A DNA stretch of 64,000 nt from Verrucomicrobiota bacterium (GTDB lineage: Bacteria; Verrucomicrobiota; Verrucomicrobiia; Opitutales; Opitutaceae). Each line of letters begins with the position of its first letter. Position 1 is the first letter of the stretch. Positions 1-64,000 of this stretch are shown here, piece after piece. The translations under genes and the position numbers were made by a program. The stretch is taken from the NCBI GenBank assembly GCA_016222805.1, contig JACRQG010000013.1:62001-126000 (forward strand), written 5' to 3'. The notes under the pieces were generated by a model that had not been told where the DNA came from, did not search any database, and saw only the letters and a program-made list of their open reading frames with translations.

Positions 1-1
1 C

Positions 2-517
2 CTGCCTCCGCCGATGATTGACACGATCAAGACCGACGTGGCCCAACTCGAGGCGCTGAACGGGAACCTCGCCCTGATGCAGGGTCTGCATGAAGCGGAA
101 CCCGAACAGGTCGATCTCCGGGAACTGGCCCAGCAGATTGGGCATTCCCTGGGGTTCCGGGTCGAAGTCGGACCGGATCCGGTCGTCCTGGCGGTCAACC
201 GAAAGCTGGTTGATTTTGCCCTGCGGGCGTTGATTCGCACCGTGGGAGAGAATCATCCGGAGCGGGGGGTGAAGGACTTGGCGCTGAAAGTCCGGTCGAC
301 CGGCAGTGGCCCGGAGTTGACTGCGCTGCTCTCCCTCAAGGGCAAGTATCTGGAACTGGAGGGAATCCTTCCTGAACCAGTCGAGGGCGCGGTGCCGAAC
401 CAGGGACGCTTGGGAGTTTTCCTAGCCAAGGAGATTCTGCGCCTCCACCACGGCGAGATCCACGCGGGACCCGGCATGGAAGGCACGGAGATCCTGATTG
501 CGCTCCGGAAGCTGTGA
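2..517 (+). CDS. Sensor histidine kinase, C-terminal ATPase part (5' truncated by window edge)
   Basis: The reading frame is open from the first bases of the window (Leu-Pro-Pro-Pro-Met...), so the first visible Met is probably internal and the gene starts outside. The last 40 residues (GRLGVFLAKEILRLHHGEI, then a GTEI strand) match the G2-box and final strands of HATPase_c domains, and the segment near VNRKLVDFALRALI fits a degenerate N-box. The product is therefore probably the catalytic end of a two-component sensor kinase that phosphorylates its own His and then a response regulator. The conserved Asn of the N-box is not obvious, so ATP binding may be weak. Its TGA overlaps the GTG start of the next gene, which suggests coupled translation. 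Confidence 0.6.
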   Translation: MPPPMIDTIKTDVAQLEALNGNLALMQGLHEAEPEQVDLRELAQQIGHSLGFRVEVGPDPVVLAVNRKLVDFALRALIRTVGENHPERGVKDLALKVRSTGSGPELTALLSLKGKYLELEGILPEPVEGAVPNQGRLGVFLAKEILRLHHGEIHAGPGMEGTEILIALRKL

Positions 518-1374
518 AAACGGCGAGCTTGGGAGAGACCATCCTCGGCTGGGCCACGAGGGATCCGGCGGTGGAACTGCTGGTGCTGATTGGATCGAGA
601 GCCCGTGCGGAAAAGGGTTTCGCCGCCGCCGACGATCATTCCGATTGGGACTTCCAGATCGCAACGGCGGATCCGCAGCGCTTCCAAAGCGGCACATGGC
701 TGGAGGCGCTCGGCCTGCCGCCGCTGGCCTACGTCTGGCGCACCGGACGGCTGGGCAGTTCGCAAAAGGCCAGCGCGGTCACGCCGGCAGGGGAGCTCGA
801 TCTTGTGGTGCTGCCGGTGCAGCCACTGCGTCAGGTGGCGGCCGTGGTCACACAGGGCGACGGGACCGTTCCGGCGGCGGTGCGTCCGGCGCTGGGCGAC
901 CTGGCGGCGGTCCTGGCAGGTGGCTTTCGCATTCTGAAAGGCGAGCCGGAGTTCGGGCGGTTTTTCGAGTTGGTGTCGCAGCAGGCCCCGGGCAATCGGC
1001 TGGACGATCGGGAAGTTCTCGGTCTGGCGGAGGCTTTCGTATGCGACTATGTGTTCGTCCGCCGCAAGATCGCGCGGGGAGAACTGGTGGCCGCGCAGCG
1101 GTGGCTGCATCAGCAACTCGCGGAAGCGAACTACCGGCTGCTCCACGAACTGCGCCTCCGCCGCGGTGAGCCCAGTTTTCCTGATGCCCGCCGCCTCGAG
1201 CAGCTCGGCGAGCCACTGGCATCGGCGCTGATTCTCGGAGGCAGGCCGGACGCCCGCGAACTGCGGGCCGCGGCCGCCGCGATGGCCGGGGTCTTGCGGC
1301 AGCTGATGCAGTCCCTCGTGGGCGATCGGTGGCGGTGGCCTGATCTCGCGGCGTCAGGTTTGGGCACTGAATAG
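514..1374 (+). CDS. Nucleotidyltransferase, ANT(6)/streptomycin adenylyltransferase-like
   Basis: A 286-residue protein. Near residue 25 it has the nucleotidyltransferase-fold signature: a strand ending LIGSRARAE followed by DHSDWDF, which supplies the two metal-binding acidic residues (GS...DxD). The length and the helical C-terminal half fit the aminoglycoside 6-adenylyltransferase-like family (about 280-290 residues), many of which are of unknown chromosomal function. It would transfer NMP from NTP to a small molecule or protein; the substrate is unknown and a resistance role should not be assumed. The start is a GTG overlapping the kinase stop codon (GTGA). The 3' end overlaps the convergent ABC ATPase gene by about 20 bases. 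Confidence 0.7.
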   Translation: MKTASLGETILGWATRDPAVELLVLIGSRARAEKGFAAADDHSDWDFQIATADPQRFQSGTWLEALGLPPLAYVWRTGRLGSSQKASAVTPAGELDLVVLPVQPLRQVAAVVTQGDGTVPAAVRPALGDLAAVLAGGFRILKGEPEFGRFFELVSQQAPGNRLDDREVLGLAEAFVCDYVFVRRKIARGELVAAQRWLHQQLAEANYRLLHELRLRRGEPSFPDARRLEQLGEPLASALILGGRPDARELRAAAAAMAGVLRQLMQSLVGDRWRWPDLAASGLGTE

Positions 1375-2340
1375 CTCGGCGATCACATCTTCGAGTGGCA
1401 CGTCCTCGATCGTGATGTCGGCGACGGGACCGGCGCTGAGCACTTCCTGGGACACGGCCACCACCAGGTCTCCCGGTACGCACAGCGTGAACTTCCCGTC
1501 CGGCGTCCGGGTGGTGGCCGCCAGGCGCGACTGCCAAGTGTCGGGGAAGGCCCCGTGGGCGGTGGCCGCCGGAACAAAGCTGATGATCTTCTTGCGCGCG
1601 CCGCCGGCGGTCTCCAGCCGGTCTAGGGCGCCATCGTAGATCTTTCGCCCCTTGTGGATCACGATCACGCGTTCACAGAGCTCCTGGATGTCAGCCATGT
1701 AATGGCTGGTGAGCAGGATCGTGACACGGTGGCGGCGGTTGTAATCACGAAGGAACTGCCGGACGTTTTTCTGCGAGACCACGTCAAGGCCGATGGTGGG
1801 TTCGTCGAGGAACAGCACCCGGGGCCGGTGGAGCAGGGCCGCGATGAGTTCCATCTTCATCCGCTCACCGAGCGACAACTCCCGCACCATCACGTTGAGC
1901 TTGCCGCGGACGCCGAGGAGGTCGACCAGTTCGTCGAGGGTCGACTGGTACTGCGCGAGCGGCAGCCCGTAGATGGCGCGAAACAGGGTGAAGGACTCGA
2001 TCGCTGGCAGGTCCCACCAGAGCTGGTTCTTCTGGCCCAGGACCAGGGCGAAGAGCCGGCGGTAAGCGTTTTCGCGTCGCGTCGGATCGTGACCGGCGAC
2101 CCGGGCTGAACCGCTGGTCGGATAAATCAGACCCGAAAGCATCTTCAGGGTCGTGGTCTTGCCTGCCCCGTTGGGACCGAGGAATCCCACGAACTCTCCT
2201 TCGCCGATCGTAAACGACACGTCCTTGGCGGCGGCGGTCTCCTCGTACTCGCGGTGAAACAACCCTTTCACGCCTCCCCAGAATCCGGGGCGCTTCTTGT
2301 ACGTGCGAAAGACGCGCGTGAGATTCGTGACTTCGATCAT
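1354..2340 (-). CDS. ABC-2 type transporter ATP-binding protein
   Basis: A 328-residue cytoplasmic ATPase. Walker A GPNGAGKTT is at residues 55-63, the signature LSLGER at about 155-160, Walker B VLFLDEPT at 175-182 and the switch His in TSHYM at 213. The family-typical stretch VLGQKNQLWWDLPA follows the Q-loop; this subfamily normally pairs with ABC-2 membrane proteins of the DUF990 type in export of drugs, lipids or polysaccharide. No permease lies on either side, so the partner must be encoded elsewhere. I start at ATG 2340 (MIEVTNLTRVFR); a longer open frame upstream is low-complexity and overlaps the next gene. The substrate is unknown. Confidence 0.85.
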   Translation of the reverse strand: MIEVTNLTRVFRTYKKRPGFWGGVKGLFHREYEETAAAKDVSFTIGEGEFVGFLGPNGAGKTTTLKMLSGLIYPTSGSARVAGHDPTRRENAYRRLFALVLGQKNQLWWDLPAIESFTLFRAIYGLPLAQYQSTLDELVDLLGVRGKLNVMVRELSLGERMKMELIAALLHRPRVLFLDEPTIGLDVVSQKNVRQFLRDYNRRHRVTILLTSHYMADIQELCERVIVIHKGRKIYDGALDRLETAGGARKKIISFVPAATAHGAFPDTWQSRLAATTRTPDGKFTLCVPGDLVVAVSQEVLSAGPVADITIEDVPLEDVIAELFSAQT

Positions 2341-2449
2341 GGGCGCACGGGATGGAACGCGATGCGCGGAGAGACGCAAGGCCACGGGGGAGACGCAAAC
2401 AAAATGCCCGGCCGCAACGTCGGGCCGGGCACGGCGGAGAGGGGGCGCC

Positions 2450-3574
2450 TCAACCCTGGGTGAAGGCTGGCAGCCGGACGATCTTGCCTCCCGCGAGCGC
2501 GGATTGGTGGGCGCAGAGGCCGACACAAGTCCAGTTGGCGGACCGGACGGCATTCGGGTAGGGATCGCGATCCTCGATCAGCGCGGTCAGGAACTCATGG
2601 GCGAGGTGCGGATGGGAGCCGCCGTGGCCGGCCCCTTGCGTGAAACTGAGGTGGGTTTTCTTGCCGAGGTCGTAGACTCCCTTGGTCGTGAACTTGCGGA
2701 TGCCGGCCGGCAGTCGTCGGGCGTAGTCGGGCACCTTGATCTTCCGGGGGATCTTGGGCTCGGGGAGCTTGGCGGTGTGCAATACGTGCTCCTCGTGTTC
2801 GATGAGCGTCCATTCGAAGGACTTCTTTGAGCCATAGACGTCGATGCTCTCGCGGTATTGGCGGGCGACATCAAAGAGGGAGCGGATGATGCGTGCCGTA
2901 AGGTCGCTGTCCTTGAGTTTCACGTGGGCGGTTTCCACGGCAAAGGGGGAACCATAGTGCCGCACCAATTCCGGTCGGATGGTCCCGGATCCGAAGCAAG
3001 ACACGTACTCCGCCACCGCATCGGTCAGCGCCAGCATCGGACCGACGCAGTGGGTCGCATACCACATCGGCGGCAGGCCGGGCCAGTAGTTGGGCCAGCC
3101 GTCCATGTCCTGTTGGTGGCTGGCCTGGAGAAACTGGATTTTCCCGAGTTCGCCCCGGTCGTAGAGTTCCTTGATGTAAAGGTACTCGCGGGCGTAGACC
3201 ACCGTCTCCATCATCATGTACTTGAGGCCGGTTCGGCGGCTCAGATCGACGATGCGGCGGCAGTCCTCGATGGAAGTCGCCATCGGCACGGTGCAGGCAA
3301 CGTGCTTTCCGGCCCGCAGTCCCTTGATCGACTGGACCGCGTGGTCGGGAATCGGGGTGTTGATATGGACGGCGTCGATCTCGGGATCACGCAGGAGTTC
3401 GTCGTAGTCGGTGTAGCCCTTGGGAATTCCGAAGGCCTCCTGGATGGACTTGAGTTTCTTCGGATCACGCTGGCAGACGGCGACAAGGTTTGCCTGGGGA
3501 TGAGCCTGGTAGATCGGAATGAACTCGGCTCCGAAGCCGAGTCCGATGATGGCGACATTGATTTTCTTGGTCAT
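2450..3574 (-). CDS. Gfo/Idh/MocA family oxidoreductase
   Basis: A 374-residue NAD(P)-dependent sugar or polyol dehydrogenase-type protein. The N-terminal Rossmann fold carries GLGFGAEF at residues 11-18, followed by the acidic/basic end of strand 2 (VCQRDPKK). The C-terminal half fits the alpha/beta substrate domain. The catalytic EKP motif of the family reads TVP here (HVACTVPMA, residues 91-99), so the usual active-site Lys is missing; this may mark a subfamily rather than a defect. It lies about 80 bases downstream of the large secreted cytochrome on the same strand, a common pairing in PVC bacteria that degrade polysaccharides. There is no signal peptide, so it should act in the cytoplasm. 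The substrate is unknown. Confidence 0.85.
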   Translation of the reverse strand: MTKKINVAIIGLGFGAEFIPIYQAHPQANLVAVCQRDPKKLKSIQEAFGIPKGYTDYDELLRDPEIDAVHINTPIPDHAVQSIKGLRAGKHVACTVPMATSIEDCRRIVDLSRRTGLKYMMMETVVYAREYLYIKELYDRGELGKIQFLQASHQQDMDGWPNYWPGLPPMWYATHCVGPMLALTDAVAEYVSCFGSGTIRPELVRHYGSPFAVETAHVKLKDSDLTARIIRSLFDVARQYRESIDVYGSKKSFEWTLIEHEEHVLHTAKLPEPKIPRKIKVPDYARRLPAGIRKFTTKGVYDLGKKTHLSFTQGAGHGGSHPHLAHEFLTALIEDRDPYPNAVRSANWTCVGLCAHQSALAGGKIVRLPAFTQG

Positions 3575-3655
3575 GAGGGGCGTATCGTTGGAGGGAGGGA
3601 AGGAAGGGTCTGAAACCGTCTGGAGGACGTGCGCGTTGGCAAAAGGGCTGCGCGG

Positions 3656-6565
3656 CTATTTGAGCGTTTGCAGGAAAGCCTCGATATCCAGCAGTTGTTG
3701 CGCACTGAAAATACTGTCCATCGGAGGCATGGGGGAGACCTGGAAGTGCTCGTAGCCTTTGGCGATGACCTTGCTGGGCTCAAGCAGGCTTTCGCGGATG
3801 GACGCGGGACTTGCACGGGTCGCGATGCCATCCAGTGGAGGGCCGACGGTGCTGCCCTGTCCCTTGACAGTGTGACAGAGGATGCAGGCGGCCGGATGAC
3901 GGAAGAAAAGCTCCTCCCCTCGACGCACGTCGGCGACCATCGGCTGGGTTGTTTCCCCAATCAGGCTGAGTTCGACCAGGCGAACATCGTCGAACCAGGC
4001 TTCGCCGCGGGCCACATGAAGCAGATTGACGCTGGCCTTGGCGAGGTCGCCGCTGTTGAACTCCGTCTCAACTTCGGTCCACTCAGTCTGTCGACGCCGG
4101 ATGGTCTCTGTCTCCACCCGCGCGCCGTGCACATTGAGACTGACCTTGCCCTGCAGGGCGCGGGTTTTGGTCCAGCCGGAGAGACGGTAGCGGGTGTTGG
4201 GCTTCAGCGGGACATCCGCACACAGGCTGGTGTCGGCATCGCCACGGGTGACCACGCGCAATGCCCGCCGACCGCCGTGGGCACCGCTTTCGTCCTCCAC
4301 GAGCGACCACTCCGCTTGGAGGTTGGCTTCCCGGTTGCCATAGTCGCGCCGTCGCCATCCAGCCGGCAGGCCACCGTCGCCCACGTTTTCAAGTCCGGGG
4401 TTCGGCAGGAGGTTGGGCCCTTCGCGATATTGGGAAACACCGTGGATCCGGGCGAGGATCCGGGCGGCTTCCCGCAGCCAATCGTCAGACTGATTGGATG
4501 GGTGACGCGCGATCCCCGTGACGACCGACTTGATCTCCGGTGATGGAGGAAACTCGGCGAGCTTCACGAAGGCTGCGAGACGCGTGAGGAGATCGGGGTC
4601 GCTCACGACCGCGGATCCAAAGAACAGGGACATCGCCCCGGCATCCCGGCCCAGGGCTCGGGTGGCGTTGCGACGCACGGCCGGGTGGGAATGCAGCAGC
4701 GCGGCGCGTTGCGAGGAGGGATCGAGTTGGCCGAGTCCGTGCAACGTCCACAGTGCGTGGATGGCTGGGACGGGCGCGCCGGTGGTGACCAGTTGGCGGA
4801 GCGCCGGCACGGCGTCGAGGCGGCGGGATTCGACCATCAGGCGCTGCGCGGTCAGGCGCCAGAACGGGATGGGGTTCTCCAACGCGGAGACCAACCGGGC
4901 GGTGTCGGCTCCCCGCAACGACTGGATTGGCCCTGGCTTGGCGTTTTCCCAAACTACCCGGTAGATCCGCCCGCGGGTGTGGTCTCGCAAGGGGTTTTCA
5001 TGGGCACCACCTACGCCCACCTTGGCCGAGTATCCGCCGCGCTCCAAGCTGGGGGTCGGGTTGTGCTGGATGATGAAGTTCTGCCAGTCCGAAAACCAGA
5101 TGGCGCCATCGGGACCGACTTCCGCGAACACGGGGGACATCCACTCATCGCTGCTGGCGACCAGATTGAAGGCGTCGTGGGCCAGGTAGCCGGCTCCGTC
5201 GCGCTGCACGTCGAACAACGCGATGTTCTTCATCGTCGGTTCGCAGACCATCACCTTCCCTTGCAGGCGTGCCGGCAGGTTCGAGGAGTAGATGAAGGCG
5301 CTGCCCGCGGCAGCAGTGAACCCACCGAAGACATCCACCTGCCGGAAGTGGGGTGTGATGGGGTGGCTCCGGTCGTCGGTGTTGATGCGCTTGGCCGTTT
5401 GCGCGCGCAGCCCGGCGGGCACGATGGTGGCCGGGATGCCGCCGAAGAAAAGGGGTGCGTTGTTGGCGGTGCCACCGAACTGGTCGCCAAACTCATTGGC
5501 GCTCTGCGCCCACGAGTTGTTGGTGAACTGGTGGAGAAACTCCAGGGCCGAGCCGTCAGCCTTGAACCGGTAGGTGCCCTGCAGGAACTGAATTTCCTTG
5601 CCCCCCACAGTTCCGCGGAAACCGGAGTAGCCGACGCAGCCGTAGAGCCAGTTATCCAGGCCGTAGTGCAGGTTGTTCGCCTGAGCATGGGTGTCATTGA
5701 CCCCCCAGCCTGTCATGATCTCCCTTCGCTCGTCAGCCCGGTCGTCGCCATCGAGATCCTTGAGAAACAGGAACCGCGGGGGTTGCGCCACCACGATGCC
5801 TCCTTGCGCAAAGGCAAACCCGGTCGGGATGTTGAGGTGGTCGGCAAAGACCGTGAAGAGATCCGCCCGCCCGTCGCCGTCGGTGTCCTCGCAGATCTTG
5901 ATGCTGTCATTTCCCCGGCCGTCCGGCTGCACGTTGTGCGGGTAATCGCGGGTTTCAGCGATCCACAGTCGGCCGCGCTCGTCCCACGCCAGAAAGATCG
6001 GTTTGGCGATGTCAGGTTCGGCGGCGAAGAGTTCAAGCCGCAGGTCCGGAGCGACCTGCGTACGTTCGACGCTGCCCCGGAGAGAAAAGGGGTGCTGGAA
6101 AGTGACCGGTTGCGGTCGTTTCTCGTAGTTGGCGATGGTCGGTCGGGGCTCGCGCCTTTCCGGTTCGCGGCCGGAGAGGAACGCCTGCCAGGTGGTGATC
6201 CGGGCCGGGGCGACGGCGGATAGCAGGCGGGTGCGCGCCGTCGCGGCGAAACCTTCCGCGTTGGGATCGCCCAGGCTGGCGGCGGCGAGGCGTCGAGATA
6301 CCGGTACCTGATCGTACGCGGGGAAGCGGTCACCGGCGGCGTCGAGCACCACGACATCGAACTTGGCTACGAACTCCGGCGAGGCCGCGGCCGGGTCGGC
6401 GATGAAATCAAACCAAATGGCTTCACGCCCGAGTTCACGCATGAGATGGTGGCAGGTCAGGCGCGAAGTTCGCTCGGGGGAGCCCAGATAAAGCACGCGC
6501 AGCGGAGAGGCGATACCGGGCGACGCGAGGGCCAGCAGGACGGCGAGAAAGGTGGGTCCCTTCAT
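3656..6565 (-). CDS. Secreted PVC-type heme-binding CxxCH protein (cytochrome c domain)
   Basis: A 969-residue exported protein. ATG 6565 gives a clean signal peptide (MKGPTFLAVLLALASPGIAS). A ThuA-like alpha/beta segment follows (LRVLYLGSP), then the PVC-type beta-propeller region beginning around LRLELFAAEPDIAKP with calcium-like DTDGDGRAD repeats. Next come HEAT-like helices, a carbohydrate-binding-like jelly-roll segment (PNTRYRLSGWTKT), and a C-terminal class I cytochrome c domain with CILCH at residues 894-898 and a possible Met ligand near the end (PMPPMDS). This architecture is typical of Planctomycetes and Verrucomicrobia and is thought to act in periplasmic carbohydrate oxidation. 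The reaction is not established. It is probably co-transcribed with the downstream oxidoreductase. Confidence 0.85.
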   Translation of the reverse strand: MKGPTFLAVLLALASPGIASPLRVLYLGSPERTSRLTCHHLMRELGREAIWFDFIADPAAASPEFVAKFDVVVLDAAGDRFPAYDQVPVSRRLAAASLGDPNAEGFAATARTRLLSAVAPARITTWQAFLSGREPERREPRPTIANYEKRPQPVTFQHPFSLRGSVERTQVAPDLRLELFAAEPDIAKPIFLAWDERGRLWIAETRDYPHNVQPDGRGNDSIKICEDTDGDGRADLFTVFADHLNIPTGFAFAQGGIVVAQPPRFLFLKDLDGDDRADERREIMTGWGVNDTHAQANNLHYGLDNWLYGCVGYSGFRGTVGGKEIQFLQGTYRFKADGSALEFLHQFTNNSWAQSANEFGDQFGGTANNAPLFFGGIPATIVPAGLRAQTAKRINTDDRSHPITPHFRQVDVFGGFTAAAGSAFIYSSNLPARLQGKVMVCEPTMKNIALFDVQRDGAGYLAHDAFNLVASSDEWMSPVFAEVGPDGAIWFSDWQNFIIQHNPTPSLERGGYSAKVGVGGAHENPLRDHTRGRIYRVVWENAKPGPIQSLRGADTARLVSALENPIPFWRLTAQRLMVESRRLDAVPALRQLVTTGAPVPAIHALWTLHGLGQLDPSSQRAALLHSHPAVRRNATRALGRDAGAMSLFFGSAVVSDPDLLTRLAAFVKLAEFPPSPEIKSVVTGIARHPSNQSDDWLREAARILARIHGVSQYREGPNLLPNPGLENVGDGGLPAGWRRRDYGNREANLQAEWSLVEDESGAHGGRRALRVVTRGDADTSLCADVPLKPNTRYRLSGWTKTRALQGKVSLNVHGARVETETIRRRQTEWTEVETEFNSGDLAKASVNLLHVARGEAWFDDVRLVELSLIGETTQPMVADVRRGEELFFRHPAACILCHTVKGQGSTVGPPLDGIATRASPASIRESLLEPSKVIAKGYEHFQVSPMPPMDSIFSAQQLLDIEAFLQTLK

Positions 6566-6698
6566 GGGTGGAAACCGGGGTAGGTTACGCGCCAAGACAT
6601 CCGGGTCTCCTGCGGCACGCCAGTTGATTCTCGCGGTGCGGGGTCCTTTCGCGGATTCCCTCGCGCGTACGGCTGAAGGTCCGGCACCACGTGGGGAC

Positions 6699-6726
6699 TT
6701 TACGAACCGAGGGTTCGGTGTATGAT
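6699..6726 (+). promoter_or_regulatory. Candidate sigma-70 promoter giving a near-leaderless transcript
   Basis: TTTACG (6699-6704) and TATGAT (6721-6726) are separated by 16 bases, in the gap between two divergent genes. The lipoprotein ATG is at 6736, so transcription would begin within a few bases of the start codon. No Shine-Dalgarno sequence is present. This is pattern matching only. Confidence 0.4.
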
Positions 6727-6735
6727 TCGGCCACG

Positions 6736-7281
6736 ATGAAGTGCTCGCCCCCACTTGGACTTGCGCTGCTCTTGTGGGCAGGATTGACCGCCGGGTGTGG
6801 CTCGTCGCAGATGGGACGGATCGACCGCAACCGCGACATCTACGAGACGTGGCCGCTTGAGATCCGGCAAGCCGTGCTCGACGGCAAGGTCGAGGCGGGG
6901 ATGAACGCCGACATGGTCCGCGTGGCTTGGGGTGAACCCAGCGAGATCACCGTGTCCCCGGCCGGAGACGAGACTTGGGTCTACAAGAAAGGCGGCGACC
7001 CCGGCTCAGTTTACTACCCGGGCAGCATGGGAGGAAGCACCGGGATGGGAGTCGGTGGACAGGGGATCGGCATCTCCACCGGCCGGGGAGGGACGTCCAT
7101 CGGCGCGACCGGCGGCATTGGAATTGGTGGCGGAATCGGTGGCGGCGGCATCGGAGGTGTCGGAGTCGGCGGCACCGGAGTCGGCGGCATGGGCACTCCG
7201 ATCGTCACTCCTCCGACACCTCCCGATATTCGGGAAGTCGTGTTTCGAAACGGTTTGGTCGTGCGCTCGGACAAGCCGTAG
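6736..7281 (+). CDS. Glycine-rich outer-membrane lipoprotein
   Basis: A 181-residue protein starting at ATG 6736 with a lipoprotein signal peptide (MKCSPPLGLALLLWAGLTAGC, Cys at the lipobox). Residues 35-75 (IRQAVLDGKVEAGMNADMV, WGEPSE, ETWVY) resemble the short SmpA/OmlA-like fold, in which a conserved WG.P strand pair is followed by an aromatic strand. Residues of about 95-155 are a low-complexity tract of GIGIGG/GVGGTG repeats. The end is a Pro-rich link and one last strand (IREVVFRNGLVV). It is probably a periplasm-facing structural or assembly lipoprotein; the function is not known. It is convergent with surE. Confidence 0.7.
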   Translation: MKCSPPLGLALLLWAGLTAGCGSSQMGRIDRNRDIYETWPLEIRQAVLDGKVEAGMNADMVRVAWGEPSEITVSPAGDETWVYKKGGDPGSVYYPGSMGGSTGMGVGGQGIGISTGRGGTSIGATGGIGIGGGIGGGGIGGVGVGGTGVGGMGTPIVTPPTPPDIREVVFRNGLVVRSDKP

Positions 7282-7304
7282 GCGACCGACCGCGGCTGGT
7301 GTCT

Positions 7305-8087
7305 TCAGGCTGCGCCGAGCCTCCGGTAATCGAGGACGGTGTGACTGATGAAGCCTGCCGCCAAGGCGGCGCGATCGGTCAATGGCGCCGCGGGAGACAG
7401 GTCATCTCCGTGGCGGAAGATCAGTCGATGGGTGCCATCGTCCCCTGCAGGAGTGAACAAACCCGGGACGACCACCTGGGCCGGAACCGTCTTCCGAACC
7501 TCGGTCGTCGCCTGGCACGGCAGCGGGAAATTGACATTGTGCACCACAAAGCTCCGGGGCGCCGTGGCGCGCGCCAAGACCGGGGTGAGTCGGGCGGCGT
7601 GCGAGGCTGAGATCGACAGCGTGGTCCGCAAGGCGGCATCTGGACGGTCTCCAGCCGCTTTCAACTGGTCATACACCTCGGTGGTCAAGTCCTGGGAGTA
7701 CGCGATGGCCGGGAGGCCGTGGAGGGCGCCTTCCCAAGCGCCGGCGATCGTGCCGCTGGCGATGATGAAACCCAGCGAGGCGTTGAGGCCGATGTTGATT
7801 CCACTGACCACCGCATCAAGGGGCGGCGTGGCCGGAAGGAGGTGTCCCAAGGCAATGTTCACGCCATCGCAGGGGGTGCCGTCGACCACCCAGGTTGGGC
7901 ATCCCAATCCCCGATCCACCGAGGCTACATGCACCGGACGGGTGCGGGATTTGGCCGCCCCCACCCAACTCTGCTCCCGCTTTGGAGCCACGACGTAGAC
8001 CTCATGCTTCGCTTCGCGGAGGGCGTCGACGAGGGCATGGAGAAAAACACTTTCGAGGCCGTCGTCATTGGTCACCAGGAAACGCAT
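7305..8087 (-). CDS. surE: 5'/3'-nucleotidase SurE
   Basis: A 260-residue cytoplasmic metal-dependent phosphatase of the SurE family, which removes phosphate from nucleoside 5'- and 3'-monophosphates and is linked to stationary-phase survival. The metal-binding NDDG is at residues 7-10. VDGTPCDGVNIAL, VSGINIGLN and SGTIAGAWEGA follow in the family order. The usual RSG loop reads QSWVGAAKS, a mild divergence around the conserved Ser that contacts the metal. The length is normal (about 250-265). It is convergent with the Gly-rich lipoprotein and divergent from the propionate gene block. Confidence 0.92.
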   Translation of the reverse strand: MRFLVTNDDGLESVFLHALVDALREAKHEVYVVAPKREQSWVGAAKSRTRPVHVASVDRGLGCPTWVVDGTPCDGVNIALGHLLPATPPLDAVVSGINIGLNASLGFIIASGTIAGAWEGALHGLPAIAYSQDLTTEVYDQLKAAGDRPDAALRTTLSISASHAARLTPVLARATAPRSFVVHNVNFPLPCQATTEVRKTVPAQVVVPGLFTPAGDDGTHRLIFRHGDDLSPAAPLTDRAALAAGFISHTVLDYRRLGAA

Positions 8088-8390
8088 GCCGGCAGCGCGC
8101 CAAGAAAGCGACCGGCGGGCAAAGGAAATCCGACCTAATGACGCTCGCGATTCTCAACGCGAGGTGAAGAGAACTAATTCTGTGAGATGCGATTCTCTAA
8201 AATTAGAGTCTGAAATAGTAGCTCCTGGCAGCGCAATCGTTGCATAGTGGTCGACAAGATTGGGGGAGTCGTCGGCTCGATGTGTCCGTATGCTCACCGT
8301 CCCAATGAAAACAAGGCCGACTAGCCACTTCCTCCTGCGACTCACAAGCGCGGGGTCGGCCTTCCGCTGCGGAGGTCGTTGGCCGCACCC
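8088..8390. other. Intergenic region upstream of the propionate/decarboxylase block
   Basis: About 300 bases between the divergent surE and 5S-type carboxyltransferase genes, with a locally AT-rich stretch near 8160-8230 that stands out from the GC-rich surroundings. It holds the perfect inverted repeat CTCTAA-AA-TTAGAG (8195-8208), an operator-like site. GGAGGT at 8371-8376 is 14 bases before the chosen ATG, too far for ideal Shine-Dalgarno spacing. No convincing -35/-10 pair and no RNA gene were recognised. Confidence 0.45.
8195..8208. promoter_or_regulatory. Operator-like palindrome
   Basis: CTCTAA and TTAGAG are perfect 6-base arms with a 2-base centre, in the divergent intergenic region before the propionate block. 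The AT-rich, symmetrical form fits a binding site for a dimeric repressor or activator. The regulator is unknown and not encoded in this window. Confidence 0.35.
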
Positions 8391-9911
8391 ATGTCCAAGT
8401 CCATGAAAGCAGTTATCTTCAACAATACCGTCCTGCGGGATGGGCATCAGTCGCTCGCCGCCACGCGCATGACCACGGCGCAGATGCTTCCGGCGACCGC
8501 GCGCCTCGACGGGCTCGGGTTTGGCGCGTTGGAGACCTGGGGAGGGGCGACGATTGACGCGACGTTGCGCTTCCTGAAGGAGAATCCCTTCGACCGTCTC
8601 GACCAACTCAAGAAGGCCGCTCCGCGCACGCCGCACATGATGCTGCTCCGGGGGCAGAACATCGTGCAGTACACGAGTTTCCCTGACGATGTGGTCGAGG
8701 CCTTTGTCCGTTGTGCGGCTCGGCATGGGATGGACGTGTTCCGGGTCTTCGATGCCTTGAATGATGCCCGAAACCTCCGGACAGCGATTCGCACGGTGAA
8801 GGCTGAAGGGAAACACGCCCAAGGAGCCATCTGCTACACGACGAGTCCGGTGCACACTCCGGCCAAGCTGGCGGCGCTGGCCGACGAGTTGGTGGAACTG
8901 GGATCTGACTCGATCTGCATCAAGGACATGGCCGGGCTCCTCACCCCGCGGGTGACCCATGATTTGGTCAAAGCGATCAAGCAGCGGCACGCGATTCCGC
9001 TGATCGTACACAGCCACGACACCGCCGGTATGGCGGTGGCCTCCTATCTGGCAGCGATCGATGCCGGCGCGGATGCGATCGACACCTCGATCACTCCTTT
9101 CGCCAACGGCACCGGCCAACCTGACACGGTGCGAATGATGGCTGCCATGACCGCCCATCCCCGGGCTCCGCGTTACGACTCGGCGGTCCTGCTGGAACTT
9201 CGGAAGTACTTCGAAGGAGTGGCGACTGAACTGGCGAAGTTCATGAGCCCCGCCAACGACCGGGTGGACAGCGACGCGCTCAGCTATCAGGTGCCCGGAG
9301 GGATGTTGAGCAACTTCCGCACTCAATTGGCGGAGATGAAGATGGAGGGACGCTTCAACGATGTGATGGCGGAAGTACCGGTGGTGCGCGAGGCCTTGGG
9401 CTGGATCCCGCTGGTCACACCGACCTCGCAGATTGTGGGGACCCAGGCTGTGTTGAACGTGAAGTTCGGCCGCTGGAAGAATCTCGCGCAGGCCTCGGTG
9501 GATATCGCTCTCGGCAAGTACGGTCGCACCCCAGGGCCAATCAACCCGGAACTCCTGGCGCTCGCGCGCAAGCAATCCGGGCAGGAACCGGTGCAGGGGC
9601 GCCCGGCTGATCTTCTGGCGCCGCGGATGCCGAAGCTGCGCGAGGAATTGGCGGCGAAAGGCCTTCCCGCATCGGACGAGAATGCGGTGCTGTATGCGAT
9701 GTTCCCGCGGGAGACGGAGGCCTTCTATAAGCCGGCGCCCGCTCCCGCTGTGGCTCCGGCGCCCGCGCCTGCCGCCAACCCCGCCCCGGTCGCTGCGCCG
9801 GCCAAGGTGCCAGCGATCACGCCCGCCCCGGTGGGCAAGCGGGTCGGATCGCGGATGGTGCTTACCCTGAATCAGAAGCGTTACGAGGCACTGGTGGAGG
9901 AAATCGACTGA
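8391..9911 (+). CDS. Carboxyltransferase subunit, transcarboxylase 5S / OadA type, without biotinyl domain
   Basis: A 506-residue protein of the pyruvate carboxylase/oxaloacetate decarboxylase carboxyltransferase family. Metal-site and catalytic motifs are visible: NTVLRDGHQSLAATRM near residue 12, LETWGGAT, MLLRGQN, FRVFDALND, the carbamylated-Lys segment CIKDMAGLL, and HSHDTAG for the metal-binding His pair. It moves a carboxyl group between carboxybiotin and pyruvate/oxaloacetate. An Ala/Pro linker follows residue 445, then about 20 residues (MVLTLNQKRYEALVEEID) that match the start of the biotin carrier encoded at 17903; the Met-Lys-Met biotin site is absent. Length and layout match the Propionibacterium transcarboxylase 5S subunit. 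I start at ATG 8391; TTG 8379 and ATG 8403 are alternatives. Confidence 0.85.
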   Translation: MSKSMKAVIFNNTVLRDGHQSLAATRMTTAQMLPATARLDGLGFGALETWGGATIDATLRFLKENPFDRLDQLKKAAPRTPHMMLLRGQNIVQYTSFPDDVVEAFVRCAARHGMDVFRVFDALNDARNLRTAIRTVKAEGKHAQGAICYTTSPVHTPAKLAALADELVELGSDSICIKDMAGLLTPRVTHDLVKAIKQRHAIPLIVHSHDTAGMAVASYLAAIDAGADAIDTSITPFANGTGQPDTVRMMAAMTAHPRAPRYDSAVLLELRKYFEGVATELAKFMSPANDRVDSDALSYQVPGGMLSNFRTQLAEMKMEGRFNDVMAEVPVVREALGWIPLVTPTSQIVGTQAVLNVKFGRWKNLAQASVDIALGKYGRTPGPINPELLALARKQSGQEPVQGRPADLLAPRMPKLREELAAKGLPASDENAVLYAMFPRETEAFYKPAPAPAVAPAPAPAANPAPVAAPAKVPAITPAPVGKRVGSRMVLTLNQKRYEALVEEID

Positions 9912-9920
9912 GGTTTTTTC

Positions 9921-12029
9921 ATGAGCTCAAGTACTGCCGAACACCTTTTCGCTGGTTTTTCTCCAGCCTCGGATGCCGATTGGCGTCGTGCCGCCGAGGA
10001 ATCTCTGGAGGGAGCGCCGTTCGAGAAAAAACTCGTCACGCGGACCGCGGAGGGAATCGACCTCCAGCCAATCTACTCTCGCACCGACGGCGAGAAGCTC
10101 GGTCCCGATTCCTTGTGGCCCGGGCTCCCACCGTACGTCCGCGATGCCCGGCCCCTGGGGAGTCGGGCTGGCGGTTGGCTCGTGTGTCAGGACCTCGGGG
10201 CCCTGCCTCCCGACGAATTCAACGCCGCCCTTCGCGATGCACTGGGCCGTGGTCAAAACGCCGTGGTGCTGCCCTTGGACTCCGCCACCCGCCGCGGTAG
10301 TGATCCCGCCATCGCGCAACCTTCCGAGGTCGGTGATATCGGACTTTCGCTTTCGACCCTGGAAGACGCGGACCGGGCGCTTCGAGGCGTGGAACTGGGC
10401 GCCGTGCCGGTCTTCGCTTCCGCAGGAATCGCGGCATTGGAGGTGACCGCCCTGCTTTCGGCCTGGATGAAACGCCAGGGAAAAACCGGGGCCGCTCTTC
10501 ATGGCGGGGTGCTGGGAGACCCGCTCGGCGAGTGGCTGCGGGCGGGCCGTCTGCCCATGGACCTCGGGCTGGCTCTGGACGACCTCGGCACGTTGACGTC
10601 TTGGGTGCAGCGGGAGGGCTGGAACCTTCGCACCATTGGTGTCGACGCGGCAGCCTGGTCTGATGCCGGGGCCCATGCGGTCCAGGAGCTCGCGTTCGGG
10701 CTTGCCACTGGCGTGGCCTACGTCCGGGCGATGCAGGAACGAGGGCTGGAAGTCGGGGTTTCCGCCCCGCGGGTGCTGTTCACCTTCGGCTTGGGTTCAA
10801 ACCTCTTCCTCGAGGTGGCCAAGTTGCGGGCCGCCCGGTTGGTCTGGGCCCGTGCCATGCAGGTGGCGGGGGGCGGCCCGGAAGCGCAGCGGCTGGAGTG
10901 TCACGGCCGCACAACGCGCTGGAACAAAACCGTCCTCGATCCCCACGTGAACCTGTTGCGCACGACCACGGAGGCCTTTGCCGGCGTCATCGGCGGCTGT
11001 GCCGGCCTGCAGGTCGGCGCCTTCGATGATTGCTACCGGACCTCGGATGACTTCTCGCGCCGTCTGGCCCGCAACATCCAGATTATCCTCGCGGAAGAAT
11101 GCCAGCTTGGCCGAGTGGTCGACCCTGCCGGCGGCTCCTGGTATGTCGAGACCCTCACGCGACAGCTGGCCGCCAAGGCTTGGGGGCTCTTCCAGGACAT
11201 CGAAGGTCGTGGCGGGATGTTTGCAGCCGTGAAGGCGGGATACCCGCAGGCCCTCGTGGAAAAGACGGCGGCAGATCGCATCGCCGCCGTGGAGGGGCGG
11301 CGCGACGGGGTGATTGGCACCAACCTTCACCCCAATCTCCGGGAGCGGATCCCACCGGCGGGGGGCCGTACGACCGCCCCGCGTCCGTCGGCGTTGGGTC
11401 GGACCGACGCGGTGGAGCGCAGCGCGTTCGCGCACCTCGCCACTTGCGGGCGCGAGTCCTTGCCGGAGGCGCTGCAGGAGGCGTTTCGGGATGGGGTGAC
11501 CCTGGGGGCCGCGGTGCTCGCGGTGGATCGGGAGCGCAGCCCTTCGCCCGAGGTCAAACCGTTGGTCGCACGGAGGAGGGCCGAACCCTTCGAAGCCTTG
11601 CGCCGCCGGTCGGAAGCCTGGCTCCAGCGCACGGGTGGAAGGCCCAAGGTCTTCCTCGCCGGCGTGGGTCCGCGAAAACAACATGCCGCCCGCCACGACT
11701 TCTCGCAGGCGTTCTTTGCCGCGGGAGGATTCGAGCCGGTGGCGGGCCGGGGCCTGGATACCGCCGAGACGGCCGCCAAGGCTGCCTTGGAGTCCGGTGC
11801 GCCCATCGTCGTGCTCTGCTCGACTGACGACACCTATCCCGCCCTCGTGCCGGTGTTCGCGGCCGCCCTGAAGGCGGCTCCGAAGCCACCGGTGGTGGTG
11901 CTGGCGGGCCTGCCCGCCTCCCCGGAGCTGCAGCAGCAGTTCAAGGCTGCCGGCATCGACGAGTTCATCCACCTGCGTGCCAACTGCGCCAAGCTCCTGT
12001 CAACCTTCCAGGACCAGCTGGGCCTCTGA
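9921..12029 (+). CDS. mutA: Methylmalonyl-CoA mutase small (beta) subunit
   Basis: A 702-residue partner of the catalytic mutase subunit in the heterodimeric form of the enzyme. It has the mutase TIM-barrel (LFTFGLGSNLFLEVAKLRAARLVW, WNKTVLDPHVNLLRTTTEAF, VDPAGGSWYVE) and a C-terminal flavodoxin-like domain. That domain lacks the DxHxxG cobalamin-binding His, where the large subunit has it; the equivalent segment reads GPRKQHAARHDF. The subunit is therefore structural, as in other MutA proteins. It begins 9 bases after the carboxyltransferase stop. The first GAGG available for ribosome binding comes from the stop codon region. Confidence 0.93.
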   Translation: MSSSTAEHLFAGFSPASDADWRRAAEESLEGAPFEKKLVTRTAEGIDLQPIYSRTDGEKLGPDSLWPGLPPYVRDARPLGSRAGGWLVCQDLGALPPDEFNAALRDALGRGQNAVVLPLDSATRRGSDPAIAQPSEVGDIGLSLSTLEDADRALRGVELGAVPVFASAGIAALEVTALLSAWMKRQGKTGAALHGGVLGDPLGEWLRAGRLPMDLGLALDDLGTLTSWVQREGWNLRTIGVDAAAWSDAGAHAVQELAFGLATGVAYVRAMQERGLEVGVSAPRVLFTFGLGSNLFLEVAKLRAARLVWARAMQVAGGGPEAQRLECHGRTTRWNKTVLDPHVNLLRTTTEAFAGVIGGCAGLQVGAFDDCYRTSDDFSRRLARNIQIILAEECQLGRVVDPAGGSWYVETLTRQLAAKAWGLFQDIEGRGGMFAAVKAGYPQALVEKTAADRIAAVEGRRDGVIGTNLHPNLRERIPPAGGRTTAPRPSALGRTDAVERSAFAHLATCGRESLPEALQEAFRDGVTLGAAVLAVDRERSPSPEVKPLVARRRAEPFEALRRRSEAWLQRTGGRPKVFLAGVGPRKQHAARHDFSQAFFAAGGFEPVAGRGLDTAETAAKAALESGAPIVVLCSTDDTYPALVPVFAAALKAAPKPPVVVLAGLPASPELQQQFKAAGIDEFIHLRANCAKLLSTFQDQLGL

Positions 12030-12044
12030 TCGCCGCCGACCACC

Positions 12045-14225
12045 ATGAAATTTCCCGATTACACCACGATTCCCCTCGAGACCGGCGCCGCTACCGGCGC
12101 GGGTGCTTCCGACTGGCTCGCCGCCGCCCGGGCCAGCGCCGGCGGACCGGACGCCCTCGGCGACTGGCAGACGCTGGAGCAGATTCCGGTCAAGCCCGTC
12201 TACACCGCGGCCGATCTGCGCGACGTCGGGCATCTCGGCTTCACCGCCGGGATTGCGCCGTATCTGCGCGGGCCCTACGCGACCATGTACGTCCTGAAGC
12301 CCTGGACGGTCCGGCAGTATGCCGGCTTCTCCACCGCCACGGAGTCCAACGCCTTCTACAAGCGCAATCTCGCAGCCGGGCAGATGGGGTTGTCGGTGGC
12401 CTTCGACCTCGCCACCCACCGCGGCTATGACAGCGACCATCCGCGCGTGGTGGGCGATGTCGGCAAGGCCGGCGTCGCGGTCGACTCCGTGCTGGACATG
12501 CAGACCCTGTTTGCCGGCATCCCGCTGGATCGGATCAGTGTCTCGATGACGATGAACGGTGCCGTGCTGCCCGTGCTGGCCTTCTACATCGTGGCCGCGC
12601 TGGAGCAGGGCGCGACCCTGGAGCAGCTTTCGGGCACAATCCAGAACGACATCCTGAAGGAGTACATGGTGCGGAACACCTACATCTACCCGCCCGCCCC
12701 TTCGATGCGGATCATCGCGGACATCTTCGCCTTCACCTCGCAGAAGATGCCGAAGTTCAACTCGATTTCGATCTCCGGCTATCACATGCAGGAGGCGGGG
12801 GCCACCGCGGACCTCGAGCTCGCCTACACCCTGGCGGACGGCCTCGAGTACCTGCGCACGGGCGTGAAGGCCGGCATCGACATCGATGCGTTCGCCCCGC
12901 GCCTTTCGTTCTTCTGGGCGCAGGGCAAGAACCTCTTCATGGAGGTGGCCAAGATGCGGGCCGGACGGCTGCTCTGGGCCAAGCTCGTGCGGCAGTTCAA
13001 TCCGAAGAACCCGAAGTCGATGGCCCTGCGCACGCACTCCCAAACCTCGGGATGGTCGCTCACCGAACAGGACCCGTACAACAATGTCGCGCGCACCTGC
13101 ATCGAGGCGATGGCGGCGGCGATGGGGCACACGCAATCGCTGCACACCAACTCCCTCGACGAAGCGATCGCCCTGCCGACCGACTTCTCCGCGCGGATCG
13201 CCCGCAACACGCAATTGTACCTCCAGGCCGAGACCGGGATCTGCAGCGTGGTCGATCCGTGGGGTGGCAGCTACTACGTGGAGCGCCTCACCGATGAACT
13301 CGCCCGCAAGGCCTGGGCGCACATCGAGGAGGTCGAGAAACTCGGCGGCATGGCCAAGGCGATCGAGACCGGCCTGCCCAAGCTGCGCATCGAGGAGGCC
13401 GCGGCCCGGCGCCAGGCGATGATCGACTCCGGCGAGGAGACCATCGTGGGCGTCAACAAGCACCGGCTCGAGAAGGAGGCGCCGATGGAGATTCTCGAGG
13501 TGGACAACACGGCGGTGCGGGAGGCGCAGATCAAGCAGCTCCAGAAACTCAAGGCCGAGCGCGATCCGGCGGCCGTGCAGCGGTGCCTGGCGGCGCTCAC
13601 CGCGTGCGCCCGCTCTGGCGAGGGCAACCTGCTCGCCCTCAGCATCGACGCCGCCAAGGCGCGGGCGACCCTCGGCGAGATCTCCGATGCGCTCGAGGTT
13701 GTCTTCGGCCGCTACCAGGCGCAGATCCGCTCGATCTCCGGTGTCTACCACCGGGCCTTCGCCCGCCACGACGACGTCGCCAAGGTGCGGGCGATGACCG
13801 ATGCCTTCGCTGAGCGGGAAGGGCGGCGTCCGCGCATCCTGATCGCGAAACTCGGCCAGGACGGCCACGACCGTGGGGCCAAGGTGGTCGCCACGGCGAT
13901 GGCCGACATGGGGTTCGATGTCGATGTCGGCCCGCTGTTCCAGACGCCCGAGGAAGCGGCGCGCGACGCGGTCGAGAACGATGTGCACATCGTGGCGATG
14001 AGTTCCCTCGCCGCGGGCCACAAGACCCTGCTGCCCCAGCTGGTGAGCGAGCTGAAGCGCCATGGACGCGAGGACATCCTCGTGGTCGCAGGCGGCGTCA
14101 TCCCCGCCCAGGACTATGCGTTCCTTTACGAGCACGGCGCCGCGGCCGTGTTTGGCCCGGGAACGCCGATTCCCCATTCGGCCGCGATCCTGCTGGAAAA
14201 ACTCGGGGCGACTCCGGTCGCCTGA
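12045..14225 (+). CDS. mutB: Methylmalonyl-CoA mutase large (alpha, catalytic) subunit
   Basis: A 726-residue adenosylcobalamin enzyme that interconverts succinyl-CoA and (R)-methylmalonyl-CoA. The barrel motifs are complete ([62 protein letters not shown]). The C-terminal B12 domain has DGHDRG at residues 606-611, placing the cobalt-ligand His at 608, plus the SSLAAGH and GGVIPAQDY nucleotide-loop segments. The length is typical. It starts 15 bases after mutA with CCGACCACC before the ATG and no Shine-Dalgarno sequence. With the epimerase and MmdA-type subunit it forms the succinate-to-propionate route, or the reverse. Confidence 0.95.
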
Positions 14226-14244
14226 CTGCCGCCGCACCGACCCC

Positions 14245-15354
14245 GTGATCCCTCCCTCGACACCGCCGCGCCCGGACTGGGTGCCTGACGGAGCGGGGGA
14301 GGAATTTGCCACGCGCATCGTGCCCGGCACGCCGACCCGCGCACCGGATCGTCGGCCGGTGCGCCGCCGCGCCACGGACAACGTCGAGCGCCTGGCTGCG
14401 GACCTCCGCGCCGGCGATCGCGGAGCGCTGGCCCGGGGAATCACCCTGGTGGAGAGCCGGGCCGCGATGCATCGCGCCGCGGCGGAAAACCTGCTTAACG
14501 CCCTTACTCCGCACTCCGGCGGAGCGCTTCGCGTGGGGGTGACCGGTGCGCCCGGGGCCGGAAAGAGCACGTTCATCGATGCCCTCGGCACGCGGCTGTG
14601 CACCGCGGGCAGGCGCGTGGCGGTCCTTTCGGTCGACCCAAGCAGCCCGGTGTCGCACGGCAGCATCCTGGGGGACAAGACCCGCATGGAAAACCTGTCG
14701 CGTCAGCCTTCGGCATTCATCCGCCCATCGCCGAGCGGCGGCGAACTCGGGGGCGTGGCCCGGCGGACGCGGGAGACCATCGTCCTCTGTGAGGCCGCGG
14801 GATTCGAGATCGTCATCGTCGAGACCGTGGGCGTCGGGCAAAGCGAAGTCCTGGTGCGTGGGATGGTGGACTGCTTCCTGGTCCTGCTGCTGGCCGGAGC
14901 AGGGGATGAACTGCAGGGGATCAAGAAAGGTATCCTCGAACTGGCGGACATCCTCGCCGTGAACAAGGCCGACGGAGACAATCGGGCACGAGCGGAGGCG
15001 GCCCGGCGGGAGTTTAGCCGCGCGTTGCATTACCTCTCGGGGCCGGAAGGGTCCTGGCGCCAGACCGTGCTCGCGTGTTCCGCCGCGACGGGGGAGGGCA
15101 TCCCCGAGGTTTGGGAAACCGTGGAGAAGTTCTTTTCTCACGGAAAGCGCAGCGGAGAATTCGCGGAGCGGCGGCGCGAGCAGGTGCTGGCGTGGTTGGG
15201 TGCCCTGCTGGATGAAGGATTGCGTGAAGCGTACGCCAGCCGACGAGGGGTCGCGGCGTTGCGAGCAGAATTGGAGTCGCAAGTGGGAGCCGGGCTGTTG
15301 CCGGCGCCCGAAGCCGCGCGGCGCTTATTGGCGGCAGCAGGATTTGCGCAGTGA
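14245..15354 (+). CDS. meaB: Methylmalonyl-CoA mutase-associated GTPase MeaB
   Basis: A 369-residue G3E-family GTPase that guards cobalamin loading and protects methylmalonyl-CoA mutase from inactivation. Walker A GAPGAGKST is at residues of about 102-110. VLSVDPSSPVSHGSILGDKTRM, PSPSGGELGGVA, IVETVGVGQSEV and the base-specificity NKADG follow in family order. The GTG start at 14245, 19 bases after mutB, adds about 40 Arg/Pro-rich residues before the conserved N-terminal helix (ERLAADLRAGDRGALARGIT). A start nearer 14318 would give a more usual length (about 330-345). The position right after mutB is classical. Confidence 0.93.
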   Translation: MIPPSTPPRPDWVPDGAGEEFATRIVPGTPTRAPDRRPVRRRATDNVERLAADLRAGDRGALARGITLVESRAAMHRAAAENLLNALTPHSGGALRVGVTGAPGAGKSTFIDALGTRLCTAGRRVAVLSVDPSSPVSHGSILGDKTRMENLSRQPSAFIRPSPSGGELGGVARRTRETIVLCEAAGFEIVIVETVGVGQSEVLVRGMVDCFLVLLLAGAGDELQGIKKGILELADILAVNKADGDNRARAEAARREFSRALHYLSGPEGSWRQTVLACSAATGEGIPEVWETVEKFFSHGKRSGEFAERRREQVLAWLGALLDEGLREAYASRRGVAALRAELESQVGAGLLPAPEAARRLLAAAGFAQ

Positions 15355-15451
15355 AGATTTTCTACTGGAAGCGCAGGGGTTCGCAAAATCTGCGGAGTTC
15401 GCTGCTCCCCGCCCCCCTATACTCGCCGATCGGCCAGGAGCCATTTTCGCC

Positions 15452-15874
15452 ATGATCACATCCATCGACCACTTGGGAATCGCCGTGAAGTCTCTCGATG
15501 AGGCGGTTCCGCTCTATGAAAAAGCGCTCGGTCTGCGCTGCCTCGGCCGTGAAGAGGTGGCAGCGCAAAAGGTGCGCACCGCGTTCTTTGACGCGGGAGG
15601 AGTGCACCTGGAACTGCTTGAGCCGACGTCGCCGGAAAGCACCATCGCCAAGTTCATCGCTGACCGTGGGGAAGGCATTCATCATGTGGCGTTTCGCACG
15701 GATGACATCGGCGCCCAGTTGAAACAGGCATCAGGCGCCGGGGTGCGGCTGATCCATGAACAACCCTTCGAGGGCGCAGCCGGCAAGCTGGTCGCGTTTC
15801 TCCATCCCAAATCCACCCGCGGCGTCCTGACTGAATTCTGCGCGGTCAAGCCCGGCGCAACGAGCGCCCACTAA
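15452..15874 (+). CDS. mce: Methylmalonyl-CoA epimerase
   Basis: A 140-residue vicinal-oxygen-chelate protein that interconverts the (R) and (S) epimers of methylmalonyl-CoA, linking mutase and carboxyltransferase stereochemistry. It has two beta-alpha-beta-beta-beta halves. The metal ligands expected for the family are visible: His7 (IDHLGIAV), the HH pair at 77-78 (GIHHVAFRTDDI) and Glu128 (VLTEF). The ATG at 15452 is preceded by no Shine-Dalgarno sequence; the longer frame upstream overlaps meaB and is not conserved. Length is standard for the family. Confidence 0.93.
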   Translation: MITSIDHLGIAVKSLDEAVPLYEKALGLRCLGREEVAAQKVRTAFFDAGGVHLELLEPTSPESTIAKFIADRGEGIHHVAFRTDDIGAQLKQASGAGVRLIHEQPFEGAAGKLVAFLHPKSTRGVLTEFCAVKPGATSAH

Positions 15875-15889
15875 CCCGGAGGTCTTTCC

Positions 15890-17443
15890 ATGGCTATTTC
15901 AACCACGCTCCTGAACGAACTTTCCGGCCGTCGCCAAACGGCCCTTGCCGCCGGGGGAGAGGATAAACTCAAGGCCCGCGCCGAGAAGGGCCTGATGAAC
16001 GCCCGCGAACGCCTGGTGGCACTATTCCAGCCCAACACTTTCATGGAGTGGGGGATGCACGCCGACCATGACTGCCATGATTTCGGTTTGGAAGGGAAGT
16101 CCTTCCCGGGCGACGGCGTGGTCACGGGTGTCGGCTATGTCGACGGCCGACCGATGGCCGCCTTCAGCCATGACTTCACGGTCGGGGGCGGGGCGCTGGG
16201 GCGCATCCACTCGAAGAAGATCTGCGACCTCATGGATTATGCCATGAAGGCGGGGATGCCGGTGCTGGGCATCAACGATTCGGGAGGGGCCCGAATTCAG
16301 GAAGGCGACGAATCGCTCTCCGGCTACGGCCAGGTCTTCTTCCGCAATGTGCTCGCCTCAGGGGTCATCCCGCAGATCTCGATTATCGCGGGCCCGTGTG
16401 CCGGCGGGGCGGCCTACAGCCCGGCCCTGACGGACTTCATCATCATGACGAAGAAGAACGCCAACATGTTCATCTGCGGCCCGGACGTCATCAAGGCGGC
16501 CACCGGGGAGACCGTGACGATGGAGCAGATTGGCAGCGCGGCGGCGCACGCCTCCGTGAGCGGCAACATCCACTTCGTGGCCGAGGATGACCGGCACGCC
16601 CTCGAAATCGCGCGCAAGCTCTTCTCGTTCCTTCCGTCGAACAATATCATGGACCCGCCGCACCGGCCGACGCCCTCGCTCGACCTCTCGCCGGACCCGG
16701 GCATGAACGACCTCGTGCCCGCCGACGGCAAGACGCCGTTCGACATCCATGCGGTGATTCAGCGCCTGGTGGATGGCGGCGATTTCCTCGAGGTGCAGAT
16801 GGACTGGGCGAAGAACCTGGTCGTGGGCTTTGCCCGTATCCAGGGCATCGTCTGCGGCATCGTTGCCAACCAGCCGATGGTCAAGGCAGGCACGCTCGAC
16901 ATCGATTCATCGGACAAGGGCGCCCGGTTCATCCGGTTCTGCAACGTCTTCAACATTCCGGTGGTCACGTTGGTGGACATCCCCGGATTCATGCCGGGCA
17001 TGGCGCAGGAGCGCGGTGGCATCATCCGCCACGGCGCCAAGATGCTCTTCGCCTATGCGTCGTGCACGGTGCCGAAACTGACGGTGATTCTGCGGAAGGC
17101 CTACGGTGGGGCGTATCTCGCGATGTGCAGTGCCGACATGCGCGCCGACGTCGTCTATGCCTGGCCCACCGCCGAAATCGCGGTCATGGGTGCGGAGGGG
17201 GCGGTGAAGGTCCTCTACAAGAAGGAAATTGCCGCAGCCAAGGACCCGAAGGCAAAGGAGGCCGAGTATGTCGCCGAGTATCGGGCCAAGTTCGCTTCCC
17301 CGTACGCCGCGGCGCGCAAGGGAATGATCACCGACATCATCGAGCCCTCCCAAACCCGGGCAAACCTCGCCATGGCCCTGCGAAACACGCTGTCGAAACG
17401 CGAGACCCGGCCGCCCAAGAAGCACGGCAACATCCCGCTCTAA
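15890..17443 (+). CDS. mmdA: Methylmalonyl-CoA carboxyltransferase/decarboxylase alpha subunit (MmdA, transcarboxylase 12S, PccB family)
   Basis: A 517-residue crotonase-like carboxyltransferase that moves CO2 between (S)-methylmalonyl-CoA and carrier biotin. It shows the family segments GGGALGRIHSKKICDLMDYA, INDSGGARIQEG, the oxyanion-hole GPCAGGAAYSPAL, VDIPGFMPGMAQE and KAYGGAYLAM. Sequence alone cannot separate the propionyl-CoA carboxylase beta, transcarboxylase 12S and MmdA roles. Context favours decarboxylase/transcarboxylase: membrane beta subunits and a stand-alone carrier are next to it and no biotin carboxylase is present. This is one of the few starts in the block with a strong ribosome site (CGGAGGTCTTTCC-ATG). 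Confidence 0.92.
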   Translation: MAISTTLLNELSGRRQTALAAGGEDKLKARAEKGLMNARERLVALFQPNTFMEWGMHADHDCHDFGLEGKSFPGDGVVTGVGYVDGRPMAAFSHDFTVGGGALGRIHSKKICDLMDYAMKAGMPVLGINDSGGARIQEGDESLSGYGQVFFRNVLASGVIPQISIIAGPCAGGAAYSPALTDFIIMTKKNANMFICGPDVIKAATGETVTMEQIGSAAAHASVSGNIHFVAEDDRHALEIARKLFSFLPSNNIMDPPHRPTPSLDLSPDPGMNDLVPADGKTPFDIHAVIQRLVDGGDFLEVQMDWAKNLVVGFARIQGIVCGIVANQPMVKAGTLDIDSSDKGARFIRFCNVFNIPVVTLVDIPGFMPGMAQERGGIIRHGAKMLFAYASCTVPKLTVILRKAYGGAYLAMCSADMRADVVYAWPTAEIAVMGAEGAVKVLYKKEIAAAKDPKAKEAEYVAEYRAKFASPYAAARKGMITDIIEPSQTRANLAMALRNTLSKRETRPPKKHGNIPL

Positions 17444-17460
17444 CCACGCTGTCCGCCGAC

Positions 17461-17493
17461 GCCGGTCCGCCCTTTCCCGTTGGGCGGACCGGC
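17461..17493 (+). promoter_or_regulatory. Perfect 12-bp hairpin between mmdA and the membrane-subunit genes
   Basis: GCCGGTCCGCCC (17461-17472) and GGGCGGACCGGC (17482-17493) are perfectly complementary around a 9-base loop, 18 bases after the mmdA stop and 22 before the next ATG. No T-run follows, so it is not a normal intrinsic terminator. A partial-termination, RNA-processing or 3'-end-stabilising element that sets the ratio of soluble to membrane subunits is plausible. Confidence 0.6.
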
Positions 17494-17514
17494 GCGGTCC
17501 ACCAAACCTCAACC

Positions 17515-17877
17515 ATGAACTCCGTCTTCCTCGCCACCGTGGGTCAGCCGCTTTTCGGCAGTATCTGGCTGGCGCTGCTCGCGGTCCTCGGCCTGGTGGC
17601 ACTGCTGCTGCTCGCCGTGGCGTTGGCCGGCCGCTGGCTCGCCGCGACCCATCCGGATTCACCCAAAGTGGCGGCCCCGGAGCCGATCCTCGCCCCGGGC
17701 ATTTCCCCGGAGACCCTCGCCATCATCGCCAGCGCGGTGAACGTCACCGTCGGCCCCAACGCCCGCGTGCGCGCCGTCGAGGTCGTGCCGACACCGGCGC
17801 CCTCGGTCGAGGCCCTGATGCTGCAATGGAGCCTCGAGGGCCGGCGACAAATCTACACCTCCCACAAAGTCCGCTGA
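17515..17877 (+). CDS. Gamma-type subunit 1 of a biotin-dependent sodium-pump decarboxylase (OadG-like)
   Basis: A 120-residue protein with one N-terminal membrane helix (residues of about 16-42, SIWLALLAVLGLVALLLL) and a small C-terminal domain. The domain starts ISPETLAIIASAVN and ends WSLEGRRQIYTSHKVR. The last motif recurs in the protein at 20081 and resembles the C-terminal W...GR...R signature of larger OadG-family proteins, which anchor the carboxyltransferase to the beta subunit. It lies between the MmdA-type gene and the biotin carrier gene, as gamma/delta subunits do in methylmalonyl-CoA decarboxylases. No Shine-Dalgarno sequence is seen (CCTCAACC-ATG). The assignment rests on architecture and context. 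Confidence 0.65.
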   Translation: MNSVFLATVGQPLFGSIWLALLAVLGLVALLLLAVALAGRWLAATHPDSPKVAAPEPILAPGISPETLAIIASAVNVTVGPNARVRAVEVVPTPAPSVEALMLQWSLEGRRQIYTSHKVR

Positions 17878-17902
17878 CACTCACATTCACACCTTTCGCG
17901 TC

Positions 17903-18307
17903 ATGAAGAAACTAAGAGTTACCATCGAGGGCAAAGCCTACGAAGTGCTGGTCGAGTTTCTCGACCAGGAGACGACTGCCACCGCGCCCACGCCGGCGGC
18001 GGCTCCCTCCGCTCCGAGACCCGCCGCCAGCGTGACACCGGCCGCCGCCGTCCCGGCCCCGGTGGCACCGCCGCCGGCCGCCCCCAAGGCGGGTGCCGGT
18101 GCGGTCGTGAGCCCACTGGCCGGCAAACTCGTGTCAATCGATGTCAAGGTCGGCCAAAGCGTCCAGGAAGGCGCCCAGGTCGCGACCATCGAGGCCATGA
18201 AGATGAACACCTACATCTACGCGCCGAAGTCTGGCCGCGTGGTCGAGGTCCTGGCCAATCCCGGCGACGCGGTCGAGGAAGGCGCCGCGTTGATGCGCCT
18301 GGAATAG
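17903..18307 (+). CDS. Biotin carboxyl carrier protein (transcarboxylase 1.3S / MmdC type)
   Basis: A 134-residue mobile biotin carrier. Residues 1-22 form the N-terminal strand pair (MKKLRVTIEGKAYEVLVEFL), 25-65 are an Ala/Pro swinging linker, and 66-134 are the biotinyl barrel with EAMKM; the biotinylated Lys is residue 100. It is the only biotinyl domain in the block, so it probably serves the 5S-type and MmdA-type carboxyltransferases and both beta subunits. Its N-terminal segment is mirrored at the C-terminus of the 5S-type protein (9855-9911). A biotin ligase is encoded 3.6 kb downstream in the same block. Confidence 0.93.
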   Translation: MKKLRVTIEGKAYEVLVEFLDQETTATAPTPAAAPSAPRPAASVTPAAAVPAPVAPPPAAPKAGAGAVVSPLAGKLVSIDVKVGQSVQEGAQVATIEAMKMNTYIYAPKSGRVVEVLANPGDAVEEGAALMRLE

Positions 18308-18334
18308 GCCGCATTCCTCCACCCAACCTCCACC

Positions 18335-18454
18335 ATGAAGACCGCCATCGTGCAGGCGATCGTGATGTATGGGATCGCGTTTGTGATCTCCATGCTCGTG
18401 GCCCTGCTGATCAAGGGACTCTACCTCCTCGTCCGCCGAATCACGACACCCTGA
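18335..18454 (+). CDS. 39-residue single-helix membrane protein, possible minimal gamma subunit
   Basis: A very short gene (MKTAIVQAIVMYGIAFVISM..., ending LVRRITTP) between the biotin carrier and the first beta subunit. Almost the whole protein is one membrane helix (residues 5-33) followed by a basic tail, so the C-terminus should face the cytoplasm. The position directly before an oadB-type gene and the helix-plus-basic-tail design are those of short OadG proteins. The start context CCAACCTCCACC-ATG is like those of its neighbours. Homology cannot be proved at this length. Confidence 0.6.
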   Translation: MKTAIVQAIVMYGIAFVISMLVALLIKGLYLLVRRITTP

Positions 18455-18580
18455 GCTCCGCGCGAGGCCAGCCTCCGGCGGCGGACGTGCCGATTCGACC
18501 GTGCCGTCCGTCCGCCCGCGCCCCACGCCAACCGCCTCGCCTCCGGGAGCCCCGGAATCGTTCCCGGACCTCCAACTTCG

Positions 18581-19840
18581 ATGACCTTTTCCAACTTCCT
18601 CGATCTCTTCCAGGGGATCACGACGCTGATTGCCTCCCAACCCGCCGTGCTGGCCGCGCGGCTGGGCCTGATGCTGCTCGGCATCGTGCTGGTGTATCTC
18701 GGCAAGAAGGGCGTGCTCGAACCGCTGCTGATGATTCCGATGGGACTCGGAATGGCCGCGGTGAACGCCGGCGTGCTCTTCCTCGATCCCACGACCGCCG
18801 CGGCGGTGACCGAATCCGCGGCGACGGGCGGGCCGGCCGTGCCGGGCACGCTCTTCATGGCGCCGCTCGTGCAGAAGACCGACAACCTGATGTACGTCCT
18901 GCAGATCGATTTTCTGCAGCCCATCTATACCTTTGCCTTCAGCAACGGCCTGATTGCCTGCCTGGTGTTCATGGGCATCGGCGTGCTGCTCGATGTCGGC
19001 TTCGTGCTGGCACGGCCGTTTCTCAGCATGTTTCTCGCCCTGTGCGCCGAATTCGGGACAGTGGCGACCTTTCCGATCGCGGTGGCGATGGGTCTCAACT
19101 ACCGCGAGGCGGCTTCGATTGCGATGGTGGGCGGGGCCGATGGCCCGATGGTGCTGTTCACCTCGCTGACGCTCGCCAAGGAGCTGTTCGTGCCCATCAC
19201 GGTGGTGGCCTATTTGTATCTGGGTCTCACTTACGGAGGCTATCCCTACTTGATCCGGCTGCTCGTGCCGGCGAAGCTCCGGGGCCTGAAGATGCCGGAT
19301 CGCCCCGTGATGAAGATTACCTCCGATGAGAAACTGGCGTTCGCCGTGGTCGGCTGCACGGTGCTGTGTCTCCTTTTCCCCTCCGCCGCCCCGCTTTTCC
19401 TTTCGCTCTTCGTCGGGGTCGCCGTGCGCGAGGCCGGCCTGAAGTACTTCGTGGCGGTGATTGACGGGCCGATCCTCTACGGGGCGACCCTGTTTCTCGG
19501 GCTGACCCTCGGGGTGCTGTGCGAGGCGTCGACGATCCTCAACCCCAAGGTCCTCATCCTCCTCCTGCTCGGCATCCTCTCGCTGCTCCTGTCGGGCATC
19601 GGCGGCCTCATCGGCGGCTACCTCGCCTATTATTTCAGCGGGCGGAAGATCAATCCGGTGATCGGGATCGCCGCCGTCAGTTGCGTGCCCAGCACCGCCA
19701 AGGTGGCGCAGAAGGAAGTCTCCAATGTCGTTCCCGACAGCATCATCCTGCCCGAGGCCCTCGGGGCGAACATCTCCGGCGTGATCACCACCGCCATTCT
19801 GACCGGCATCTACGTGACGCTGGTGCCGCTGATGAAATGA
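18581..19840 (+). CDS. Sodium-pump decarboxylase beta subunit 1 (divergent OadB/MmdB/GcdB family)
   Basis: A 419-residue polytopic protein (about nine or more membrane helices) that should accept carboxybiotin and couple its decarboxylation to Na+ export. The intramembrane Asp is at 187 in GGADGPM, the Tyr equivalent to Klebsiella OadB Tyr229 at 213, and NPVIGIAAVS supplies Asn358, Gly362 and Ser367. The Arg expected 16 residues after that Asn (OadB Arg389) is Lys374, and the Thr of ADGPT is Met. The YSYMALVP helix of canonical members is replaced by YLYLGLTYGG. It is therefore a divergent paralogue of the beta subunit at 20651. Residue equivalences to OadB come from memory of the literature. 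Confidence 0.85.
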   Translation: MTFSNFLDLFQGITTLIASQPAVLAARLGLMLLGIVLVYLGKKGVLEPLLMIPMGLGMAAVNAGVLFLDPTTAAAVTESAATGGPAVPGTLFMAPLVQKTDNLMYVLQIDFLQPIYTFAFSNGLIACLVFMGIGVLLDVGFVLARPFLSMFLALCAEFGTVATFPIAVAMGLNYREAASIAMVGGADGPMVLFTSLTLAKELFVPITVVAYLYLGLTYGGYPYLIRLLVPAKLRGLKMPDRPVMKITSDEKLAFAVVGCTVLCLLFPSAAPLFLSLFVGVAVREAGLKYFVAVIDGPILYGATLFLGLTLGVLCEASTILNPKVLILLLLGILSLLLSGIGGLIGGYLAYYFSGRKINPVIGIAAVSCVPSTAKVAQKEVSNVVPDSIILPEALGANISGVITTAILTGIYVTLVPLMK

Positions 19841-20049
19841 AGCGACTCGCGCCCTTGAACACCCCGGCCTGGCGGCTGGGCCTGGCGCTGGCCGCCGCGG
19901 GCGTACTGCTGGCGCGGCTGGTGGCGCCACGGTTCTCCTCGTCGGCCCAACCCGGGCTGGCGCTGGTCGGGGAACTCCTCGCCCTCGCCGGTCTGGCGGT
20001 GATTGCGGCTGGGGTCAGCCGACGAATCCGCGGCGGCGCCCCGACCTGA
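19837..20049 (+). CDS. 70-residue two-helix membrane protein of unknown function
   Basis: The ATG overlaps the stop of beta subunit 1 (ATGA), a strong sign of coupled translation. Two hydrophobic segments (residues 13-30 and 41-60) are joined by a short polar loop (PRFSSSAQPG), and the basic tail SRRIRGG suggests both ends are cytoplasmic. No family is recognised. Its place between the two pump modules suggests an accessory or assembly subunit of the membrane complex. Confidence 0.6.
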   Translation: MKRLAPLNTPAWRLGLALAAAGVLLARLVAPRFSSSAQPGLALVGELLALAGLAVIAAGVSRRIRGGAPT

Positions 20050-20080
20050 TGCGACGACGAGCCTCTCCTTCTCTTCTGCC

Positions 20081-20482
20081 ATGACGCTGAACCTGAGTCT
20101 TCCCCTCGCGGCTCCCGCCCCGATCGCCGGAGCTCCGGCGATCGGTCTGACCGATGCCCTGTTGTTGCTGGTATTCGCCGGCCTGTTGGTGGCGATCTAC
20201 CAGTTGAACCAGGTGCTGCAGCGGTTGCGCGCCCTCGACACCGCGCGCGCCGGGACGTCGAGCGCTCCTGCGGCTCCCACGTCCTCCGCGCCGGTACCGG
20301 TGGCGTCGCGGGCCGATGACGCTCCGGTTCCGCCCGAGTTCGTCGCGGCGATCGCGGCCGCCTGTCACCTGACCCTGGGGCGACCCTTGCGCATCGTGTC
20401 GATCGTCGATGAGGCAGAGCAGAAGCAGGTGTGGTCGCTCGAGGGGCGCCGGCAGATTTTCGCTTCGCACCAAGTGCGCTGA
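20081..20482 (+). CDS. Gamma-type subunit 2 of a biotin-dependent sodium-pump decarboxylase (OadG-like)
   Basis: A 133-residue protein with one membrane helix (residues of about 25-46, TDALLLLVFAGLLVAIYQL), a Ser/Ala/Pro linker (65-85), and a C-terminal domain. The domain begins VPPEFVAAIAAACHLTLG and ends WSLEGRRQIFASHQVR. That ending is nearly identical to the protein at 17515, so the two are paralogues. PEFVAAIAAA...IVSI plus W..GRR is the usual pattern of the soluble part of long OadG-like subunits. It precedes a minimal OadG and the canonical beta subunit, so it probably belongs to the second pump module. Confidence 0.65.
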   Translation: MTLNLSLPLAAPAPIAGAPAIGLTDALLLLVFAGLLVAIYQLNQVLQRLRALDTARAGTSSAPAAPTSSAPVPVASRADDAPVPPEFVAAIAAACHLTLGRPLRIVSIVDEAEQKQVWSLEGRRQIFASHQVR

Positions 20483-20499
20483 ACCCAATTTGACCCCTG

Positions 20500-20658
20500 A
20501 TGAGCACGACCACTTTTGGCCTCACCCTGTTGATTGTCGGCATGGGCGGCACCCTGGTCACCCTGGCGGTCATCGCCGGCTGCCTGCGCCTGTTGACAAA
20601 GCTGTTCCCCGCCGAGAATTCGGACTCAGATCGGAGTGGAGGCCCCGGCCATGCTTGA
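20500..20658 (+). CDS. 52-residue OadG-like gamma subunit
   Basis: A short membrane protein (MSTTTFGLTLLIVGMGGTLV..., ending SGGPGHA). The N-terminal helix with the pattern GLTLLIVGMGGTLVTLAVI and the following CLRLLTKLFP match the start of OadG proteins, which form the membrane anchor between alpha and beta subunits of Na+-pumping decarboxylases. It overlaps the beta subunit 2 start by 8 bases, so the two are probably translationally coupled. The polar C-terminal tail is short and lacks the usual soluble extension, which may be supplied by the separate protein at 20081. Confidence 0.7.
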   Translation: MSTTTFGLTLLIVGMGGTLVTLAVIAGCLRLLTKLFPAENSDSDRSGGPGHA

Positions 20659-21817
20659 CGCGATCCTTTCCGGTCTGGGCGGATTGGGAGCAGGTGCCCA
20701 GTACTTGCTGGCCCAAGGCGGGCCCAACGTGATCATGCTGGCCGTCGCCGGGGTGATGTTCTACCTCGCAATCGCGAAGGACGTGGAGCCGCTCCTGTTG
20801 CTGCCGATCGCCTTTGGTTGCGTGCTGGCCAACCTGCCCTTGAGTGAGCTGATGGGAGAGGGCGGCGTCCTGCGCACGCTCTACAACTTCGGCATCGGCA
20901 ACGAACTCTTCCCGCTCCTGATTTTCGTCGGCATCGGATCGATGACTGATTTCACGCCGCTGTTGGCCAACCCGCGGCTGCTGTTGTTTGGCGCGGCGGG
21001 CCAGCTGGGCATCTTTTTCACCCTGATCCTCGCCCTGGCGCTGGGGTTTTCCAAGGAGGAGGCCGTGTCGGTGGCGATGATTGGAGCCTGCGACGGACCG
21101 ACCGTGATCTACGTCTCGAACCTCTTTGCCGACCTGCAGAAGATCCCGACGGCGATGGTTGGGGCGCTGGCCGTGGCGGCCTACTCGTACATGGCCCTCG
21201 TGCCGATCCTCCAGCCCCCGATCATGCGGCTCCTCACGACCGAAAAGGAGCGGTCTGTGAAGATGCCGAGCCCGAAGGGCAAGGTGTCGCGGACGGCGTT
21301 GGTGGTGTTTCCGCTGCTCGTGACTGCGGTGACCGGCCTGATCGCCCCGCAGGGCCTGCCGTTGATGGGCATGATCATGTTGGGGAACTTCATGAAGGTC
21401 AGTGGAGTGGTCACCCGTCTCACCAAGGCCAGCGAGAACGAAATTGCCAACATTTCCACGTTGTTCCTCGGCCTCGCGATCGGCGGCACGATGAACGGCC
21501 ACGAGTTCCTCAAATGGCACACGCTGCTCGTCTTTGGCCTGGGGCTGGTGGCGATCATCGTCGACACCGCCGGCGGCATCCTGCTCGGCAAGGTCTGGTA
21601 CTGGCTGTCCGGCGGCAAGGTGAACCCCCTGCTTGGCGCCGCGGGCATCTCCGCGTATCCCATGGCGGCCCGGCTCGTGCAGACCGAGGGCCAGCGGTGG
21701 AACAAGCACAACTTCCTGCTCATGCATGCGATGGCGGCCAACACCGGCGGGCAGGTCGGCTCAGTGATGGCCGCGGCGATCATGCTCTCGGTGCTGAAGG
21801 GCCTCGGCATCCTCTAG
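20651..21817 (+). CDS. Sodium-pump decarboxylase beta subunit 2 (canonical OadB/MmdB/GcdB)
   Basis: A 388-residue polytopic Na+-translocating beta subunit. All residues I expect for the pump are present: Asp148 in CDGPTVIYV, Tyr180 in AAYSYMALVP, QPPIMRLLTT on the following loop, and Asn325, Gly329, Ser334 and Arg341 in the NPLLGAAGISAYPMAAR motif. It decarboxylates carboxybiotin while exporting Na+. I start at ATG 20651 inside the end of the preceding OadG-like gene; the GTG at 20636 would add five residues. It differs strongly from beta subunit 1, so this is an old duplication or two different origins, not a recent copy. Confidence 0.9.
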   Translation: MLDAILSGLGGLGAGAQYLLAQGGPNVIMLAVAGVMFYLAIAKDVEPLLLLPIAFGCVLANLPLSELMGEGGVLRTLYNFGIGNELFPLLIFVGIGSMTDFTPLLANPRLLLFGAAGQLGIFFTLILALALGFSKEEAVSVAMIGACDGPTVIYVSNLFADLQKIPTAMVGALAVAAYSYMALVPILQPPIMRLLTTEKERSVKMPSPKGKVSRTALVVFPLLVTAVTGLIAPQGLPLMGMIMLGNFMKVSGVVTRLTKASENEIANISTLFLGLAIGGTMNGHEFLKWHTLLVFGLGLVAIIVDTAGGILLGKVWYWLSGGKVNPLLGAAGISAYPMAARLVQTEGQRWNKHNFLLMHAMAANTGGQVGSVMAAAIMLSVLKGLGIL

Positions 21818-21863
21818 TCTGCCCGGACCCAGTCCGGTTTCCCCATTCTTTCCCCTCTTCGCC

Positions 21864-22643
21864 ATGACCACTCGCAACCAGGGAGACTTGCTTGATGCCG
21901 AAACCCGCGTGCCGGGTTGGAGCGTGAAGTTCTATGATCGCGTGGAATCCACGCAGCAACTCGCGCGCGGGCGCCCGGTGTGGTCCGCCGTGGTGGCGCG
22001 GGAGCAGACGGCGGGACGCGGGCAGGCCGACCGCACGTTCACCTCGGATCCGGGCGGGTTGTATGTCACCGCGGTGCTCCCGTATGCGGGTGACCCGATG
22101 GCGAGCCGGGGGTTTGCGCTGGCCGTGGGCTGGGCGGTGCGCGAGGCCCTGCTGGAATTCGAGGTCGGGGATCTGCGGTTGCGCTGGCCCAATGACCTGA
22201 TGGTCGGGGATCGAAAGGTGGGCGGGATCCTGGTGGAACAGGATGGTCCCGGATCCTTGTTGGTGGGAATCGGCCTCAACGTGACGAACCATCCTTGGCT
22301 GGCCGCCCCGGAGCTCGCCGCCATCGCCGGACGGCTCGCGGATACCACTCCCTACGGTCGGCTGCCCGAGGCGGCGGTGCTGGCGAGCTCCGTGCTGGTC
22401 GCGATTCGGGCTGCGCACGAGGTTTTTTCGACCCGGCGGCTCGCGGGCTTCACCGCGATTGCCAACAACTGCTGGGGTGCGCCGCGCGAGGTCGAGCTGG
22501 AGCCGGTGGCCGGTATCGGCCTGCCGCTTACACGGGGACGCTTCATGGGGATCGATGCCGAAGGCAACCTCCTGCTCGAGGGGGCGGCGAAGGAGCGGGC
22601 CCGGATTCCCTCGCACCACGTCGCGCGCCTGCGGGAACGTTGA
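21864..22643 (+). CDS. birA: Biotin--protein ligase
   Basis: A 259-residue enzyme that makes biotinyl-AMP and attaches biotin to the carrier Lys. The biotin/ATP loop reads TAGRGQADR, where many BirA proteins have GRGRRGR, so the Arg-rich part is partly changed. RWPNDLMVGDRKVGGILVE supplies the catalytic Lys region and GIGLNV the next motif. There is no N-terminal DNA-binding domain, so it is a monofunctional ligase and not a repressor. Location at the end of the decarboxylase block suggests it is dedicated to, or co-expressed with, the carrier at 17903. Confidence 0.9.
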   Translation: MTTRNQGDLLDAETRVPGWSVKFYDRVESTQQLARGRPVWSAVVAREQTAGRGQADRTFTSDPGGLYVTAVLPYAGDPMASRGFALAVGWAVREALLEFEVGDLRLRWPNDLMVGDRKVGGILVEQDGPGSLLVGIGLNVTNHPWLAAPELAAIAGRLADTTPYGRLPEAAVLASSVLVAIRAAHEVFSTRRLAGFTAIANNCWGAPREVELEPVAGIGLPLTRGRFMGIDAEGNLLLEGAAKERARIPSHHVARLRER

Positions 22644-22732
22644 GTCGGGCTCAAGGGAGAGCCGGCACTGGGGTTCCGATGGACGCCGCTCGGGAGGCGC
22701 GCGGCCGCGCCTGCGTCCGGTCAGGGTCGCCC

Positions 22733-22767
22733 AGCAAAGAAAAAGCCGCGACCTGGGTCGCGGCTTG
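22733..22767 (-). terminator. Intrinsic terminator of the rpsO-pnp operon
   Basis: On the minus strand AAGCCGCGAC and GTCGCGGCTT form a perfect 10-bp stem with a 4-base loop (22744-22767), followed by TTTTTCTTTGCT. It lies about 45 bases after the pnp stop codon. Confidence 0.88.
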
Positions 22768-22810
22768 AAGTGATCGTGCGGCGCGGGCGCCGCAACGTCC
22801 GAAGTTCCGT

Positions 22811-25042
22811 TTACGGCTGTGCCGGAGCGGCGGGGGGCGGAGTCGCTGGCGCGGAGGCGACGGGAGCGGCGGGAGCGGCGGGAGCCTGCTGCTGCTTCTG
22901 CGCCTCCATCTCCTTCATCGCGGCCTTCCGGGAGAGGCGCACCTTGCCCGTCTTCTCGTCGATGCCGATGCACTTCACCCAGAGCATCTCGCCCATCTTC
23001 ACCACGTCCTCGGTGCGGCGCACGCGGAAGTCGGCGAGTTCGCTGATATGGCAGAGGCCTTCCTTGCCTGGGGTGCACTCGACGAAGCAGCCGAACTCCT
23101 TGATGCCCGTCACGCGGCCGTGGTACAGCTTGCCGACCTCGATGGCCGCGCCGCCGCCACCGCCGCAGAGGGCGTCGATTTCCTGCACGGCGCGGTTCAT
23201 CGCGTCGGCATTGTTCGAGTAGATGAACACCTTGCCGGAGTCGTCCTCCGCGATGTCGATCTGTGCGCCGGTCGTCTCGGTGATGCGCCGGATGGTCTTG
23301 CCGCCGGGCCCGATGAGCAGGCCGATCTTCTCGGGATCGATCTGGATCGTCTGGATGCGCGGGGCGTACTTGCTGAGGTCGGCACGCGGCGCGGGAAGCG
23401 CGGCGAGCATGACCTTGAGGATTTCAATCCGGGCATCGCGGGCCTGGAAGATGGCGGTCCGGGCGATCTCGAACGGCAGGCCGTTGATCTTCAGGTCGAG
23501 CTGGAAGCCGGTGATGCCCTTCGTCGTGCCGGCGAGCTTGAAGTCCATATCGCCGAAGTGATCCTCCTCGCCGAGAATGTCGGTGATCGTCACCCATTTC
23601 TCGATCGAGCCGTCGGCCGCGTTCTGGGTCATGAGACCACAGGAAATGCCCGCCACGGGGGCGATGATCGGCACGCCGGCATCCATCAGGGAGAGACAGC
23701 CGCCGCAGATCGACGCCATCGAAGTCGAGCCGTTGGAGGCCATGATCTCGCTGACCACGCGGATTGAGTAGGGGAAGGCATCCTCCGGGGGCAGCACCGG
23801 CACAAGCGAACGCTCGGCCAGGGCGCCGTGGCCGACTTCCCGCCGACCCGGGGCGCCGAAGCGGCCCGTTTCGCCGACAGAGAAGGGCGGGAAGTTGTAG
23901 TGGAGGATGAAGCTCTTGCTCGTGGCGCCGCCGGTGAGGCCGTCCATTTCCTGGGCTTCCTTCGTCGGGCCGAGCGTGGTGAGGGCGATGTTCTGGGTGT
24001 CGCCGCGCTGGAAGGTCGCGCTGCCATGCACGCGGGGGAGCACGCCGACCGATGCCGTGAGCTGGCGGATGTCCTTCTGGCCGCGGCCGTCGGCACGCAC
24101 GCCCTTCTCGAGGACGTTCTTGCGGTAGGCCTTGTATTGCAGGTCCTCGAAGACGACGTTGAGGTCGACGTCGGTGAACTTGTCGGCGCCGAGTTCGGCG
24201 GTGAGGGCGGCCTTCGCCTCTTCCTTGAGGGCCTTCACGGCGGCGCTGCGGGCGGCCTTTTCCTTGCCGAAGATTGCGCCGATGAGGCGCTCGGTCGGCA
24301 CGACGCGCTCGATGATGGCGCGGGCTTCCGGCGTGGCGCCGACCAGCGGGAAGACGCTCTTCGGCTTGCCGGCGACCTTCACCAACTCCTCGATCGCGGC
24401 GATGATGGGCTGGATGGCGGTGTGGCCGAACTCGAGGGCCTTGATGAACTCCTCCTCGGGAAGCTGATCGGCGCTGCCTTCAATCATCAGCATGTCCTTC
24501 TTGGTGCCGACGTAGATGAGGTCGAGCGACGAGGAGTACATCTGCTCAATCGTCGGATTGGCGACGAACTTGCCGTCGATCAGGCCGACGCGCACGCAGC
24601 CGATCGGCCCGTTCCAGGGAATGTCGGAGATGGCGAGCGCGGCGCTGGCGCCGTTGACCATCGGAATGTCGGATTCGTTGAGCTGGTCGGCCGAGAGGAG
24701 CTGGCCGATGACTTGCACCTCGTTGAGGAGGCCTTCGGGGAAGAGCGGGCGGCAGGGGCGATCGCAGAGCCGCGAGGTGAGGATTTCCTTTTCGGAGGGG
24801 CGGCCCTCGCGCTTGAAATAACCACCGGGAAAGCGCCCGGCCGCGGCGTATTTCTCGCGGTAATCGACGGTGAGGGGGAACCAATCCTGGCCGGGCTTGG
24901 TGGTCTGCGCGATGCAGGCGCTGACAAAGACATTGGTCTCGCCGACGCAGACATTGACGGCGCCATTGGCGAGGCTGGCGTACGTACCGGTGGAAAACGT
25001 GATCCCGAGTTCGGGCACGGTGACATTGTGTTTCTGATTCAT
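22811..25042 (-). CDS. pnp: Polyribonucleotide nucleotidyltransferase (PNPase)
   Basis: A 743-residue 3'-5' phosphorolytic exoribonuclease of the RNA degradosome. Two RNase PH-like cores are visible: the first around [20 protein letters not shown], the second with [20 protein letters not shown] and [18 protein letters not shown] domain ([15 protein letters not shown]) and an S1 domain ([20 protein letters not shown]) follow, then a Gln/Ala/Pro-rich tail. The length is slightly above the usual 700 because of that tail. It lies downstream of rpsO on the same strand, the classical order, with a long hairpin in its leader (25231-25299) where E. coli has its RNase III autoregulatory site. Confidence 0.97.
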
Positions 25043-25230
25043 GATCGTTCGTTCGGACGGAAAGCGGGGCGTCGGATGATTGCGGCCCGGCCAGCGCCAC
25101 GCGTCTGGTTGCGGTCCGGTTGGGGCAGGTTGTGCGTGAACGGCACAACGGGGGCGCGGAGGGCGCCGGCTGCCTCGGGGGCACGACCTGAAAGGTCGGT
25201 GGCTTCAGTCAGCTCGCTCAGACGCGAGAG

Positions 25231-25299
25231 ATTTCCGTTTGGCGCCTTGCGCGGAAGGGTGCCGCGGGGTTGACCGCGGGCAGGGCGGCAAACGGAAAT
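25231..25299 (-). promoter_or_regulatory. Long imperfect hairpin in the pnp leader
   Basis: The 20-base arms 25231-25250 and 25280-25299 pair at 18 of 20 positions (outer ATTTCCGTTT/AAACGGAAAT perfect), and an inner CCGCGG/CCGCGG stem lies at 25262-25279. On the pnp mRNA this is a double-stranded segment about 190 bases before the start codon. A role like the RNase III-cleaved pnp leader of E. coli is inferred from position and shape. Confidence 0.55.
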
Positions 25300-25331
25300 G
25301 TCCCGGTCCGAATTCGAGTATCGTAAACGAC

Positions 25332-25362
25332 AACGGGCGACCCGCGGATCGGGTCGCCCGTT
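25332..25362 (-). terminator. Hairpin after rpsO, partial terminator or attenuator before pnp
   Basis: AACGGGCGACCC (25332-25343) and GGGTCGCCCGTT (25351-25362) form a perfect 12-bp stem with a 7-base loop just downstream of rpsO. On the minus strand it is followed by GTCGTTTACG, a poor T-run, so read-through into pnp is likely. Confidence 0.65.
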
Positions 25363-25373
25363 TGACGAAAGCG

Positions 25374-25640
25374 TTATTTACGCAGGTTCAGTTTCTGGAG
25401 CAGCTCGTTGTACTTCGGCAGATTGGTCCGCTTCAGATAATCCAAGAGCTTGCGGCGACGGGAGGCCATCTGGAGGAGGCCCCGGCGCGAGTGAAAGTCC
25501 TTGCGGTGCGTGCGCAGGTGCTCGGTCAGGTGATTGATGCGAGCGGTCAGGAGCGCGACCTGGACTTCAGATGAACCGGTATCCTTTTCGTGAGTTTTGT
25601 ATTCTGCGATGATTTCGGGCTTTGCTGCTGTGGTGGACAT
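25374..25640 (-). CDS. rpsO: 30S ribosomal protein S15
   Basis: An 88-residue primary 16S rRNA-binding protein of the small-subunit platform. It contains the family core [19 protein letters not shown], the rRNA-contact segment [20 protein letters not shown] and LLDYLKR. The usual length is 88-89 residues. ATG 25640 gives [15 protein letters not shown]; the upstream frame is not conserved. There is no Shine-Dalgarno sequence (CAACAATAAAACC-ATG). The leader upstream is highly structured, which fits S15 autoregulation. Confidence 0.97.
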
Positions 25641-25669
25641 GGTTTTATTGTTGAGGGTCACGACTGTAG

Positions 25670-25799
25670 GGAGCCCGGAAGGGCTCCGTGACACCCGCCT
25701 GTCCCGATTGGAGGTCGGGGCAAGCCGGCGTCACCGTTCCAACCCCGAGGGTTCGGGGCCAGTCATGGTGGACACCCGCAACCGGCGGGTATCCACTGA
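25670..25799 (-). promoter_or_regulatory. Structured rpsO leader with four successive hairpins, candidate S15 autoregulatory RNA
   Basis: Four inverted repeats lie in tandem before rpsO: GGAGCCC/GGGCTCC (25670-25687), an 18-base arm pair matching at 14 positions (25688-25705 with 25717-25734), CCCCGA/TCGGGG (25743-25758), and ACCCGC/GCGGGT extended by GTGGA/TCCAC (25768-25796). The first begins about 30 bases upstream of the start codon. S15 represses its own translation through leader structures that differ between phyla, so this is a good candidate; a dispersed repeat is the alternative. Beyond 25800 up to the next gene I see nothing clear. Confidence 0.5.
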
Positions 25800-25933
25800 C
25801 GCAAGGTGACAGGTTTTCTAATCGGCACATTCGCCGCAAGTGCAAATTTGAGGCTTCTCGCCGAACCTGAAAAGAGGCCAAAAAGACCTCAAGGCGGCGG
25901 GGTGGCGGCTGTTGCGTAGCCGGTGGCGGGCAG

Positions 25934-26280
25934 TTACCCGACCCTCAGGTTGATCGACTTCACCTTGTCGCAGCCCGGTAGGCGGCGAATCCGGGCGACA
26001 ATCTCATCGCGGTGGTGGAACAGCTCGTTGCGCACGACGGCGTGGGAGGTCAGGACCGTGACGACATTGCGCTCCAGGCGTGCCGGGTGGGAGTAGGCGG
26101 CGCTGGCCGGTCCCACAATCTCGTGCCAGTGGTCGCGCAGGAGGTGCTCCGGAGCGTCGCGGCCGATCCGGTACTTTTGCAGCAGGTGCTCCACCAGGTT
26201 GGCGTCTCTGAAGCGATGCCGCGCAGGTCCGCAAACAGGTTCTCGGCCGCCCGGCTGAATTGGTGGGGAGTCTCAGGCAT
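25934..26280 (-). CDS. DUF721/DciA-like protein, apparent single-base frameshift
   Basis: The C-terminal part (25934-26194, 86 residues: VEHLLQKYRIGRDAPEHLL, HSHAVVRNELF-like strand, then VKSINLRVG) fits the DUF721/DciA family, which helps load the replicative helicase in bacteria without DnaC. It is short for the family. The expected N-terminal helix (MPETPHQFSRAAENLFADLR) lies directly upstream in another frame, starting at ATG 26280, which overlaps the stop of the preceding glycosyltransferase. The two parts join if one base is missing between about 26200 and 26220. This is either a sequencing error or a real frameshift; a GTG at 26194 could start a shortened protein. Confidence 0.6.
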
Positions 26281-27022
26281 CCGGTTCCCGACGGTGGTCG
26301 GCCTCGAAAAGGCGGCTGTAGCGGACCAGGGCCCCGAATGCGGTGGCGCAGGCGATGTAGAAGCCCGGATAGCCATCCAGGAAGCCCCGGCGGAGGACAT
26401 AGGCGCGGAAGAAACGCCAGCCCGGCCGGAAGACCGCGGCCGCGAGCGAGAAGCGCCCTCCCCGGGCCTTTTGCTGGCGAAGGAAGAGATCGGCAAACGG
26501 GTTGATCTTCGCGACGTGCGATGAGAGCGAGGGAAACGAGAAATGGTGGAGATCGCCGCGCAGGGTGGCGACTTCGCCGTCGCATTCGACCTTTTCGTGC
26601 ACGAAGGCGTCGCCGCCCCATCGGGCACGATCGCGGCGGAAAAGGCGCAGGCAATAATCGGGATACCAATCGCCGTGGGTGATCCATCGGTCGATGAACC
26701 AGACTTTGCGGGGAAAGCGGGCGCCGGAGTACTGATCGGCATCGCCAAAGAAACGGCGGATGTCCTCGCGCAGGGCCGGCGAGACCTCCTCGTCGGCGTC
26801 GAGGGCGAGGACCCAGGGATGGCGGGCCAGGGCGACAGCGGCGTTCTTGGTGTCGCGATAACCCTGCCAGGAGAGTTGATGCACCTCGGCGCCGAACTGG
26901 CGGGCCACCGCCTCGCTCGGGTCCGTGGTGTCGTTCAAGGCCACGACGATCTGGTCGACCCACCCGCGAACGCTGCCCAGGCAGCGCGGGAGGTTGTGGG
27001 CCTCGTTGCGCGCCACCACCAC
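26273..27022 (-). CDS. Glycosyltransferase family 2, LPS core type (WaaE/KdtX-like)
   Basis: A cytoplasmic inverting GT-A enzyme of about 249 residues. The N-terminal strand VVVARNEAHNLPRCL binds the nucleotide and ALDADEEV at residues 73-80 carries the DxD metal motif. RDTKNAAVA and the later GGDAFVHEKVE are typical of WaaE-like proteins that add a glucose- or heptose-type residue to inner-core LPS. The start is uncertain: no ATG is available and the GTG chosen at 27022 cuts into the first beta strand (preceded in frame by PLPIS). Its stop overlaps the start of the DciA-like gene. Confidence 0.8.
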   Translation of the reverse strand: MVVARNEAHNLPRCLGSVRGWVDQIVVALNDTTDPSEAVARQFGAEVHQLSWQGYRDTKNAAVALARHPWVLALDADEEVSPALREDIRRFFGDADQYSGARFPRKVWFIDRWITHGDWYPDYCLRLFRRDRARWGGDAFVHEKVECDGEVATLRGDLHHFSFPSLSSHVAKINPFADLFLRQQKARGGRFSLAAAVFRPGWRFFRAYVLRRGFLDGYPGFYIACATAFGALVRYSRLFEADHRREPDA

Positions 27023-27090
27023 GACCGAGATCGGAAGCGGGCGTGCCGGGATCGACTGGAAGTCTGGCTTGATGGGGACCCGTTTAGTGC

Positions 27091-27120
27091 GCGACGGCCA
27101 CGGCGTAAAGCCGCTCCTAC
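27091..27120. repeat. REP-like palindromic sequence
   Basis: On the minus strand GTAGGAGCGGCTTTACGCCG followed by TGGCCGTCGC has the form of the GTAGGAGCGGC-type repetitive extragenic palindromes known from several Gram-negative genomes. CGGC (27101-27104) and GCCG (27110-27113) form the hairpin. It overlaps the stop codon of the upstream glycosyltransferase gene. Only this copy is seen in the window, so the call is by resemblance. Confidence 0.35.
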
Positions 27121-28082
27121 ACCTTGCCGAAGGCGCTGCGGGGAATCTGGTAGAGGTAGCCGCAGGATCGCCAGGCGCGGACGAGGGCCTTCTTCGCTGC
27201 GCCCCGACGCAGGATCAGCGTGTTGAGAAGCGCGAGGATCAGGAAGCCGAGGCTCTTGGCCACATTGCCGAGGAAGCGGCCCGTCAGGTAGCCGGCCGCT
27301 CCCGGCTGCCCGGCCCGATCGATCACGCGCGACCGGGCTGAATCGAAGGCGTGGCGCGAGGCATAGCGGAAGGTTGTCCGGCTGGCCGGCATCTGGTGGT
27401 GCACGGCAGCGGCGGGAGCGAACCACACTTGCAGGCCGGCGGTGCGCACCCGCCGAATCATCTCGCTGTCGCCGCCGGAGAAGTAGTTGCCGGCGGCGCG
27501 ATCCAGGGCGGTGTGAAAGGGTCCCAATTTCTCGAATACCCACGTGGGAAACGCGAGGTTCGCCCCCATCGGGGAGTGGCGGCCGTCGAGCGGGCCGAGG
27601 TCGGCCCGGAAGGCGAGCGGCGCGTGCCACTCCCGCACCCAGTCAGGCAGGCCGTCGGGAAAAACCGGAATCACCTCGCCGCCGACGGCCCCGATCGAAC
27701 GCGTCGGTTCGTCCGCGAGCAGCGGCACCGCCATCTGGGCGATCCAGTCGGGGCGCACGAGGATGTCGTCGTCGCCGAAGAGCAGCACGCGCCCGCGGGC
27801 CTCGGTGATCGCGCGGTTTCGGGCGTGGTCGAGGCCCTGCCGCTCCTCCCGGAGGTAGCGCGGGGCCGGATGCGCGCCGGCGAACTCCGCCACGACCGCG
27901 CGCGTGTGGTCGGTGGAGTTGTTGTCGATCACCAACACCTCGAAATGATCCCGCGGAAACTGCTGCGCCACGATGCCGGCGAGGGTCTGGCGGAGGAAGT
28001 CGGCGCGATTGTAGGTGGGAATCGCCACCGAGACAACGGGTGCCCGGGAAGGATCGCGCTGGCCGGCCGGCGGGAGGGTCAT
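27117..28082 (-). CDS. Glycosyltransferase family 2
   Basis: A 321-residue GT-A glycosyltransferase. VSVAIPTYNRADFLRQTL forms the first strand and NNSTDHT the nucleotide site. LFGDDDILVRPDW carries the metal-binding acidic motif, and GGDSEMIRRV (about residues 200-210) fits the catalytic ED/xE site. A hydrophobic C-terminal stretch (SLGFLILALLNTLIL) may associate with the membrane. It probably adds a sugar to LPS or exopolysaccharide; donor and acceptor are unknown. The start at ATG 28082 (MTLPPAGQRD) leaves a 100-base divergent gap to the methyltransferase gene. The REP-like element overlaps its stop. Confidence 0.85.
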   Translation of the reverse strand: MTLPPAGQRDPSRAPVVSVAIPTYNRADFLRQTLAGIVAQQFPRDHFEVLVIDNNSTDHTRAVVAEFAGAHPAPRYLREERQGLDHARNRAITEARGRVLLFGDDDILVRPDWIAQMAVPLLADEPTRSIGAVGGEVIPVFPDGLPDWVREWHAPLAFRADLGPLDGRHSPMGANLAFPTWVFEKLGPFHTALDRAAGNYFSGGDSEMIRRVRTAGLQVWFAPAAAVHHQMPASRTTFRYASRHAFDSARSRVIDRAGQPGAAGYLTGRFLGNVAKSLGFLILALLNTLILRRGAAKKALVRAWRSCGYLYQIPRSAFGKV

Positions 28083-28182
28083 GGAAGGTGCGGAGAGGAA
28101 CCCAGCGTCGCGGGCAGGAGGGAAATGACAAGACAGGGCTTTTTTTGCTGCGTTGGATCGGGATTTCGCGCAGCGAACTTCC

Positions 28183-28893
28183 ATGGCGTTCAAACACTGG
28201 CCCCTCGTCCGCGACCTGCGGTTTGCGCAGAAGTGCGGGCGCTACCTGCGGGGGGCGCGCAAGCGGCGGCCGGATCTGGATTGGGACGAATTCCGACGGA
28301 TCGCGCGCCACTTCAAGCGCGACGACATGGGCAGCTATCCCGAGCGCGGCTTTCTCTTCCAGTTGGCGGCGGACACCCCGGCGGACGCGCAGGTGGTCGA
28401 GGTGGGTTCGTGGATGGGGGCTTCCACGTGTTTTCTCGCGGCGGGCTTGCGGGGCGCGGGCGCCCGGATTTTCGCGGTCGACAATTTTCAGGGACTCTCG
28501 ACCTGCGGGGAGGATGCGGCCTGGTACAACCGCCACTTCCAGGCGCTCGGTGCCAACAGCACGCTGGAGATTTTCCGGGCCAATTTCGCGGCACTCGGCC
28601 TGTCGGCGCGCGCGGAGCCGGTCGTGAGCGACTCGCTGGCGGCTGCGCAATCACTGGCGGCGAAGCAGGGCTCCATCGATCTCGTCTTCATCGACGGCGA
28701 TCATTCCTACGCGGCCTGTCAGGCGGACATCGGCGCCTGGGCCCCGTTTGTGAAACGGGGGGGCGTGATGGCGTTTCACGACTTCGGCAGCCGGGCGGAA
28801 GGCGTGACGCGGGCCATCTTCGAGGAGATCAAGGCGGGGCGCTTCGCGGAGATTGTCGGCGTGGCGGGGACGATCATCGCCTTCCGAATGTAG
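28183..28893 (+). CDS. Class I SAM-dependent methyltransferase (Methyltransf_24 type)
   Basis: A 236-residue protein. Motif I reads VVEVGSWMGASTCFLA, motif II FAVDNF, and IDLVFIDGDHSYAACQADI gives the motif IV-like strand typical of Methyltransf_24 proteins found in polysaccharide and LPS gene clusters. Near the end HDFGSRAEGVTRAI continues the family pattern. The substrate is probably a sugar of the cell-surface glycan made by the flanking glycosyltransferases. It is divergent from the GT2 gene and convergent with the peptidase gene. ATG 28183 is chosen; an in-frame start 30 bases earlier is possible. Confidence 0.8.
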   Translation: MAFKHWPLVRDLRFAQKCGRYLRGARKRRPDLDWDEFRRIARHFKRDDMGSYPERGFLFQLAADTPADAQVVEVGSWMGASTCFLAAGLRGAGARIFAVDNFQGLSTCGEDAAWYNRHFQALGANSTLEIFRANFAALGLSARAEPVVSDSLAAAQSLAAKQGSIDLVFIDGDHSYAACQADIGAWAPFVKRGGVMAFHDFGSRAEGVTRAIFEEIKAGRFAEIVGVAGTIIAFRM

Positions 28894-28971
28894 CGTTGCG
28901 GCCGCGGCCGGCGTATGCCCGCGTTGCCCTCCCCGGGAGGACCGGCCTGGAGCGCAGCAGTGGCTAATCCT

Positions 28972-30459
28972 TCAGCGGGCCAGTTCGTACAGGTACTCGA
29001 CGAAGGAAAGGGTCAGGTCGTCGTACCCGCGCAACTTGGGCTGGGCGGACTCGATCAGGAGGAACTCATCCGGGGCGTGGGCGCCGCCGCCGTAACCGAG
29101 ACCGAAGTGTCCGCTGGGGAGGCTGAGCGGGGGATCCGTGAAGATGTAGCCCGGATAGGAGCCGGCGAGGCGCGGCCAGAGGGCATGCTCGACCCCCTGG
29201 CGTTTCAACACCGCCAGTTGCGCTTGGATCAGGGGCGTGTCGGGTCGGGTGGCGGTCGGGCTGTAGCCGCCGGTGAAGTTGACTACGATGTCGGCGTATC
29301 CGCGCTTGGCCAGATGGGCCTTCAGTTTGCGGAGGGCCTCGTCGGCGGTCTGGTTGGGCACCAGCCGCAGGTCGAGTTTGGCGGACGCCTGGTGCGGCAG
29401 CACGGTCTTGCCGCCGACTCCCGTATAACCGCCATAGATACCCTCGATGTTCACGGTCGGTTGGGAGACGTAGCGCTCGAGCGCGCGGGGGAAGGGCAGG
29501 TCGTCGATCCACTTCATCGCCGACGAGGCCACCTGGAACTGGCGCTCGGTGAGTTTCCGGGAGGCGGCGGCGATCAGCGCCTTTTCCTCGGCGTTGAGCG
29601 GACGGACATTCTCGAACCAGTCGTCGATCGCCGGCGTGTTGCCATCGGGAGTCACCAGGGTGCCGAGCGCGCTGACGAGCCGCCAGACCGGGCTGTCGAC
29701 CATCGACTTGAACGAGGAGTGGGTGTCGCGGGTCGGTCCGCGGCCCCAGTTCAGTCCGTTGGAGGTCAGCTCGACCTCGATCACGCCCTTGGCCCCGAGG
29801 TTGACCGAGACGGCGCCGTCGATGCCCTGGGTGCAATGCGGCATCCACACCCCGGTCGTCCGGGCGAGGGCGGCCTGGACCTTGGGTTGGCGGACGATCT
29901 CGGCGATATGGGGCGAGCCGATTTCCTCCTCACCCTCGGCCACGAGGACGAGATTCACCGGCAGCTTTTTTCCGCTGGTCCGGAAGGCGTCGATGGCCGC
30001 GAGCAACGCGGATTGCGGGCCCTTCTGATTGGTGGCGCCGCGCCCGATCATGACCTTGCCCAGGCCGGGACGGTCGACGATGCGAGCCTCCAGGGGCGGA
30101 GACGTCCACTCCTTGGGGTCGAACTGCTTCACGTCGTACATGAAGTAGAGCCCGACGGTCCGGGGGGCACCGGCGTCGAGGGTGGCGAAGACCCCTGGCT
30201 TGCCGCTCGTGTCGATGCGCTCCGCGTGCTGGAATCCCACTTCACGGAGCAGCGTGATCATGTGCTCGGCGCCCTCGGGAAACCCGCGGTTCTCGGCGGC
30301 GAGAGCCGGGCGGCGGATCCACTCCTGAAGCCGCGCGATCGCGCGGTCGTGGTTGCGGGTGACTTCCGCCTTGAACGGGGACAGATCGGTCGTGGCCGAG
30401 GGGAGGCGGAGGGTGGTGGCGACGGCGATCATCACCAGCAAGGGAATGCGGCGCTTCAT
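28972..30459 (-). CDS. Secreted M20-family dipeptidase-like protein with altered metal ligands
   Basis: A 495-residue exported protein with a signal peptide (MKRRIPLLVMIAVATTLRLPSA). It keeps the M20 fold order: the catalytic core, VLVAEGEEEIGSPH with the Glu pair, a dimerisation domain, and the last His in GGGAHAPDEFLLIES. Two canonical ligands are changed: the HxD motif reads MYDVKQFD (His to Met), and the GRGATDxKG motif reads GRGATNQKG (bridging Asp to Asn). It may be a distinct subfamily with one metal or another reaction. Periplasmic peptide processing is the simplest guess, near a peptide-uptake operon. Confidence 0.75.
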   Translation of the reverse strand: MKRRIPLLVMIAVATTLRLPSATTDLSPFKAEVTRNHDRAIARLQEWIRRPALAAENRGFPEGAEHMITLLREVGFQHAERIDTSGKPGVFATLDAGAPRTVGLYFMYDVKQFDPKEWTSPPLEARIVDRPGLGKVMIGRGATNQKGPQSALLAAIDAFRTSGKKLPVNLVLVAEGEEEIGSPHIAEIVRQPKVQAALARTTGVWMPHCTQGIDGAVSVNLGAKGVIEVELTSNGLNWGRGPTRDTHSSFKSMVDSPVWRLVSALGTLVTPDGNTPAIDDWFENVRPLNAEEKALIAAASRKLTERQFQVASSAMKWIDDLPFPRALERYVSQPTVNIEGIYGGYTGVGGKTVLPHQASAKLDLRLVPNQTADEALRKLKAHLAKRGYADIVVNFTGGYSPTATRPDTPLIQAQLAVLKRQGVEHALWPRLAGSYPGYIFTDPPLSLPSGHFGLGYGGGAHAPDEFLLIESAQPKLRGYDDLTLSFVEYLYELAR

Positions 30460-30535
30460 GCGCCCGACGCTGGCTGCGGGGCCGAAGGTGACAACGCGAA
30501 ACCCGATGAGATCGCCCCTCGCCGAGGCGCCCGGA

Positions 30536-31603
30536 TTAGCGCAGGGCGCGCGAAACCGCGGCGTGGACTTCGGGCACCTCAAGTTTGCGGACGCAGTACG
30601 ACCGGTAGGAGTCTCCCTTCACGCAGGGCCCCGGGGCGGTAGATCCGAGGCAGGTGCACGGCAGCGCCGTCTGCAACACGGTGTGGCCTTCCCCGAGCGG
30701 GCGCCAGATGGTCGCGTTTTGGGAGCCAAACAGGGCCACGATCCGGGTGCCAACCGCGGCGGCGACGTGCATCGGCCCGCTGTCATGGCAAAGGAAGACG
30801 TCGCACTGTGCCGCCAGGGCGGCGAGGGCCCCGGCCGACGTCAGCGGTTTCAAGGTGACGAGGTGGGAGCGGGCGGCGCGGCGGATGGCCTCGGTGAGCG
30901 CTTCCTCCCCGGGCCCGGCGGTCAGGAACACCTGGGCGCCCTGCTCGTCCTGCAGGCGGTCGCAGACGGCGGCGAAGCGGTCCGCGGGCCATAGTCGGTA
31001 GGGGCTGCGCGAACCCGGGTGGAGGAGGACCCGTGGCGACCGCGGGGCGGCAGTCGATTTGGGTCCGCCGGTGAGCCGGGCAGCCGCGGCCAGGTCGTCC
31101 ACGGGAGGCACCAGCCGCACCTCGCGCTCGTCGATGGGCACGCCAATCGCCGCCGGCAGCGCCAGGTAGGTTTCGGTGATGTGATGGGAATCGTAGAACG
31201 CGTTGGTGACCCGGGCGGCATGGGTGTAGAGCCACGGCCAGCGATGTACGATGAGCTCGCGGTCGAAGGTCGCGCGGACGCGTGCTCCCGTGAGACGGGT
31301 GACGAGTGCGGTCCGCTCGGTGTTGTCAAAGTCGAGGACGTGGGTGAAGCGCGCGGCGCGCAGGCGCCGGACAAACCCCGGCCACTCGGCGGCGCGCCGG
31401 GGAAAGGTGCAGGCGCGGTCGATCTCGGGGTTGAGCGGAACGACACCGGCATACGCCGGCTCGGTCAGCAACTCGAGGTGCGCGGCGGGCCAATGCCGGC
31501 GCAGGTTGCGCACGACGCTGCCGAGCAGCACGATGTCACCGAGGTACCGACGGCGGATGAGCAGCAGGCGCGGGGAGGATTCGTTCGCGATCGGGCGGCT
31601 CAT
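30536..31603 (-). CDS. Glycosyltransferase family 9 (heptosyltransferase-like)
   Basis: A 355-residue GT-B enzyme. The N-terminal LLIRRRYLGDIVLLGSVV is the classic GT9 opening, ELLTEPAYAGVV and VLDFDNTERTA follow, and the C-terminal ADP-heptose-type site appears as LLHPGSRSPYRLW and CHDSGPMHVAAAVGTR. This family transfers heptose in LPS inner-core synthesis. A Cys-rich C-terminal segment (CTCLG...CVKG...CVRK) is seen in several GT9 proteins. It is upstream of the peptidase gene and 23 bases downstream of the MsbA-like exporter gene, all on the minus strand. Confidence 0.9.
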   Translation of the reverse strand: MSRPIANESSPRLLLIRRRYLGDIVLLGSVVRNLRRHWPAAHLELLTEPAYAGVVPLNPEIDRACTFPRRAAEWPGFVRRLRAARFTHVLDFDNTERTALVTRLTGARVRATFDRELIVHRWPWLYTHAARVTNAFYDSHHITETYLALPAAIGVPIDEREVRLVPPVDDLAAAARLTGGPKSTAAPRSPRVLLHPGSRSPYRLWPADRFAAVCDRLQDEQGAQVFLTAGPGEEALTEAIRRAARSHLVTLKPLTSAGALAALAAQCDVFLCHDSGPMHVAAAVGTRIVALFGSQNATIWRPLGEGHTVLQTALPCTCLGSTAPGPCVKGDSYRSYCVRKLEVPEVHAAVSRALR

Positions 31604-31626
31604 CGGCCGGAAATGGGGCGGTCGGC

Positions 31627-33372
31627 TCAGGTGGCACCACCCTGTTGCCGGTCATAGAGCGAACGATACAGCTCGCAGGTCGCGTGCAGGTCCGCGTGCG
31701 TGCCGCGGGCGACGATCCGGCCGTGGTCGAAGACCAGAATCAGGCCGGCGTGGCGGATGGTGGAGAACCGGTGCGCGATGATGAAGACCGTCTTCCCCTT
31801 CATCAGCTGCTGCAGCGCGGTCTGGATGTACGCCTCGCTTTCGCTATCGAGGGCGCTGGTGGCTTCGTCAAGGATCAGGATGGGGGCGTTGCGGAGGAAG
31901 GCGCGCGCCAGCGCGAGGCGCTGCCGCTGGCCGCCGGAAAGGGACGCCCCGCGCTCGCCAACCACGGTGTCGTAACCCCGGGGAAGGGCGGTGATGAAGG
32001 GATGCGCGAAGGCGTCGCGCGCGGCCTGCTCGATCTCTTCGCGGGAGGCGTCGGCGCGACCGAGCCGGAGGTTCTCCAGGATGGTGTCGTTGAAGAGGAC
32101 CGGATCCTGCGACACGACGGCGATGTTTCGGCGAAGGTCGGAGAGGCGCATGGCGCGCAGATCGACGCCGTCGATCGTGATCCGGCCGGCCGTGACCTCG
32201 TAGAACCGTGGCACCAGGTTGGCAAAGGTGCTCTTGCCGGCCCCGCTGGGTCCGACCAGGGCGCAGACCGTGCCGGCATTCACCGTGACGTCCACGTCGC
32301 GCAGCACGGGGGCGCCGGCCTCGTAGGCGAAGGCGACCCCGGTGAAGGCGACGTCGCCCCGCAACCGGCCGATCGCCGCGGGCTCGGCCGGATCGGCGAT
32401 TGTGACCGGCTCGTGCAGCACGACCTCCAGCCGGTCGAGGGAGGCGAGACCCCGTTTGAGTTCGTTGTTCAGCGCCCCGAGCTTCTTGATGGGCTCGTAG
32501 CTGCTGTAGAGCGCGGTGATGAGCGCGATGAAGGTCTCAAGCCGCAGGCCGCTCCGGTAGGCGTAGACGAGGGTCACGGCGATGCCGGCGGCGGAGATGA
32601 CCTCGATTGCGGGGGTGAGGGCCTGCGCGTACTTCACGATCTTCATCTGCGACGTGATCAGGGCGTGGCAGGCGGCGGCAAAGCGGCTGGTCTCGCGGGC
32701 CTCCAGCCCGAATGCGCGCACTTCGCGGGCGGCGGCGAGGTTCTCCGAAAAGTGGCTGCTTACGCTTCCCAGTTCGCTCTGCACCTGGGCGGCGCGCTTG
32801 ATGACCTTGCGGCCGACGAAGCGGATCGGAAAGACCGTGAGCGGGACTGCCGCCAGGCAGATCAAGGCAAACCAGACCCCCTGGGAAGTGAAGGCCATGT
32901 AGCCGATGGCGGCGAGGGCGCTGACCAGCGTGGCGGGCTGCTTGATGCCGTCGTTCGCGAGCAGGGTCAGCGTGAACTGGAGTTGCTGCGTGTCGGCCAG
33001 GCCGCGCGACATCAGGTCTCCGGTCTTCTTGCCCTGGACAAACGACAGCGGGAGCAACTGCAGCTTGCGGAAGTAGTCGAGCCGGAGCGCCTCGAGCACG
33101 CGTACCCCGGCGTATTGGGTGAAGTAGCTGTTGAGGTAGCCGCTGAGGGCCCGCAGGGCGAAGATGAAGGGAATGTAGGCGGCGACGAGGGCGACGTGCA
33201 GGAGCGGGACCGCGGCGCCCCCGGCGTCGAAGATTCGCGGGAAGACGTACTTGACGAGGAGGGGCAGACCGGCGCCGCTGGCGGCGCCGTAGAGCAGGCC
33301 GCAACCGATCGCGACGGCGATGGGCACGCGGACGGCGTGCAGGTAGCGGAAGTACGGGCGGAAACGGCGCAT
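31627..33372 (-). CDS. ABC exporter, MsbA-like (fused membrane and ATPase domains)
   Basis: A 581-residue homodimer-forming exporter. The six-helix membrane domain spans residues of about 1-310, with the intracellular loop RKLQLLPLSFVQGKKTGDL. The ATPase has Walker A GPSGAGKST at 374-382, the signature LSGGQRQRLALAR, and Walker B ILILDEATSALD with the switch His in IAHRFST. It probably flips lipid A-core or another lipid to the outer leaflet, consistent with the adjacent GT9. ATG 33372 (MRRFRPYFRYL) is chosen because it leads straight into the first helix; an ATG 14 codons earlier is possible. Confidence 0.88.
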   Translation of the reverse strand: MRRFRPYFRYLHAVRVPIAVAIGCGLLYGAASGAGLPLLVKYVFPRIFDAGGAAVPLLHVALVAAYIPFIFALRALSGYLNSYFTQYAGVRVLEALRLDYFRKLQLLPLSFVQGKKTGDLMSRGLADTQQLQFTLTLLANDGIKQPATLVSALAAIGYMAFTSQGVWFALICLAAVPLTVFPIRFVGRKVIKRAAQVQSELGSVSSHFSENLAAAREVRAFGLEARETSRFAAACHALITSQMKIVKYAQALTPAIEVISAAGIAVTLVYAYRSGLRLETFIALITALYSSYEPIKKLGALNNELKRGLASLDRLEVVLHEPVTIADPAEPAAIGRLRGDVAFTGVAFAYEAGAPVLRDVDVTVNAGTVCALVGPSGAGKSTFANLVPRFYEVTAGRITIDGVDLRAMRLSDLRRNIAVVSQDPVLFNDTILENLRLGRADASREEIEQAARDAFAHPFITALPRGYDTVVGERGASLSGGQRQRLALARAFLRNAPILILDEATSALDSESEAYIQTALQQLMKGKTVFIIAHRFSTIRHAGLILVFDHGRIVARGTHADLHATCELYRSLYDRQQGGAT

Positions 33373-33458
33373 GCGTTCGGGGTGATGAAACGGACTGGGG
33401 GCGCCGCGTTCCACCTCAATTTTCAGGCCCGGCCGGAATCGAAACGAGGCAGGTCGCC

Positions 33459-34388
33459 TCAGTCCTTCGAGGACCGCACATCGAGGGCATCCCGCAGGCC
33501 GTCTCCGAGAAAGTTGAGGGAGAAGAGCGTCAGGGAGAAGATCCCCGCCGGAAAGATCAGCAGCCAGGGGAACTCCTCCATCTTTTCGGCGCCGTCCTTG
33601 ATTAGGACGCCCCAGGAACTCATCGGCGGCTGCACCCCGAGGCCGAGGAAGCTGAGGAAGGCCTCAAGGAGCATGACGGCAGGAATGGTGAGGGTCGTGT
33701 AGACGATGACCGGCCCGAGGATGTTCGGCAGGATGTGGCGGAAGATGATCCGGCGGCGCCCATAGCCGAGGGAGCGGGCGGCCTCGATGAACTCCATTTT
33801 CTTCACGGCCATCACCTGGCTGCGCACGATCCGCGCCATCGTCAGCCACTCGACGGCGCCGATGGCGACAAAGAGCAGCACGAGGCGCCAGCTCGGGCCG
33901 AAGTTGAACCGCTTCGCGATTTCCTCGCTCATCACCATCAGCAGGATCACGAAGATGGCGAAGGGCAGGGAGTACATGATGTCCACCACCCGCATCAGAA
34001 ACGCATCCCGCTTGCCGCCCACGAAGCCGGCCACCGCCCCGTAGACAACCCCGATGGTCAGCGCGACGAAGGTGGCGGCGAGGCCCACGGCCAGGGAGAC
34101 GCGGCCGCCGGTGAGCAGGCGCACCAGCAAATCGCGACCGAGGGTGTCGGTTCCCAGCCAGTGCCGGAGGCCCGGGCCGGAGGCGCCAAGGTCGAGTTGC
34201 TGCTCCTCGTACCCGTAGGGCGAAAACCACGGTCCGGCCACGCAGGCGAGCGTCACGAGGGCGAGGCTCCAGAGCCCGAAGACGGCCAGCCGGTTCTTGC
34301 GCAGCCGCAGCCAGGCGTCGTGCCAGAGCGAGGAACCGGCTTCGGCCTCGGCCGGGGCTGCGGGGGCGGCTGCTCCGGGAAGGTTCAT
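33459..34388 (-). CDS. oppC: Oligopeptide ABC transporter permease OppC
   Basis: A 309-residue inner-membrane permease of the DppC/OppC family. It begins with the OppC_N segment (DAWLRLRKNRLAVFGLW), has the periplasmic LGTDTLGRDLLVRLLTGGR, and the EAA loop EAARSLGYGRRRIIFRHILPN that contacts the ATPases. It ends SLNFLGDGLRDALDVR, as usual for the family. The first ATG overlaps the oppB stop by four bases. No OppD or OppF is encoded nearby, so the ATPases must be supplied from another locus. Confidence 0.93.
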   Translation of the reverse strand: MNLPGAAAPAAPAEAEAGSSLWHDAWLRLRKNRLAVFGLWSLALVTLACVAGPWFSPYGYEEQQLDLGASGPGLRHWLGTDTLGRDLLVRLLTGGRVSLAVGLAATFVALTIGVVYGAVAGFVGGKRDAFLMRVVDIMYSLPFAIFVILLMVMSEEIAKRFNFGPSWRLVLLFVAIGAVEWLTMARIVRSQVMAVKKMEFIEAARSLGYGRRRIIFRHILPNILGPVIVYTTLTIPAVMLLEAFLSFLGLGVQPPMSSWGVLIKDGAEKMEEFPWLLIFPAGIFSLTLFSLNFLGDGLRDALDVRSSKD

Positions 34389-35305
34389 CCCTCGAGCCTC
34401 ACCTTCGGGTTCATCCACGCCTGGACGATGTCCACGACGAGGTTGAGCGCCATGATCAGGACCGCGTAGAGAATAACGGTGCCGAGCACCAGGGTGTAGT
34501 CGCGGTTGAACGCGCTGTTCACGAATTCGCGCCCGATGCCGGGAATCGTGAAAATGGTCTCGATGACGAAAGAGCCGGTGAGGATGCCGGCGACGGCGGG
34601 CCCGAGGTAGGACACGACTGGCAGCAGGCCGCCGCGCAGGGCGTGGTGGGTGACAATGCGAAACTCCGACACGCCCTTGGCCCGCGCGGTGCGGATGAAG
34701 TCCTGGTGCAGGACCTCGAGCATGCCCCCGCGGGTCAGCCGGGAGATGGGGGCCGCGTAGGCGAAGCCCAGGACCAGCGCGGGAAGCACGCGGTCGGCGG
34801 GCACGTACCAGCCGGAGGCGTTGAACCAGCCCAGGTGAATGGCGCACAGCAGCACCAGGAGGGGGCCGATCACGAAAGTCGGCACCGAGATCCCAATCAT
34901 GCCGAAGGCGGAGGCGGTGTAGTCGATCCAGGTGTTGCGGTACACGGCCGCGCAGGTGCCCAGCGTGATGCCGAGAGCGAGGGCAAAGGCGAGCGCGAGC
35001 GCGCCGAGTTCGGCGGACACCGGCAGCTTGTCCGCGATGATCTCATTCACCGTCCGGTTGGGGTACTTGAACGACGGCCCAAGGTCGCCGCGGGCCAGGC
35101 TGCCCAGGTAGTCGAGGTACTGCTGCCAGAGGGGTTTGTTCAGGCCATAATGGGCCTCGAGGTTGGCCAGGATCTCCGGCGTCACGGCCTTCTCCGCCGT
35201 GAACGGACCTCCCGGGACAAAGCGAATCATGAAGAAGGTCGCGGTGATCACGACAAACAGCGCGAGCAGCGACTGCAGGGTGCGCGACGTGATGAACCGG
35301 AGCAT
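34385..35305 (-). CDS. oppB: Oligopeptide ABC transporter permease OppB
   Basis: A 306-residue permease of the DppB/OppB family with six predicted membrane helices. MLRFITSRTLQSLLALFVV is the standard N-terminus, RFVPGGPF the family motif after helix 1, and RTARAKGVSEFRIVTHHALR the EAA loop. ETIFTIPGIGREFVNSAFNRDY is the conserved C-terminal loop that, with OppC, lines the path for peptides. It sits between oppA and oppC in operon order. Confidence 0.94.
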   Translation of the reverse strand: MLRFITSRTLQSLLALFVVITATFFMIRFVPGGPFTAEKAVTPEILANLEAHYGLNKPLWQQYLDYLGSLARGDLGPSFKYPNRTVNEIIADKLPVSAELGALALAFALALGITLGTCAAVYRNTWIDYTASAFGMIGISVPTFVIGPLLVLLCAIHLGWFNASGWYVPADRVLPALVLGFAYAAPISRLTRGGMLEVLHQDFIRTARAKGVSEFRIVTHHALRGGLLPVVSYLGPAVAGILTGSFVIETIFTIPGIGREFVNSAFNRDYTLVLGTVILYAVLIMALNLVVDIVQAWMNPKVRLEG

Positions 35306-35400
35306 GGCGGGCGGTGCGGAGGAGGAGAGAAGCTAAGGAAGTAAGGGAGAACTCCCTGAAGGGAAGCAGGGAAACGCGCCGGTGCGGCGCCGAGTTCCCC

Positions 35401-37041
35401 TCACTCCAGCCAGACGTACTTGGGCGGATGGTTGTCGAGCAGGGTGTGATGATATCCCCGCACGCGGGGGCTGACCGCACGGACGTTGGTGTAATAGAAG
35501 AGGGGCAGCACCGGCAGTTCCTCGACCAGGAGAGCATCGAGCTGCTGGTAGCGTTCGTAACGCGTGGCGTCGTCGGGTGCCGCCAGGGCTTGCGCGAGGA
35601 GGCGGTCGTAGTCCGGGTGGGCGAAGCCGGTGTCGTTGTTCAGGTTGGACGAGGCCCAGATCTCGAGGAAGACGTGGGGGTCGAGGTAGTCGGCGATCCA
35701 GCCGCCGCGCTGGAGGTCGAAGTTCATCGCGTCCTGGGAATCCAGGTACACCTTCCACTCCTCGTTGCGGAGGGAAATATCGATGCCGAGGTGCCGCCGC
35801 CACATCTGTTGGATCGCCTCGGCGATGATGCGGTGGTTCTGGCTGGTATTGTACAGCAGTTCCAGCCGCGGAAAGCCGCGACCAGCGGGGAACCCGGCCT
35901 CGGCGAGCAGCCGTCGGGCATCCTCGACCGTTCCGGACAACCGGGCGCGCGGCGAATACCCGGCGGTGCCTGGATAGCTGACGCTGTAGGCCGGGGCCTG
36001 GCCGCCGCGGGTGACATTCTGGACGAGGCTCTCGCGGTCGACGGCGAGGGCCAGGGCGCGACGGACCCGTCGATCGCTCAGCGGGGGCCGCTTCAGGTTG
36101 AACCGGTAGAAATAGACGCCGAGGTAGGGCTCGGTGCGGAGGGCGGCGGGGTTCTCGCGACGGTACACGTCGATCTTGGCGAGGGGCAACTCGTAGGTGA
36201 TGTCGAGCTGGCCGGTGCGAAACATGCGCTCCTCGGTGTCCTGGTTTTCCACGGGGTAGAAGTGGATTTCGTCGAGTCGCACGCAGGCCCGGTCCCAATA
36301 ATGCGGATTGCGCGCGACCGTCAGGATCTGTTGCTGGCGCCACTCCTTCAGCACGAAGGCACCGTTGCCGACGAGATTGCCGGCACGGGTCCAGGCGGTG
36401 CCCTTGCGGGCGAGCCCATGGAATTTCTCGATGACGTGGATGGGCACGGGGTACCAGGAGTAATGGCTGGCCAGGAGCTTGAGGAAGTACGGCGTCCGGG
36501 CCTGGAGGGTGATTTGCAGCGTGCGATCGTCCACCGCGCGGAAGCCGACCTGGGAAAAGTCGGTCAGCCGTCCCTCGTTGTAGTCGCGGGCACCCCGGAC
36601 GCAGTGCAGCAGGTAGGAATACTCGGCGGCCAGCGCCGGGGTCAGCATCCGCTGGTAGGAGCGAAGGAAGGTCGACGCGGTGATCGGCGTGCCGTCGGAC
36701 CAGAGAGCATCGGCGCGCAGGTGAAACGTGTAGACCAGCCCGTCGGCGGAAACCTCCCATCGCTCGGCGACACCCGGTTCCGGGCTGAGGTCGCGCGGAT
36801 TCTCGGCGACGAGCCCCTCGAACAGGGCCATGATCAGCTTGTGCTCGGGCACGCCACTGACCGTCTGGGGATCCAGATCCTGGGGTTCGGTGCCGTTGCC
36901 GACCCGCCAGATCATCTTCGATGGGGCGGGAGCCGCGGTGGTGGCAGGTCCGGACGCCCCGCTGCCGGCATCCTTGCGGGAGCAGCCGACGGCCAACGCC
37001 GCAAGAACGAGTGAAGCGACCACGAAGCGACGGCGGAACAT
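35401..37041 (-). CDS. Oligopeptide-binding lipoprotein OppA-like 1 (SBP family 5)
   Basis: A 546-residue extracytoplasmic solute-binding protein with a lipoprotein signal (MFRRRFVVASLVLAALAVGC). EPQDLDPQTVSGVPEHKLI and GVAERWEVSADGLVYTFHLR are the conserved family 5 openings. The middle has YLGVYFYRFNLKRPPLSDRR and ALALAVDRE, and the end RVRGYHHTLLDNH. It delivers peptides to OppBC. It directly precedes oppB, so it is probably the main partner of the permease. Two paralogues are encoded upstream, separated by a peptidase gene. Confidence 0.92.
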   Translation of the reverse strand: MFRRRFVVASLVLAALAVGCSRKDAGSGASGPATTAAPAPSKMIWRVGNGTEPQDLDPQTVSGVPEHKLIMALFEGLVAENPRDLSPEPGVAERWEVSADGLVYTFHLRADALWSDGTPITASTFLRSYQRMLTPALAAEYSYLLHCVRGARDYNEGRLTDFSQVGFRAVDDRTLQITLQARTPYFLKLLASHYSWYPVPIHVIEKFHGLARKGTAWTRAGNLVGNGAFVLKEWRQQQILTVARNPHYWDRACVRLDEIHFYPVENQDTEERMFRTGQLDITYELPLAKIDVYRRENPAALRTEPYLGVYFYRFNLKRPPLSDRRVRRALALAVDRESLVQNVTRGGQAPAYSVSYPGTAGYSPRARLSGTVEDARRLLAEAGFPAGRGFPRLELLYNTSQNHRIIAEAIQQMWRRHLGIDISLRNEEWKVYLDSQDAMNFDLQRGGWIADYLDPHVFLEIWASSNLNNDTGFAHPDYDRLLAQALAAPDDATRYERYQQLDALLVEELPVLPLFYYTNVRAVSPRVRGYHHTLLDNHPPKYVWLE

Positions 37042-37148
37042 CCGGCGAAGGGAATGCGGCCAAACCCCGGGTGCAAGCACGGGGAGGTCGGGCACGACGG
37101 CCGGGTTTCCGTTTGACCCGGTCGCGTGAAGGTGTCGGTGCCCGGCGG

Positions 37149-38810
37149 CTATCGCCCGGCGGCGCGCATCGCGTCGCGGCGGGCCTTGAACGGATTGCCG
37201 GCGGTCCACTCCGGCCAGGTCGCATCGCCGGCGATGTGGAGGCCGAGGCGCACCAGGAAATCGGTATCCTGGGCCGCGCCCTCGAAGGTCCAGTCGGGTT
37301 TCACCTCGTCGCTCGGCTGGTGGTAGTCGCGCGCGATGTACTCGTTGACCTTGCGGTCGGCAAAGTCGGCCGGCTGACCGACGTAGTTTTTCCCGGCTTT
37401 CGCGTAGAAGCCCGGCACGCCGACCTTCGCAAATTCGAAATGGTCGCTGCGGAAGTAGGATCCCCGGTCGGGGCGGCGATCGGGCAAGACTTCGCGTCCT
37501 TGGGCGGCGGCGATGGAGGCGGCGATCCCATCCATGGTGGTGGCGCCGTGGCCGATGACTTCCAGGTCGCGCGTCGGGCCAAACGGGTTGGCGCCATCCA
37601 TGTTGATGATGGCGAGGGTGCGGGCGAGCGGGTAGAGGGGGTTTTGCGCGTAATACCTGGCCCCCAGCAGCCCGCGTTCCTCGGCGGTGACGGACAGGAA
37701 GAGGAGGCTGCGCGCCGGGCGTTCGGCGGGCGGGAGGGCGGTGATCGCCTGGGCGATTTCCAACAGAACGGCGGTGCCCGCGGCGTTGTCGGCGGCGCCG
37801 TTGTAGATTTGGTCGCCCCGGAGTTTTTCGTCGATCCCGAGGTGATCCCAGTGCGCGTTGTAGATGACGTATTCGTTCCGTTTCTGGGGATCGCGACCGG
37901 GCAGGAGCGCGAGGACGTTGCGCGAGTCGACGGGCCGCAGGGTGTTCTTGACGGAAAACGACGCCCGGGCTCCGAGCGGCACCGGGCGAAACTCCCGCGT
38001 GGTTGCGGCCTTTTTCAAGGCGTCGAAGGACTGCCCGGCGGTGGTGAAGAGCTTCCGGGTGGCGTCGAGGGTCAACCAGCCGGACAGGGCGACATGGCCG
38101 GCATTCCGGTCGGGCGTGCGAAGCTCGAAGTTCTCCCGCGACCAACTCGTGATGACGACTCCGAACGGGTAGGCGGCGGGCCCGGTCTCGTGGACAATCA
38201 GGCAGGCCGCCGCGCCCTTCTCGGCGGCGATCTCGTACTTGTAGGTCCAGCGGCCGTAGTAGGTCATGGCATTGCCGCCAAACACCGCCGGGTCGAGTTG
38301 GCCGCGGGCATCGGTGATTGGGGGATCGTTGATCAGCATGACGACCGTCTTGCCGCGCACATCGACCCCCTTGTAGTCGTCCCAGTTGAACTCGGGAGCG
38401 ACGATGCCGTAACCGACAAACACCACTTCGGTGTCCTTCTCCGCGACCGATTCGACGGCGCGCGTCGAGAAGCCCACAAAGTCGTTGATGGGAACCATGG
38501 GCAGCGCCTTGGCTCCGATTTGGAACGAAAGCGTCGGGGCGGAAGTGATCCCGATCAGGGGCACGGCCTGCACATAGGTTCCATCCGGATTCCCGGGCTG
38601 CAGTCCGAGTTTCTTGAACTCGGCCTCGAGGTATCGGACGGTGCGTTCTTCGCCCCGGGTGCCGGGACCGCGCCCCTCAAGCTCATCGGAAGCAAGAACC
38701 CGGGTGCGCTCCAGAAGGCGGGCCGGGGAGGCCGGCGCAGGGACTGCGGCTGAGCTGAGGGCGCTGGAAAACAGGAACAGCGGCAGGAGAAGAAAGGGGC
38801 GGATGGACAT
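37149..38810 (-). CDS. Secreted M28-family zinc aminopeptidase
   Basis: A 553-residue exported protease with a signal peptide (MSIRPFLLLPLFLFSSALSSA). An N-terminal segment and a PA insert (residues of about 110-240) precede the catalytic domain. Expected zinc ligands and catalytic residues are visible: His and Asp in NAHWDHLGI and DNAAGTAVLLE, the catalytic Glu pair in VTAEERGLLG, Asp in NMDGANPFG, and the last His in SDHFEFAKVGVPGFY. It removes N-terminal amino acids from peptides. It lies inside the Opp gene group, so it probably trims peptides in the periplasm before or during uptake. Confidence 0.9.
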   Translation of the reverse strand: MSIRPFLLLPLFLFSSALSSAAVPAPASPARLLERTRVLASDELEGRGPGTRGEERTVRYLEAEFKKLGLQPGNPDGTYVQAVPLIGITSAPTLSFQIGAKALPMVPINDFVGFSTRAVESVAEKDTEVVFVGYGIVAPEFNWDDYKGVDVRGKTVVMLINDPPITDARGQLDPAVFGGNAMTYYGRWTYKYEIAAEKGAAACLIVHETGPAAYPFGVVITSWSRENFELRTPDRNAGHVALSGWLTLDATRKLFTTAGQSFDALKKAATTREFRPVPLGARASFSVKNTLRPVDSRNVLALLPGRDPQKRNEYVIYNAHWDHLGIDEKLRGDQIYNGAADNAAGTAVLLEIAQAITALPPAERPARSLLFLSVTAEERGLLGARYYAQNPLYPLARTLAIINMDGANPFGPTRDLEVIGHGATTMDGIAASIAAAQGREVLPDRRPDRGSYFRSDHFEFAKVGVPGFYAKAGKNYVGQPADFADRKVNEYIARDYHQPSDEVKPDWTFEGAAQDTDFLVRLGLHIAGDATWPEWTAGNPFKARRDAMRAAGR

Positions 38811-38932
38811 GAGCGATAAAGGGTGGACGCAGTCGGTGACGGAGAAACGGGAAGGAGGGTCGGCAGCAGGTGAGTCGCGAAGAGCCGTTGATAGCCGGTT
38901 GCCGTCCCCTGGCTACTGTTTACTGGACCCAC

Positions 38933-40510
38933 CTATCGCTTCCCCGGTGCCACGACCGACATCCCCTGGTAGACCCGGGCCCAGAGGCCGTCCTCCTGCC
39001 AGCCCTGCACCCGCGGTGAAAGCAGGAACACCTTGGAATTGAAGTAGAGCGGGGCGATGGGGGATTCCTCCAACAGATGCCGTTCCGCCTTTGCGTAATC
39101 ACCTGCCTGGACGGCGGCGTCATAGCCGGCATGGGACCAGCGCGGGTAATTGAGGGGAGCGCCGCTGAGAAAATCACCGAGCATGGCGGCCGGATCGGCG
39201 ACGTCGGGAATGGCCGTGGCGAAGGCGATTTCGAAATGCCCGGTCCGCAAGGCGTCGAGGTGGACCTTGGCCTCGCGAATGACGATGGCGACCTCGATTC
39301 CGAGCTCGGTGCGCCACATTTGCTGAATCGCCTCGAGGGCCTGGGAGTGGGTCCACCCGGAGAGCTCCAGCCGCGGGAATCCCTTGCCCCCCGGGTAGCC
39401 GGCGGCCGCGAGCAGGCGACGGGCTTCCGCGGGGTTGAACGAGAGATGCGGCGCACCGGTCCCCGACTCCGGTGTCCGCAGGGGCGGCGGGAGGAAGCGA
39501 TGTGCCGCCGACTGGCCGCCCTGCAGGACCCGTTCCGTGAGGCGCTCGCGGTCGATCGCGAGCGCCAGGGCGAGCCGGGCCGATCCTCCGAGCGCGGGGA
39601 GGCGCGTGTTGAACGCCAGATAGCGCGTTTCGATCATCGGGAGGCGATGCAGTTCCTGCGGCCGTTCTCGGGCATACGCCGGCACCTTGCTGAACGGCAC
39701 GGCCATGGTGGCGTCGATCTGGCCGGCGCGATAGGCGCGGTCCTCGCTGTCGCCGTTGTCAAAGCGGACAAAGTGAATCTCGTCGACCCGCACGGAGGCG
39801 GCGTCGCGCCAGCGCGGGTTGCGCCGGACAACGACGCGCTGGTCGGCGCGCCATTCGGCGAGAACGAAGGGCCCGTTGCCCACGAAGTTCCCCGGTTGGG
39901 TCCAATGGCGGCCGTGGCGTTCGACCACGTCGGTGCGCACGGGCAGCCACGGGCCGCTGGCAACGGTCGCGGGGAAGCGCGGGTTTGGCCATTCGAGCGT
40001 GATCACGAGGGTGCGTTCGTCCCGGGCGCGCAGGCCGACGGCGGAGAAGTCCGTGATGGCTCCGGTGGCGAAGGCGCGCGCGTTCTGCACGGCGAAGTAC
40101 ACATTCGCCTTGGGTGCCGCGGTGGCCGGGGTGAGGAGGCGGCGGGCGGAGGCCACGAAGTCCGCGGCGGTGACCGGCCGACCGTCGGACCAGCGACCGT
40201 CGGGGCGAAGGTGAAAGGTATACACCAGCCCGTCGGCGGAGACTTCGTGACGGAGGGCGGCGCCGGGCTCGGGCGGGCCTCCGTTGGGTCCGGGCAGAAG
40301 CAGGCCTTCGAGCAGCGAGCGCAGGATGCCAAACTCGTCCGGGAGGGCGGTGCTGGCCGGGTCGAGGGAAACGGGCTCGTTTCGCTGGCGCAGGCGAAGG
40401 AGTTGCGGGGCGGATGCCTGGCCGGGCGCAGCATCGACCGCGGGATCGCGGCGGCCGCAGCCGGCGGCGAGGAGCGCCGCGAGCAGCAGCACGGGCAGGG
40501 TGGGCCGCAC
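38933..40510 (-). CDS. Oligopeptide-binding lipoprotein OppA-like 2 (SBP family 5)
   Basis: A solute-binding protein of 525 residues from GTG 40510, which gives a compact lipoprotein signal (MRPTLPVLLLAALLAAGC). An ATG at 40591 inside the upstream gene would add 27 residues and is an alternative. Family 5 motifs are EPVSLDPASTALPDE, HEVSADGLVYTFHLR, NFVGNGPFVLAEW and LALALAIDRERL. It is more divergent than the other two (RFPATVASGPWLPV where they have pocket residues PYFLKLL or PYFLSLL), suggesting a different peptide range. Part of the Opp gene group. Confidence 0.88.
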   Translation of the reverse strand: MRPTLPVLLLAALLAAGCGRRDPAVDAAPGQASAPQLLRLRQRNEPVSLDPASTALPDEFGILRSLLEGLLLPGPNGGPPEPGAALRHEVSADGLVYTFHLRPDGRWSDGRPVTAADFVASARRLLTPATAAPKANVYFAVQNARAFATGAITDFSAVGLRARDERTLVITLEWPNPRFPATVASGPWLPVRTDVVERHGRHWTQPGNFVGNGPFVLAEWRADQRVVVRRNPRWRDAASVRVDEIHFVRFDNGDSEDRAYRAGQIDATMAVPFSKVPAYARERPQELHRLPMIETRYLAFNTRLPALGGSARLALALAIDRERLTERVLQGGQSAAHRFLPPPLRTPESGTGAPHLSFNPAEARRLLAAAGYPGGKGFPRLELSGWTHSQALEAIQQMWRTELGIEVAIVIREAKVHLDALRTGHFEIAFATAIPDVADPAAMLGDFLSGAPLNYPRWSHAGYDAAVQAGDYAKAERHLLEESPIAPLYFNSKVFLLSPRVQGWQEDGLWARVYQGMSVVAPGKR

Positions 40511-40571
40511 CCCCACCCGCGGGCCCGCGGGCGGTCCCCGATGGTCCCCGCCGTTCCCCGGCAGGCCTCGC

Positions 40572-42278
40572 TCACGGCTCCAGCCACACATGCTTGTAGG
40601 GATGGTGATCGAGCAGGTTGTGGTGCCAGCCCTTGACCGACGGCTGGAGCAGGAAGACGTGCGTGTAGTGGTAGAGCGGGAGGAAGGGCACTTCGGCGAG
40701 GAGGATCGCCTCGGCCTTCTGCAGCAGGGCGGCCCGCGCGACCGGATCGGCGGTGCGCGCGGCGGCAAACAGCGCCGCGTCGTATTCGCGGTGGCTCCAG
40801 CCCGTGTAGTTGTTGCCGCTGTCGCTGCGGAACACCTCCAGGAACGTCGCGGGATCGAGGTAGTCACCGATCCAGTCGGAGCGCAGGATCTGGTACTCGC
40901 CGGCGCGCCGCGCCGCCTGTGTCACCTTCATCTCCTGATTGGTGAGCCGCACCTCGATACCCAGCTCGCGCCGCCACATCTCCTGGATCGCCTCTGCCAC
41001 GATGCGGTGGTTTTCCGAGGTGTTGTAGAGGAGCTCGAGCGTTGGGAACCCACGCCCGCCGGGAAAGCCGGCTTCGGCGAGCACCTGGCGCGCGGCGGCA
41101 AAGTCCGTGGGCACCCGTGCGACGGCGGTGTACCCGGCGGTGCCCGGGGGCGTGAGGGCATGCGCGGGGCGCTGGCCGCCGCGGAGGACCTTGGTGACGA
41201 TGGCCTCGCGATCCACGGCAAGGGCGAAGGCCCGGCGCACGCGCACGTCGTTCAGCGGGGGGCGGCGCACGTTGAAACGGAAGAAGTAGGTGCCGAGGTA
41301 AGGATCCGTGCGCAGCAGGTGCGGGGAGTCGCGGCGGTAGGCATCGATCTTTCCGACGGGAACGAACTCGGTCAGGTGCAGCTGGCCTGCGCGGAAGGCG
41401 CGTTCCTCGGCGTCGACACTGTCGATGGGATAGAAATGGATGGCATTGAGGCGCACGGTGGCGGCGTCCCAGTAGCCGGCGAACTTCTCCACGACGATCA
41501 CCTGGTGGGGCTGCCACTTCTGGAGGGTGAAGGCGCCGTTGGTCACGATCCGACCGGGACGCGTCCAGGGGTTGCCGCGCTGGTAGGCGGAGCCGTGCCG
41601 GGAGATGGTGGCCAGCGGGACGGGGTAGAACGGCGGGTTGGTGAGGAGGGAGAGGAAGTAGGGCGCCGGGTGTTCGAGCGTGAGCCGCAGCGTCCGGGGA
41701 TCGAGGGCGGTCGCGCCCACCCGCGAGAAGTCGGGGTTGGTGCCCTTGTGAAACGCCTCGGCCCCCTGCAGGATGTAGAGCAGGTTCGCATAATCGGCGG
41801 CGAGGGAAGGCGTGAGGATGCGGCGGAAGGAAGTGACGAAGTCCTGGGCCGTGACGGGTTCGCCGTTGGACCAACGGGCATTGGCCCGCAGGAAGAAGGT
41901 GTAGACCAGACCGTCGGGCGAGAGCTCCCAGCGCTCGGCCACACCCGGCACCGGCCGGAGGTCAACCGGATCTTCGGTGACCAGACCCTCGAAGAGGGCG
42001 CGAAGTACATTGCCCTCGGCGACGCCGGTCACGAGGTGCGGATCGAGTTCGGTGACCTCGTTGCCGACCCCGCGGTGCAAGACCTGTTCGCGGTTGCCGC
42101 GTTGGACGGCCGTTTCACGTTTGAGGCAGCCGGCCAGCGACAGACCGGCGAGGGCGGCGCACAGCAGCCGTGGAAGCCGGGCAAGGATGCGAAGTGAACC
42201 CACCCCGGTGCGCCGGGAGGTTGCCCGGTCGGCCAACGGGCCGAGGGCTGGGTTCGCGCGCGGCACCGGTCGACTCAT
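40572..42278 (-). CDS. Oligopeptide-binding lipoprotein OppA-like 3 (SBP family 5)
   Basis: A 568-residue solute-binding protein. An Arg-rich N-terminal extension precedes the lipoprotein signal (LLCAALAGLSLAGC, Cys near residue 51), so a later start is possible. Family 5 segments include VTELDPHLVTGVAEGNVL, ERWELSPDGLVYTFFLR, YLGTYFFRFNVRRPPLNDVR and the C-terminal SVKGWHHNLLDHHPYKHVW. It is close to OppA-like 1 in sequence. The ATG overlaps the ispF stop (ATGA), so the peptide-uptake genes are probably read from the ispD-ispF transcript. Confidence 0.9.
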   Translation of the reverse strand: MSRPVPRANPALGPLADRATSRRTGVGSLRILARLPRLLCAALAGLSLAGCLKRETAVQRGNREQVLHRGVGNEVTELDPHLVTGVAEGNVLRALFEGLVTEDPVDLRPVPGVAERWELSPDGLVYTFFLRANARWSNGEPVTAQDFVTSFRRILTPSLAADYANLLYILQGAEAFHKGTNPDFSRVGATALDPRTLRLTLEHPAPYFLSLLTNPPFYPVPLATISRHGSAYQRGNPWTRPGRIVTNGAFTLQKWQPHQVIVVEKFAGYWDAATVRLNAIHFYPIDSVDAEERAFRAGQLHLTEFVPVGKIDAYRRDSPHLLRTDPYLGTYFFRFNVRRPPLNDVRVRRAFALAVDREAIVTKVLRGGQRPAHALTPPGTAGYTAVARVPTDFAAARQVLAEAGFPGGRGFPTLELLYNTSENHRIVAEAIQEMWRRELGIEVRLTNQEMKVTQAARRAGEYQILRSDWIGDYLDPATFLEVFRSDSGNNYTGWSHREYDAALFAAARTADPVARAALLQKAEAILLAEVPFLPLYHYTHVFLLQPSVKGWHHNLLDHHPYKHVWLEP

Positions 42279-42754
42279 GCCTTGGCGATGAGGGCGACGG
42301 CGTGCGCCGCGATTGCGAGCCCGCGTCCAAGATCACCCACGCCCTCGTTGGTGGTGGCCTTGAGGCCGATGTTGGCGATCGGAAGGTGGGTGGACTTGGC
42401 CAGGGCCGCCTTCATCTCGGCGAGCCGCGGGTACAGGCGGGGTTTTTCGGCGATGACGGTGGCGTCGATGTTGCCGATCGCGAATCCGCGCTTGGAGAGT
42501 TCGCCGCAGACGCGGGCGAGCAGGAGCTGGGAATCGATGTTGCGCAGTGCCGGATCGGTGTTGGGAAAAAAGTGGCCGATGTCCGGCAGGCCGGCCGCGC
42601 CGAGCAGTGCGTCGCAGATCGCGTGGGTCACGCAGTCGGCATCGCTGTGGCCGTCGAGGCCGAAATCAGTTTCGAAGCGGACTCCGGCCAGGACCAGCGG
42701 CCGGTCCGGGACGATGCGATGGATGTCGTAACCGTGGCCGATGCGAAAGTTCAT
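42275..42754 (-). CDS. ispF: 2-C-methyl-D-erythritol 2,4-cyclodiphosphate synthase
   Basis: A 159-residue MEP-pathway enzyme that cyclises CDP-ME-2-phosphate and releases CMP. The zinc ligands Asp10 and His12 (HGYDIHR) and the later His in LDGHSDADCVTHAICDALLGA are present. DIGHFFPNTD and the C-terminal IGLKATTNEGVGDLGRGLAIAAHAV complete the trimer active site. The start shares one base with the ispD stop and the stop overlaps the next gene start, so the set is tightly coupled. Confidence 0.96.
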   Translation of the reverse strand: MNFRIGHGYDIHRIVPDRPLVLAGVRFETDFGLDGHSDADCVTHAICDALLGAAGLPDIGHFFPNTDPALRNIDSQLLLARVCGELSKRGFAIGNIDATVIAEKPRLYPRLAEMKAALAKSTHLPIANIGLKATTNEGVGDLGRGLAIAAHAVALIAKA

Positions 42755-43500
42755 CAGAACGGCGGGCTGGAGCTGACCGACCGGTCGCCGCGCGGCTGGC
42801 CGGAAGCGGCGGCCAGCAGGAACTCGAGGTAGTCGAGATCTGCCGGGGTCGTCAGCTTGGGGTTGGGGTAGGGGTTTTCGAGGAGGGCCACGTGGTGCCC
42901 GAGGAGTTCGACCGCCTGGGCATCGTCGGTGATGGCTTCGCCGCGGGCCTGGACCCGTTCGTAGGCCCGGGTGATCAGTTCACGACGGAAGACCTGGGGT
43001 GTCTCCATCGCCCAGAGCCGCGAGCGGTCGAGGGTGCGCAGCCGGGAGTCGTCGCGGCCGCCGGGCCCGTCGACCACGAGATGTTCCTTGATGGTGTCGA
43101 CGACCCGGTGGGCGAGGACCACCGCATGCTCGCGCCGGACAATCTTGTGCAACGCCACCAACTGCTCCGGCCGCACCAGCGGGCGGGCGCAATCGTGGAT
43201 GAAGACGTGTTCGATGTCGGCGGGCAGGGCGGCGAGGCCGTTCATCACCGAGTCCTGACGCTCCCGACCTCCGCGGACGAGGACGGATGGCGTGGGCGCG
43301 CAGGCGGAGAGTTCCAGCATCTGGCGCTGATCGCGGAAGACCACGACGTACAGGTCAGCCACGGCACTCTGCATGAAAGCGGATGCGGAATGAGAGAAGA
43401 CGGGCCGACCGCAGAGGGGAGCCAGGACCTTGTCCGAGACGGAACCGCCCATGCGGGAACCGCTCCCGGCGGCGAGAAGGATGGCGGCGGTGCGGCTCAT
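42754..43500 (-). CDS. ispD: 2-C-methyl-D-erythritol 4-phosphate cytidylyltransferase
   Basis: A 248-residue enzyme making CDP-ME from MEP and CTP. The nucleotide loop LLAAGSGSRMGGS is at residues 8-20. FIHDCARPLVRPEQL holds the substrate-site Asp/Ala/Arg, and LWAMETPQVFRRELI plus ITDDAQAVELLGHHVALL are the usual C-terminal motifs. The common KxF that follows the first loop reads KVLAPL. It is the first gene of a run that continues into ispF and the opp genes. Confidence 0.95.
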   Translation of the reverse strand: MSRTAAILLAAGSGSRMGGSVSDKVLAPLCGRPVFSHSASAFMQSAVADLYVVVFRDQRQMLELSACAPTPSVLVRGGRERQDSVMNGLAALPADIEHVFIHDCARPLVRPEQLVALHKIVRREHAVVLAHRVVDTIKEHLVVDGPGGRDDSRLRTLDRSRLWAMETPQVFRRELITRAYERVQARGEAITDDAQAVELLGHHVALLENPYPNPKLTTPADLDYLEFLLAAASGQPRGDRSVSSSPPF

Positions 43501-43576
43501 CGATGGGGGGCGCCCGAGGGGAAAGACGGCGCGCAGGGGGTGGGCGTGGGTGACATGGACGGGAGGAGTCGGTGTT

Positions 43577-43607
43577 CAGTAATCAGGCACCAGTAATCGG
43601 AGATCAG
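43577..43607. repeat. Short imperfect direct repeat CAGTAATCAG / CAGTAATCGG
   Basis: Two 10-base copies spaced 14 bases apart, followed by AGATCAG, lie in the 228-base gap between ispD and pyrF. The motif is unlike the surrounding GC-rich sequence and may be a fragment of a dispersed repeat. No other function is evident in this gap. Confidence 0.3.
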
Positions 43608-43728
43608 CAAACTGCGAGCGAGCGCGCCGGCCAGACGCCCCCGGACGAAGCGGGGCAAACTGGCCGAGGTGGGAGAGGAGGGACTGAGGTGTCGTCAATT
43701 TCTTCCGACTGACGTGGACGCTCCGGCG

Positions 43729-44427
43729 TCACAGGGGTGACTGCAACTCGGCCAGGATGGCCCGGGCGGCCGCCGCGGGATCCGGGGCCTTGAAGATCGG
43801 CCGGCCGACCACGATATGCGTGGCGCCGGCCCGGGCGGCTTCGGCCGGGGTCATGACGCGGGTTTGATCGTCGGCCTTGGCGTCGCGCGGACGGATCCCG
43901 GGGGTGACCAGCGCCATCTCCGGCGGGAGTACGGCGCGCAGCGGGGCGAGTTCGAGCGGGGAGCAGACCAGCCCGCGCAGCCCGGACTCGGCCGCCACCC
44001 GTCCAAGCCTCACCACCTGCTGCTCGGGCGAGCCGGTGACGCCGGTTTCCGCCAGACCGGCGGCGCTCATGGAAGTCAGGACCGTCACCCCCAGCAGCAA
44101 CAACTGCGGGGCATGCTGCTGCTGGGCCTGGACGGCCCACCGCATCATCTCGCGTCCGCCCCCCGTGTGCAGCGTCAGCATGCGAATCGGCAGCCGGGCG
44201 GCGGACTCCACGGCCTTCGCCACCGTGTTGGGGATATCGTGGAGCTTGAGATCCAGGAACACGTCGAAACCGAGGTCGGCGATTTCGCGTACGGCGTCGG
44301 GTCCGCAGGCGGTGTACATTTCCAGTCCGATCTTCACCCAACGCACGGTGCCCTGAAGCTGGCGGAGGACCGGCGTGACTTCGCGGGGAGACTGGGCGTC
44401 GAGGACGAGGATCAGATCGCAGCGCAT
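43729..44427 (-). CDS. pyrF: Orotidine 5'-phosphate decarboxylase
   Basis: A 232-residue enzyme that makes UMP from OMP. The N-terminal DLILVLDAQSPREV supplies the first Asp, KIGLEMYTACG the Lys contact, and FLDLKLHDIPNTV the catalytic Asp-Lys-x-x-Asp. TPGIRPRDAKADDQTRVMTP and THIVVGRPIFKAPDPA close the phosphate site. Start at ATG 44427 (MRCDLILVLDA); the longer upstream frame is Pro/Arg-rich and overlaps the divergent ispE region. Size is normal for the bacterial type. Confidence 0.95.
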   Translation of the reverse strand: MRCDLILVLDAQSPREVTPVLRQLQGTVRWVKIGLEMYTACGPDAVREIADLGFDVFLDLKLHDIPNTVAKAVESAARLPIRMLTLHTGGGREMMRWAVQAQQQHAPQLLLLGVTVLTSMSAAGLAETGVTGSPEQQVVRLGRVAAESGLRGLVCSPLELAPLRAVLPPEMALVTPGIRPRDAKADDQTRVMTPAEAARAGATHIVVGRPIFKAPDPAAAARAILAELQSPL

Positions 44428-44561
44428 TCCGCCGCCACTAAGCACCAGGAACGAGCGCGGTTGAAGGAAAAACTCCGACGGCAGCCGTGAGTTGGCGGGA
44501 GAGAGCGGAAGCTGCCTTGGCCGCGGTTGACTGTTGGCGGGGGGCGCCCTGGGCTGGAGGG

Positions 44562-45449
44562 GTGGAAGCGCCCGTTGTCTTTGCCCCGGCGAAGCTAAAC
44601 CTCTACCTGGCCGTGACTGGCCGGCGGGCGGATGGCTTCCATGATTTGGTGTCGGTGGTGGCGCCCCTGGACTTCGGGGACCGTCTGCGGGCCGAGGCGG
44701 CCGCGGGACTGGCACTGCGGTGTGATGATGACACCGTGCCGACGGGAGGAGACAATCTCGTGGTGAAGGCGGCGCAGGCGTTTGCACGGAAGACGGGTTG
44801 GCCGGGAGGAGTGCGGTTCACGCTGGAGAAGCGGATACCGATGGGGGCCGGGCTCGGCGGAGGCAGCAGCGATGCGGTGGCGGCGTTGCGGGCCTTGAAC
44901 CACCTGGCCGGACCGCGGTGGGCGCTGGCGGAGCCGGATTTGCACGAGGTGGCGGCGGAACTGGGCTCGGACTGCCCCTTGTTCCTGATCGGAGGACCAG
45001 TGGTGCTGCGGGGACGGGGCGAACGGGTGACCCGGCTGGCCGAAGCGGGGGCATGCCGAATCCGCGGCCGCCGGGTCCTGGTGTTCAAGCCCGGCTTTGG
45101 CATCGCGACGCCGTGGGCCTACGGACAGCTCGTGGCAAGGGCTCCGGCCGGTTATGTGCCGGCAGCAGAGGCGGAGCGACGGTTGACAGCCTGGTTGGAG
45201 GATGAAGGGGCGCCGGTCGAGCGGTTGCTGGCCAACAACCTCGAGGCACCGGCGTTCGCCAAGTTCCTTGCGTTGCCGGTGCTGCTGGGGGAACTGCAGC
45301 GGAGGTTTGGCGTGACCGGCCGGATGAGTGGGAGCGGCAGTGCCTGCTACGTCCTACTGCCGGACGGCCTCGCCGCCGATCCGCTGGTGGCGGTCGTGCG
45401 GGCGGCTTGGGGAGAGTCGGCTTTCGTGCAGGAGGCCCGCTTGGAATAG
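44562..45449 (+). CDS. ispE: 4-diphosphocytidyl-2-C-methyl-D-erythritol kinase
   Basis: A GHMP kinase of 295 residues from GTG 44562, which gives MEAPVVFAPAKLNLYLAVTG and matches the family N-terminus. A GTG at 44487 would make a 320-residue protein. The ATP loop is PMGAGLGGGSSDA, the catalytic Asp is in LGSDCPLFLIGG, and RMSGSGSACYVLL is motif 3. It phosphorylates CDP-ME, the step between IspD and IspF, whose genes are nearby on the other strand. GGAGGG lies almost on top of the start codon. Confidence 0.92.
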   Translation: MEAPVVFAPAKLNLYLAVTGRRADGFHDLVSVVAPLDFGDRLRAEAAAGLALRCDDDTVPTGGDNLVVKAAQAFARKTGWPGGVRFTLEKRIPMGAGLGGGSSDAVAALRALNHLAGPRWALAEPDLHEVAAELGSDCPLFLIGGPVVLRGRGERVTRLAEAGACRIRGRRVLVFKPGFGIATPWAYGQLVARAPAGYVPAAEAERRLTAWLEDEGAPVERLLANNLEAPAFAKFLALPVLLGELQRRFGVTGRMSGSGSACYVLLPDGLAADPLVAVVRAAWGESAFVQEARLE

Positions 45450-45532
45450 ATCCGCATTGACCCCTGCCGCACGGGGGGCGTTATCGTGCGGCCGCAGACC
45501 GCGCTCCCCTCGCGCGGCGAAAAACCTCAGGA

Positions 45533-47296
45533 ATGGATTCGGGCGCCAGAAACGAACTTACCGTGCAAGGCATCGCCGCCTCGCAGGGTATCGCGTATGG
45601 CCAGATCTTCGTCTACCTGCAGAACGAGATCGAGGTGCCGAGCTACCAGGTGGAGCCGGAGAAACGGATCGAGGAAGTCGCGCGCTTCGACCGTGCGCTG
45701 GTCGTCACGCGGCAGCAGATTGCCAAGATCAAGAACGAGGTGGAGAAGAACATCGGGCCCGAGGAGGCCGCGATTTTCGATGCGCACCTGATGGTGCTCG
45801 AGGACGAAGCCCTGATCGGCGAGACGATCCGCGAGTTTGAGGCGACCGGCCGCAACATCGAGACCTGCTTCCACCAGGTTTCCACCCGGTACGTCCAGGC
45901 GTTCGAGCAGATCGACGACGAGTACCTGCGCGAGCGCGCGGGGGACCTGCGCGATGTGGCGCAACGGGTGCTCCAAAACCTGCTCGGGCAGGCGGAGAAC
46001 GCGCTCAACCGCCTCGCGGACCGCCGCATCGTGGTGGCGACGGACATCACGCCCTCGGAGTCGGCCTCCCTCGATCGATCGGCGGCGCTGGCGCTGGTGA
46101 CCGATTCGGGCAGCCGCACCAGCCATGCGGTGATCGTGGCGCGATCGATGAAGATTCCGGCGGTCGTCGGGGTGCGCGATCTCACGAAGCGCGTCCGGGA
46201 CGGCGACTGGGCCATCATCGACGGCTACGACGGCCTCGTGATCGTCAACCCGTCGGAGAGCACCCTTTTCCGCTACGGCAAGATCCAGGAGCGGAAGAAG
46301 TCCTTCGAGGCGCGGTTGCTGGAAGTGAACCGGCTTCCAGCGGTGACGTTGGACGGCGTCGGGGTGTCGCTGATGGCGAACATCGAGAAATCCGACGAGG
46401 TGGGGCAGGTGCAGGAGTTTTTTGCGGACGGCGTGGGCTTGTACCGGACGGAGTTCCTGTTCCTCAACGCGGCGCGGATTCCGACGGAGCAGGAGCAGTT
46501 CCTCGACTACAAGCGGGTGGTGGAGTCGCTGGCCCCGAAGCCGGTGGTGATTCGCACGCTGGATCTGGGGGGAGACAAGCCGATGTCCGGCAACGCGGAG
46601 TTGTTTCCGAAGGAGAGCAATCCCTTCATGGGCTTCCGCGCCATCCGGTGGTGCCTGGAGAACCGGGACATCTTCAAGAACCAGCTTCGGGCCATCCTGC
46701 GCGCGAGTGCCCACGGCAAGGCCTGCCTGATGTACCCGATGATCAGCGGGGCGGATGAACTGGCGCGGGCCAACGCGCTGCTGGAGGAGTGCCGGGAGGA
46801 ACTTCGTTCCCGCAACGTGCCGTTCGACGCCGGGATGGAGGTGGGTACGATGATTGAGATTCCGAGCGCGGCGGTAACCGCCGATCTGCTCGCCCGGCAG
46901 TCCGCGTTCTTCAGCATCGGCACGAACGATTTGATCCAGTACACGCTGGCCATCGACCGGGGCAACGACCGGATCGCCCACCTGTACGAGCCGACACATC
47001 CCGCCGTCCTTCGCTCCCTGCGCCACATCGTCACCGAGGCGCATCGGGCGAAGCTGGAGGTGAGCGTCTGCGGTGAGATGGCCGGGGACCCGGTGTTCGC
47101 TCCGCTGCTGCTGGGCCTGGGGATCGACACGCTCAGCATGTCGCCGGCGTGGCTGCCCTCGGTGAAGTACCTGATTCGTTCGATGACGATGGCCGACGCC
47201 CGGGCCCTGGCCGACGAGGCGCTGGCGCTGGGATCCGCGCCCGAGATCTATGCCCGCTGCGAAGCCTTCTATCGGGCGCGGGTGCGGATCGAATGA
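45533..47296 (+). CDS. ptsI: Phosphoenolpyruvate-protein phosphotransferase (PTS enzyme I)
   Basis: A 587-residue enzyme I that moves phosphate from PEP to HPr. The N-terminal swivelling domain carries the phospho-His at 198 (GSRTSHAVIVARS). The C-terminal TIM-barrel has GVGLYRTEFLFL, IRTLDLGGDKP, FSIGTNDLIQYT and the active Cys in VSVCGEMAGDP. Typical length is 570-590. HPr and EII genes are not adjacent, so it may serve a regulatory or nitrogen-type PTS as well as sugar uptake. AGGA lies just before the ATG. Confidence 0.95.
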   Translation: MDSGARNELTVQGIAASQGIAYGQIFVYLQNEIEVPSYQVEPEKRIEEVARFDRALVVTRQQIAKIKNEVEKNIGPEEAAIFDAHLMVLEDEALIGETIREFEATGRNIETCFHQVSTRYVQAFEQIDDEYLRERAGDLRDVAQRVLQNLLGQAENALNRLADRRIVVATDITPSESASLDRSAALALVTDSGSRTSHAVIVARSMKIPAVVGVRDLTKRVRDGDWAIIDGYDGLVIVNPSESTLFRYGKIQERKKSFEARLLEVNRLPAVTLDGVGVSLMANIEKSDEVGQVQEFFADGVGLYRTEFLFLNAARIPTEQEQFLDYKRVVESLAPKPVVIRTLDLGGDKPMSGNAELFPKESNPFMGFRAIRWCLENRDIFKNQLRAILRASAHGKACLMYPMISGADELARANALLEECREELRSRNVPFDAGMEVGTMIEIPSAAVTADLLARQSAFFSIGTNDLIQYTLAIDRGNDRIAHLYEPTHPAVLRSLRHIVTEAHRAKLEVSVCGEMAGDPVFAPLLLGLGIDTLSMSPAWLPSVKYLIRSMTMADARALADEALALGSAPEIYARCEAFYRARVRIE

Positions 47297-47393
47297 TGGC
47301 CGCCGGGATGGGGGCAGGGCGCGTAACGACCGCGTTACCGGCGGAGATTTGCGAATTGGACGCCGCCGCATATCCGAGTCATCTTTCTGGGAA

Positions 47394-48089
47394 ATGAAGC
47401 CGCTGCAGCCGTGTCGAATCGTAGCCTCCTGCCTGGCGGCGGGAGTGCCGATTCTGCTGTTGGCCGGCTGCGTCTCGATCTTCGTGCCAAAGCACCGGGT
47501 GCTGGTGGACGCCATCGCCGCGCCGGGGTATGTGGCCAAGCCGTCCGGGACCTCCTACCGCCTGGTCGCCAAGGAGTCGACGGTGGCGGGCCAGCAGGCG
47601 CAGGTGGGCGTGATCAAGGCGTGCGTCGATGCCGCGCTGGCCGGCAAGGGCATGTTCGAGGCGCCGGACAAGGTGGCGCCGGACATCGTCATCGAGGTGG
47701 GCTTTGGGGTCGACGTGACGCCGCGGGTCGATGCTTCGGCCCGGGAGACTTTCCTGCAACTCTCGGCGCGATCGAATCCCGGCAAGTCCCTCGATCGGGG
47801 CACCGGACCGGAAATCTGGGATGTGCGGGTGTCGGTGCTGGGCGTTTCGGGGCGGATGGAGACGGCGATGCCGCTGCTGTCCGCGGTTGCCGTCGACTAC
47901 ATGGGGATGGATACCAAGCTGGAGACGCGGATCGAGATTCCGCAGAACTCCCCGGCGATCGGGGCGGTGCGCGAAAGCGCGATCAAGTCCCTGGAAACCC
48001 GCCTGCCTCCGTCCAGCGCGGCCCCGGCCGGTGCCCCAAGCCCCGCGGCCGCGGCCAACGCGGCGGTGACGCCGGTCACCACGAAATGA
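47394..48089 (+). CDS. Lipoprotein of unknown function
   Basis: A 231-residue protein from ATG 47394 with a lipoprotein signal ending VPILLLAGC (Cys near residue 26). The body is beta-rich, with VLVDAIAAPGYVAKPSGTSY, YRLVAKESTVAG, APDIVIEVGFGVDVTP and EIWDVRVSVLG, and the C-terminal 35 residues are an Ala/Pro tail. The strand-rich N-terminal part loosely resembles DUF4136-type lipoproteins, but I cannot confirm the family. It is probably anchored in the outer membrane. It follows ptsI on the same strand after about 100 bases. Confidence 0.75.
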   Translation: MKPLQPCRIVASCLAAGVPILLLAGCVSIFVPKHRVLVDAIAAPGYVAKPSGTSYRLVAKESTVAGQQAQVGVIKACVDAALAGKGMFEAPDKVAPDIVIEVGFGVDVTPRVDASARETFLQLSARSNPGKSLDRGTGPEIWDVRVSVLGVSGRMETAMPLLSAVAVDYMGMDTKLETRIEIPQNSPAIGAVRESAIKSLETRLPPSSAAPAGAPSPAAAANAAVTPVTTK

Positions 48090-48114
48090 CCGGGGCGGAC
48101 GGTCGTCCGTCCGC

Positions 48115-49149
48115 TCAGTGCAGCCCGGCAAGGAGCACCTGGGCGGCGTCCTGCCAGGTTGGCAACGGACGCGTGGCGGCGGACCGGACGAGCGCGGCCT
48201 GAAAGGGGTCGTCGGTCACGACCCGGCGGATCGCGTCGCGCCATGCGGCCGCGTCGTCAGGCGCGACCAGGACGCAGCCACCGGCCGCGGCATTCTCGCG
48301 CAGGGCGGGCAGGTCACTGCCCACGCACGGCACGCCCTGCCACAGGGACTCGAGCAGTGGAAGTCCGCAGCCCTCGGCAAGGGAGGGAAAGACGGTGGCC
48401 CGGGCGGTGGCGAGCAGGGCCGCGACTGTGGCGTCGTCCGCCGCCCCGTGCAGGAAGAGATGCGTGGGATGGCGCCGGCGCACCTCCTGCAGGCGCGCCA
48501 GTAGCGGCGGACCGAAATGCGGGTTGACGCGGCCGATGACGTGCAGCTCGAAATCGACTCCCTCATCCCAGAGGGCGGCGCAGACCTCGGCCAGGAACCC
48601 CTGGTTCTTGCGGGGTTCGATTATGCCCAGGCAGAGGAGGCGCGCCGGGCGGTGCGGGCTGGGCACAGTGGTGCGCCGGAGCGAACCGACATCGGAACCG
48701 AGCGGGAGCACCTCCACCGGGGGGACCCGGGGCAGTTCCTGCCAGCGCCAGATGCCCAGCAGTTCGTCGCGGCTCGCGGCCGATACCGCCCAGACGCGAT
48801 CGCAGCGGGCCAGGAGTTTCAGGTACGCGGGGTGGCGGGCGACGCTCTGCGGCCAGGTGACGTGCGGGAGTCGCAGCGGGATGGCGTCGTGAAAGATCGC
48901 CGCTGTCCGGCAGGAGCGCGACGCGAGGAAGGCGGAGAAGCCCGGGCGTTCCTCCTCGGAGAACAACTCCGCGGTGAGGAACCAGTCGGCGGGTTCCGGG
49001 GAAACGCCATCGGCGAAGCCGCGGCGACGCGGATCCCAACGAATCGGGCGGGCCGCCGCGCCGAGATGGTCCAGCAGGCGGGCGCTGACGCGGGTGAGGC
49101 CGGAGCGGTGGCGGGCGCCGGCGGCCTTCGTGACGTCAAAGTGGATCAT
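48115..49149 (-). CDS. Glycosyltransferase, GT4-like
   Basis: A 344-residue GT-B enzyme. The N-terminal half begins MIHFDVTKAAGARHRSGLTRV and contains AIFHDAIPLRLP. The C-terminal half has LLCLGIIEPRKNQGFLAEV, ELHVIGRVN, and the retaining-GT signature PSLAEGCGLPLLESLWQGVP with the donor-binding Glu. It is the last gene of a five-gene minus-strand run from an ACP-FabZ fusion, and overlaps the preceding glycosyltransferase stop by four bases. Donor and acceptor are unknown. Confidence 0.85.
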   Translation of the reverse strand: MIHFDVTKAAGARHRSGLTRVSARLLDHLGAAARPIRWDPRRRGFADGVSPEPADWFLTAELFSEEERPGFSAFLASRSCRTAAIFHDAIPLRLPHVTWPQSVARHPAYLKLLARCDRVWAVSAASRDELLGIWRWQELPRVPPVEVLPLGSDVGSLRRTTVPSPHRPARLLCLGIIEPRKNQGFLAEVCAALWDEGVDFELHVIGRVNPHFGPPLLARLQEVRRRHPTHLFLHGAADDATVAALLATARATVFPSLAEGCGLPLLESLWQGVPCVGSDLPALRENAAAGGCVLVAPDDAAAWRDAIRRVVTDDPFQAALVRSAATRPLPTWQDAAQVLLAGLH

Positions 49150-50411
49150 CGGCCGGGCGCGGACGGGGTTGCCGGCGGGTTGCCGGAGGGAAGGGGTGCG
49201 ATTGCGCCCTCGAAGAGAGTGAGGAGCCGGGCGGCGTTCCGGTGGGCGTCGAAGTTCTCCTCCACCCAGCGACGGGCGGAACGGCGGAGCTCCTCGGCGA
49301 ACGCGTCGTCCACCGCGAGGCGACGCAGGGCCGCGACCCAGGCATCGGGAGCCTCGACGGCGGCGACGATGCCCGAGGTCTCGTGAGTGACGGCTTCCGT
49401 CGTGGCGGCGGCGGGGGAGGTGACGACGAGCACCCCCAGGGACATCGCTTCGGGAATCACGTTGGGCAGCCCGTCCCGGTCGCCGCTGGCGGCGATCACG
49501 CCGGTGTGCAGCAGGACGTCGGCCCAGGCGAGCTGGCTCCAGACCTCATGCTGCGGCAGGTGGCCGGTGAAGGTGACGACGGCGGCAATGCCGAGGCGAC
49601 CCGCCAGCTGCTCGAGTTCGGCGCGGAGCGGGCCGTCGCCGACGATCCGGGCGGCGAACGGGACCCCGGCGGCCTGGAGGGTGGCGTAAAGGCGCAATTG
49701 GTGGTGGAGCCCTTTCTTTTCCACCAGGCGGGCCACGCAGATGAGGTGCAGCGGGGCCCGTGAGGGGCGGAGCGGCTTCACCACCGGCAAGCGGTCGAGG
49801 CCGCGACGAATGCAGTGGATGCGGTCCGGGCGCATGCCGAGATCGATCAGCGCGCGCCGCCCCATCTCGGTCGACGTGTGGATGAAGGCGGCGTGTTCAA
49901 GCTTGTCCCGGAGCCACCAGTCGCCGCCGTGTTCAAAGATGTCATACGCGTGGGCCGCGGCGCTGAACCGGTGGCCGTCGATGCGCCAGAGCAGCCACGC
50001 GGCGGTGGCGGGGGCTCCGCCCCATGCGGCGTGAATCCAGGCCGGGGGATCGCGGCGGAACTCGCGGGCGAAGACGCAGGCGAAGCCGGCCCCCAGCATG
50101 TTCTCCCAGAAGTTGAGCCACGACGGGGCGCGCCGGGTCCGCAGGCCGTGGAGGAGTTGCCGGAGCACCTCGGGCCGCCGCCAGGCCTCGTAGGGGATGA
50201 GCCAGAACAGCGTGAGCAGCCGCCATTTGTTGAATCGGCGCACCGGCAGGCCGCGAAACGTGCCGCCGCCGCCCCAGAGGGAGAAGAGGCGCAGGTTCAC
50301 GCCGTGCTGCTTCATCGCGACGATTTCGCGCTGGAGGAACGTTTCCGTGCTCTTGGGAAACGTGGTGAAGAAGTAGGCGATGACGGGAGGCGCGGCGGAC
50401 AAGGTCGGCAA
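49146..50411 (-). CDS. Glycosyltransferase family 4
   Basis: A 421-residue retaining GT-B enzyme. It opens IAYFFTTFPKSTETFLQREI, as in colanic-acid-type (WcaL/AmsK-like) transferases. The C-terminal half shows LHLICVARLVEKKGLHHQL, RIVGDGPLRAELEQL, and DGLPNVIPEAMSLGVLVVTS with the EX7E pattern. It probably extends a surface polysaccharide or glycolipid. It lies between the MGDG-synthase-like gene and another glycosyltransferase in one run. Confidence 0.88.
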   Translation of the reverse strand: MPTLSAAPPVIAYFFTTFPKSTETFLQREIVAMKQHGVNLRLFSLWGGGGTFRGLPVRRFNKWRLLTLFWLIPYEAWRRPEVLRQLLHGLRTRRAPSWLNFWENMLGAGFACVFAREFRRDPPAWIHAAWGGAPATAAWLLWRIDGHRFSAAAHAYDIFEHGGDWWLRDKLEHAAFIHTSTEMGRRALIDLGMRPDRIHCIRRGLDRLPVVKPLRPSRAPLHLICVARLVEKKGLHHQLRLYATLQAAGVPFAARIVGDGPLRAELEQLAGRLGIAAVVTFTGHLPQHEVWSQLAWADVLLHTGVIAASGDRDGLPNVIPEAMSLGVLVVTSPAAATTEAVTHETSGIVAAVEAPDAWVAALRRLAVDDAFAEELRRSARRWVEENFDAHRNAARLLTLFEGAIAPLPSGNPPATPSAPGR

Positions 50412-50477
50412 GAGTAGGGCGGTCGAGGGCGGGCGGCCAAGCGGTTTGCGCGGCCGGCGGCGCGGGGCCGTCCCGAA

Positions 50478-51704
50478 TCAATCGCGCAGCGTGCGGCGGT
50501 GCGGGCGGTCCGGCGGGAACGCGCGCCGCTTCAGGCGGGCGTCGGCCACCTCGTTTGCCAGCGCGACGAGTTCATCGATGATGACCGTGGGATTCTCCTC
50601 GTAGCGAAGCTGGAGAAAATGGTCGCGCACGCGGGCGTAGCTCGCGCGGTCCGCCATCCACGCATCGATGATCCGGGCGAAGTCGCTGGCGTCCTCGATT
50701 TTTTCCGAGGCCGCACCATTGCGGAAGAATTTCCAGGTCAGCTGTTCCTGCGGCATGATGCCGCCGAAGGCGTTGAAGATGATCGGGCAGCGGAAGTGCA
50801 GGGCCTTGGCGCACGTGGTGGTGCCGCCGCGGGTGACGATCACGTCGCTCGCCTGCATGAGGAGGTGGACGTCCTCGGAGTATCCGTCGATGAAACAGGT
50901 GAGTTCCGGGTGCTCGGCGCGCCAGTGGATCAGCTGGTTGTAGGTGTCTTTGTTGCGTCCGCAGATTATGATGGCCTGGAGATCCTCCGCATGGCGCAGG
51001 AGGACGGGGAGCAGTTCGGCGTGGTTGTTGGCGCCATTCCCGCCGGTCGCGAGAAACACCGTAAAGCGATCGGGATCCAGGCCGAGGTCCTTCTGGCGGT
51101 ATTCCCGGCATTCCTCGGCGGTGAGCGTCTCCAGGTGGGCGCGGGGCCGCATGAGGTAACCGCGCACCCGGGCGCGGTCGGCGGGGATGCCGCATTTTAC
51201 GGCATAGTCGCGGGCGGTGGGGGTGCGGGAGAGGTACAGATCGACCGAGGGTTCGATCCAGTTGCGCGAATAGCCCCAGCCGCCGGAGAACTCGCCGCAA
51301 TAGGTCGCGCAACGCACCTTGTGGGCTCCGAGGACGCGGCGGGCGAACTGAAAGTAGCCGCGATTGAGGCAGTCGTGGACGCTGAAGACCAGGTGCGGCC
51401 GGTAGTCGCGCAGGACCTGCTCGTAGTAACCCGCCCCGAGCACCACGGAGCGCCGGTGGAGGTAGCTCAGCAGTTCCACGCCGGCGTAAAAGAGGTTGTG
51501 CATCCAGGGGGCGCTCCGCTGGATGCGGTTGTAGAGGCCGACGCCGCCGCGGTGGAAGAGGGACGACTTCTCCAGCATCTGCTCGATCCGCACGTCGACG
51601 TCGTGCCGGTACAACTGAAAGCACCATTCCGCGAAGGCCTCGGCGCGGGCGTCGTGGCCGCCACCCGTACTGGAAGTAAGGACGAGGATGCGCAGTTTCG
51701 GCAT
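50478..51704 (-). CDS. MGDG synthase/MurG-like diacylglycerol glycosyltransferase
   Basis: A 408-residue GT28-type enzyme. The opening LRILVLTSSTGGGHDARAEAF matches the MGDG_synth N-terminal domain of lipid galactosyl/glucosyltransferases. VFSVHDCLNRGYFQFARRVL follows. The UDP-sugar site is FLATGGNGANNHAELLP and VIVTRGGTTTCAKALHF. Such enzymes glycosylate diacylglycerol or a related lipid at the membrane face. Its setting beside FabF and an ACP-FabZ fusion suggests a special glycolipid. Start at ATG 51704. Confidence 0.85.
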   Translation of the reverse strand: MPKLRILVLTSSTGGGHDARAEAFAEWCFQLYRHDVDVRIEQMLEKSSLFHRGGVGLYNRIQRSAPWMHNLFYAGVELLSYLHRRSVVLGAGYYEQVLRDYRPHLVFSVHDCLNRGYFQFARRVLGAHKVRCATYCGEFSGGWGYSRNWIEPSVDLYLSRTPTARDYAVKCGIPADRARVRGYLMRPRAHLETLTAEECREYRQKDLGLDPDRFTVFLATGGNGANNHAELLPVLLRHAEDLQAIIICGRNKDTYNQLIHWRAEHPELTCFIDGYSEDVHLLMQASDVIVTRGGTTTCAKALHFRCPIIFNAFGGIMPQEQLTWKFFRNGAASEKIEDASDFARIIDAWMADRASYARVRDHFLQLRYEENPTVIIDELVALANEVADARLKRRAFPPDRPHRRTLRD

Positions 51705-51784
51705 GCGGATCAGTCGGCGTGCGGCGCCTGGTCCGGGCGGGAGGACACCGTGGGGCGGGCAGGTTCGCGGGAGCGGACCACGGT

Positions 51785-53047
51785 TCAGGCGGCGCGCTTG
51801 AAGACCACAGCCACGTTGGCGCCCCCAAAGCCGCTGCTGTTCTTGACCACCACCCGGATCGGGCGGTTTTCCGTGGTGCGGGGCAGCAGCAGGGAACTGC
51901 ATTCCGGGTCGACCCGGGAAAGATGCGCGCAACCGGGCACAAATCCCTCGCGCAGCGCCAGGGCGCAGAACGCGCTTTCCATCACCCCGGCGAGCGAGAG
52001 CCCGTGGCCCGTGAGGGCCTTGGTGCTGCTGACCGCCACCCGGGAGAGGGCCTCGCCGAAAACCGAGCGCAGGGCGCGGGCCTCCGACACGTCGCCAATG
52101 AGCGTGGAGGTGGCGTGGGCGTTGACGTAGTCGACGTCGCCCGGGGCGATCCCGGCGGCCCGGAGGGCGTTCGCCATGGCGGTGGCCGAGCCATGGCCCT
52201 CCGGATGGGAGATCGCGACGTTGTAGCCATCCGAAGCCTGGCCCCAGCCGAGCACCTCGGCGTAGGGCGTGACGCCGCGGCGGGCGACCTCGGCTTCCGT
52301 CTCCAGCACCATCACCGTGGCCCCGCCGGTGCCGACAAACCCGTCGCGCCCCGCATCGAACGGCCGCGAGGCCAGGCTGGGATCACCCTGGAGTGAAAGC
52401 GTGCGCATGCCGGCGAAGGGAAGGATGGCGTCAGAGTTGCCGTCCTCGGCGCCGATCACGAACATCCGTTGCTGGCGCCCGAGGGAGAGGTCGTCGAAGG
52501 CGTAACCCAAGGCATGCGCCGAGGAGGCGCAGGCGGAGGAAAAGCCGCAGGAGGCGCCGAGGATCTTGAACGCCGCGACGAGGTTGAAGTTCAGGGTTCC
52601 GACGATGGAGGCGACGATTCCCATCGGGGAGCAACGCATCACGCCGTACTTGAGGAGGCGCTCGTGATGGTAGTGCGTGAGAAACGGGGAGCCGCCGGAC
52701 GCGGCATAGAGGCCGGTCGCGCGGTTGGAGATGTCGGCCTCGGTGAGGCGGGCATCCTCGATGGCCTGGAGCAGGGCGCAGTGGGCGAAGAGCCCGTTCG
52801 GCGCCATCGAGCGCAGCATCTCGCGCTTGATCCGGTAGCGGGAGGGAAAGGTCCAGTCCTCAGGGTCGGTCGAGTCCGTGGTGAACTCTTTGATCGTGCC
52901 GACGACCTTGCAGGGAATGTCCGGCTTCTGGAACGGTGGATAGAGTTCGAAACCGTGCCGGAGTTCGCGCAGGCTCCGGAGGACGCCCGCGGCATCGTTG
53001 CCGATGCTGGTGATGAAACCGAGGCCGGTGATGAAAACTCTGGGCAT
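51785..53047 (-). CDS. 3-oxoacyl-ACP synthase, FabF (KAS II) type
   Basis: A 420-residue condensing enzyme. The catalytic triad is complete: Cys173 (SSACASSAHALG), His311 (NAHATSTLIGD) and His348 (KALTGHGLSLAG). The length is normal. The N-terminal 70 residues (HGFELYPPFQKPDIPCK) are less like housekeeping FabF and fit the divergent KS enzymes of secondary lipid or aryl-polyene-type loci. It follows the ACP-FabZ fusion by 48 bases, so the two probably form a chain-elongation/dehydration pair. GGAG is suitably placed before the start. Confidence 0.9.
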   Translation of the reverse strand: MPRVFITGLGFITSIGNDAAGVLRSLRELRHGFELYPPFQKPDIPCKVVGTIKEFTTDSTDPEDWTFPSRYRIKREMLRSMAPNGLFAHCALLQAIEDARLTEADISNRATGLYAASGGSPFLTHYHHERLLKYGVMRCSPMGIVASIVGTLNFNLVAAFKILGASCGFSSACASSAHALGYAFDDLSLGRQQRMFVIGAEDGNSDAILPFAGMRTLSLQGDPSLASRPFDAGRDGFVGTGGATVMVLETEAEVARRGVTPYAEVLGWGQASDGYNVAISHPEGHGSATAMANALRAAGIAPGDVDYVNAHATSTLIGDVSEARALRSVFGEALSRVAVSSTKALTGHGLSLAGVMESAFCALALREGFVPGCAHLSRVDPECSSLLLPRTTENRPIRVVVKNSSGFGGANVAVVFKRAA

Positions 53048-53095
53048 GATGCTCCGCCCCCGGCGGACGACACGCGGTTTCCGCCCGGCGGGCTA

Positions 53096-54079
53096 TTACG
53101 CGTTGATCGCGGCGCGCAGGGGAGTCGCGGCGGCGGGAGCGCTGTCGAGACCCGGGTTGACGTTCGCTTCCGGGCCGGAGATCGGCACCGGGGCGTTGGC
53201 GGCATCCACCAAACCGAAGGTCAGCGTGATCTCTTCCGCGATCACCGCCTTGTCCTGGCCGACGCGAATCGAGCCCTCAAACGTGGCGAGAGGCATCTTC
53301 ATGCGCTTCGGCTTGACGGAGAGCGTCAGGATGTCGCCCGGCTTGCAGACGCGGTGGGCGCGCACGCCCTCGCACCCGGTGAAGAAGATGGTCTGAGGGC
53401 TCACCACCTTGCCCGGCTCGGTCGGTGCTCCCTCGAGAAGGTAAAGCACGGCCAGCTGACCGAGCGCTTCGAGCATGATCGAAGCGGGCATCACCGGATT
53501 GTCCTTGAAGTGACCTTGCAGGAAAAACTCTTGGCCGGTGATCTTGTATTTTCCGTTTGCAGAGGTGGAACTGACGGAAGCCTCGTTCAGGAACAGGAAC
53601 GGCGGCTGGATGGGCATAACCGCTCCGATATGCTCGATCGGGATGAACTTGGTGGGCTTGGGCAAGGGAAGTCCGCGAATCTTGCAGTCGATGAACGTCT
53701 TTACATCGCCGACGGTCCGGAGGTTGCGTAACTCCTCGTTGTTGATCGACATCTGCAGCACTTCTTCGACGAGGATGACGATCTCCATCATCGTCAGCGA
53801 GTCGATGCCGAGGTCCTCGATCAAGCGGAGATCGTCGTCCGCATCCTTTAGCTTGGTACGCAGATCGGGTTCGACGAAACGCTCGATGACACCGATGACC
53901 ACCGCCGGAACATGCTCGGGATTGCCGGTCTTGCGAAACTGGACGGCGGCCTCAAAGGTCGATGGCGAGCAGCGTTTCAGCGATTCGCGCAGAGTGGCTT
54001 CGTCCTCGGGTCCGAACACTTTGGAAGTCGTCGGCATCGGTTTGGACGCGGCCGAACTGGTGGAAACTGCATCTGGCAT
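53096..54079 (-). CDS. Acyl carrier protein fused to FabZ-like dehydratase
   Basis: A 327-residue two-domain protein. Residues of about 58-135 are an ACP whose phosphopantetheine Ser is 94 in LGIDSLTMMEIVIL. Residues of about 145-295 are a hotdog 3-hydroxyacyl-ACP dehydratase with the catalytic His190 and Glu204 (GHFKDNPVMPASIMLEALGQ). The first 55 residues are a Ser-rich leader and a helix, and the last 25 are Ala/Pro-rich. A carrier covalently joined to the dehydratase suggests that substrate stays tethered during a dedicated fatty-chain synthesis. It is the first gene of the five-gene glycolipid-like run. Confidence 0.88.
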   Translation of the reverse strand: MPDAVSTSSAASKPMPTTSKVFGPEDEATLRESLKRCSPSTFEAAVQFRKTGNPEHVPAVVIGVIERFVEPDLRTKLKDADDDLRLIEDLGIDSLTMMEIVILVEEVLQMSINNEELRNLRTVGDVKTFIDCKIRGLPLPKPTKFIPIEHIGAVMPIQPPFLFLNEASVSSTSANGKYKITGQEFFLQGHFKDNPVMPASIMLEALGQLAVLYLLEGAPTEPGKVVSPQTIFFTGCEGVRAHRVCKPGDILTLSVKPKRMKMPLATFEGSIRVGQDKAVIAEEITLTFGLVDAANAPVPISGPEANVNPGLDSAPAAATPLRAAINA

Positions 54080-54377
54080 CGTTCTGTCGTTCTATGTTAC
54101 GGGACGTGGGAAAGTAAACCCATTATTTCGGCGGCGCCGGGTGGTTGCCGAGAGCGAATCCTCCTCGGAGAACCTGACAGCATCAGCAGAGAGACGCATG
54201 ATTATTCGCGGAGGCGGTGCGGCTGCTTCGGAGGGGTTGCGGCCGCCGAAACCTCGCGTGCTTCCGGACGGCATCGCGAAGCGGAACCACGCTTGCCAGC
54301 AGGGGGTTTGGGGACCTAACTCACAGATCCGCGACGCGTTCCCTTCGGGGCCGGGGCGGTGAATCAATTCCTCGCGC
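54080..54377. other. Divergent intergenic region in the glycolipid-like locus
   Basis: About 300 bases between the ACP-FabZ fusion and the divergent GT4 gene. The first 60 bases are relatively AT-rich and probably hold the promoter of the minus-strand run, but I cannot assign a -35/-10 pair. No RNA gene or clear repeat is seen. Confidence 0.4.
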
Positions 54378-55523
54378 ATGCGCGCCTCCGCCACCAACTC
54401 CGGCCTGGGGCCGGTTTTCCTCATCACCCACGAGTTTTATCCGCGGCGCGGGGGGATCGCGACGTTTGCGGAGGAAATTGCCCGTGCCAGCGCCAACCTG
54501 GGTTATGACATCGAGGTGTGGGCGCAGTCGGCGCCGTCCGCGGTGGAGCGGACGGACTGGCCTTTCCGCCTCAGGCGTCTGCCGCTCAAGGGTTCGCACG
54601 ATCTGACCTGCCAGCTCCAGCTGGCGCGCGAGTTGATCCGACACCGCCGCAGCCTGCGGCGCGGCACGGTCTACCTGCCGGAGCCCGGGCCGATGATGTC
54701 GATGATGCTGCTGCAGTTTTTCCGGGCCTTCCGTCCCCGGCGGCTCGTGCTGACCTTTCACGGCTCGGAGATCCTGACCTTTTCGCGCAGTCCGTTGCGC
54801 CGGTGGCTGGCCGGGCAGTTGATTCGTCGCGCCTCGCGGGTCAGCACCCTCAGCAACTACACGCAGGAGCTGCTGCTCAGCCACTTCCCGGAGGCGGGCG
54901 ACAAGATCTTCCTGACCCCCGGCGCCCTGCGGTCCGACTTTGCCGTCGTGCCGCCACGGCGGGCCGAGGAGAAGGACCGCATCGTCGTGCTCACCGTCGG
55001 GCGCCTGCATCCGCGCAAGGGCCAGTTGCTCACCCTGCAGGCGCTGCAGATGCTCCCGGCGGAGGTGCGGCGCCGGCTCGAGTACTGGGTCGTGGGCGCC
55101 CAGAGCAAGGGAAGCTACGAGGCGTCGCTGCGGGCGGCGGCCGCGGTGCACCGCGATCTGGTGGTGCGTTTCTTCGGCAACCTGCCCGACGAGGAGCTTT
55201 CATCGATCTACGATCGCGCGGACATCTTCGCGATGACCAGCGTGAACCTGGAGCGGAGCGTGGAAGGGTTTGGATTGGTCTACCTGGAGGCGGCGGCGCA
55301 CGGCCTGCCCGTGGTGGCGCATGCGGTCGGGGGCGTGGCCGAAGCGGTGCTGGATGGCGTGACGGGGCTGCTGGTGCCGCCGGAGCGGCCGGCCCAGCTG
55401 GCCGCGGCCTTCGAGAAGCTCATTCACGATCCGGCGTTGCGGCGGCAGCTCGGCTCGGCGGGCCGGGATTGGGCGTTGCGCAACTGCTGGCGCGAGTCGG
55501 CCGAGGTGCTGTTCACTCCGTAA
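54378..55523 (+). CDS. Glycosyltransferase family 4
   Basis: A 381-residue retaining GT-B enzyme. It begins FLITHEFYPRRGGIATFAEE, the usual donor/acceptor opening. LTFHGSEILTFSRS, VLTVGRLHPRKGQLLTLQAL and ERSVEGFGLVYLEAAAHGLP (with the EX7E Glu pair) follow. It resembles phosphatidyl-inositol mannosyltransferase-like enzymes in pattern, but the acceptor is not known. It is divergent from the ACP-FabZ/FabF run and is followed after 9 bases by a thioesterase gene, which ties it to lipid metabolism. Confidence 0.88.
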   Translation: MRASATNSGLGPVFLITHEFYPRRGGIATFAEEIARASANLGYDIEVWAQSAPSAVERTDWPFRLRRLPLKGSHDLTCQLQLARELIRHRRSLRRGTVYLPEPGPMMSMMLLQFFRAFRPRRLVLTFHGSEILTFSRSPLRRWLAGQLIRRASRVSTLSNYTQELLLSHFPEAGDKIFLTPGALRSDFAVVPPRRAEEKDRIVVLTVGRLHPRKGQLLTLQALQMLPAEVRRRLEYWVVGAQSKGSYEASLRAAAAVHRDLVVRFFGNLPDEELSSIYDRADIFAMTSVNLERSVEGFGLVYLEAAAHGLPVVAHAVGGVAEAVLDGVTGLLVPPERPAQLAAAFEKLIHDPALRRQLGSAGRDWALRNCWRESAEVLFTP

Positions 55524-55532
55524 GGACGCCCG

Positions 55533-55934
55533 ATGATCGAGTCGCGCTCGCAGGTCACCGTCCGTTACGCGGAAACCGACATGATGGGGGTCGTCTACCA
55601 CGGGAACTACCTGCCGTGGTTCGAGGTGGGGCGGACGACGCTGCTGAAGGAGCTGGGGCTCGCCTATCGCCAGCTGGAGGAGGAAGGATACCGGTTGCCG
55701 GTGCTCGAGGTGGCCGCGAAGTACCTGCGCCCGGCGGTGTACGACGACACCCTCACGATCGTGACCCGACTGAAGGAGAAACCGTTGCTGCGCATCCGGC
55801 TCGAGTACGAGGTGCGCCGGGAGCACGAACTGCTGGCGACCGGACACACCGTGCATGCGTTCATCGATCGCGAGGGCCGGCCGGTGCGGCCCCCCGCTTC
55901 GGCGGTCGCGGTGTTCGCCCGGGCTTTCCGATAG
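55533..55934 (+). CDS. Acyl-CoA/ACP thioesterase, YbgC (4-hydroxybenzoyl-CoA thioesterase) family
   Basis: A 133-residue hotdog enzyme. The catalytic Asp16 is in the family signature TDMMGVVYHGNYLPWFE, and LEVAAKYLRPAVYDD continues the fold. It hydrolyses acyl-CoA or acyl-ACP. In the context of FabF, ACP-FabZ and four glycosyltransferases it could release the product chain of the locus; YbgC-like enzymes also occur near tol genes, which are not seen here. It starts 9 bases after the GT4 stop. Confidence 0.9.
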   Translation: MIESRSQVTVRYAETDMMGVVYHGNYLPWFEVGRTTLLKELGLAYRQLEEEGYRLPVLEVAAKYLRPAVYDDTLTIVTRLKEKPLLRIRLEYEVRREHELLATGHTVHAFIDREGRPVRPPASAVAVFARAFR

Positions 55935-55997
55935 ATCGAGGCCGGGCTCGGCGCGGCCAATTGGCGGAGTCCGGCCGCTGGGGGACGGGCTGCCCAC

Positions 55998-57131
55998 TCA
56001 GGCTTCGGCGGCGTATTCGGCCCGTACGGACGGATCGGTTTCGACCAGTCGATGCGAGGCGAGGGCCGCAGCGCCGTCGAGGCGGTGCACGGCCCAGACG
56101 GCGTGGGCCCGGACCAAGGCGGACGGGTGAGTGGTCGCCAGTGCCACCAATGCGGGCAGGAGGGAGCGGTCGCCGGAGTTCCCGGCGACCACGCAGGCGT
56201 TGCGCAGGAGGCCGGTGAGTTTCAGTCGCTTGATGGGGGTGCGGCGAAAGACAGCGGCGAAGCGTTCCGGGGTGAGCACCAGGAGTTCGGCCACGGTCAG
56301 GTCGCCCAACTCCGGCCGGGCGGCCAGCAGGACTTGGCGGCCGGTTCGGGCAAAGCGGTTCCAGGGACACACCTCGAGGCAGGCATCGCACCCAAAGACG
56401 CGCTGCCCGATGCCGGCGCGGAGCTCCCGCGGGATGACGCCCTTGTTCTCGATGGTCTGGTAGGAAACGCAGCGCCGGGCGTCCAGCACGCCGGGAGCGG
56501 GAAAGGCCCCGGTTGGGCACGCGACGAGACAACGCGTGCAGTGACCACAGAGCCGACCGACCGGCAGATCCGGCCGGGCGGTCGCGATCGGGAGATCGGC
56601 GACGAAGTCCACGCGTGTCAGCAGGGCGGCGAGGAGGAGCCAGTTGCCGTGCCGCCGCGAAATCAGCATCGCGTTCTTGCCGGTGAATCCGAGCCCGGCG
56701 CGTGCGGCCCAGCTGCGCTCAAGCACGGGCCCCGTGTCGACGTAGTAACGGTAATCAGTTCCGCCCACCTGAAAGATCTCCTCGAGTTGCCGGCCGGCCG
56801 CCGCCAGCGCGGGTGCGATCGTGTCATGATAGTCCTCATGCAGCGCGTACCGAGCCCAGGCCGGAGCCCCGTTCGGGCGCGGGCGGGACGCGGTGGCGTC
56901 GGACCAGTAGCTGACGCCGAGGAGGACGATGGACTTCACTCCGGGGAGGACCTGTGCGGGATCGAGACGCTTCTCGACGGTGCGTTCCATCCAGTGCAGG
57001 TCGGCGTGGTGTCCGGCGTCGATCCAGGCGCGCAGGGGATCTCCCAAGGGCGGTGCGACGGCGGCGAAACGGACTTCGTCAAAGCCCAGGCCGAGCAGGC
57101 GGCGGCGGAATTCCTCCTGGCGCGAGTCCAT
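55998..57131 (-). CDS. queG: Epoxyqueuosine reductase
   Basis: A 377-residue cobalamin-dependent enzyme for the last step of queuosine tRNA modification. ARYALHEDYHD and YVDTGPVLERSWAARAGLGFTGKN form the cobalamin/substrate region. Two [4Fe-4S] clusters are given by CGHCTRCLVACPTGAF and CDACLEVCPWNRFA. HEAT-like helices at the C-terminus (LLPALVALATTHPSALVRAHAVWAV) bind the tRNA. I start at ATG 57131; a GTG at 57179 would overlap the aroK stop. Confidence 0.94.
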   Translation of the reverse strand: MDSRQEEFRRRLLGLGFDEVRFAAVAPPLGDPLRAWIDAGHHADLHWMERTVEKRLDPAQVLPGVKSIVLLGVSYWSDATASRPRPNGAPAWARYALHEDYHDTIAPALAAAGRQLEEIFQVGGTDYRYYVDTGPVLERSWAARAGLGFTGKNAMLISRRHGNWLLLAALLTRVDFVADLPIATARPDLPVGRLCGHCTRCLVACPTGAFPAPGVLDARRCVSYQTIENKGVIPRELRAGIGQRVFGCDACLEVCPWNRFARTGRQVLLAARPELGDLTVAELLVLTPERFAAVFRRTPIKRLKLTGLLRNACVVAGNSGDRSLLPALVALATTHPSALVRAHAVWAVHRLDGAAALASHRLVETDPSVRAEYAAEA

Positions 57132-57159
57132 CGGGCGGACTGGGCGTTGGGTCGGCGGC

Positions 57160-57705
57160 CTAACCTCGGCCGCGCACAAAGTCGCGGGCGTCGCGGCGCC
57201 ACACCCGGATCACGTGGGCGGCGATGTCCGCGAGCGGGCGGGAGTCGGTGAGCACCATGGTGCCGGAGCGCCGGTAGATTGCCTCGCGGGCCGCGTACAG
57301 GGTGCGAATTCGTTCCTCGGGATCCTCGACGAGCAGCAGGGGGCGGTTGCGATGCCGGGCCGTCCGGGCCAGGATCGTCTCGAGGGACGCATGCAGGCAG
57401 ACGACGACGCCGCGCTCCCGCAATCGGTCCAGCATGCCAGCCTGGATGACCAGGCCGCCGCCGCAGGCGACGACGGTGCGTTCGGCGGGGTGACCGGTCT
57501 CGATGAACTGCTGCTCCAGCGCGCGGAAGGCGGGTTCTCCGTCCTGGGCGAAGATCTCGGGGATCGCCTTTCCTTGCTGCCGCTCGATCTCGTGATCGCT
57601 GTCGAGCAGGGTGAAGCCCAGGCGCTGGGCGACGGTGCGTCCCACGGTGCTCTTGCCGGTGCCCATGAAACCGACGAGGTAGAGGTTGACGTTGGCGGGA
57701 TCCAT
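57160..57705 (-). CDS. aroK: Shikimate kinase
   Basis: A 181-residue P-loop kinase that phosphorylates shikimate for aromatic amino-acid synthesis. Walker A is GFMGTGKSTVG at residues of about 12-22, the shikimate-binding Asp lies in LLDSDHEIERQQG, FRALEQQFIE gives the next contact, and VVACGGGLV is the Gly-rich loop. RNRPLLL is the lid Arg region. Start at ATG 57705; an ATG eight codons earlier is possible. queG follows closely on the same strand. Confidence 0.94.
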   Translation of the reverse strand: MDPANVNLYLVGFMGTGKSTVGRTVAQRLGFTLLDSDHEIERQQGKAIPEIFAQDGEPAFRALEQQFIETGHPAERTVVACGGGLVIQAGMLDRLRERGVVVCLHASLETILARTARHRNRPLLLVEDPEERIRTLYAAREAIYRRSGTMVLTDSRPLADIAAHVIRVWRRDARDFVRGRG

Positions 57706-57762
57706 CGCGTGCGTGGTGAGGAGACACATCCGCGCGGCCCATGGCCAGTCGCGAAAATCATC

Positions 57763-58809
57763 ATGAATGGTTCCGTTCCGAATTATTCCCTGGCGAGCGA
57801 CAACACGGCCGGCGTCTGCCCGGAGGCCCTGGCGGCCCTGACGGCGGCCAACGCCGGCTGTGTCCCCAGCTACGGCGACGATGGGCACACCGCGGAGGCG
57901 CGGCGGCGGCTCACGGAGCTGTTCGAGCGCGAGTGCGAGGTGTTCTTTGTCTTCAACGGCACGGCGGCGAACGCGGTCGTGCTCGCGGCGCTGTGCCAGC
58001 GGCACCATGCGGTGCTGTGCCACGAACTGTCCCACGTGGAGACGGACGAGTGCGGGGCCCCCGAGTTCTTCACCGGCGGCAGCAAGATCCTGCCGGTCGC
58101 GGGGGCGCACGCGAAATTGCGGCCGGCCGACCTTGCCCCGATGCTGGGGCGTGGCCACGGGGTGCATTTTCCGAAGATTCGGGCGATCTCGCTGACGCAG
58201 ACGACCGAGCTTGGGACGTTCTACACCCCCGGCGAACTGGGGGCGATCGGCGAGTTTGCGCGGGCGAATGGCCTCGCCGTGCACGTGGATGGAGCCCGCT
58301 TCGCCAACGCGGCGGCGACGGCGAGGGAGCGCGGCTGGTCGCCGGCGGATCTGACGTGGCGGGCCGGAGTCGATGTCCTGTGCTTCGGAGGGACGAAGAA
58401 CGGCCTGCTCTCCACCGAGGCGATCGTGTTCTTCAACCGCGAACTCGCGCGGGAGTTCGACTATCGGGTGAAACAATCGGGACAACTCGCCTCAAAGATG
58501 CGGTTTGCCGGCGCACAATGGGCGGCGGTGCTGCGGGACGGGGCGTGGGAGCGACAGGCCGCTCACGCCAACCGGCAGGCGCGAACGCTGGCGGCGGGAG
58601 TGAGTGACCTGGGGTTCTCCCTGCTGGCGCCGGTGGAGGCGAACGGGGTGTTTGTGCGTTTCCCTTCGGCGGTCGTGACGGCGCTGGAGGCGCGCGGCTG
58701 GCATTTCTACCGCTTCATCGGTGACGACGGCTACCGGCTGATGTGCTCGTGGGCGACGCGGGAAGCCGACGTGGCTGCTTTCCTGGCGGACTTGCGGGCG
58801 GTGCGCTGA
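57763..58809 (+). CDS. Low-specificity threonine aldolase
   Basis: A 348-residue PLP-dependent aldolase that splits L-threonine or allo-threonine into glycine and acetaldehyde. The opening YSLASDNTAGVCPEALAAL and SYGDDGHTAEARRRL are typical. FVFNGTAANAV binds the cofactor phosphate, HVDGARFANAA holds the ring Asp at 176, and the Schiff-base Lys is 212 in CFGGTKNGLLSTEA. It is close in form to the bacterial LtaE-like enzymes without the longer eukaryotic N-terminus. Divergent from aroK. Confidence 0.92.
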   Translation: MNGSVPNYSLASDNTAGVCPEALAALTAANAGCVPSYGDDGHTAEARRRLTELFERECEVFFVFNGTAANAVVLAALCQRHHAVLCHELSHVETDECGAPEFFTGGSKILPVAGAHAKLRPADLAPMLGRGHGVHFPKIRAISLTQTTELGTFYTPGELGAIGEFARANGLAVHVDGARFANAAATARERGWSPADLTWRAGVDVLCFGGTKNGLLSTEAIVFFNRELAREFDYRVKQSGQLASKMRFAGAQWAAVLRDGAWERQAAHANRQARTLAAGVSDLGFSLLAPVEANGVFVRFPSAVVTALEARGWHFYRFIGDDGYRLMCSWATREADVAAFLADLRAVR

Positions 58810-58871
58810 GGACGGCACCCACAAGGGAGCCGGCGCGGTCGAGGTGGGCCTGGGCAACCTCGGCCTGGCGA

Positions 58872-60908
58872 TCAGCGCAGCGCCTCCCGGGCGAGGCGCA
58901 AATTCTCCCGGGCGCGGGGATCCTCCGGGCGCAGGCGCAACGCCTCCTCGTAGCCGGCGATCGCCTCGCGCACGCGTCCTTGCAGAAGCAGCGTGTTGCC
59001 CAGGTTGGCGTGGGCGTCGGCGTCCGCTGGCTGAAGGCGCACGAGGGCCCGGAAATGACCGGCCGCCCCGTCCAGGTCTCCCTGGCGTGCCAGGAGCAGG
59101 CCGAGCCGCCGGTGCGCGCCGAGATGCTCGGGGGCGAGCCGGAGTGCGGCCAGGTAGTGGGGGGCGGCGGCCGCCGGATTCCCGGCGCGTTCGGCAATGC
59201 GCCCTAGTTGATAGTGGGCTTCCGGCAGCCCCGGCTGAAGTTCGAGTGCCTGGCGCAGGTGGCGGGTCGCGTCCTCAAGTCGGTCGAGGTCGAGGAAGGC
59301 TACGCTAAGATTGTAGTGGGCGTCGGCGGCGGGCGCGAGGCGGAGGGAGGCTTCGAAGTGCGGGATCGCCTCCGCCGGACGTTGCAGTCGGGTGAGCGCG
59401 GTGCCGAGGTTCAGATGGGCATCAGCGTGTCCGGGCGCGAGGCGGACGGCCGCCTGCAACTGGGTGACGGCGTCGGCCAGGCGGCCGGCGGCCAGCAGGG
59501 CTACGCCCCAGTTGTATCGCGCCGACGCGTAGTCCGGGTCGGTGGCGACCGCCCGGGCGAAGGCGCGATCGGCCTCGGCTCCCCGCCCGGCTTCCTGGAG
59601 CGCCTGCGCCAGGTTGTTGTGGGCCCTGGCGCTGGCGGGAAACGCGGCCCGCAGGACGGTGCCAGCCAGGAGGGCGACGGCCGCGCCTCCCAGCAGCCAC
59701 CGGGAGAGCGGGTCACCCAGGCGGCCGGCGGCGAGGACGAATCCCAGCACGATGGGAACGAGTGCCAGATACATCCGGTGTTCCGCGATGGTCTGCGTGA
59801 CGAGGGGGACGAAACTGGAACTGGGGGCGAGCCAAAGGAAGAACCACGCGCCGAGGAACCCAACCAGCGGTCGTCGAAACAGGGCCCAGAGGGTGCCCCC
59901 GAGAAGGGCCAGGACGAGCCCGCCCTGCCACCAGACTTCCAGGGGCGAGCGGATCAGGCTGCGGCCGTAGTCCAGCACCAAGGGGTGTGGCCACAAGCTG
60001 AGGCGCAGGTACCGCACCAACGCTTCACTCTGGGTGAGCAGATAGTGCCAGGAAGAGACACCGTGGCCGAACCCCGCCGCGACACCGCGGCTCCCTCCGC
60101 CCCCCGCCACCAGGAATGCCAGGAGCAGCCAGGTGGCGGCGAGGGCCAGCAGCGGCCCGCGTCGCGCCCGCCAGGCTCCAGTGAACGAGCCGGCGAGAAA
60201 GGTCCGATCAAAGAGGAAGACCAGCAGCGGGGCGGTGACCATGACCTCCTTGGTGGCCATCCCGGCGAGGCACGCTCCGAACGCCATCGCGCTCCACGCC
60301 CGCGCCACGCGCCTGGCCGCCCTTCCGTCGACCGGTTCACCCGGCCCGGGCGAGCGCTCGGGGACGCAGGCGCAGGGGCCGGCGGCTCGCAGGTAGGCGT
60401 AGAGCGTGAAGAGGTAGAGGAGTCCGCAAAGGGATTCCGTCCGCTGCGCAATGCAGGTGACGGACTCGGTCTGCAGCGGATGCACCGCCCAGAGGAGGGC
60501 CGCGAAGAAAGCGGTTCGACGCGACCGGAGGCCGTGGCGCGGGGCGAGGGCGGGAAGGAGGAGCGTGCGCCGGACGAGACCGAAAAGCACGAGAGTGGCG
60601 GCGCCGTGAATCGCGAGGTTGCCGGCGTGGAAGACCCACGGCTGCAGGCCGCCAAGTGCGTGGTCGAGGGCAAACGAGAGGTTGACCAGCGGACGCCCGG
60701 TCGTGGTGCTGCCGTCCGCCGGCGGGCGCAGCACGTCCCAGGAGCCGAGGCGGCGGATCGTGGGATTATGGACGACGGCGCCAAGGTCGTCGAAGAGGAA
60801 GGGGGACGAGAGGCTGTGGGCGTAGCCCAGGACGACGGCCGCCAGCAACCCAGCCGCGCTCCACCAGGCGGCCCACGGTCGCGAGGAGGTGGCGGGGGAG
60901 CGGGACAT
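58872..60908 (-). CDS. Integral membrane protein with C-terminal TPR repeats (TMTC/PMT-like)
   Basis: A 678-residue protein. The first 395 residues contain about ten membrane helices in the style of C-type glycosyltransferases (SLSSPFLFDDLGAVVHNP near the start, where the PMT-like acidic residues sit, then HPLQTESVTCIAQRTESL and a final IAEHRMYLALVP). Residues of about 400-678 are TPR units (ARAHNNLAQALQEAGRG, ARYNWGVALLAAGRL, AHLNLGTALTRLQRP, AHANLGNTLLLQGRV). This is the layout of the TMTC and bacterial Tmtc-like proteins that may mannosylate exported proteins; activity here is unproved. It lies after a strong terminator of the receptor gene. Confidence 0.85.
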   Translation of the reverse strand: MSRSPATSSRPWAAWWSAAGLLAAVVLGYAHSLSSPFLFDDLGAVVHNPTIRRLGSWDVLRPPADGSTTTGRPLVNLSFALDHALGGLQPWVFHAGNLAIHGAATLVLFGLVRRTLLLPALAPRHGLRSRRTAFFAALLWAVHPLQTESVTCIAQRTESLCGLLYLFTLYAYLRAAGPCACVPERSPGPGEPVDGRAARRVARAWSAMAFGACLAGMATKEVMVTAPLLVFLFDRTFLAGSFTGAWRARRGPLLALAATWLLLAFLVAGGGGSRGVAAGFGHGVSSWHYLLTQSEALVRYLRLSLWPHPLVLDYGRSLIRSPLEVWWQGGLVLALLGGTLWALFRRPLVGFLGAWFFLWLAPSSSFVPLVTQTIAEHRMYLALVPIVLGFVLAAGRLGDPLSRWLLGGAAVALLAGTVLRAAFPASARAHNNLAQALQEAGRGAEADRAFARAVATDPDYASARYNWGVALLAAGRLADAVTQLQAAVRLAPGHADAHLNLGTALTRLQRPAEAIPHFEASLRLAPAADAHYNLSVAFLDLDRLEDATRHLRQALELQPGLPEAHYQLGRIAERAGNPAAAAPHYLAALRLAPEHLGAHRRLGLLLARQGDLDGAAGHFRALVRLQPADADAHANLGNTLLLQGRVREAIAGYEEALRLRPEDPRARENLRLAREALR

Positions 60909-61008
60909 GAGGGCGGAGGAGGGAGGCGGGAGGGCGGGGCGGGGCGCCCGGTTTGCGCGGACGGATCGCGCACGCGATCCTGATGCCGCGGCCCGCCGAC
61001 CGGGGCCA

Positions 61009-61040
61009 CAAAAAAGCTCCCCCGGAAGGGCGGGGGAGCT
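61009..61040 (-). terminator. Intrinsic terminator of the TonB-dependent receptor gene
   Basis: On the minus strand AGCTCCCCC and GGGGGAGCT form a perfect 9-bp stem with an 8-base loop (61015-61040), followed by TTTTTTGTGG. It lies about 26 bases after the receptor stop codon. Confidence 0.93.
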
Positions 61041-61066
61041 CGGGTACGGGGACCGCCGGGGCGGAC

Positions 61067-64000
61067 TCAGAACGTGAGAGTGGCGGTGAACACGAACTGC
61101 CGCGGATCGATGATGCGGTAGGCCCAGGGGCTGCCGTCGAAGTTGACCTGCGTGGGCATCAGCCGTCCGTCCTCCATGATGTTGTTCACATTGAGCTGCA
61201 GCTTCAGGCCCATGCGGTTGCGGTCGAGCTTGAGGGAGTAGGCGAGCCAGAGGTCGGTGTAGAAGTTGCCGCTGTCGTAGACCGGGCGGGTGATGTCGTT
61301 GAGGTTGATCACGGTGGGGGCGTTGCGCGGATCGCCGACCTTGCCGTAGAAGCCGATGGCGGCCTTGGATTCCCAGCGCTGGCTGCCGCCGACGGAGAAG
61401 CCCTTGAACGGGCCGCCGGTGAACGTGTAGTTGGTAAGGAAGGACGCGTGGTACTCGCGCTCCAGCGGCGAGTTGGCGCCCTCGAGGGCCTTGGCAAGGG
61501 CAACCTGCGACTCCACGTTGGTGGCAAAGTAGCCCTGGGAGCTGGTGTTGCCGTCGGTGTTTTCGATCTGCGCCTGCGTGGCATAGCCGTAAGCGGACCA
61601 AAACTGCCGGAGCGACCACCGGCGCGAGGTGTTGGGATCCACGAAGTCGGGAATCTCCGGGGCGCCGATCGTCGTCCACTTGGGCATGCGCTCGGCCAGC
61701 CAGGCGTCGTATTGCGGGGCCACGTTGCGGTAGCTGGCCTGCGCCTTGGAACCGGAGAACTTCATCGTCCAGTTGCGGCTCGGGTTGTAGGTGAGCTGGA
61801 CTTCCACTCCCTTGGACTGGCTGTCCTGCGTGCCGCCGGAGCTGAGGCCGCTGTAGTAGAGGTACGGCAGTTGGATCAGCTCGTAGATCTTCCGCTGGTT
61901 GGCCTCGTCGGCGACGTTGTTGACCGCGTCGGTATTCCAGTTGGTGACCGAGATGATCTGGTTGAGCGTGCGCCCGGCGGCGATGCCGTTGCGGATCCGC
62001 TGGACGGCACTCGCCCAGGGGATGCCGAGGGTGGTGTCGCCGTAGGCGAGGCGGGTGAGCAGCGTGTTGGCGGCGTTGGTGCGTTCGTTGAGGCTCTCGG
62101 TCTCGTACCAGTTCACGCGGGCGACCAGCTTGTTCTGGAACAGGCTGAAGCCGAAGCCGCCGTCCTTGCCTTCGCCGGTGGGCTTGGGGAGCGGCTTGAA
62201 GAAGTAGTCGGTCTGGTAAGTGGCCGGCGGATTGAAGTTGTCGGACTGGTTGTAGTACAGCGTGAGTCCGTGGAGGAACTCGGAGACGAGCGAACCCTCG
62301 CCGCCGAGGCGCTGCACCGAACGCCAGCCCTTGAGCGGGCGGAAGGCGCCGCCAAGGGTCTTGGTGCTGCCGGAGAGCTTGTCCCAGCGCGCCCAGCGCC
62401 GCATCACGAGGTCGCGGTTGATCTGACCGGTGAAGCCGTCGACGTAGAGCTGGGTGATCGGGAGGGCGGGCTCGGTGACCCGGCCGCTGATGTCGGTGAG
62501 GGCGCCGGAGGTGGTGATGCGGGCGCGGTAGTCGTCCTGGCGCCAGCCGAAGGTGGTGACGAGGCGATCGTCCCAAAGGTAGCTCTGGAGGGCGAACTGG
62601 GTGCCCTTGACCTCCCGTTGGGTCCGGCGGCTGCCGTTGTCGGAGAAGACGATGTTCTCGACGAGCCGGTCCTGCTGGAACTGGCCGGTGTTGTAGTTCC
62701 AGACCTCGACGTTGGAGTTGAACGGCCGATTCCAGCCCTGGTTGCCGTAGAAGCCGGCCGAGTGAGAGACGCGGCCCTGGGGGTCGCCCGGGCTGGCGAG
62801 GTAGTAGTGGCGCGTGGTGACGGTGTTGCTCCACATCGCCTGGTTGGAGAGGGTGAGGTTGCGGGTGTAGCGCAGACGGGCGTCCGCATCCCCGTCGACG
62901 AAGTTCATGCGCCAGCGTTCGACGGTCCGCAGCGAGTCCTGCTCCTGCCACAGGCCGAGGAGGCGGTGGCGACCGAGCCAGCGGGTCCAGCCCGAGCGTT
63001 TGGTGAGGTCGAGATCGTAGGCGAGCATCACGCGGTAGTTGTCGTCGGTCTGCGGCTGGAAGAACGTGTCGAAGCCGCCGCCGGCGCCCTCGTAGATGAA
63101 GGGCAGGCCGACGTAGGGGTTGGGGGCGCCGTTGATCAGGCGGGTGTTGGTGTCGATCCCGATGGTGGCACCCTGGAGCTGGGCGATGCCGAGGTTGGAG
63201 GTGTCGTCGATGTCCTGGCGGAACCAGCCGGCGTTGAGGTAGAGATTGGGGAGGAGCTGTTGTTCCAGCTCGAGGTTGTAGTTGGCGGCGCGGGTGCTCG
63301 AGAAGTTGGGCTGGACGGTGTTGTAGTTGGTCCAGTCGTAGATCGACTTGTCGCTCACGCCGGCCCAGTTCCAGCTGCCGTAGGTGTAGGTACGGCCGTT
63401 GATCGTGGTGGTGGGGGTGGGCAGGTTGCCGGAGGCGGTCCAGAGCCGGTCGGCGATGAGGAAACGCGGGTCGTTTTGGGTCCAGCCGAGGGTGGCGGCG
63501 GTGGGGGTGGCGGTGACCGGGTTGGTGTGCGCCGGGGCGTAGAACTGCGGCTGGCGGGCAAAGAAGCCCCAGACCGTGCCGTTGTCGATCATGCGCACCG
63601 GCCGGGCGACGTCGTCGGGGACGATGCCCGGGACGAAGAGCGGGGAGGTCGTGGTGCTCATGGCGTTGCCTCCGAGGATGGTGTTGACCGCCGCGACGTA
63701 GCCGGGGGAATTCACATTGGAGACGTAGGGCCCGAGGACGCGGCCGGTGTCGCGGATGGTGATGGTGCGCGTGAGCGCGTCGTAGACGGGCCGGCCGGAC
63801 TGGAGCCAGGGCGTCACCTGATCGCGGGGGGTGAAGAAGTTGGGCCGGTTGGCCTCGTTCTCGTAGTTTTCGGCGAAGCCGCGAATGACGGTGTGCTTGA
63901 ACGGCTTGTAGGTGACGGCGCCGTAGTGGCGGCGGTAGCGGTCGCTCGATGGGGTGCGTTCGAACTGGCGGTTGTCGTAGAGGAAGGCCCCGTAGACGGC
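61067..64000 (-). CDS. TonB-dependent receptor (3' part, 5' truncated by window edge)
   Basis: The frame is open to the window edge, so at least 977 C-terminal residues of a large outer-membrane receptor are present and the signal peptide and much of the plug lie outside. The sequence is a long series of amphipathic beta strands with aromatic ends (LYLNAGWFRQDI, NYRVMLAYDLDL, FALQSYLWDDRLVTTFGWR, WTMKFSGSKAQASYR) and ends FVFTATLTF, the C-terminal Phe signal for BamA insertion. Such receptors import siderophores, cobalamin or oligosaccharides; the ligand is unknown. The asymmetry of very large receptors of this kind is common in Opitutaceae. A strong terminator follows. Confidence 0.9.
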   Translation of the reverse strand, partial: AVYGAFLYDNRQFERTPSSDRYRRHYGAVTYKPFKHTVIRGFAENYENEANRPNFFTPRDQVTPWLQSGRPVYDALTRTITIRDTGRVLGPYVSNVNSPGYVAAVNTILGGNAMSTTTSPLFVPGIVPDDVARPVRMIDNGTVWGFFARQPQFYAPAHTNPVTATPTAATLGWTQNDPRFLIADRLWTASGNLPTPTTTINGRTYTYGSWNWAGVSDKSIYDWTNYNTVQPNFSSTRAANYNLELEQQLLPNLYLNAGWFRQDIDDTSNLGIAQLQGATIGIDTNTRLINGAPNPYVGLPFIYEGAGGGFDTFFQPQTDDNYRVMLAYDLDLTKRSGWTRWLGRHRLLGLWQEQDSLRTVERWRMNFVDGDADARLRYTRNLTLSNQAMWSNTVTTRHYYLASPGDPQGRVSHSAGFYGNQGWNRPFNSNVEVWNYNTGQFQQDRLVENIVFSDNGSRRTQREVKGTQFALQSYLWDDRLVTTFGWRQDDYRARITTSGALTDISGRVTEPALPITQLYVDGFTGQINRDLVMRRWARWDKLSGSTKTLGGAFRPLKGWRSVQRLGGEGSLVSEFLHGLTLYYNQSDNFNPPATYQTDYFFKPLPKPTGEGKDGGFGFSLFQNKLVARVNWYETESLNERTNAANTLLTRLAYGDTTLGIPWASAVQRIRNGIAAGRTLNQIISVTNWNTDAVNNVADEANQRKIYELIQLPYLYYSGLSSGGTQDSQSKGVEVQLTYNPSRNWTMKFSGSKAQASYRNVAPQYDAWLAERMPKWTTIGAPEIPDFVDPNTSRRWSLRQFWSAYGYATQAQIENTDGNTSSQGYFATNVESQVALAKALEGANSPLEREYHASFLTNYTFTGGPFKGFSVGGSQRWESKAAIGFYGKVGDPRNAPTVINLNDITRPVYDSGNFYTDLWLAYSLKLDRNRMGLKLQLNVNNIMEDGRLMPTQVNFDGSPWAYRIIDPRQFVFTATLTF

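Follow-up and report, generated by a model that had tools for sequence, protein, structure and literature searches.

The Na+-translocating methylmalonyl-CoA decarboxylase of Veillonella and Propionigenium is encoded in one operon and consists of the MmdA carboxyltransferase, a separate biotin carrier, a beta subunit and gamma/delta-type subunits. In the oxaloacetate decarboxylase OadABG, the carboxyltransferase, association and biotinyl domains are combined on the single alpha chain; as described in PMC7274780, the tail of OadG has been placed on the association domain of alpha, and residues E40, D203, S382 and N412 of OadB have assigned roles. The Propionibacterium transcarboxylase is composed of 5S, 12S and 1.3S subunits, the last being a stand-alone carrier. 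A Geobacter bemidjiensis operon (Gbem_0334-0337), which encodes 5S, 12S, a hypothetical protein and a biotin protein, is a predicted transcarboxylase, and its description in PMC2996986 names no pump. Propionyl-CoA:oxaloacetate transcarboxylation is a described route in Pelotomaculum (as given in PMC6046458). A literature search for Opitutus terrae in connection with propionate and methylmalonyl-CoA found nothing.

The window analyzed here, a stretch of 64,000 nucleotides from a verrucomicrobial draft genome of the Opitutaceae, contains a block of genes (positions 8391-22643), all on the + strand and tightly packed, with overlaps of at most 8 nt and gaps of no more than about 126 nt. Besides all the genes listed in the preliminary description, including the 5S without a biotinyl domain, 12S/MmdA, the single carrier, birA, mutA, mutB, meaB and the epimerase, the block encodes three small membrane proteins (39, 70 and 52 aa) that were absent from that list:

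8391..9911, +, 5S-type carboxyltransferase, PycB/OadA-like, without a biotinyl domain (family models)
9921..12029, +, mutA, methylmalonyl-CoA mutase small subunit (family models)
12045..14225, +, mutB, methylmalonyl-CoA mutase large subunit with the B12 domain (family models)
14245..15354, +, meaB GTPase, start codon uncertain
15452..15874, +, methylmalonyl-CoA epimerase, glyoxalase family
15890..17443, +, 12S/MmdA-type acyl-CoA carboxyltransferase (family models)
17515..17877, +, gamma1: N-terminal hydrophobic helix, PETLAIIASAV stretch, WSLEGRRQIYTSHKVR tail
17903..18307, +, stand-alone biotin carrier: N-terminal strand, Ala/Pro linker, biotinyl domain with EAMKM
18335..18454, +, sm1, 39-aa single-helix membrane protein, beside beta1 in relatives too
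18581..19840, +, beta1, MadB-like carboxybiotin decarboxylase/Na+ pump subunit
19837..20049, +, 70-aa membrane protein, downstream of beta1 in relatives too
20081..20482, +, gamma2: hydrophobic helix, PEFVAAIAAA stretch, WSLEGRRQIFASHQVR tail
20500..20658, +, sm2, OadG-related small subunit, 52 aa (NF040909)
20651..21817, +, beta2, OadB/MmdB-like carboxybiotin decarboxylase/Na+ pump subunit
21864..22643, +, biotin protein ligase (birA)

The comparison of gene order with relatives that had been proposed shows that the same order recurs in related genomes, which excludes chance as the origin of the block; sm1, the 70-aa protein and sm2 occupy the same positions in some of these relatives. A second BirA-type gene is located on another contig of the same genome.

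The carboxyltransferase, carrier, beta and membrane gamma/delta set of the methylmalonyl-CoA decarboxylase is present in the block but, unlike the Veillonella and Propionigenium enzymes, the window also has betas of two subfamilies, two gammas, the three small proteins and 5S. Both betas belong to the OAD_beta family (355 and 457 bits, cut-off 31.6) and, as originally proposed, differ in type. The best model for beta1 is MadB of the Na+-translocating malonate decarboxylase (TIGR03136), with 468.3 bits, under the cut-off of 596.9, and no other malonate decarboxylase genes were found in the block. For beta2, the match is to OadB (TIGR01109; 391 bits, cut-off 190.6), and sm2, encoded before beta2, scores 41.8 bits against NF040909 (cut-off 25), so that an OadB-type beta and an OadG-type subunit are both present. 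The Na+/carboxybiotin residues E40, D203, S382 and N412 are kept in both betas, with beta1 departing from OadB at R304, N311, R389 and S419. That beta2 is a mere duplicate of beta1 was rejected because the betas fall into two main, deeply separated clades; across loci, the beta2 slot is taken by two separate OadB lineages, and MadB-like betas adjoin 12S and the carrier in records whose titles name several other phyla (these labels are MAG record names and may be wrong). For the two gamma-like proteins, the shared C-terminal W..EGRR tail, common to the gammas of related loci, agrees with the earlier assignment, but gamma1 matches no Pfam family and gamma2 scores 20.4 bits against OAD_gamma, below the 27-bit threshold; the two are assigned by position, helix and tail, with no family score above cut-off.

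The 5S subunit consists of the HMGL-like and PYC_OADA domains, and a Pfam search finds no biotinyl domain. It is a 5S-type carboxyltransferase, as had been claimed, but by family score is nearer to PycB/OadA than to Propionibacterium 5S: the score against PRK09282 (PycB), 563.9 bits, exceeds the cut-off of 402, whereas that against the 5S equivalog NF008984, 475.9 bits, falls short of 827. Like the Propionibacterium enzyme, the window has 5S, 12S and a stand-alone 1.3S-type carrier in a block without a biotin carboxylase; unlike that enzyme, and unlike the Geobacter operon as described, it has membrane pumps, together with gammas. Compared to OadABG alpha, the window 5S ends after an association-type strand, and its biotinyl domain would come in trans, shared with 12S. 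The supposed uniqueness of the part list does not hold, given that relatives have it too and that the Geobacter operon combines 5S and 12S with a biotin protein; the parts are known singly, and their combination is unusual.

The block contains one stand-alone carrier with EAMKM. The only other biotin carriers detected in the draft genome (95.6% complete) are AccB and pyruvate carboxylase, and no second compatible carrier was found there. Two further biotin/lipoyl matches (C19 and C28) were considered, and carry ELESDKS and ELETDKI, which we take to be lipoyl-type motifs; another (C25) looks like an efflux adaptor. The reported lack of a biotin carboxylase is true for the block but not for the draft genome, which encodes two biotin carboxylase domains, in AccC and in a single-chain pyruvate carboxylase; none beyond these was found to pair with 12S. 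A role of the 12S, the only one detected by family search of this genome, as a propionyl-CoA carboxylase subunit was rejected for want of such a partner. Two pumps adjoin a single carrier in eight loci, and 5S belongs to the block in 6 of the 8; one carrier precedes each beta in L069 and L075, the arrangement named beforehand as incompatible with sharing, but not in the window. Carrier-5S fusions occur in three clades, scattered among unfused 5S, and the window carrier is nearer to the fused carrier of G233 (65% over 133 aa) than to 19 stand-alone carriers. This comparative evidence, along with a strand repeated on 5S and the carrier (see below), suggests that the carrier is shared, as first proposed.

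The block probably encodes a membrane-associated CO2 relay, in which methylmalonyl-CoA decarboxylase has merged with oxaloacetate decarboxylase around one biotin carrier. The 12S subunit would remove CO2 from (S)-methylmalonyl-CoA, 5S would pass CO2 to pyruvate or take it from oxaloacetate, and CO2 release with Na+ export would fall to beta1 or beta2. The same short association hairpin on 5S and on the carrier would dock on a helix in the cytoplasmic part of gamma1 or gamma2, and 12S would be held by the W..EGRR tail of the gammas. The same set of parts would therefore be capable of methylmalonyl-CoA:pyruvate transcarboxylation, of decarboxylating either acid with Na+ pumping and, with the relay run backwards, of ATP-free carboxylation of propionyl-CoA. 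The contacts, the fluxes and any switching are what we infer; carrier sharing could be sequential, without a single complex, and the envisaged ability of the cell to alternate between saving carbon and exporting Na+ is inference only.

The block can be viewed as methylmalonyl-CoA decarboxylase plus oxaloacetate decarboxylase as much as transcarboxylase plus pump, given that 5S scores as PycB/OadA-like and that two genomes of the window's genus, G233 and G249, hold what appears to be an oxaloacetate decarboxylase set. In both, a 5S-carrier fusion, with the biotinyl domain on the 5S chain as in OadABG, gamma2, sm2 and beta2 are encoded consecutively, followed in G233 by birA, and 12S was not found in a family search that covered the own genome and 31 others (the G233 assembly has 6% contamination; in G249, gamma2 and sm2 are assigned by position and eye, and the contig begins inside the 5S gene). 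These rows are what would be expected if the window encoded two separate enzymes borrowing one carrier, with 12S, gamma1 and beta1 forming a methylmalonyl-CoA decarboxylase, 5S, gamma2, sm2 and beta2 an oxaloacetate decarboxylase, and transcarboxylation being unimportant; so are the blocks without beta2 in which beta1 follows 12S-gamma1-carrier (L046, L060, L068). However, the blocks of L049 and L264 have beta2 as their sole pump, next to 12S and the carrier; loading of one carrier by both transferases would lead to transcarboxylation unless these were kept apart; and gamma2 of the window retains the W..EGRR tail, which is disrupted or absent in gamma2 of G233 (VWP*EGRR*) and G249. We consider this two-enzyme arrangement unlikely.

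Given the loss of the tail in these two genomes with no 12S found, the W..EGRR tail may dock 12S. Of the 74 distinct loci that contain 12S, 54 have a gamma with the W..GR tail, whereas it is absent from all 6 genomes in which a fused OadA/5S adjoins beta (59 of 79 and 0 of 7 before removal of duplicates, G233 having been entered twice, as L214 and L244), with 12S tested in only G233 and G249 of the six, the other four being loci of 3-4 kb. Among the 20 distinct 12S loci without a detected W..GR gamma, L002 and L009 (the window's own) and L049 are filter misses, and several of the rest are from Bacteroidetes/Ignavibacteria.

The last ~20 residues of the window 5S resemble the N-terminal strand of the carrier. 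A profile of carrier N-termini scores at least 5 bits against 30 of 39 5S tails, with 9 of the 39 below that value, compared to 1 of 780 shuffled tails and 1 of 468 internal windows, so that noise was rejected as an explanation (the count leaves out three duplicates, a truncated 5S fragment and the pyruvate carboxylase and OadA rows, and keeps the over-long frame L066, the start-cut row L070 and rows L194, L195 and L196, whose genomes have no detected beta). In the AlphaFold model of 5S, a disordered linker (455-483) is followed by strands 487-493 and 496-502, which suggests a tethered hairpin copying the N-terminal strand of the carrier. This hairpin is no proof of pump docking because the same tail occurs where no beta was detected, in G112, G076 and G023; 5S is isolated in G112 (99% complete) and G076 (77%), and the G023 contig ends inside 12S, so the missing beta there may be a gap.

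At least three of the four genomes with 5S but no detected beta, among 177 of the order, keep the tail, in line with a soluble, Propionibacterium-like transcarboxylase of 5S, 12S and carrier beside pumps that handle only small spill-over; the Geobacter bemidjiensis operon is likewise a predicted transcarboxylase. Against it, OAD_beta accompanies biotin-less 5S in 63 of the 67 genomes with 5S, the gamma and small membrane protein genes are interleaved with the carrier gene, and 5S scores PycB/OadA above the 5S model; the soluble enzyme is improbable. Of the other genomes of the order, 9 have beta only and 101 neither (G143 and G173 are scored for 5S on partial frames, and G111 for beta on a fragment). 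An OadA-length frame (607-629 aa) is found in six of the nine beta-only genomes, and a biotinyl motif was seen in four such frames (L014, L016, L023, L025). In the sampled family, both 5S and beta are present in 7 of 15 genomes and neither in 8 (raw counts, kinship ignored).

That the system runs in the assimilatory direction, with oxaloacetate and/or the Na+ gradient driving carboxylation of propionyl-CoA, is quite improbable: propionyl-CoA carboxylase was not found in the draft genome and would be replaced, the reactions are reversible and the Pelotomaculum route is a precedent, but direction is not readable from sequence, and related Opitutaceae are reported to ferment sugars to propionate. 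For the relay in either direction, use of the Na+ gradient is in doubt, given that Rnf/Nqr have no match in the own genome and that its ATP synthase c subunit lacks what we take to be the usual Na+ motif.

A more specific version of the relay, which we put forward tentatively, has bivalent gammas, with 12S on the W..EGRR tail and the carrier and 5S on the association hairpin, such that two transferases and two pump types would form one interchangeable membrane complex interconverting methylmalonyl-CoA, pyruvate/oxaloacetate, CO2 and the Na+ gradient without ATP. Its odds are limited by the gamma-tail evidence coming from two tested genomes and by the 5S tails without a detected beta.

If the relay is real, transcarboxylase and Na+-pump decarboxylases would be interchangeable modules, not alternative enzymes. 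Two sequence tags, the 5S hairpin and the W..EGRR tail, give a handle for testing how enzymes of this family assemble; the latter is also a possible marker separating gammas that work with 12S from others. The energy yield of the propionate pathway, in the form of Na+ export, would then be tradable against carbon yield, in the form of oxaloacetate from pyruvate, without ATP.

The hybrid block described earlier is borne out: the genes reported are found in the window on the + strand, in the order 5S, mutA, mutB, meaB, epimerase, 12S, gamma1, carrier, sm1, beta1, orf70, gamma2, sm2, beta2 and birA, adjacent genes overlapping by at most 8 nt or separated by no more than about 126 nt. The small genes are:

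18335–18454, + strand: sm1, a 39-aa membrane protein, between the carrier and beta1
19837–20049, + strand: orf70, 70 aa, between beta1 and gamma2
+ strand, between gamma2 and beta2: sm2, a 52-aa OadG-related small subunit

The small unnamed membrane proteins sm1 and orf70 are tied to beta1 in relatives; orf70 has a DUF202 match below threshold.

On the strength of sequence comparisons, the block is best read as a methylmalonyl-CoA decarboxylase (MMD) and an oxaloacetate decarboxylase (OAD) merged around one carrier, which would bring transcarboxylation with it; contacts, reaction directions and any switch between modes are what we infer. The claim of a single carrier holds in the draft genome (51 contigs, 95.6% complete), where the six biotin/lipoyl domain matches are AccB, the locus carrier, pyruvate carboxylase, two lipoyl-type proteins and one efflux-type protein, so that the other biotin carriers are AccB and pyruvate carboxylase. 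Biotin carboxylase domains occur in two proteins of this genome, AccC and pyruvate carboxylase, and the PYC_OADA domain likewise in two, pyruvate carboxylase and 5S. There is one 12S, with two further weak Carboxyl_trans matches (81 and 59 bits) as expected of AccD and AccA, and the ligase family gives three matches (a BirA-like protein on contig C34, the locus BirA and a weak one on C51).

The window 5S passes the cut-off of PRK09282 (PycB; 563.9 bits, cut-off 402) and falls under those of the OadA model (551.8, cut-off 756.5) and the Propionibacterium-type 5S model (475.9, cut-off 827). Alignment to 1rqb shows that the D in LRDGHQS, the K in IKDMA and H-x-H, which we take to be metal-site positions, are all retained. 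For beta1 the top-scoring model is MadB, at 468 bits, short of the cut-off of 596.9, and beta2 passes TIGR01109. Compared with OadB of 6iva, both retain E40, D203, N373, G377, S382 and N412; beta1 carries R258M, R304Y, N311G, N315Y, R389K and S419T, and beta2 departs at R258 and E298. PMC7274780 shows D203, S382 and N412 to be important for Na+ and E40 for decarboxylation.

The window 5S ends in ...SRMVLTLNQKRYEALVEEID and the carrier begins with MKKLRVTIEGKAYEVLVEFLD. Scored against a carrier N-terminal profile, 39 5S tails have a median of 9.8 bits, with 30 at 5 bits or more and nine below; this level is reached by 1/780 shuffles and 1/468 internal windows, and 24 of the 39 exceed every control. 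In the structure that AlphaFold predicts for 5S (mean pLDDT 83.8), 455–483 is disordered and two strands follow at 487–493 and 496–502 (block pLDDT 62–82), and in PycB (5ks8) the match to the carrier begins at residue 498, immediately before the biotinyl domain. Thus, 5S looks like a PycB/OadA cut off after the association strand, a region that binds the gamma tail in OAD according to PMC7274780, which cites Balsera 2011. Given that the tail is also present on 5S of G023, G076 and G112, genomes with no detected beta, the hairpin may have a role in 5S-carrier assembly as well.

A complete carrier is fused to 5S in 14 of 129 rows of the 5S tree (P0018, P0019, P0020, P0024, nine of the P0082 group, and G233). 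These form three clades among unfused 5S in a quick tree search with no bootstrap, with four changes, one of them P0103, whose tail appears frameshifted; fusion would be the derived state. Among 19 stand-alone carriers compared, that of the window is nearest to the fused carrier of G233 (65% over 133 aa). In G233 (98% complete, 6% contamination) and G249 (93%, 1%), both with the genus label of the window, fused 5S-carrier, gamma2, sm2 and beta2 are consecutive, birA following in G233, and a 12S family search gave no match; the window order minus mutA–gamma1 and sm1–orf70 would be the G233 order.

The W..GR gamma tail was detected in 54 of the 74 loci that include 12S (duplicates merged; of the 20 others, three were lost to the filter, namely window fragments L002 and L009, plus L049), in 0/6 genomes where a fused OadA/5S lies next to beta (G233 taken once; the 12S search covered G233 and G249), and in 7/55 loci with neither in view. 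In the G233 gamma2 frame (KQVWP*EGRR*LFSS) the motif is legible yet broken. This distribution suggests that the tail docks 12S, and retention of the tail as W..EGRR in both gamma1 and gamma2 of the window speaks for the 12S serving both pumps.

Comparison of gene order across relatives, proposed as a check in the preliminary description, identifies two betas beside one detected carrier in eight loci: six assigned to the window's family (the window, L044, L045/L061, L063/L257, L064/L277 and L247), L070 (titled Lacunisphaera) and L065 (titled Verrucomicrobiota). 5S lies inside the same block in 6/8; in that of Opitutaceae bacterium EW11 it sits on a different contig, and none is seen in the flank of L065. 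The sole pump of a block is beta1 in L046, L060 and L068 (with 5S) and L062 (no 5S seen), window-type beta2 in L049 and L264, and beta2 of what we take to be the O. terrae type in L251 and L253, these last four all with 5S. In the beta tree (FastTree; long branches flagged), window beta2 groups with G233, G249, L049 and L264, and the O. terrae type falls elsewhere; thus, the second pump seems to have been acquired at least twice, from different lineages. In L069 and L075 each beta is preceded by a carrier of its own, and in L084, L090 and L126 the pump sets have opposite orientations. L049 (G164) encodes a presumably TerC-like membrane protein between gamma2 and the small subunit (~9870–10960), and no transmembrane helix is seen in its gamma frame; L045 has a comparable gene downstream of beta2. 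L067, on a contig labelled Akkermansia muciniphila, resembles the blocks of Opitutaceae, with 80% identity for beta1; the label or the binning is probably wrong. In L116, from a record titled Propionivibrio, a 5S that lacks the biotinyl domain and is 49% identical lies near a carrier and beta1, so the combination may extend beyond Verrucomicrobia; its 5S tail scores only 0.9 bits against the carrier profile. In G091 (Ereboglobus), beta1, beta2 and 5S lie on three contigs (L054, L055, L153), so clustering is not obligatory.

Among 177 genomes of the order, 72 have beta, 67 biotin-less 5S, 63 both and 101 neither; in the window's family, 7 of 15 sampled genomes have both and 8 neither (all counts ignore kinship). 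Six of the nine genomes with beta and no 5S have an OadA-length frame (607–629 aa). The four genomes with 5S and no detected beta argue against the merger: in G023 the contig stops inside 12S, so beta may lie on a missing piece, 5S is isolated in G076 and G112, and G143 has a contig end. Also against it, a search of the own draft genome for Rnf/Nqr gave no match, and the second helix of its ATP synthase c subunit (AEGLG, L160) lacks what we take to be the usual Na+ motif. This sole c-subunit match (G000:C38:203501-203665) is interrupted in its loop by an in-frame TAG (RNPGA*GK), a sequencing error or real.

The merger of MMD and OAD remains the best reading. In published accounts, a single predicted operon of Geobacter bemidjiensis encodes 5S, 12S, a hypothetical protein and a biotin protein and is interpreted as a transcarboxylase (PMC2996986); Xylanibacter has a decarboxylase, not a transcarboxylase (PMC11575231), and Pelotomaculum a propionyl-CoA:oxaloacetate transcarboxylase within the mmc cluster (PMC6046458). 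The window block unites what these accounts treat as alternatives.
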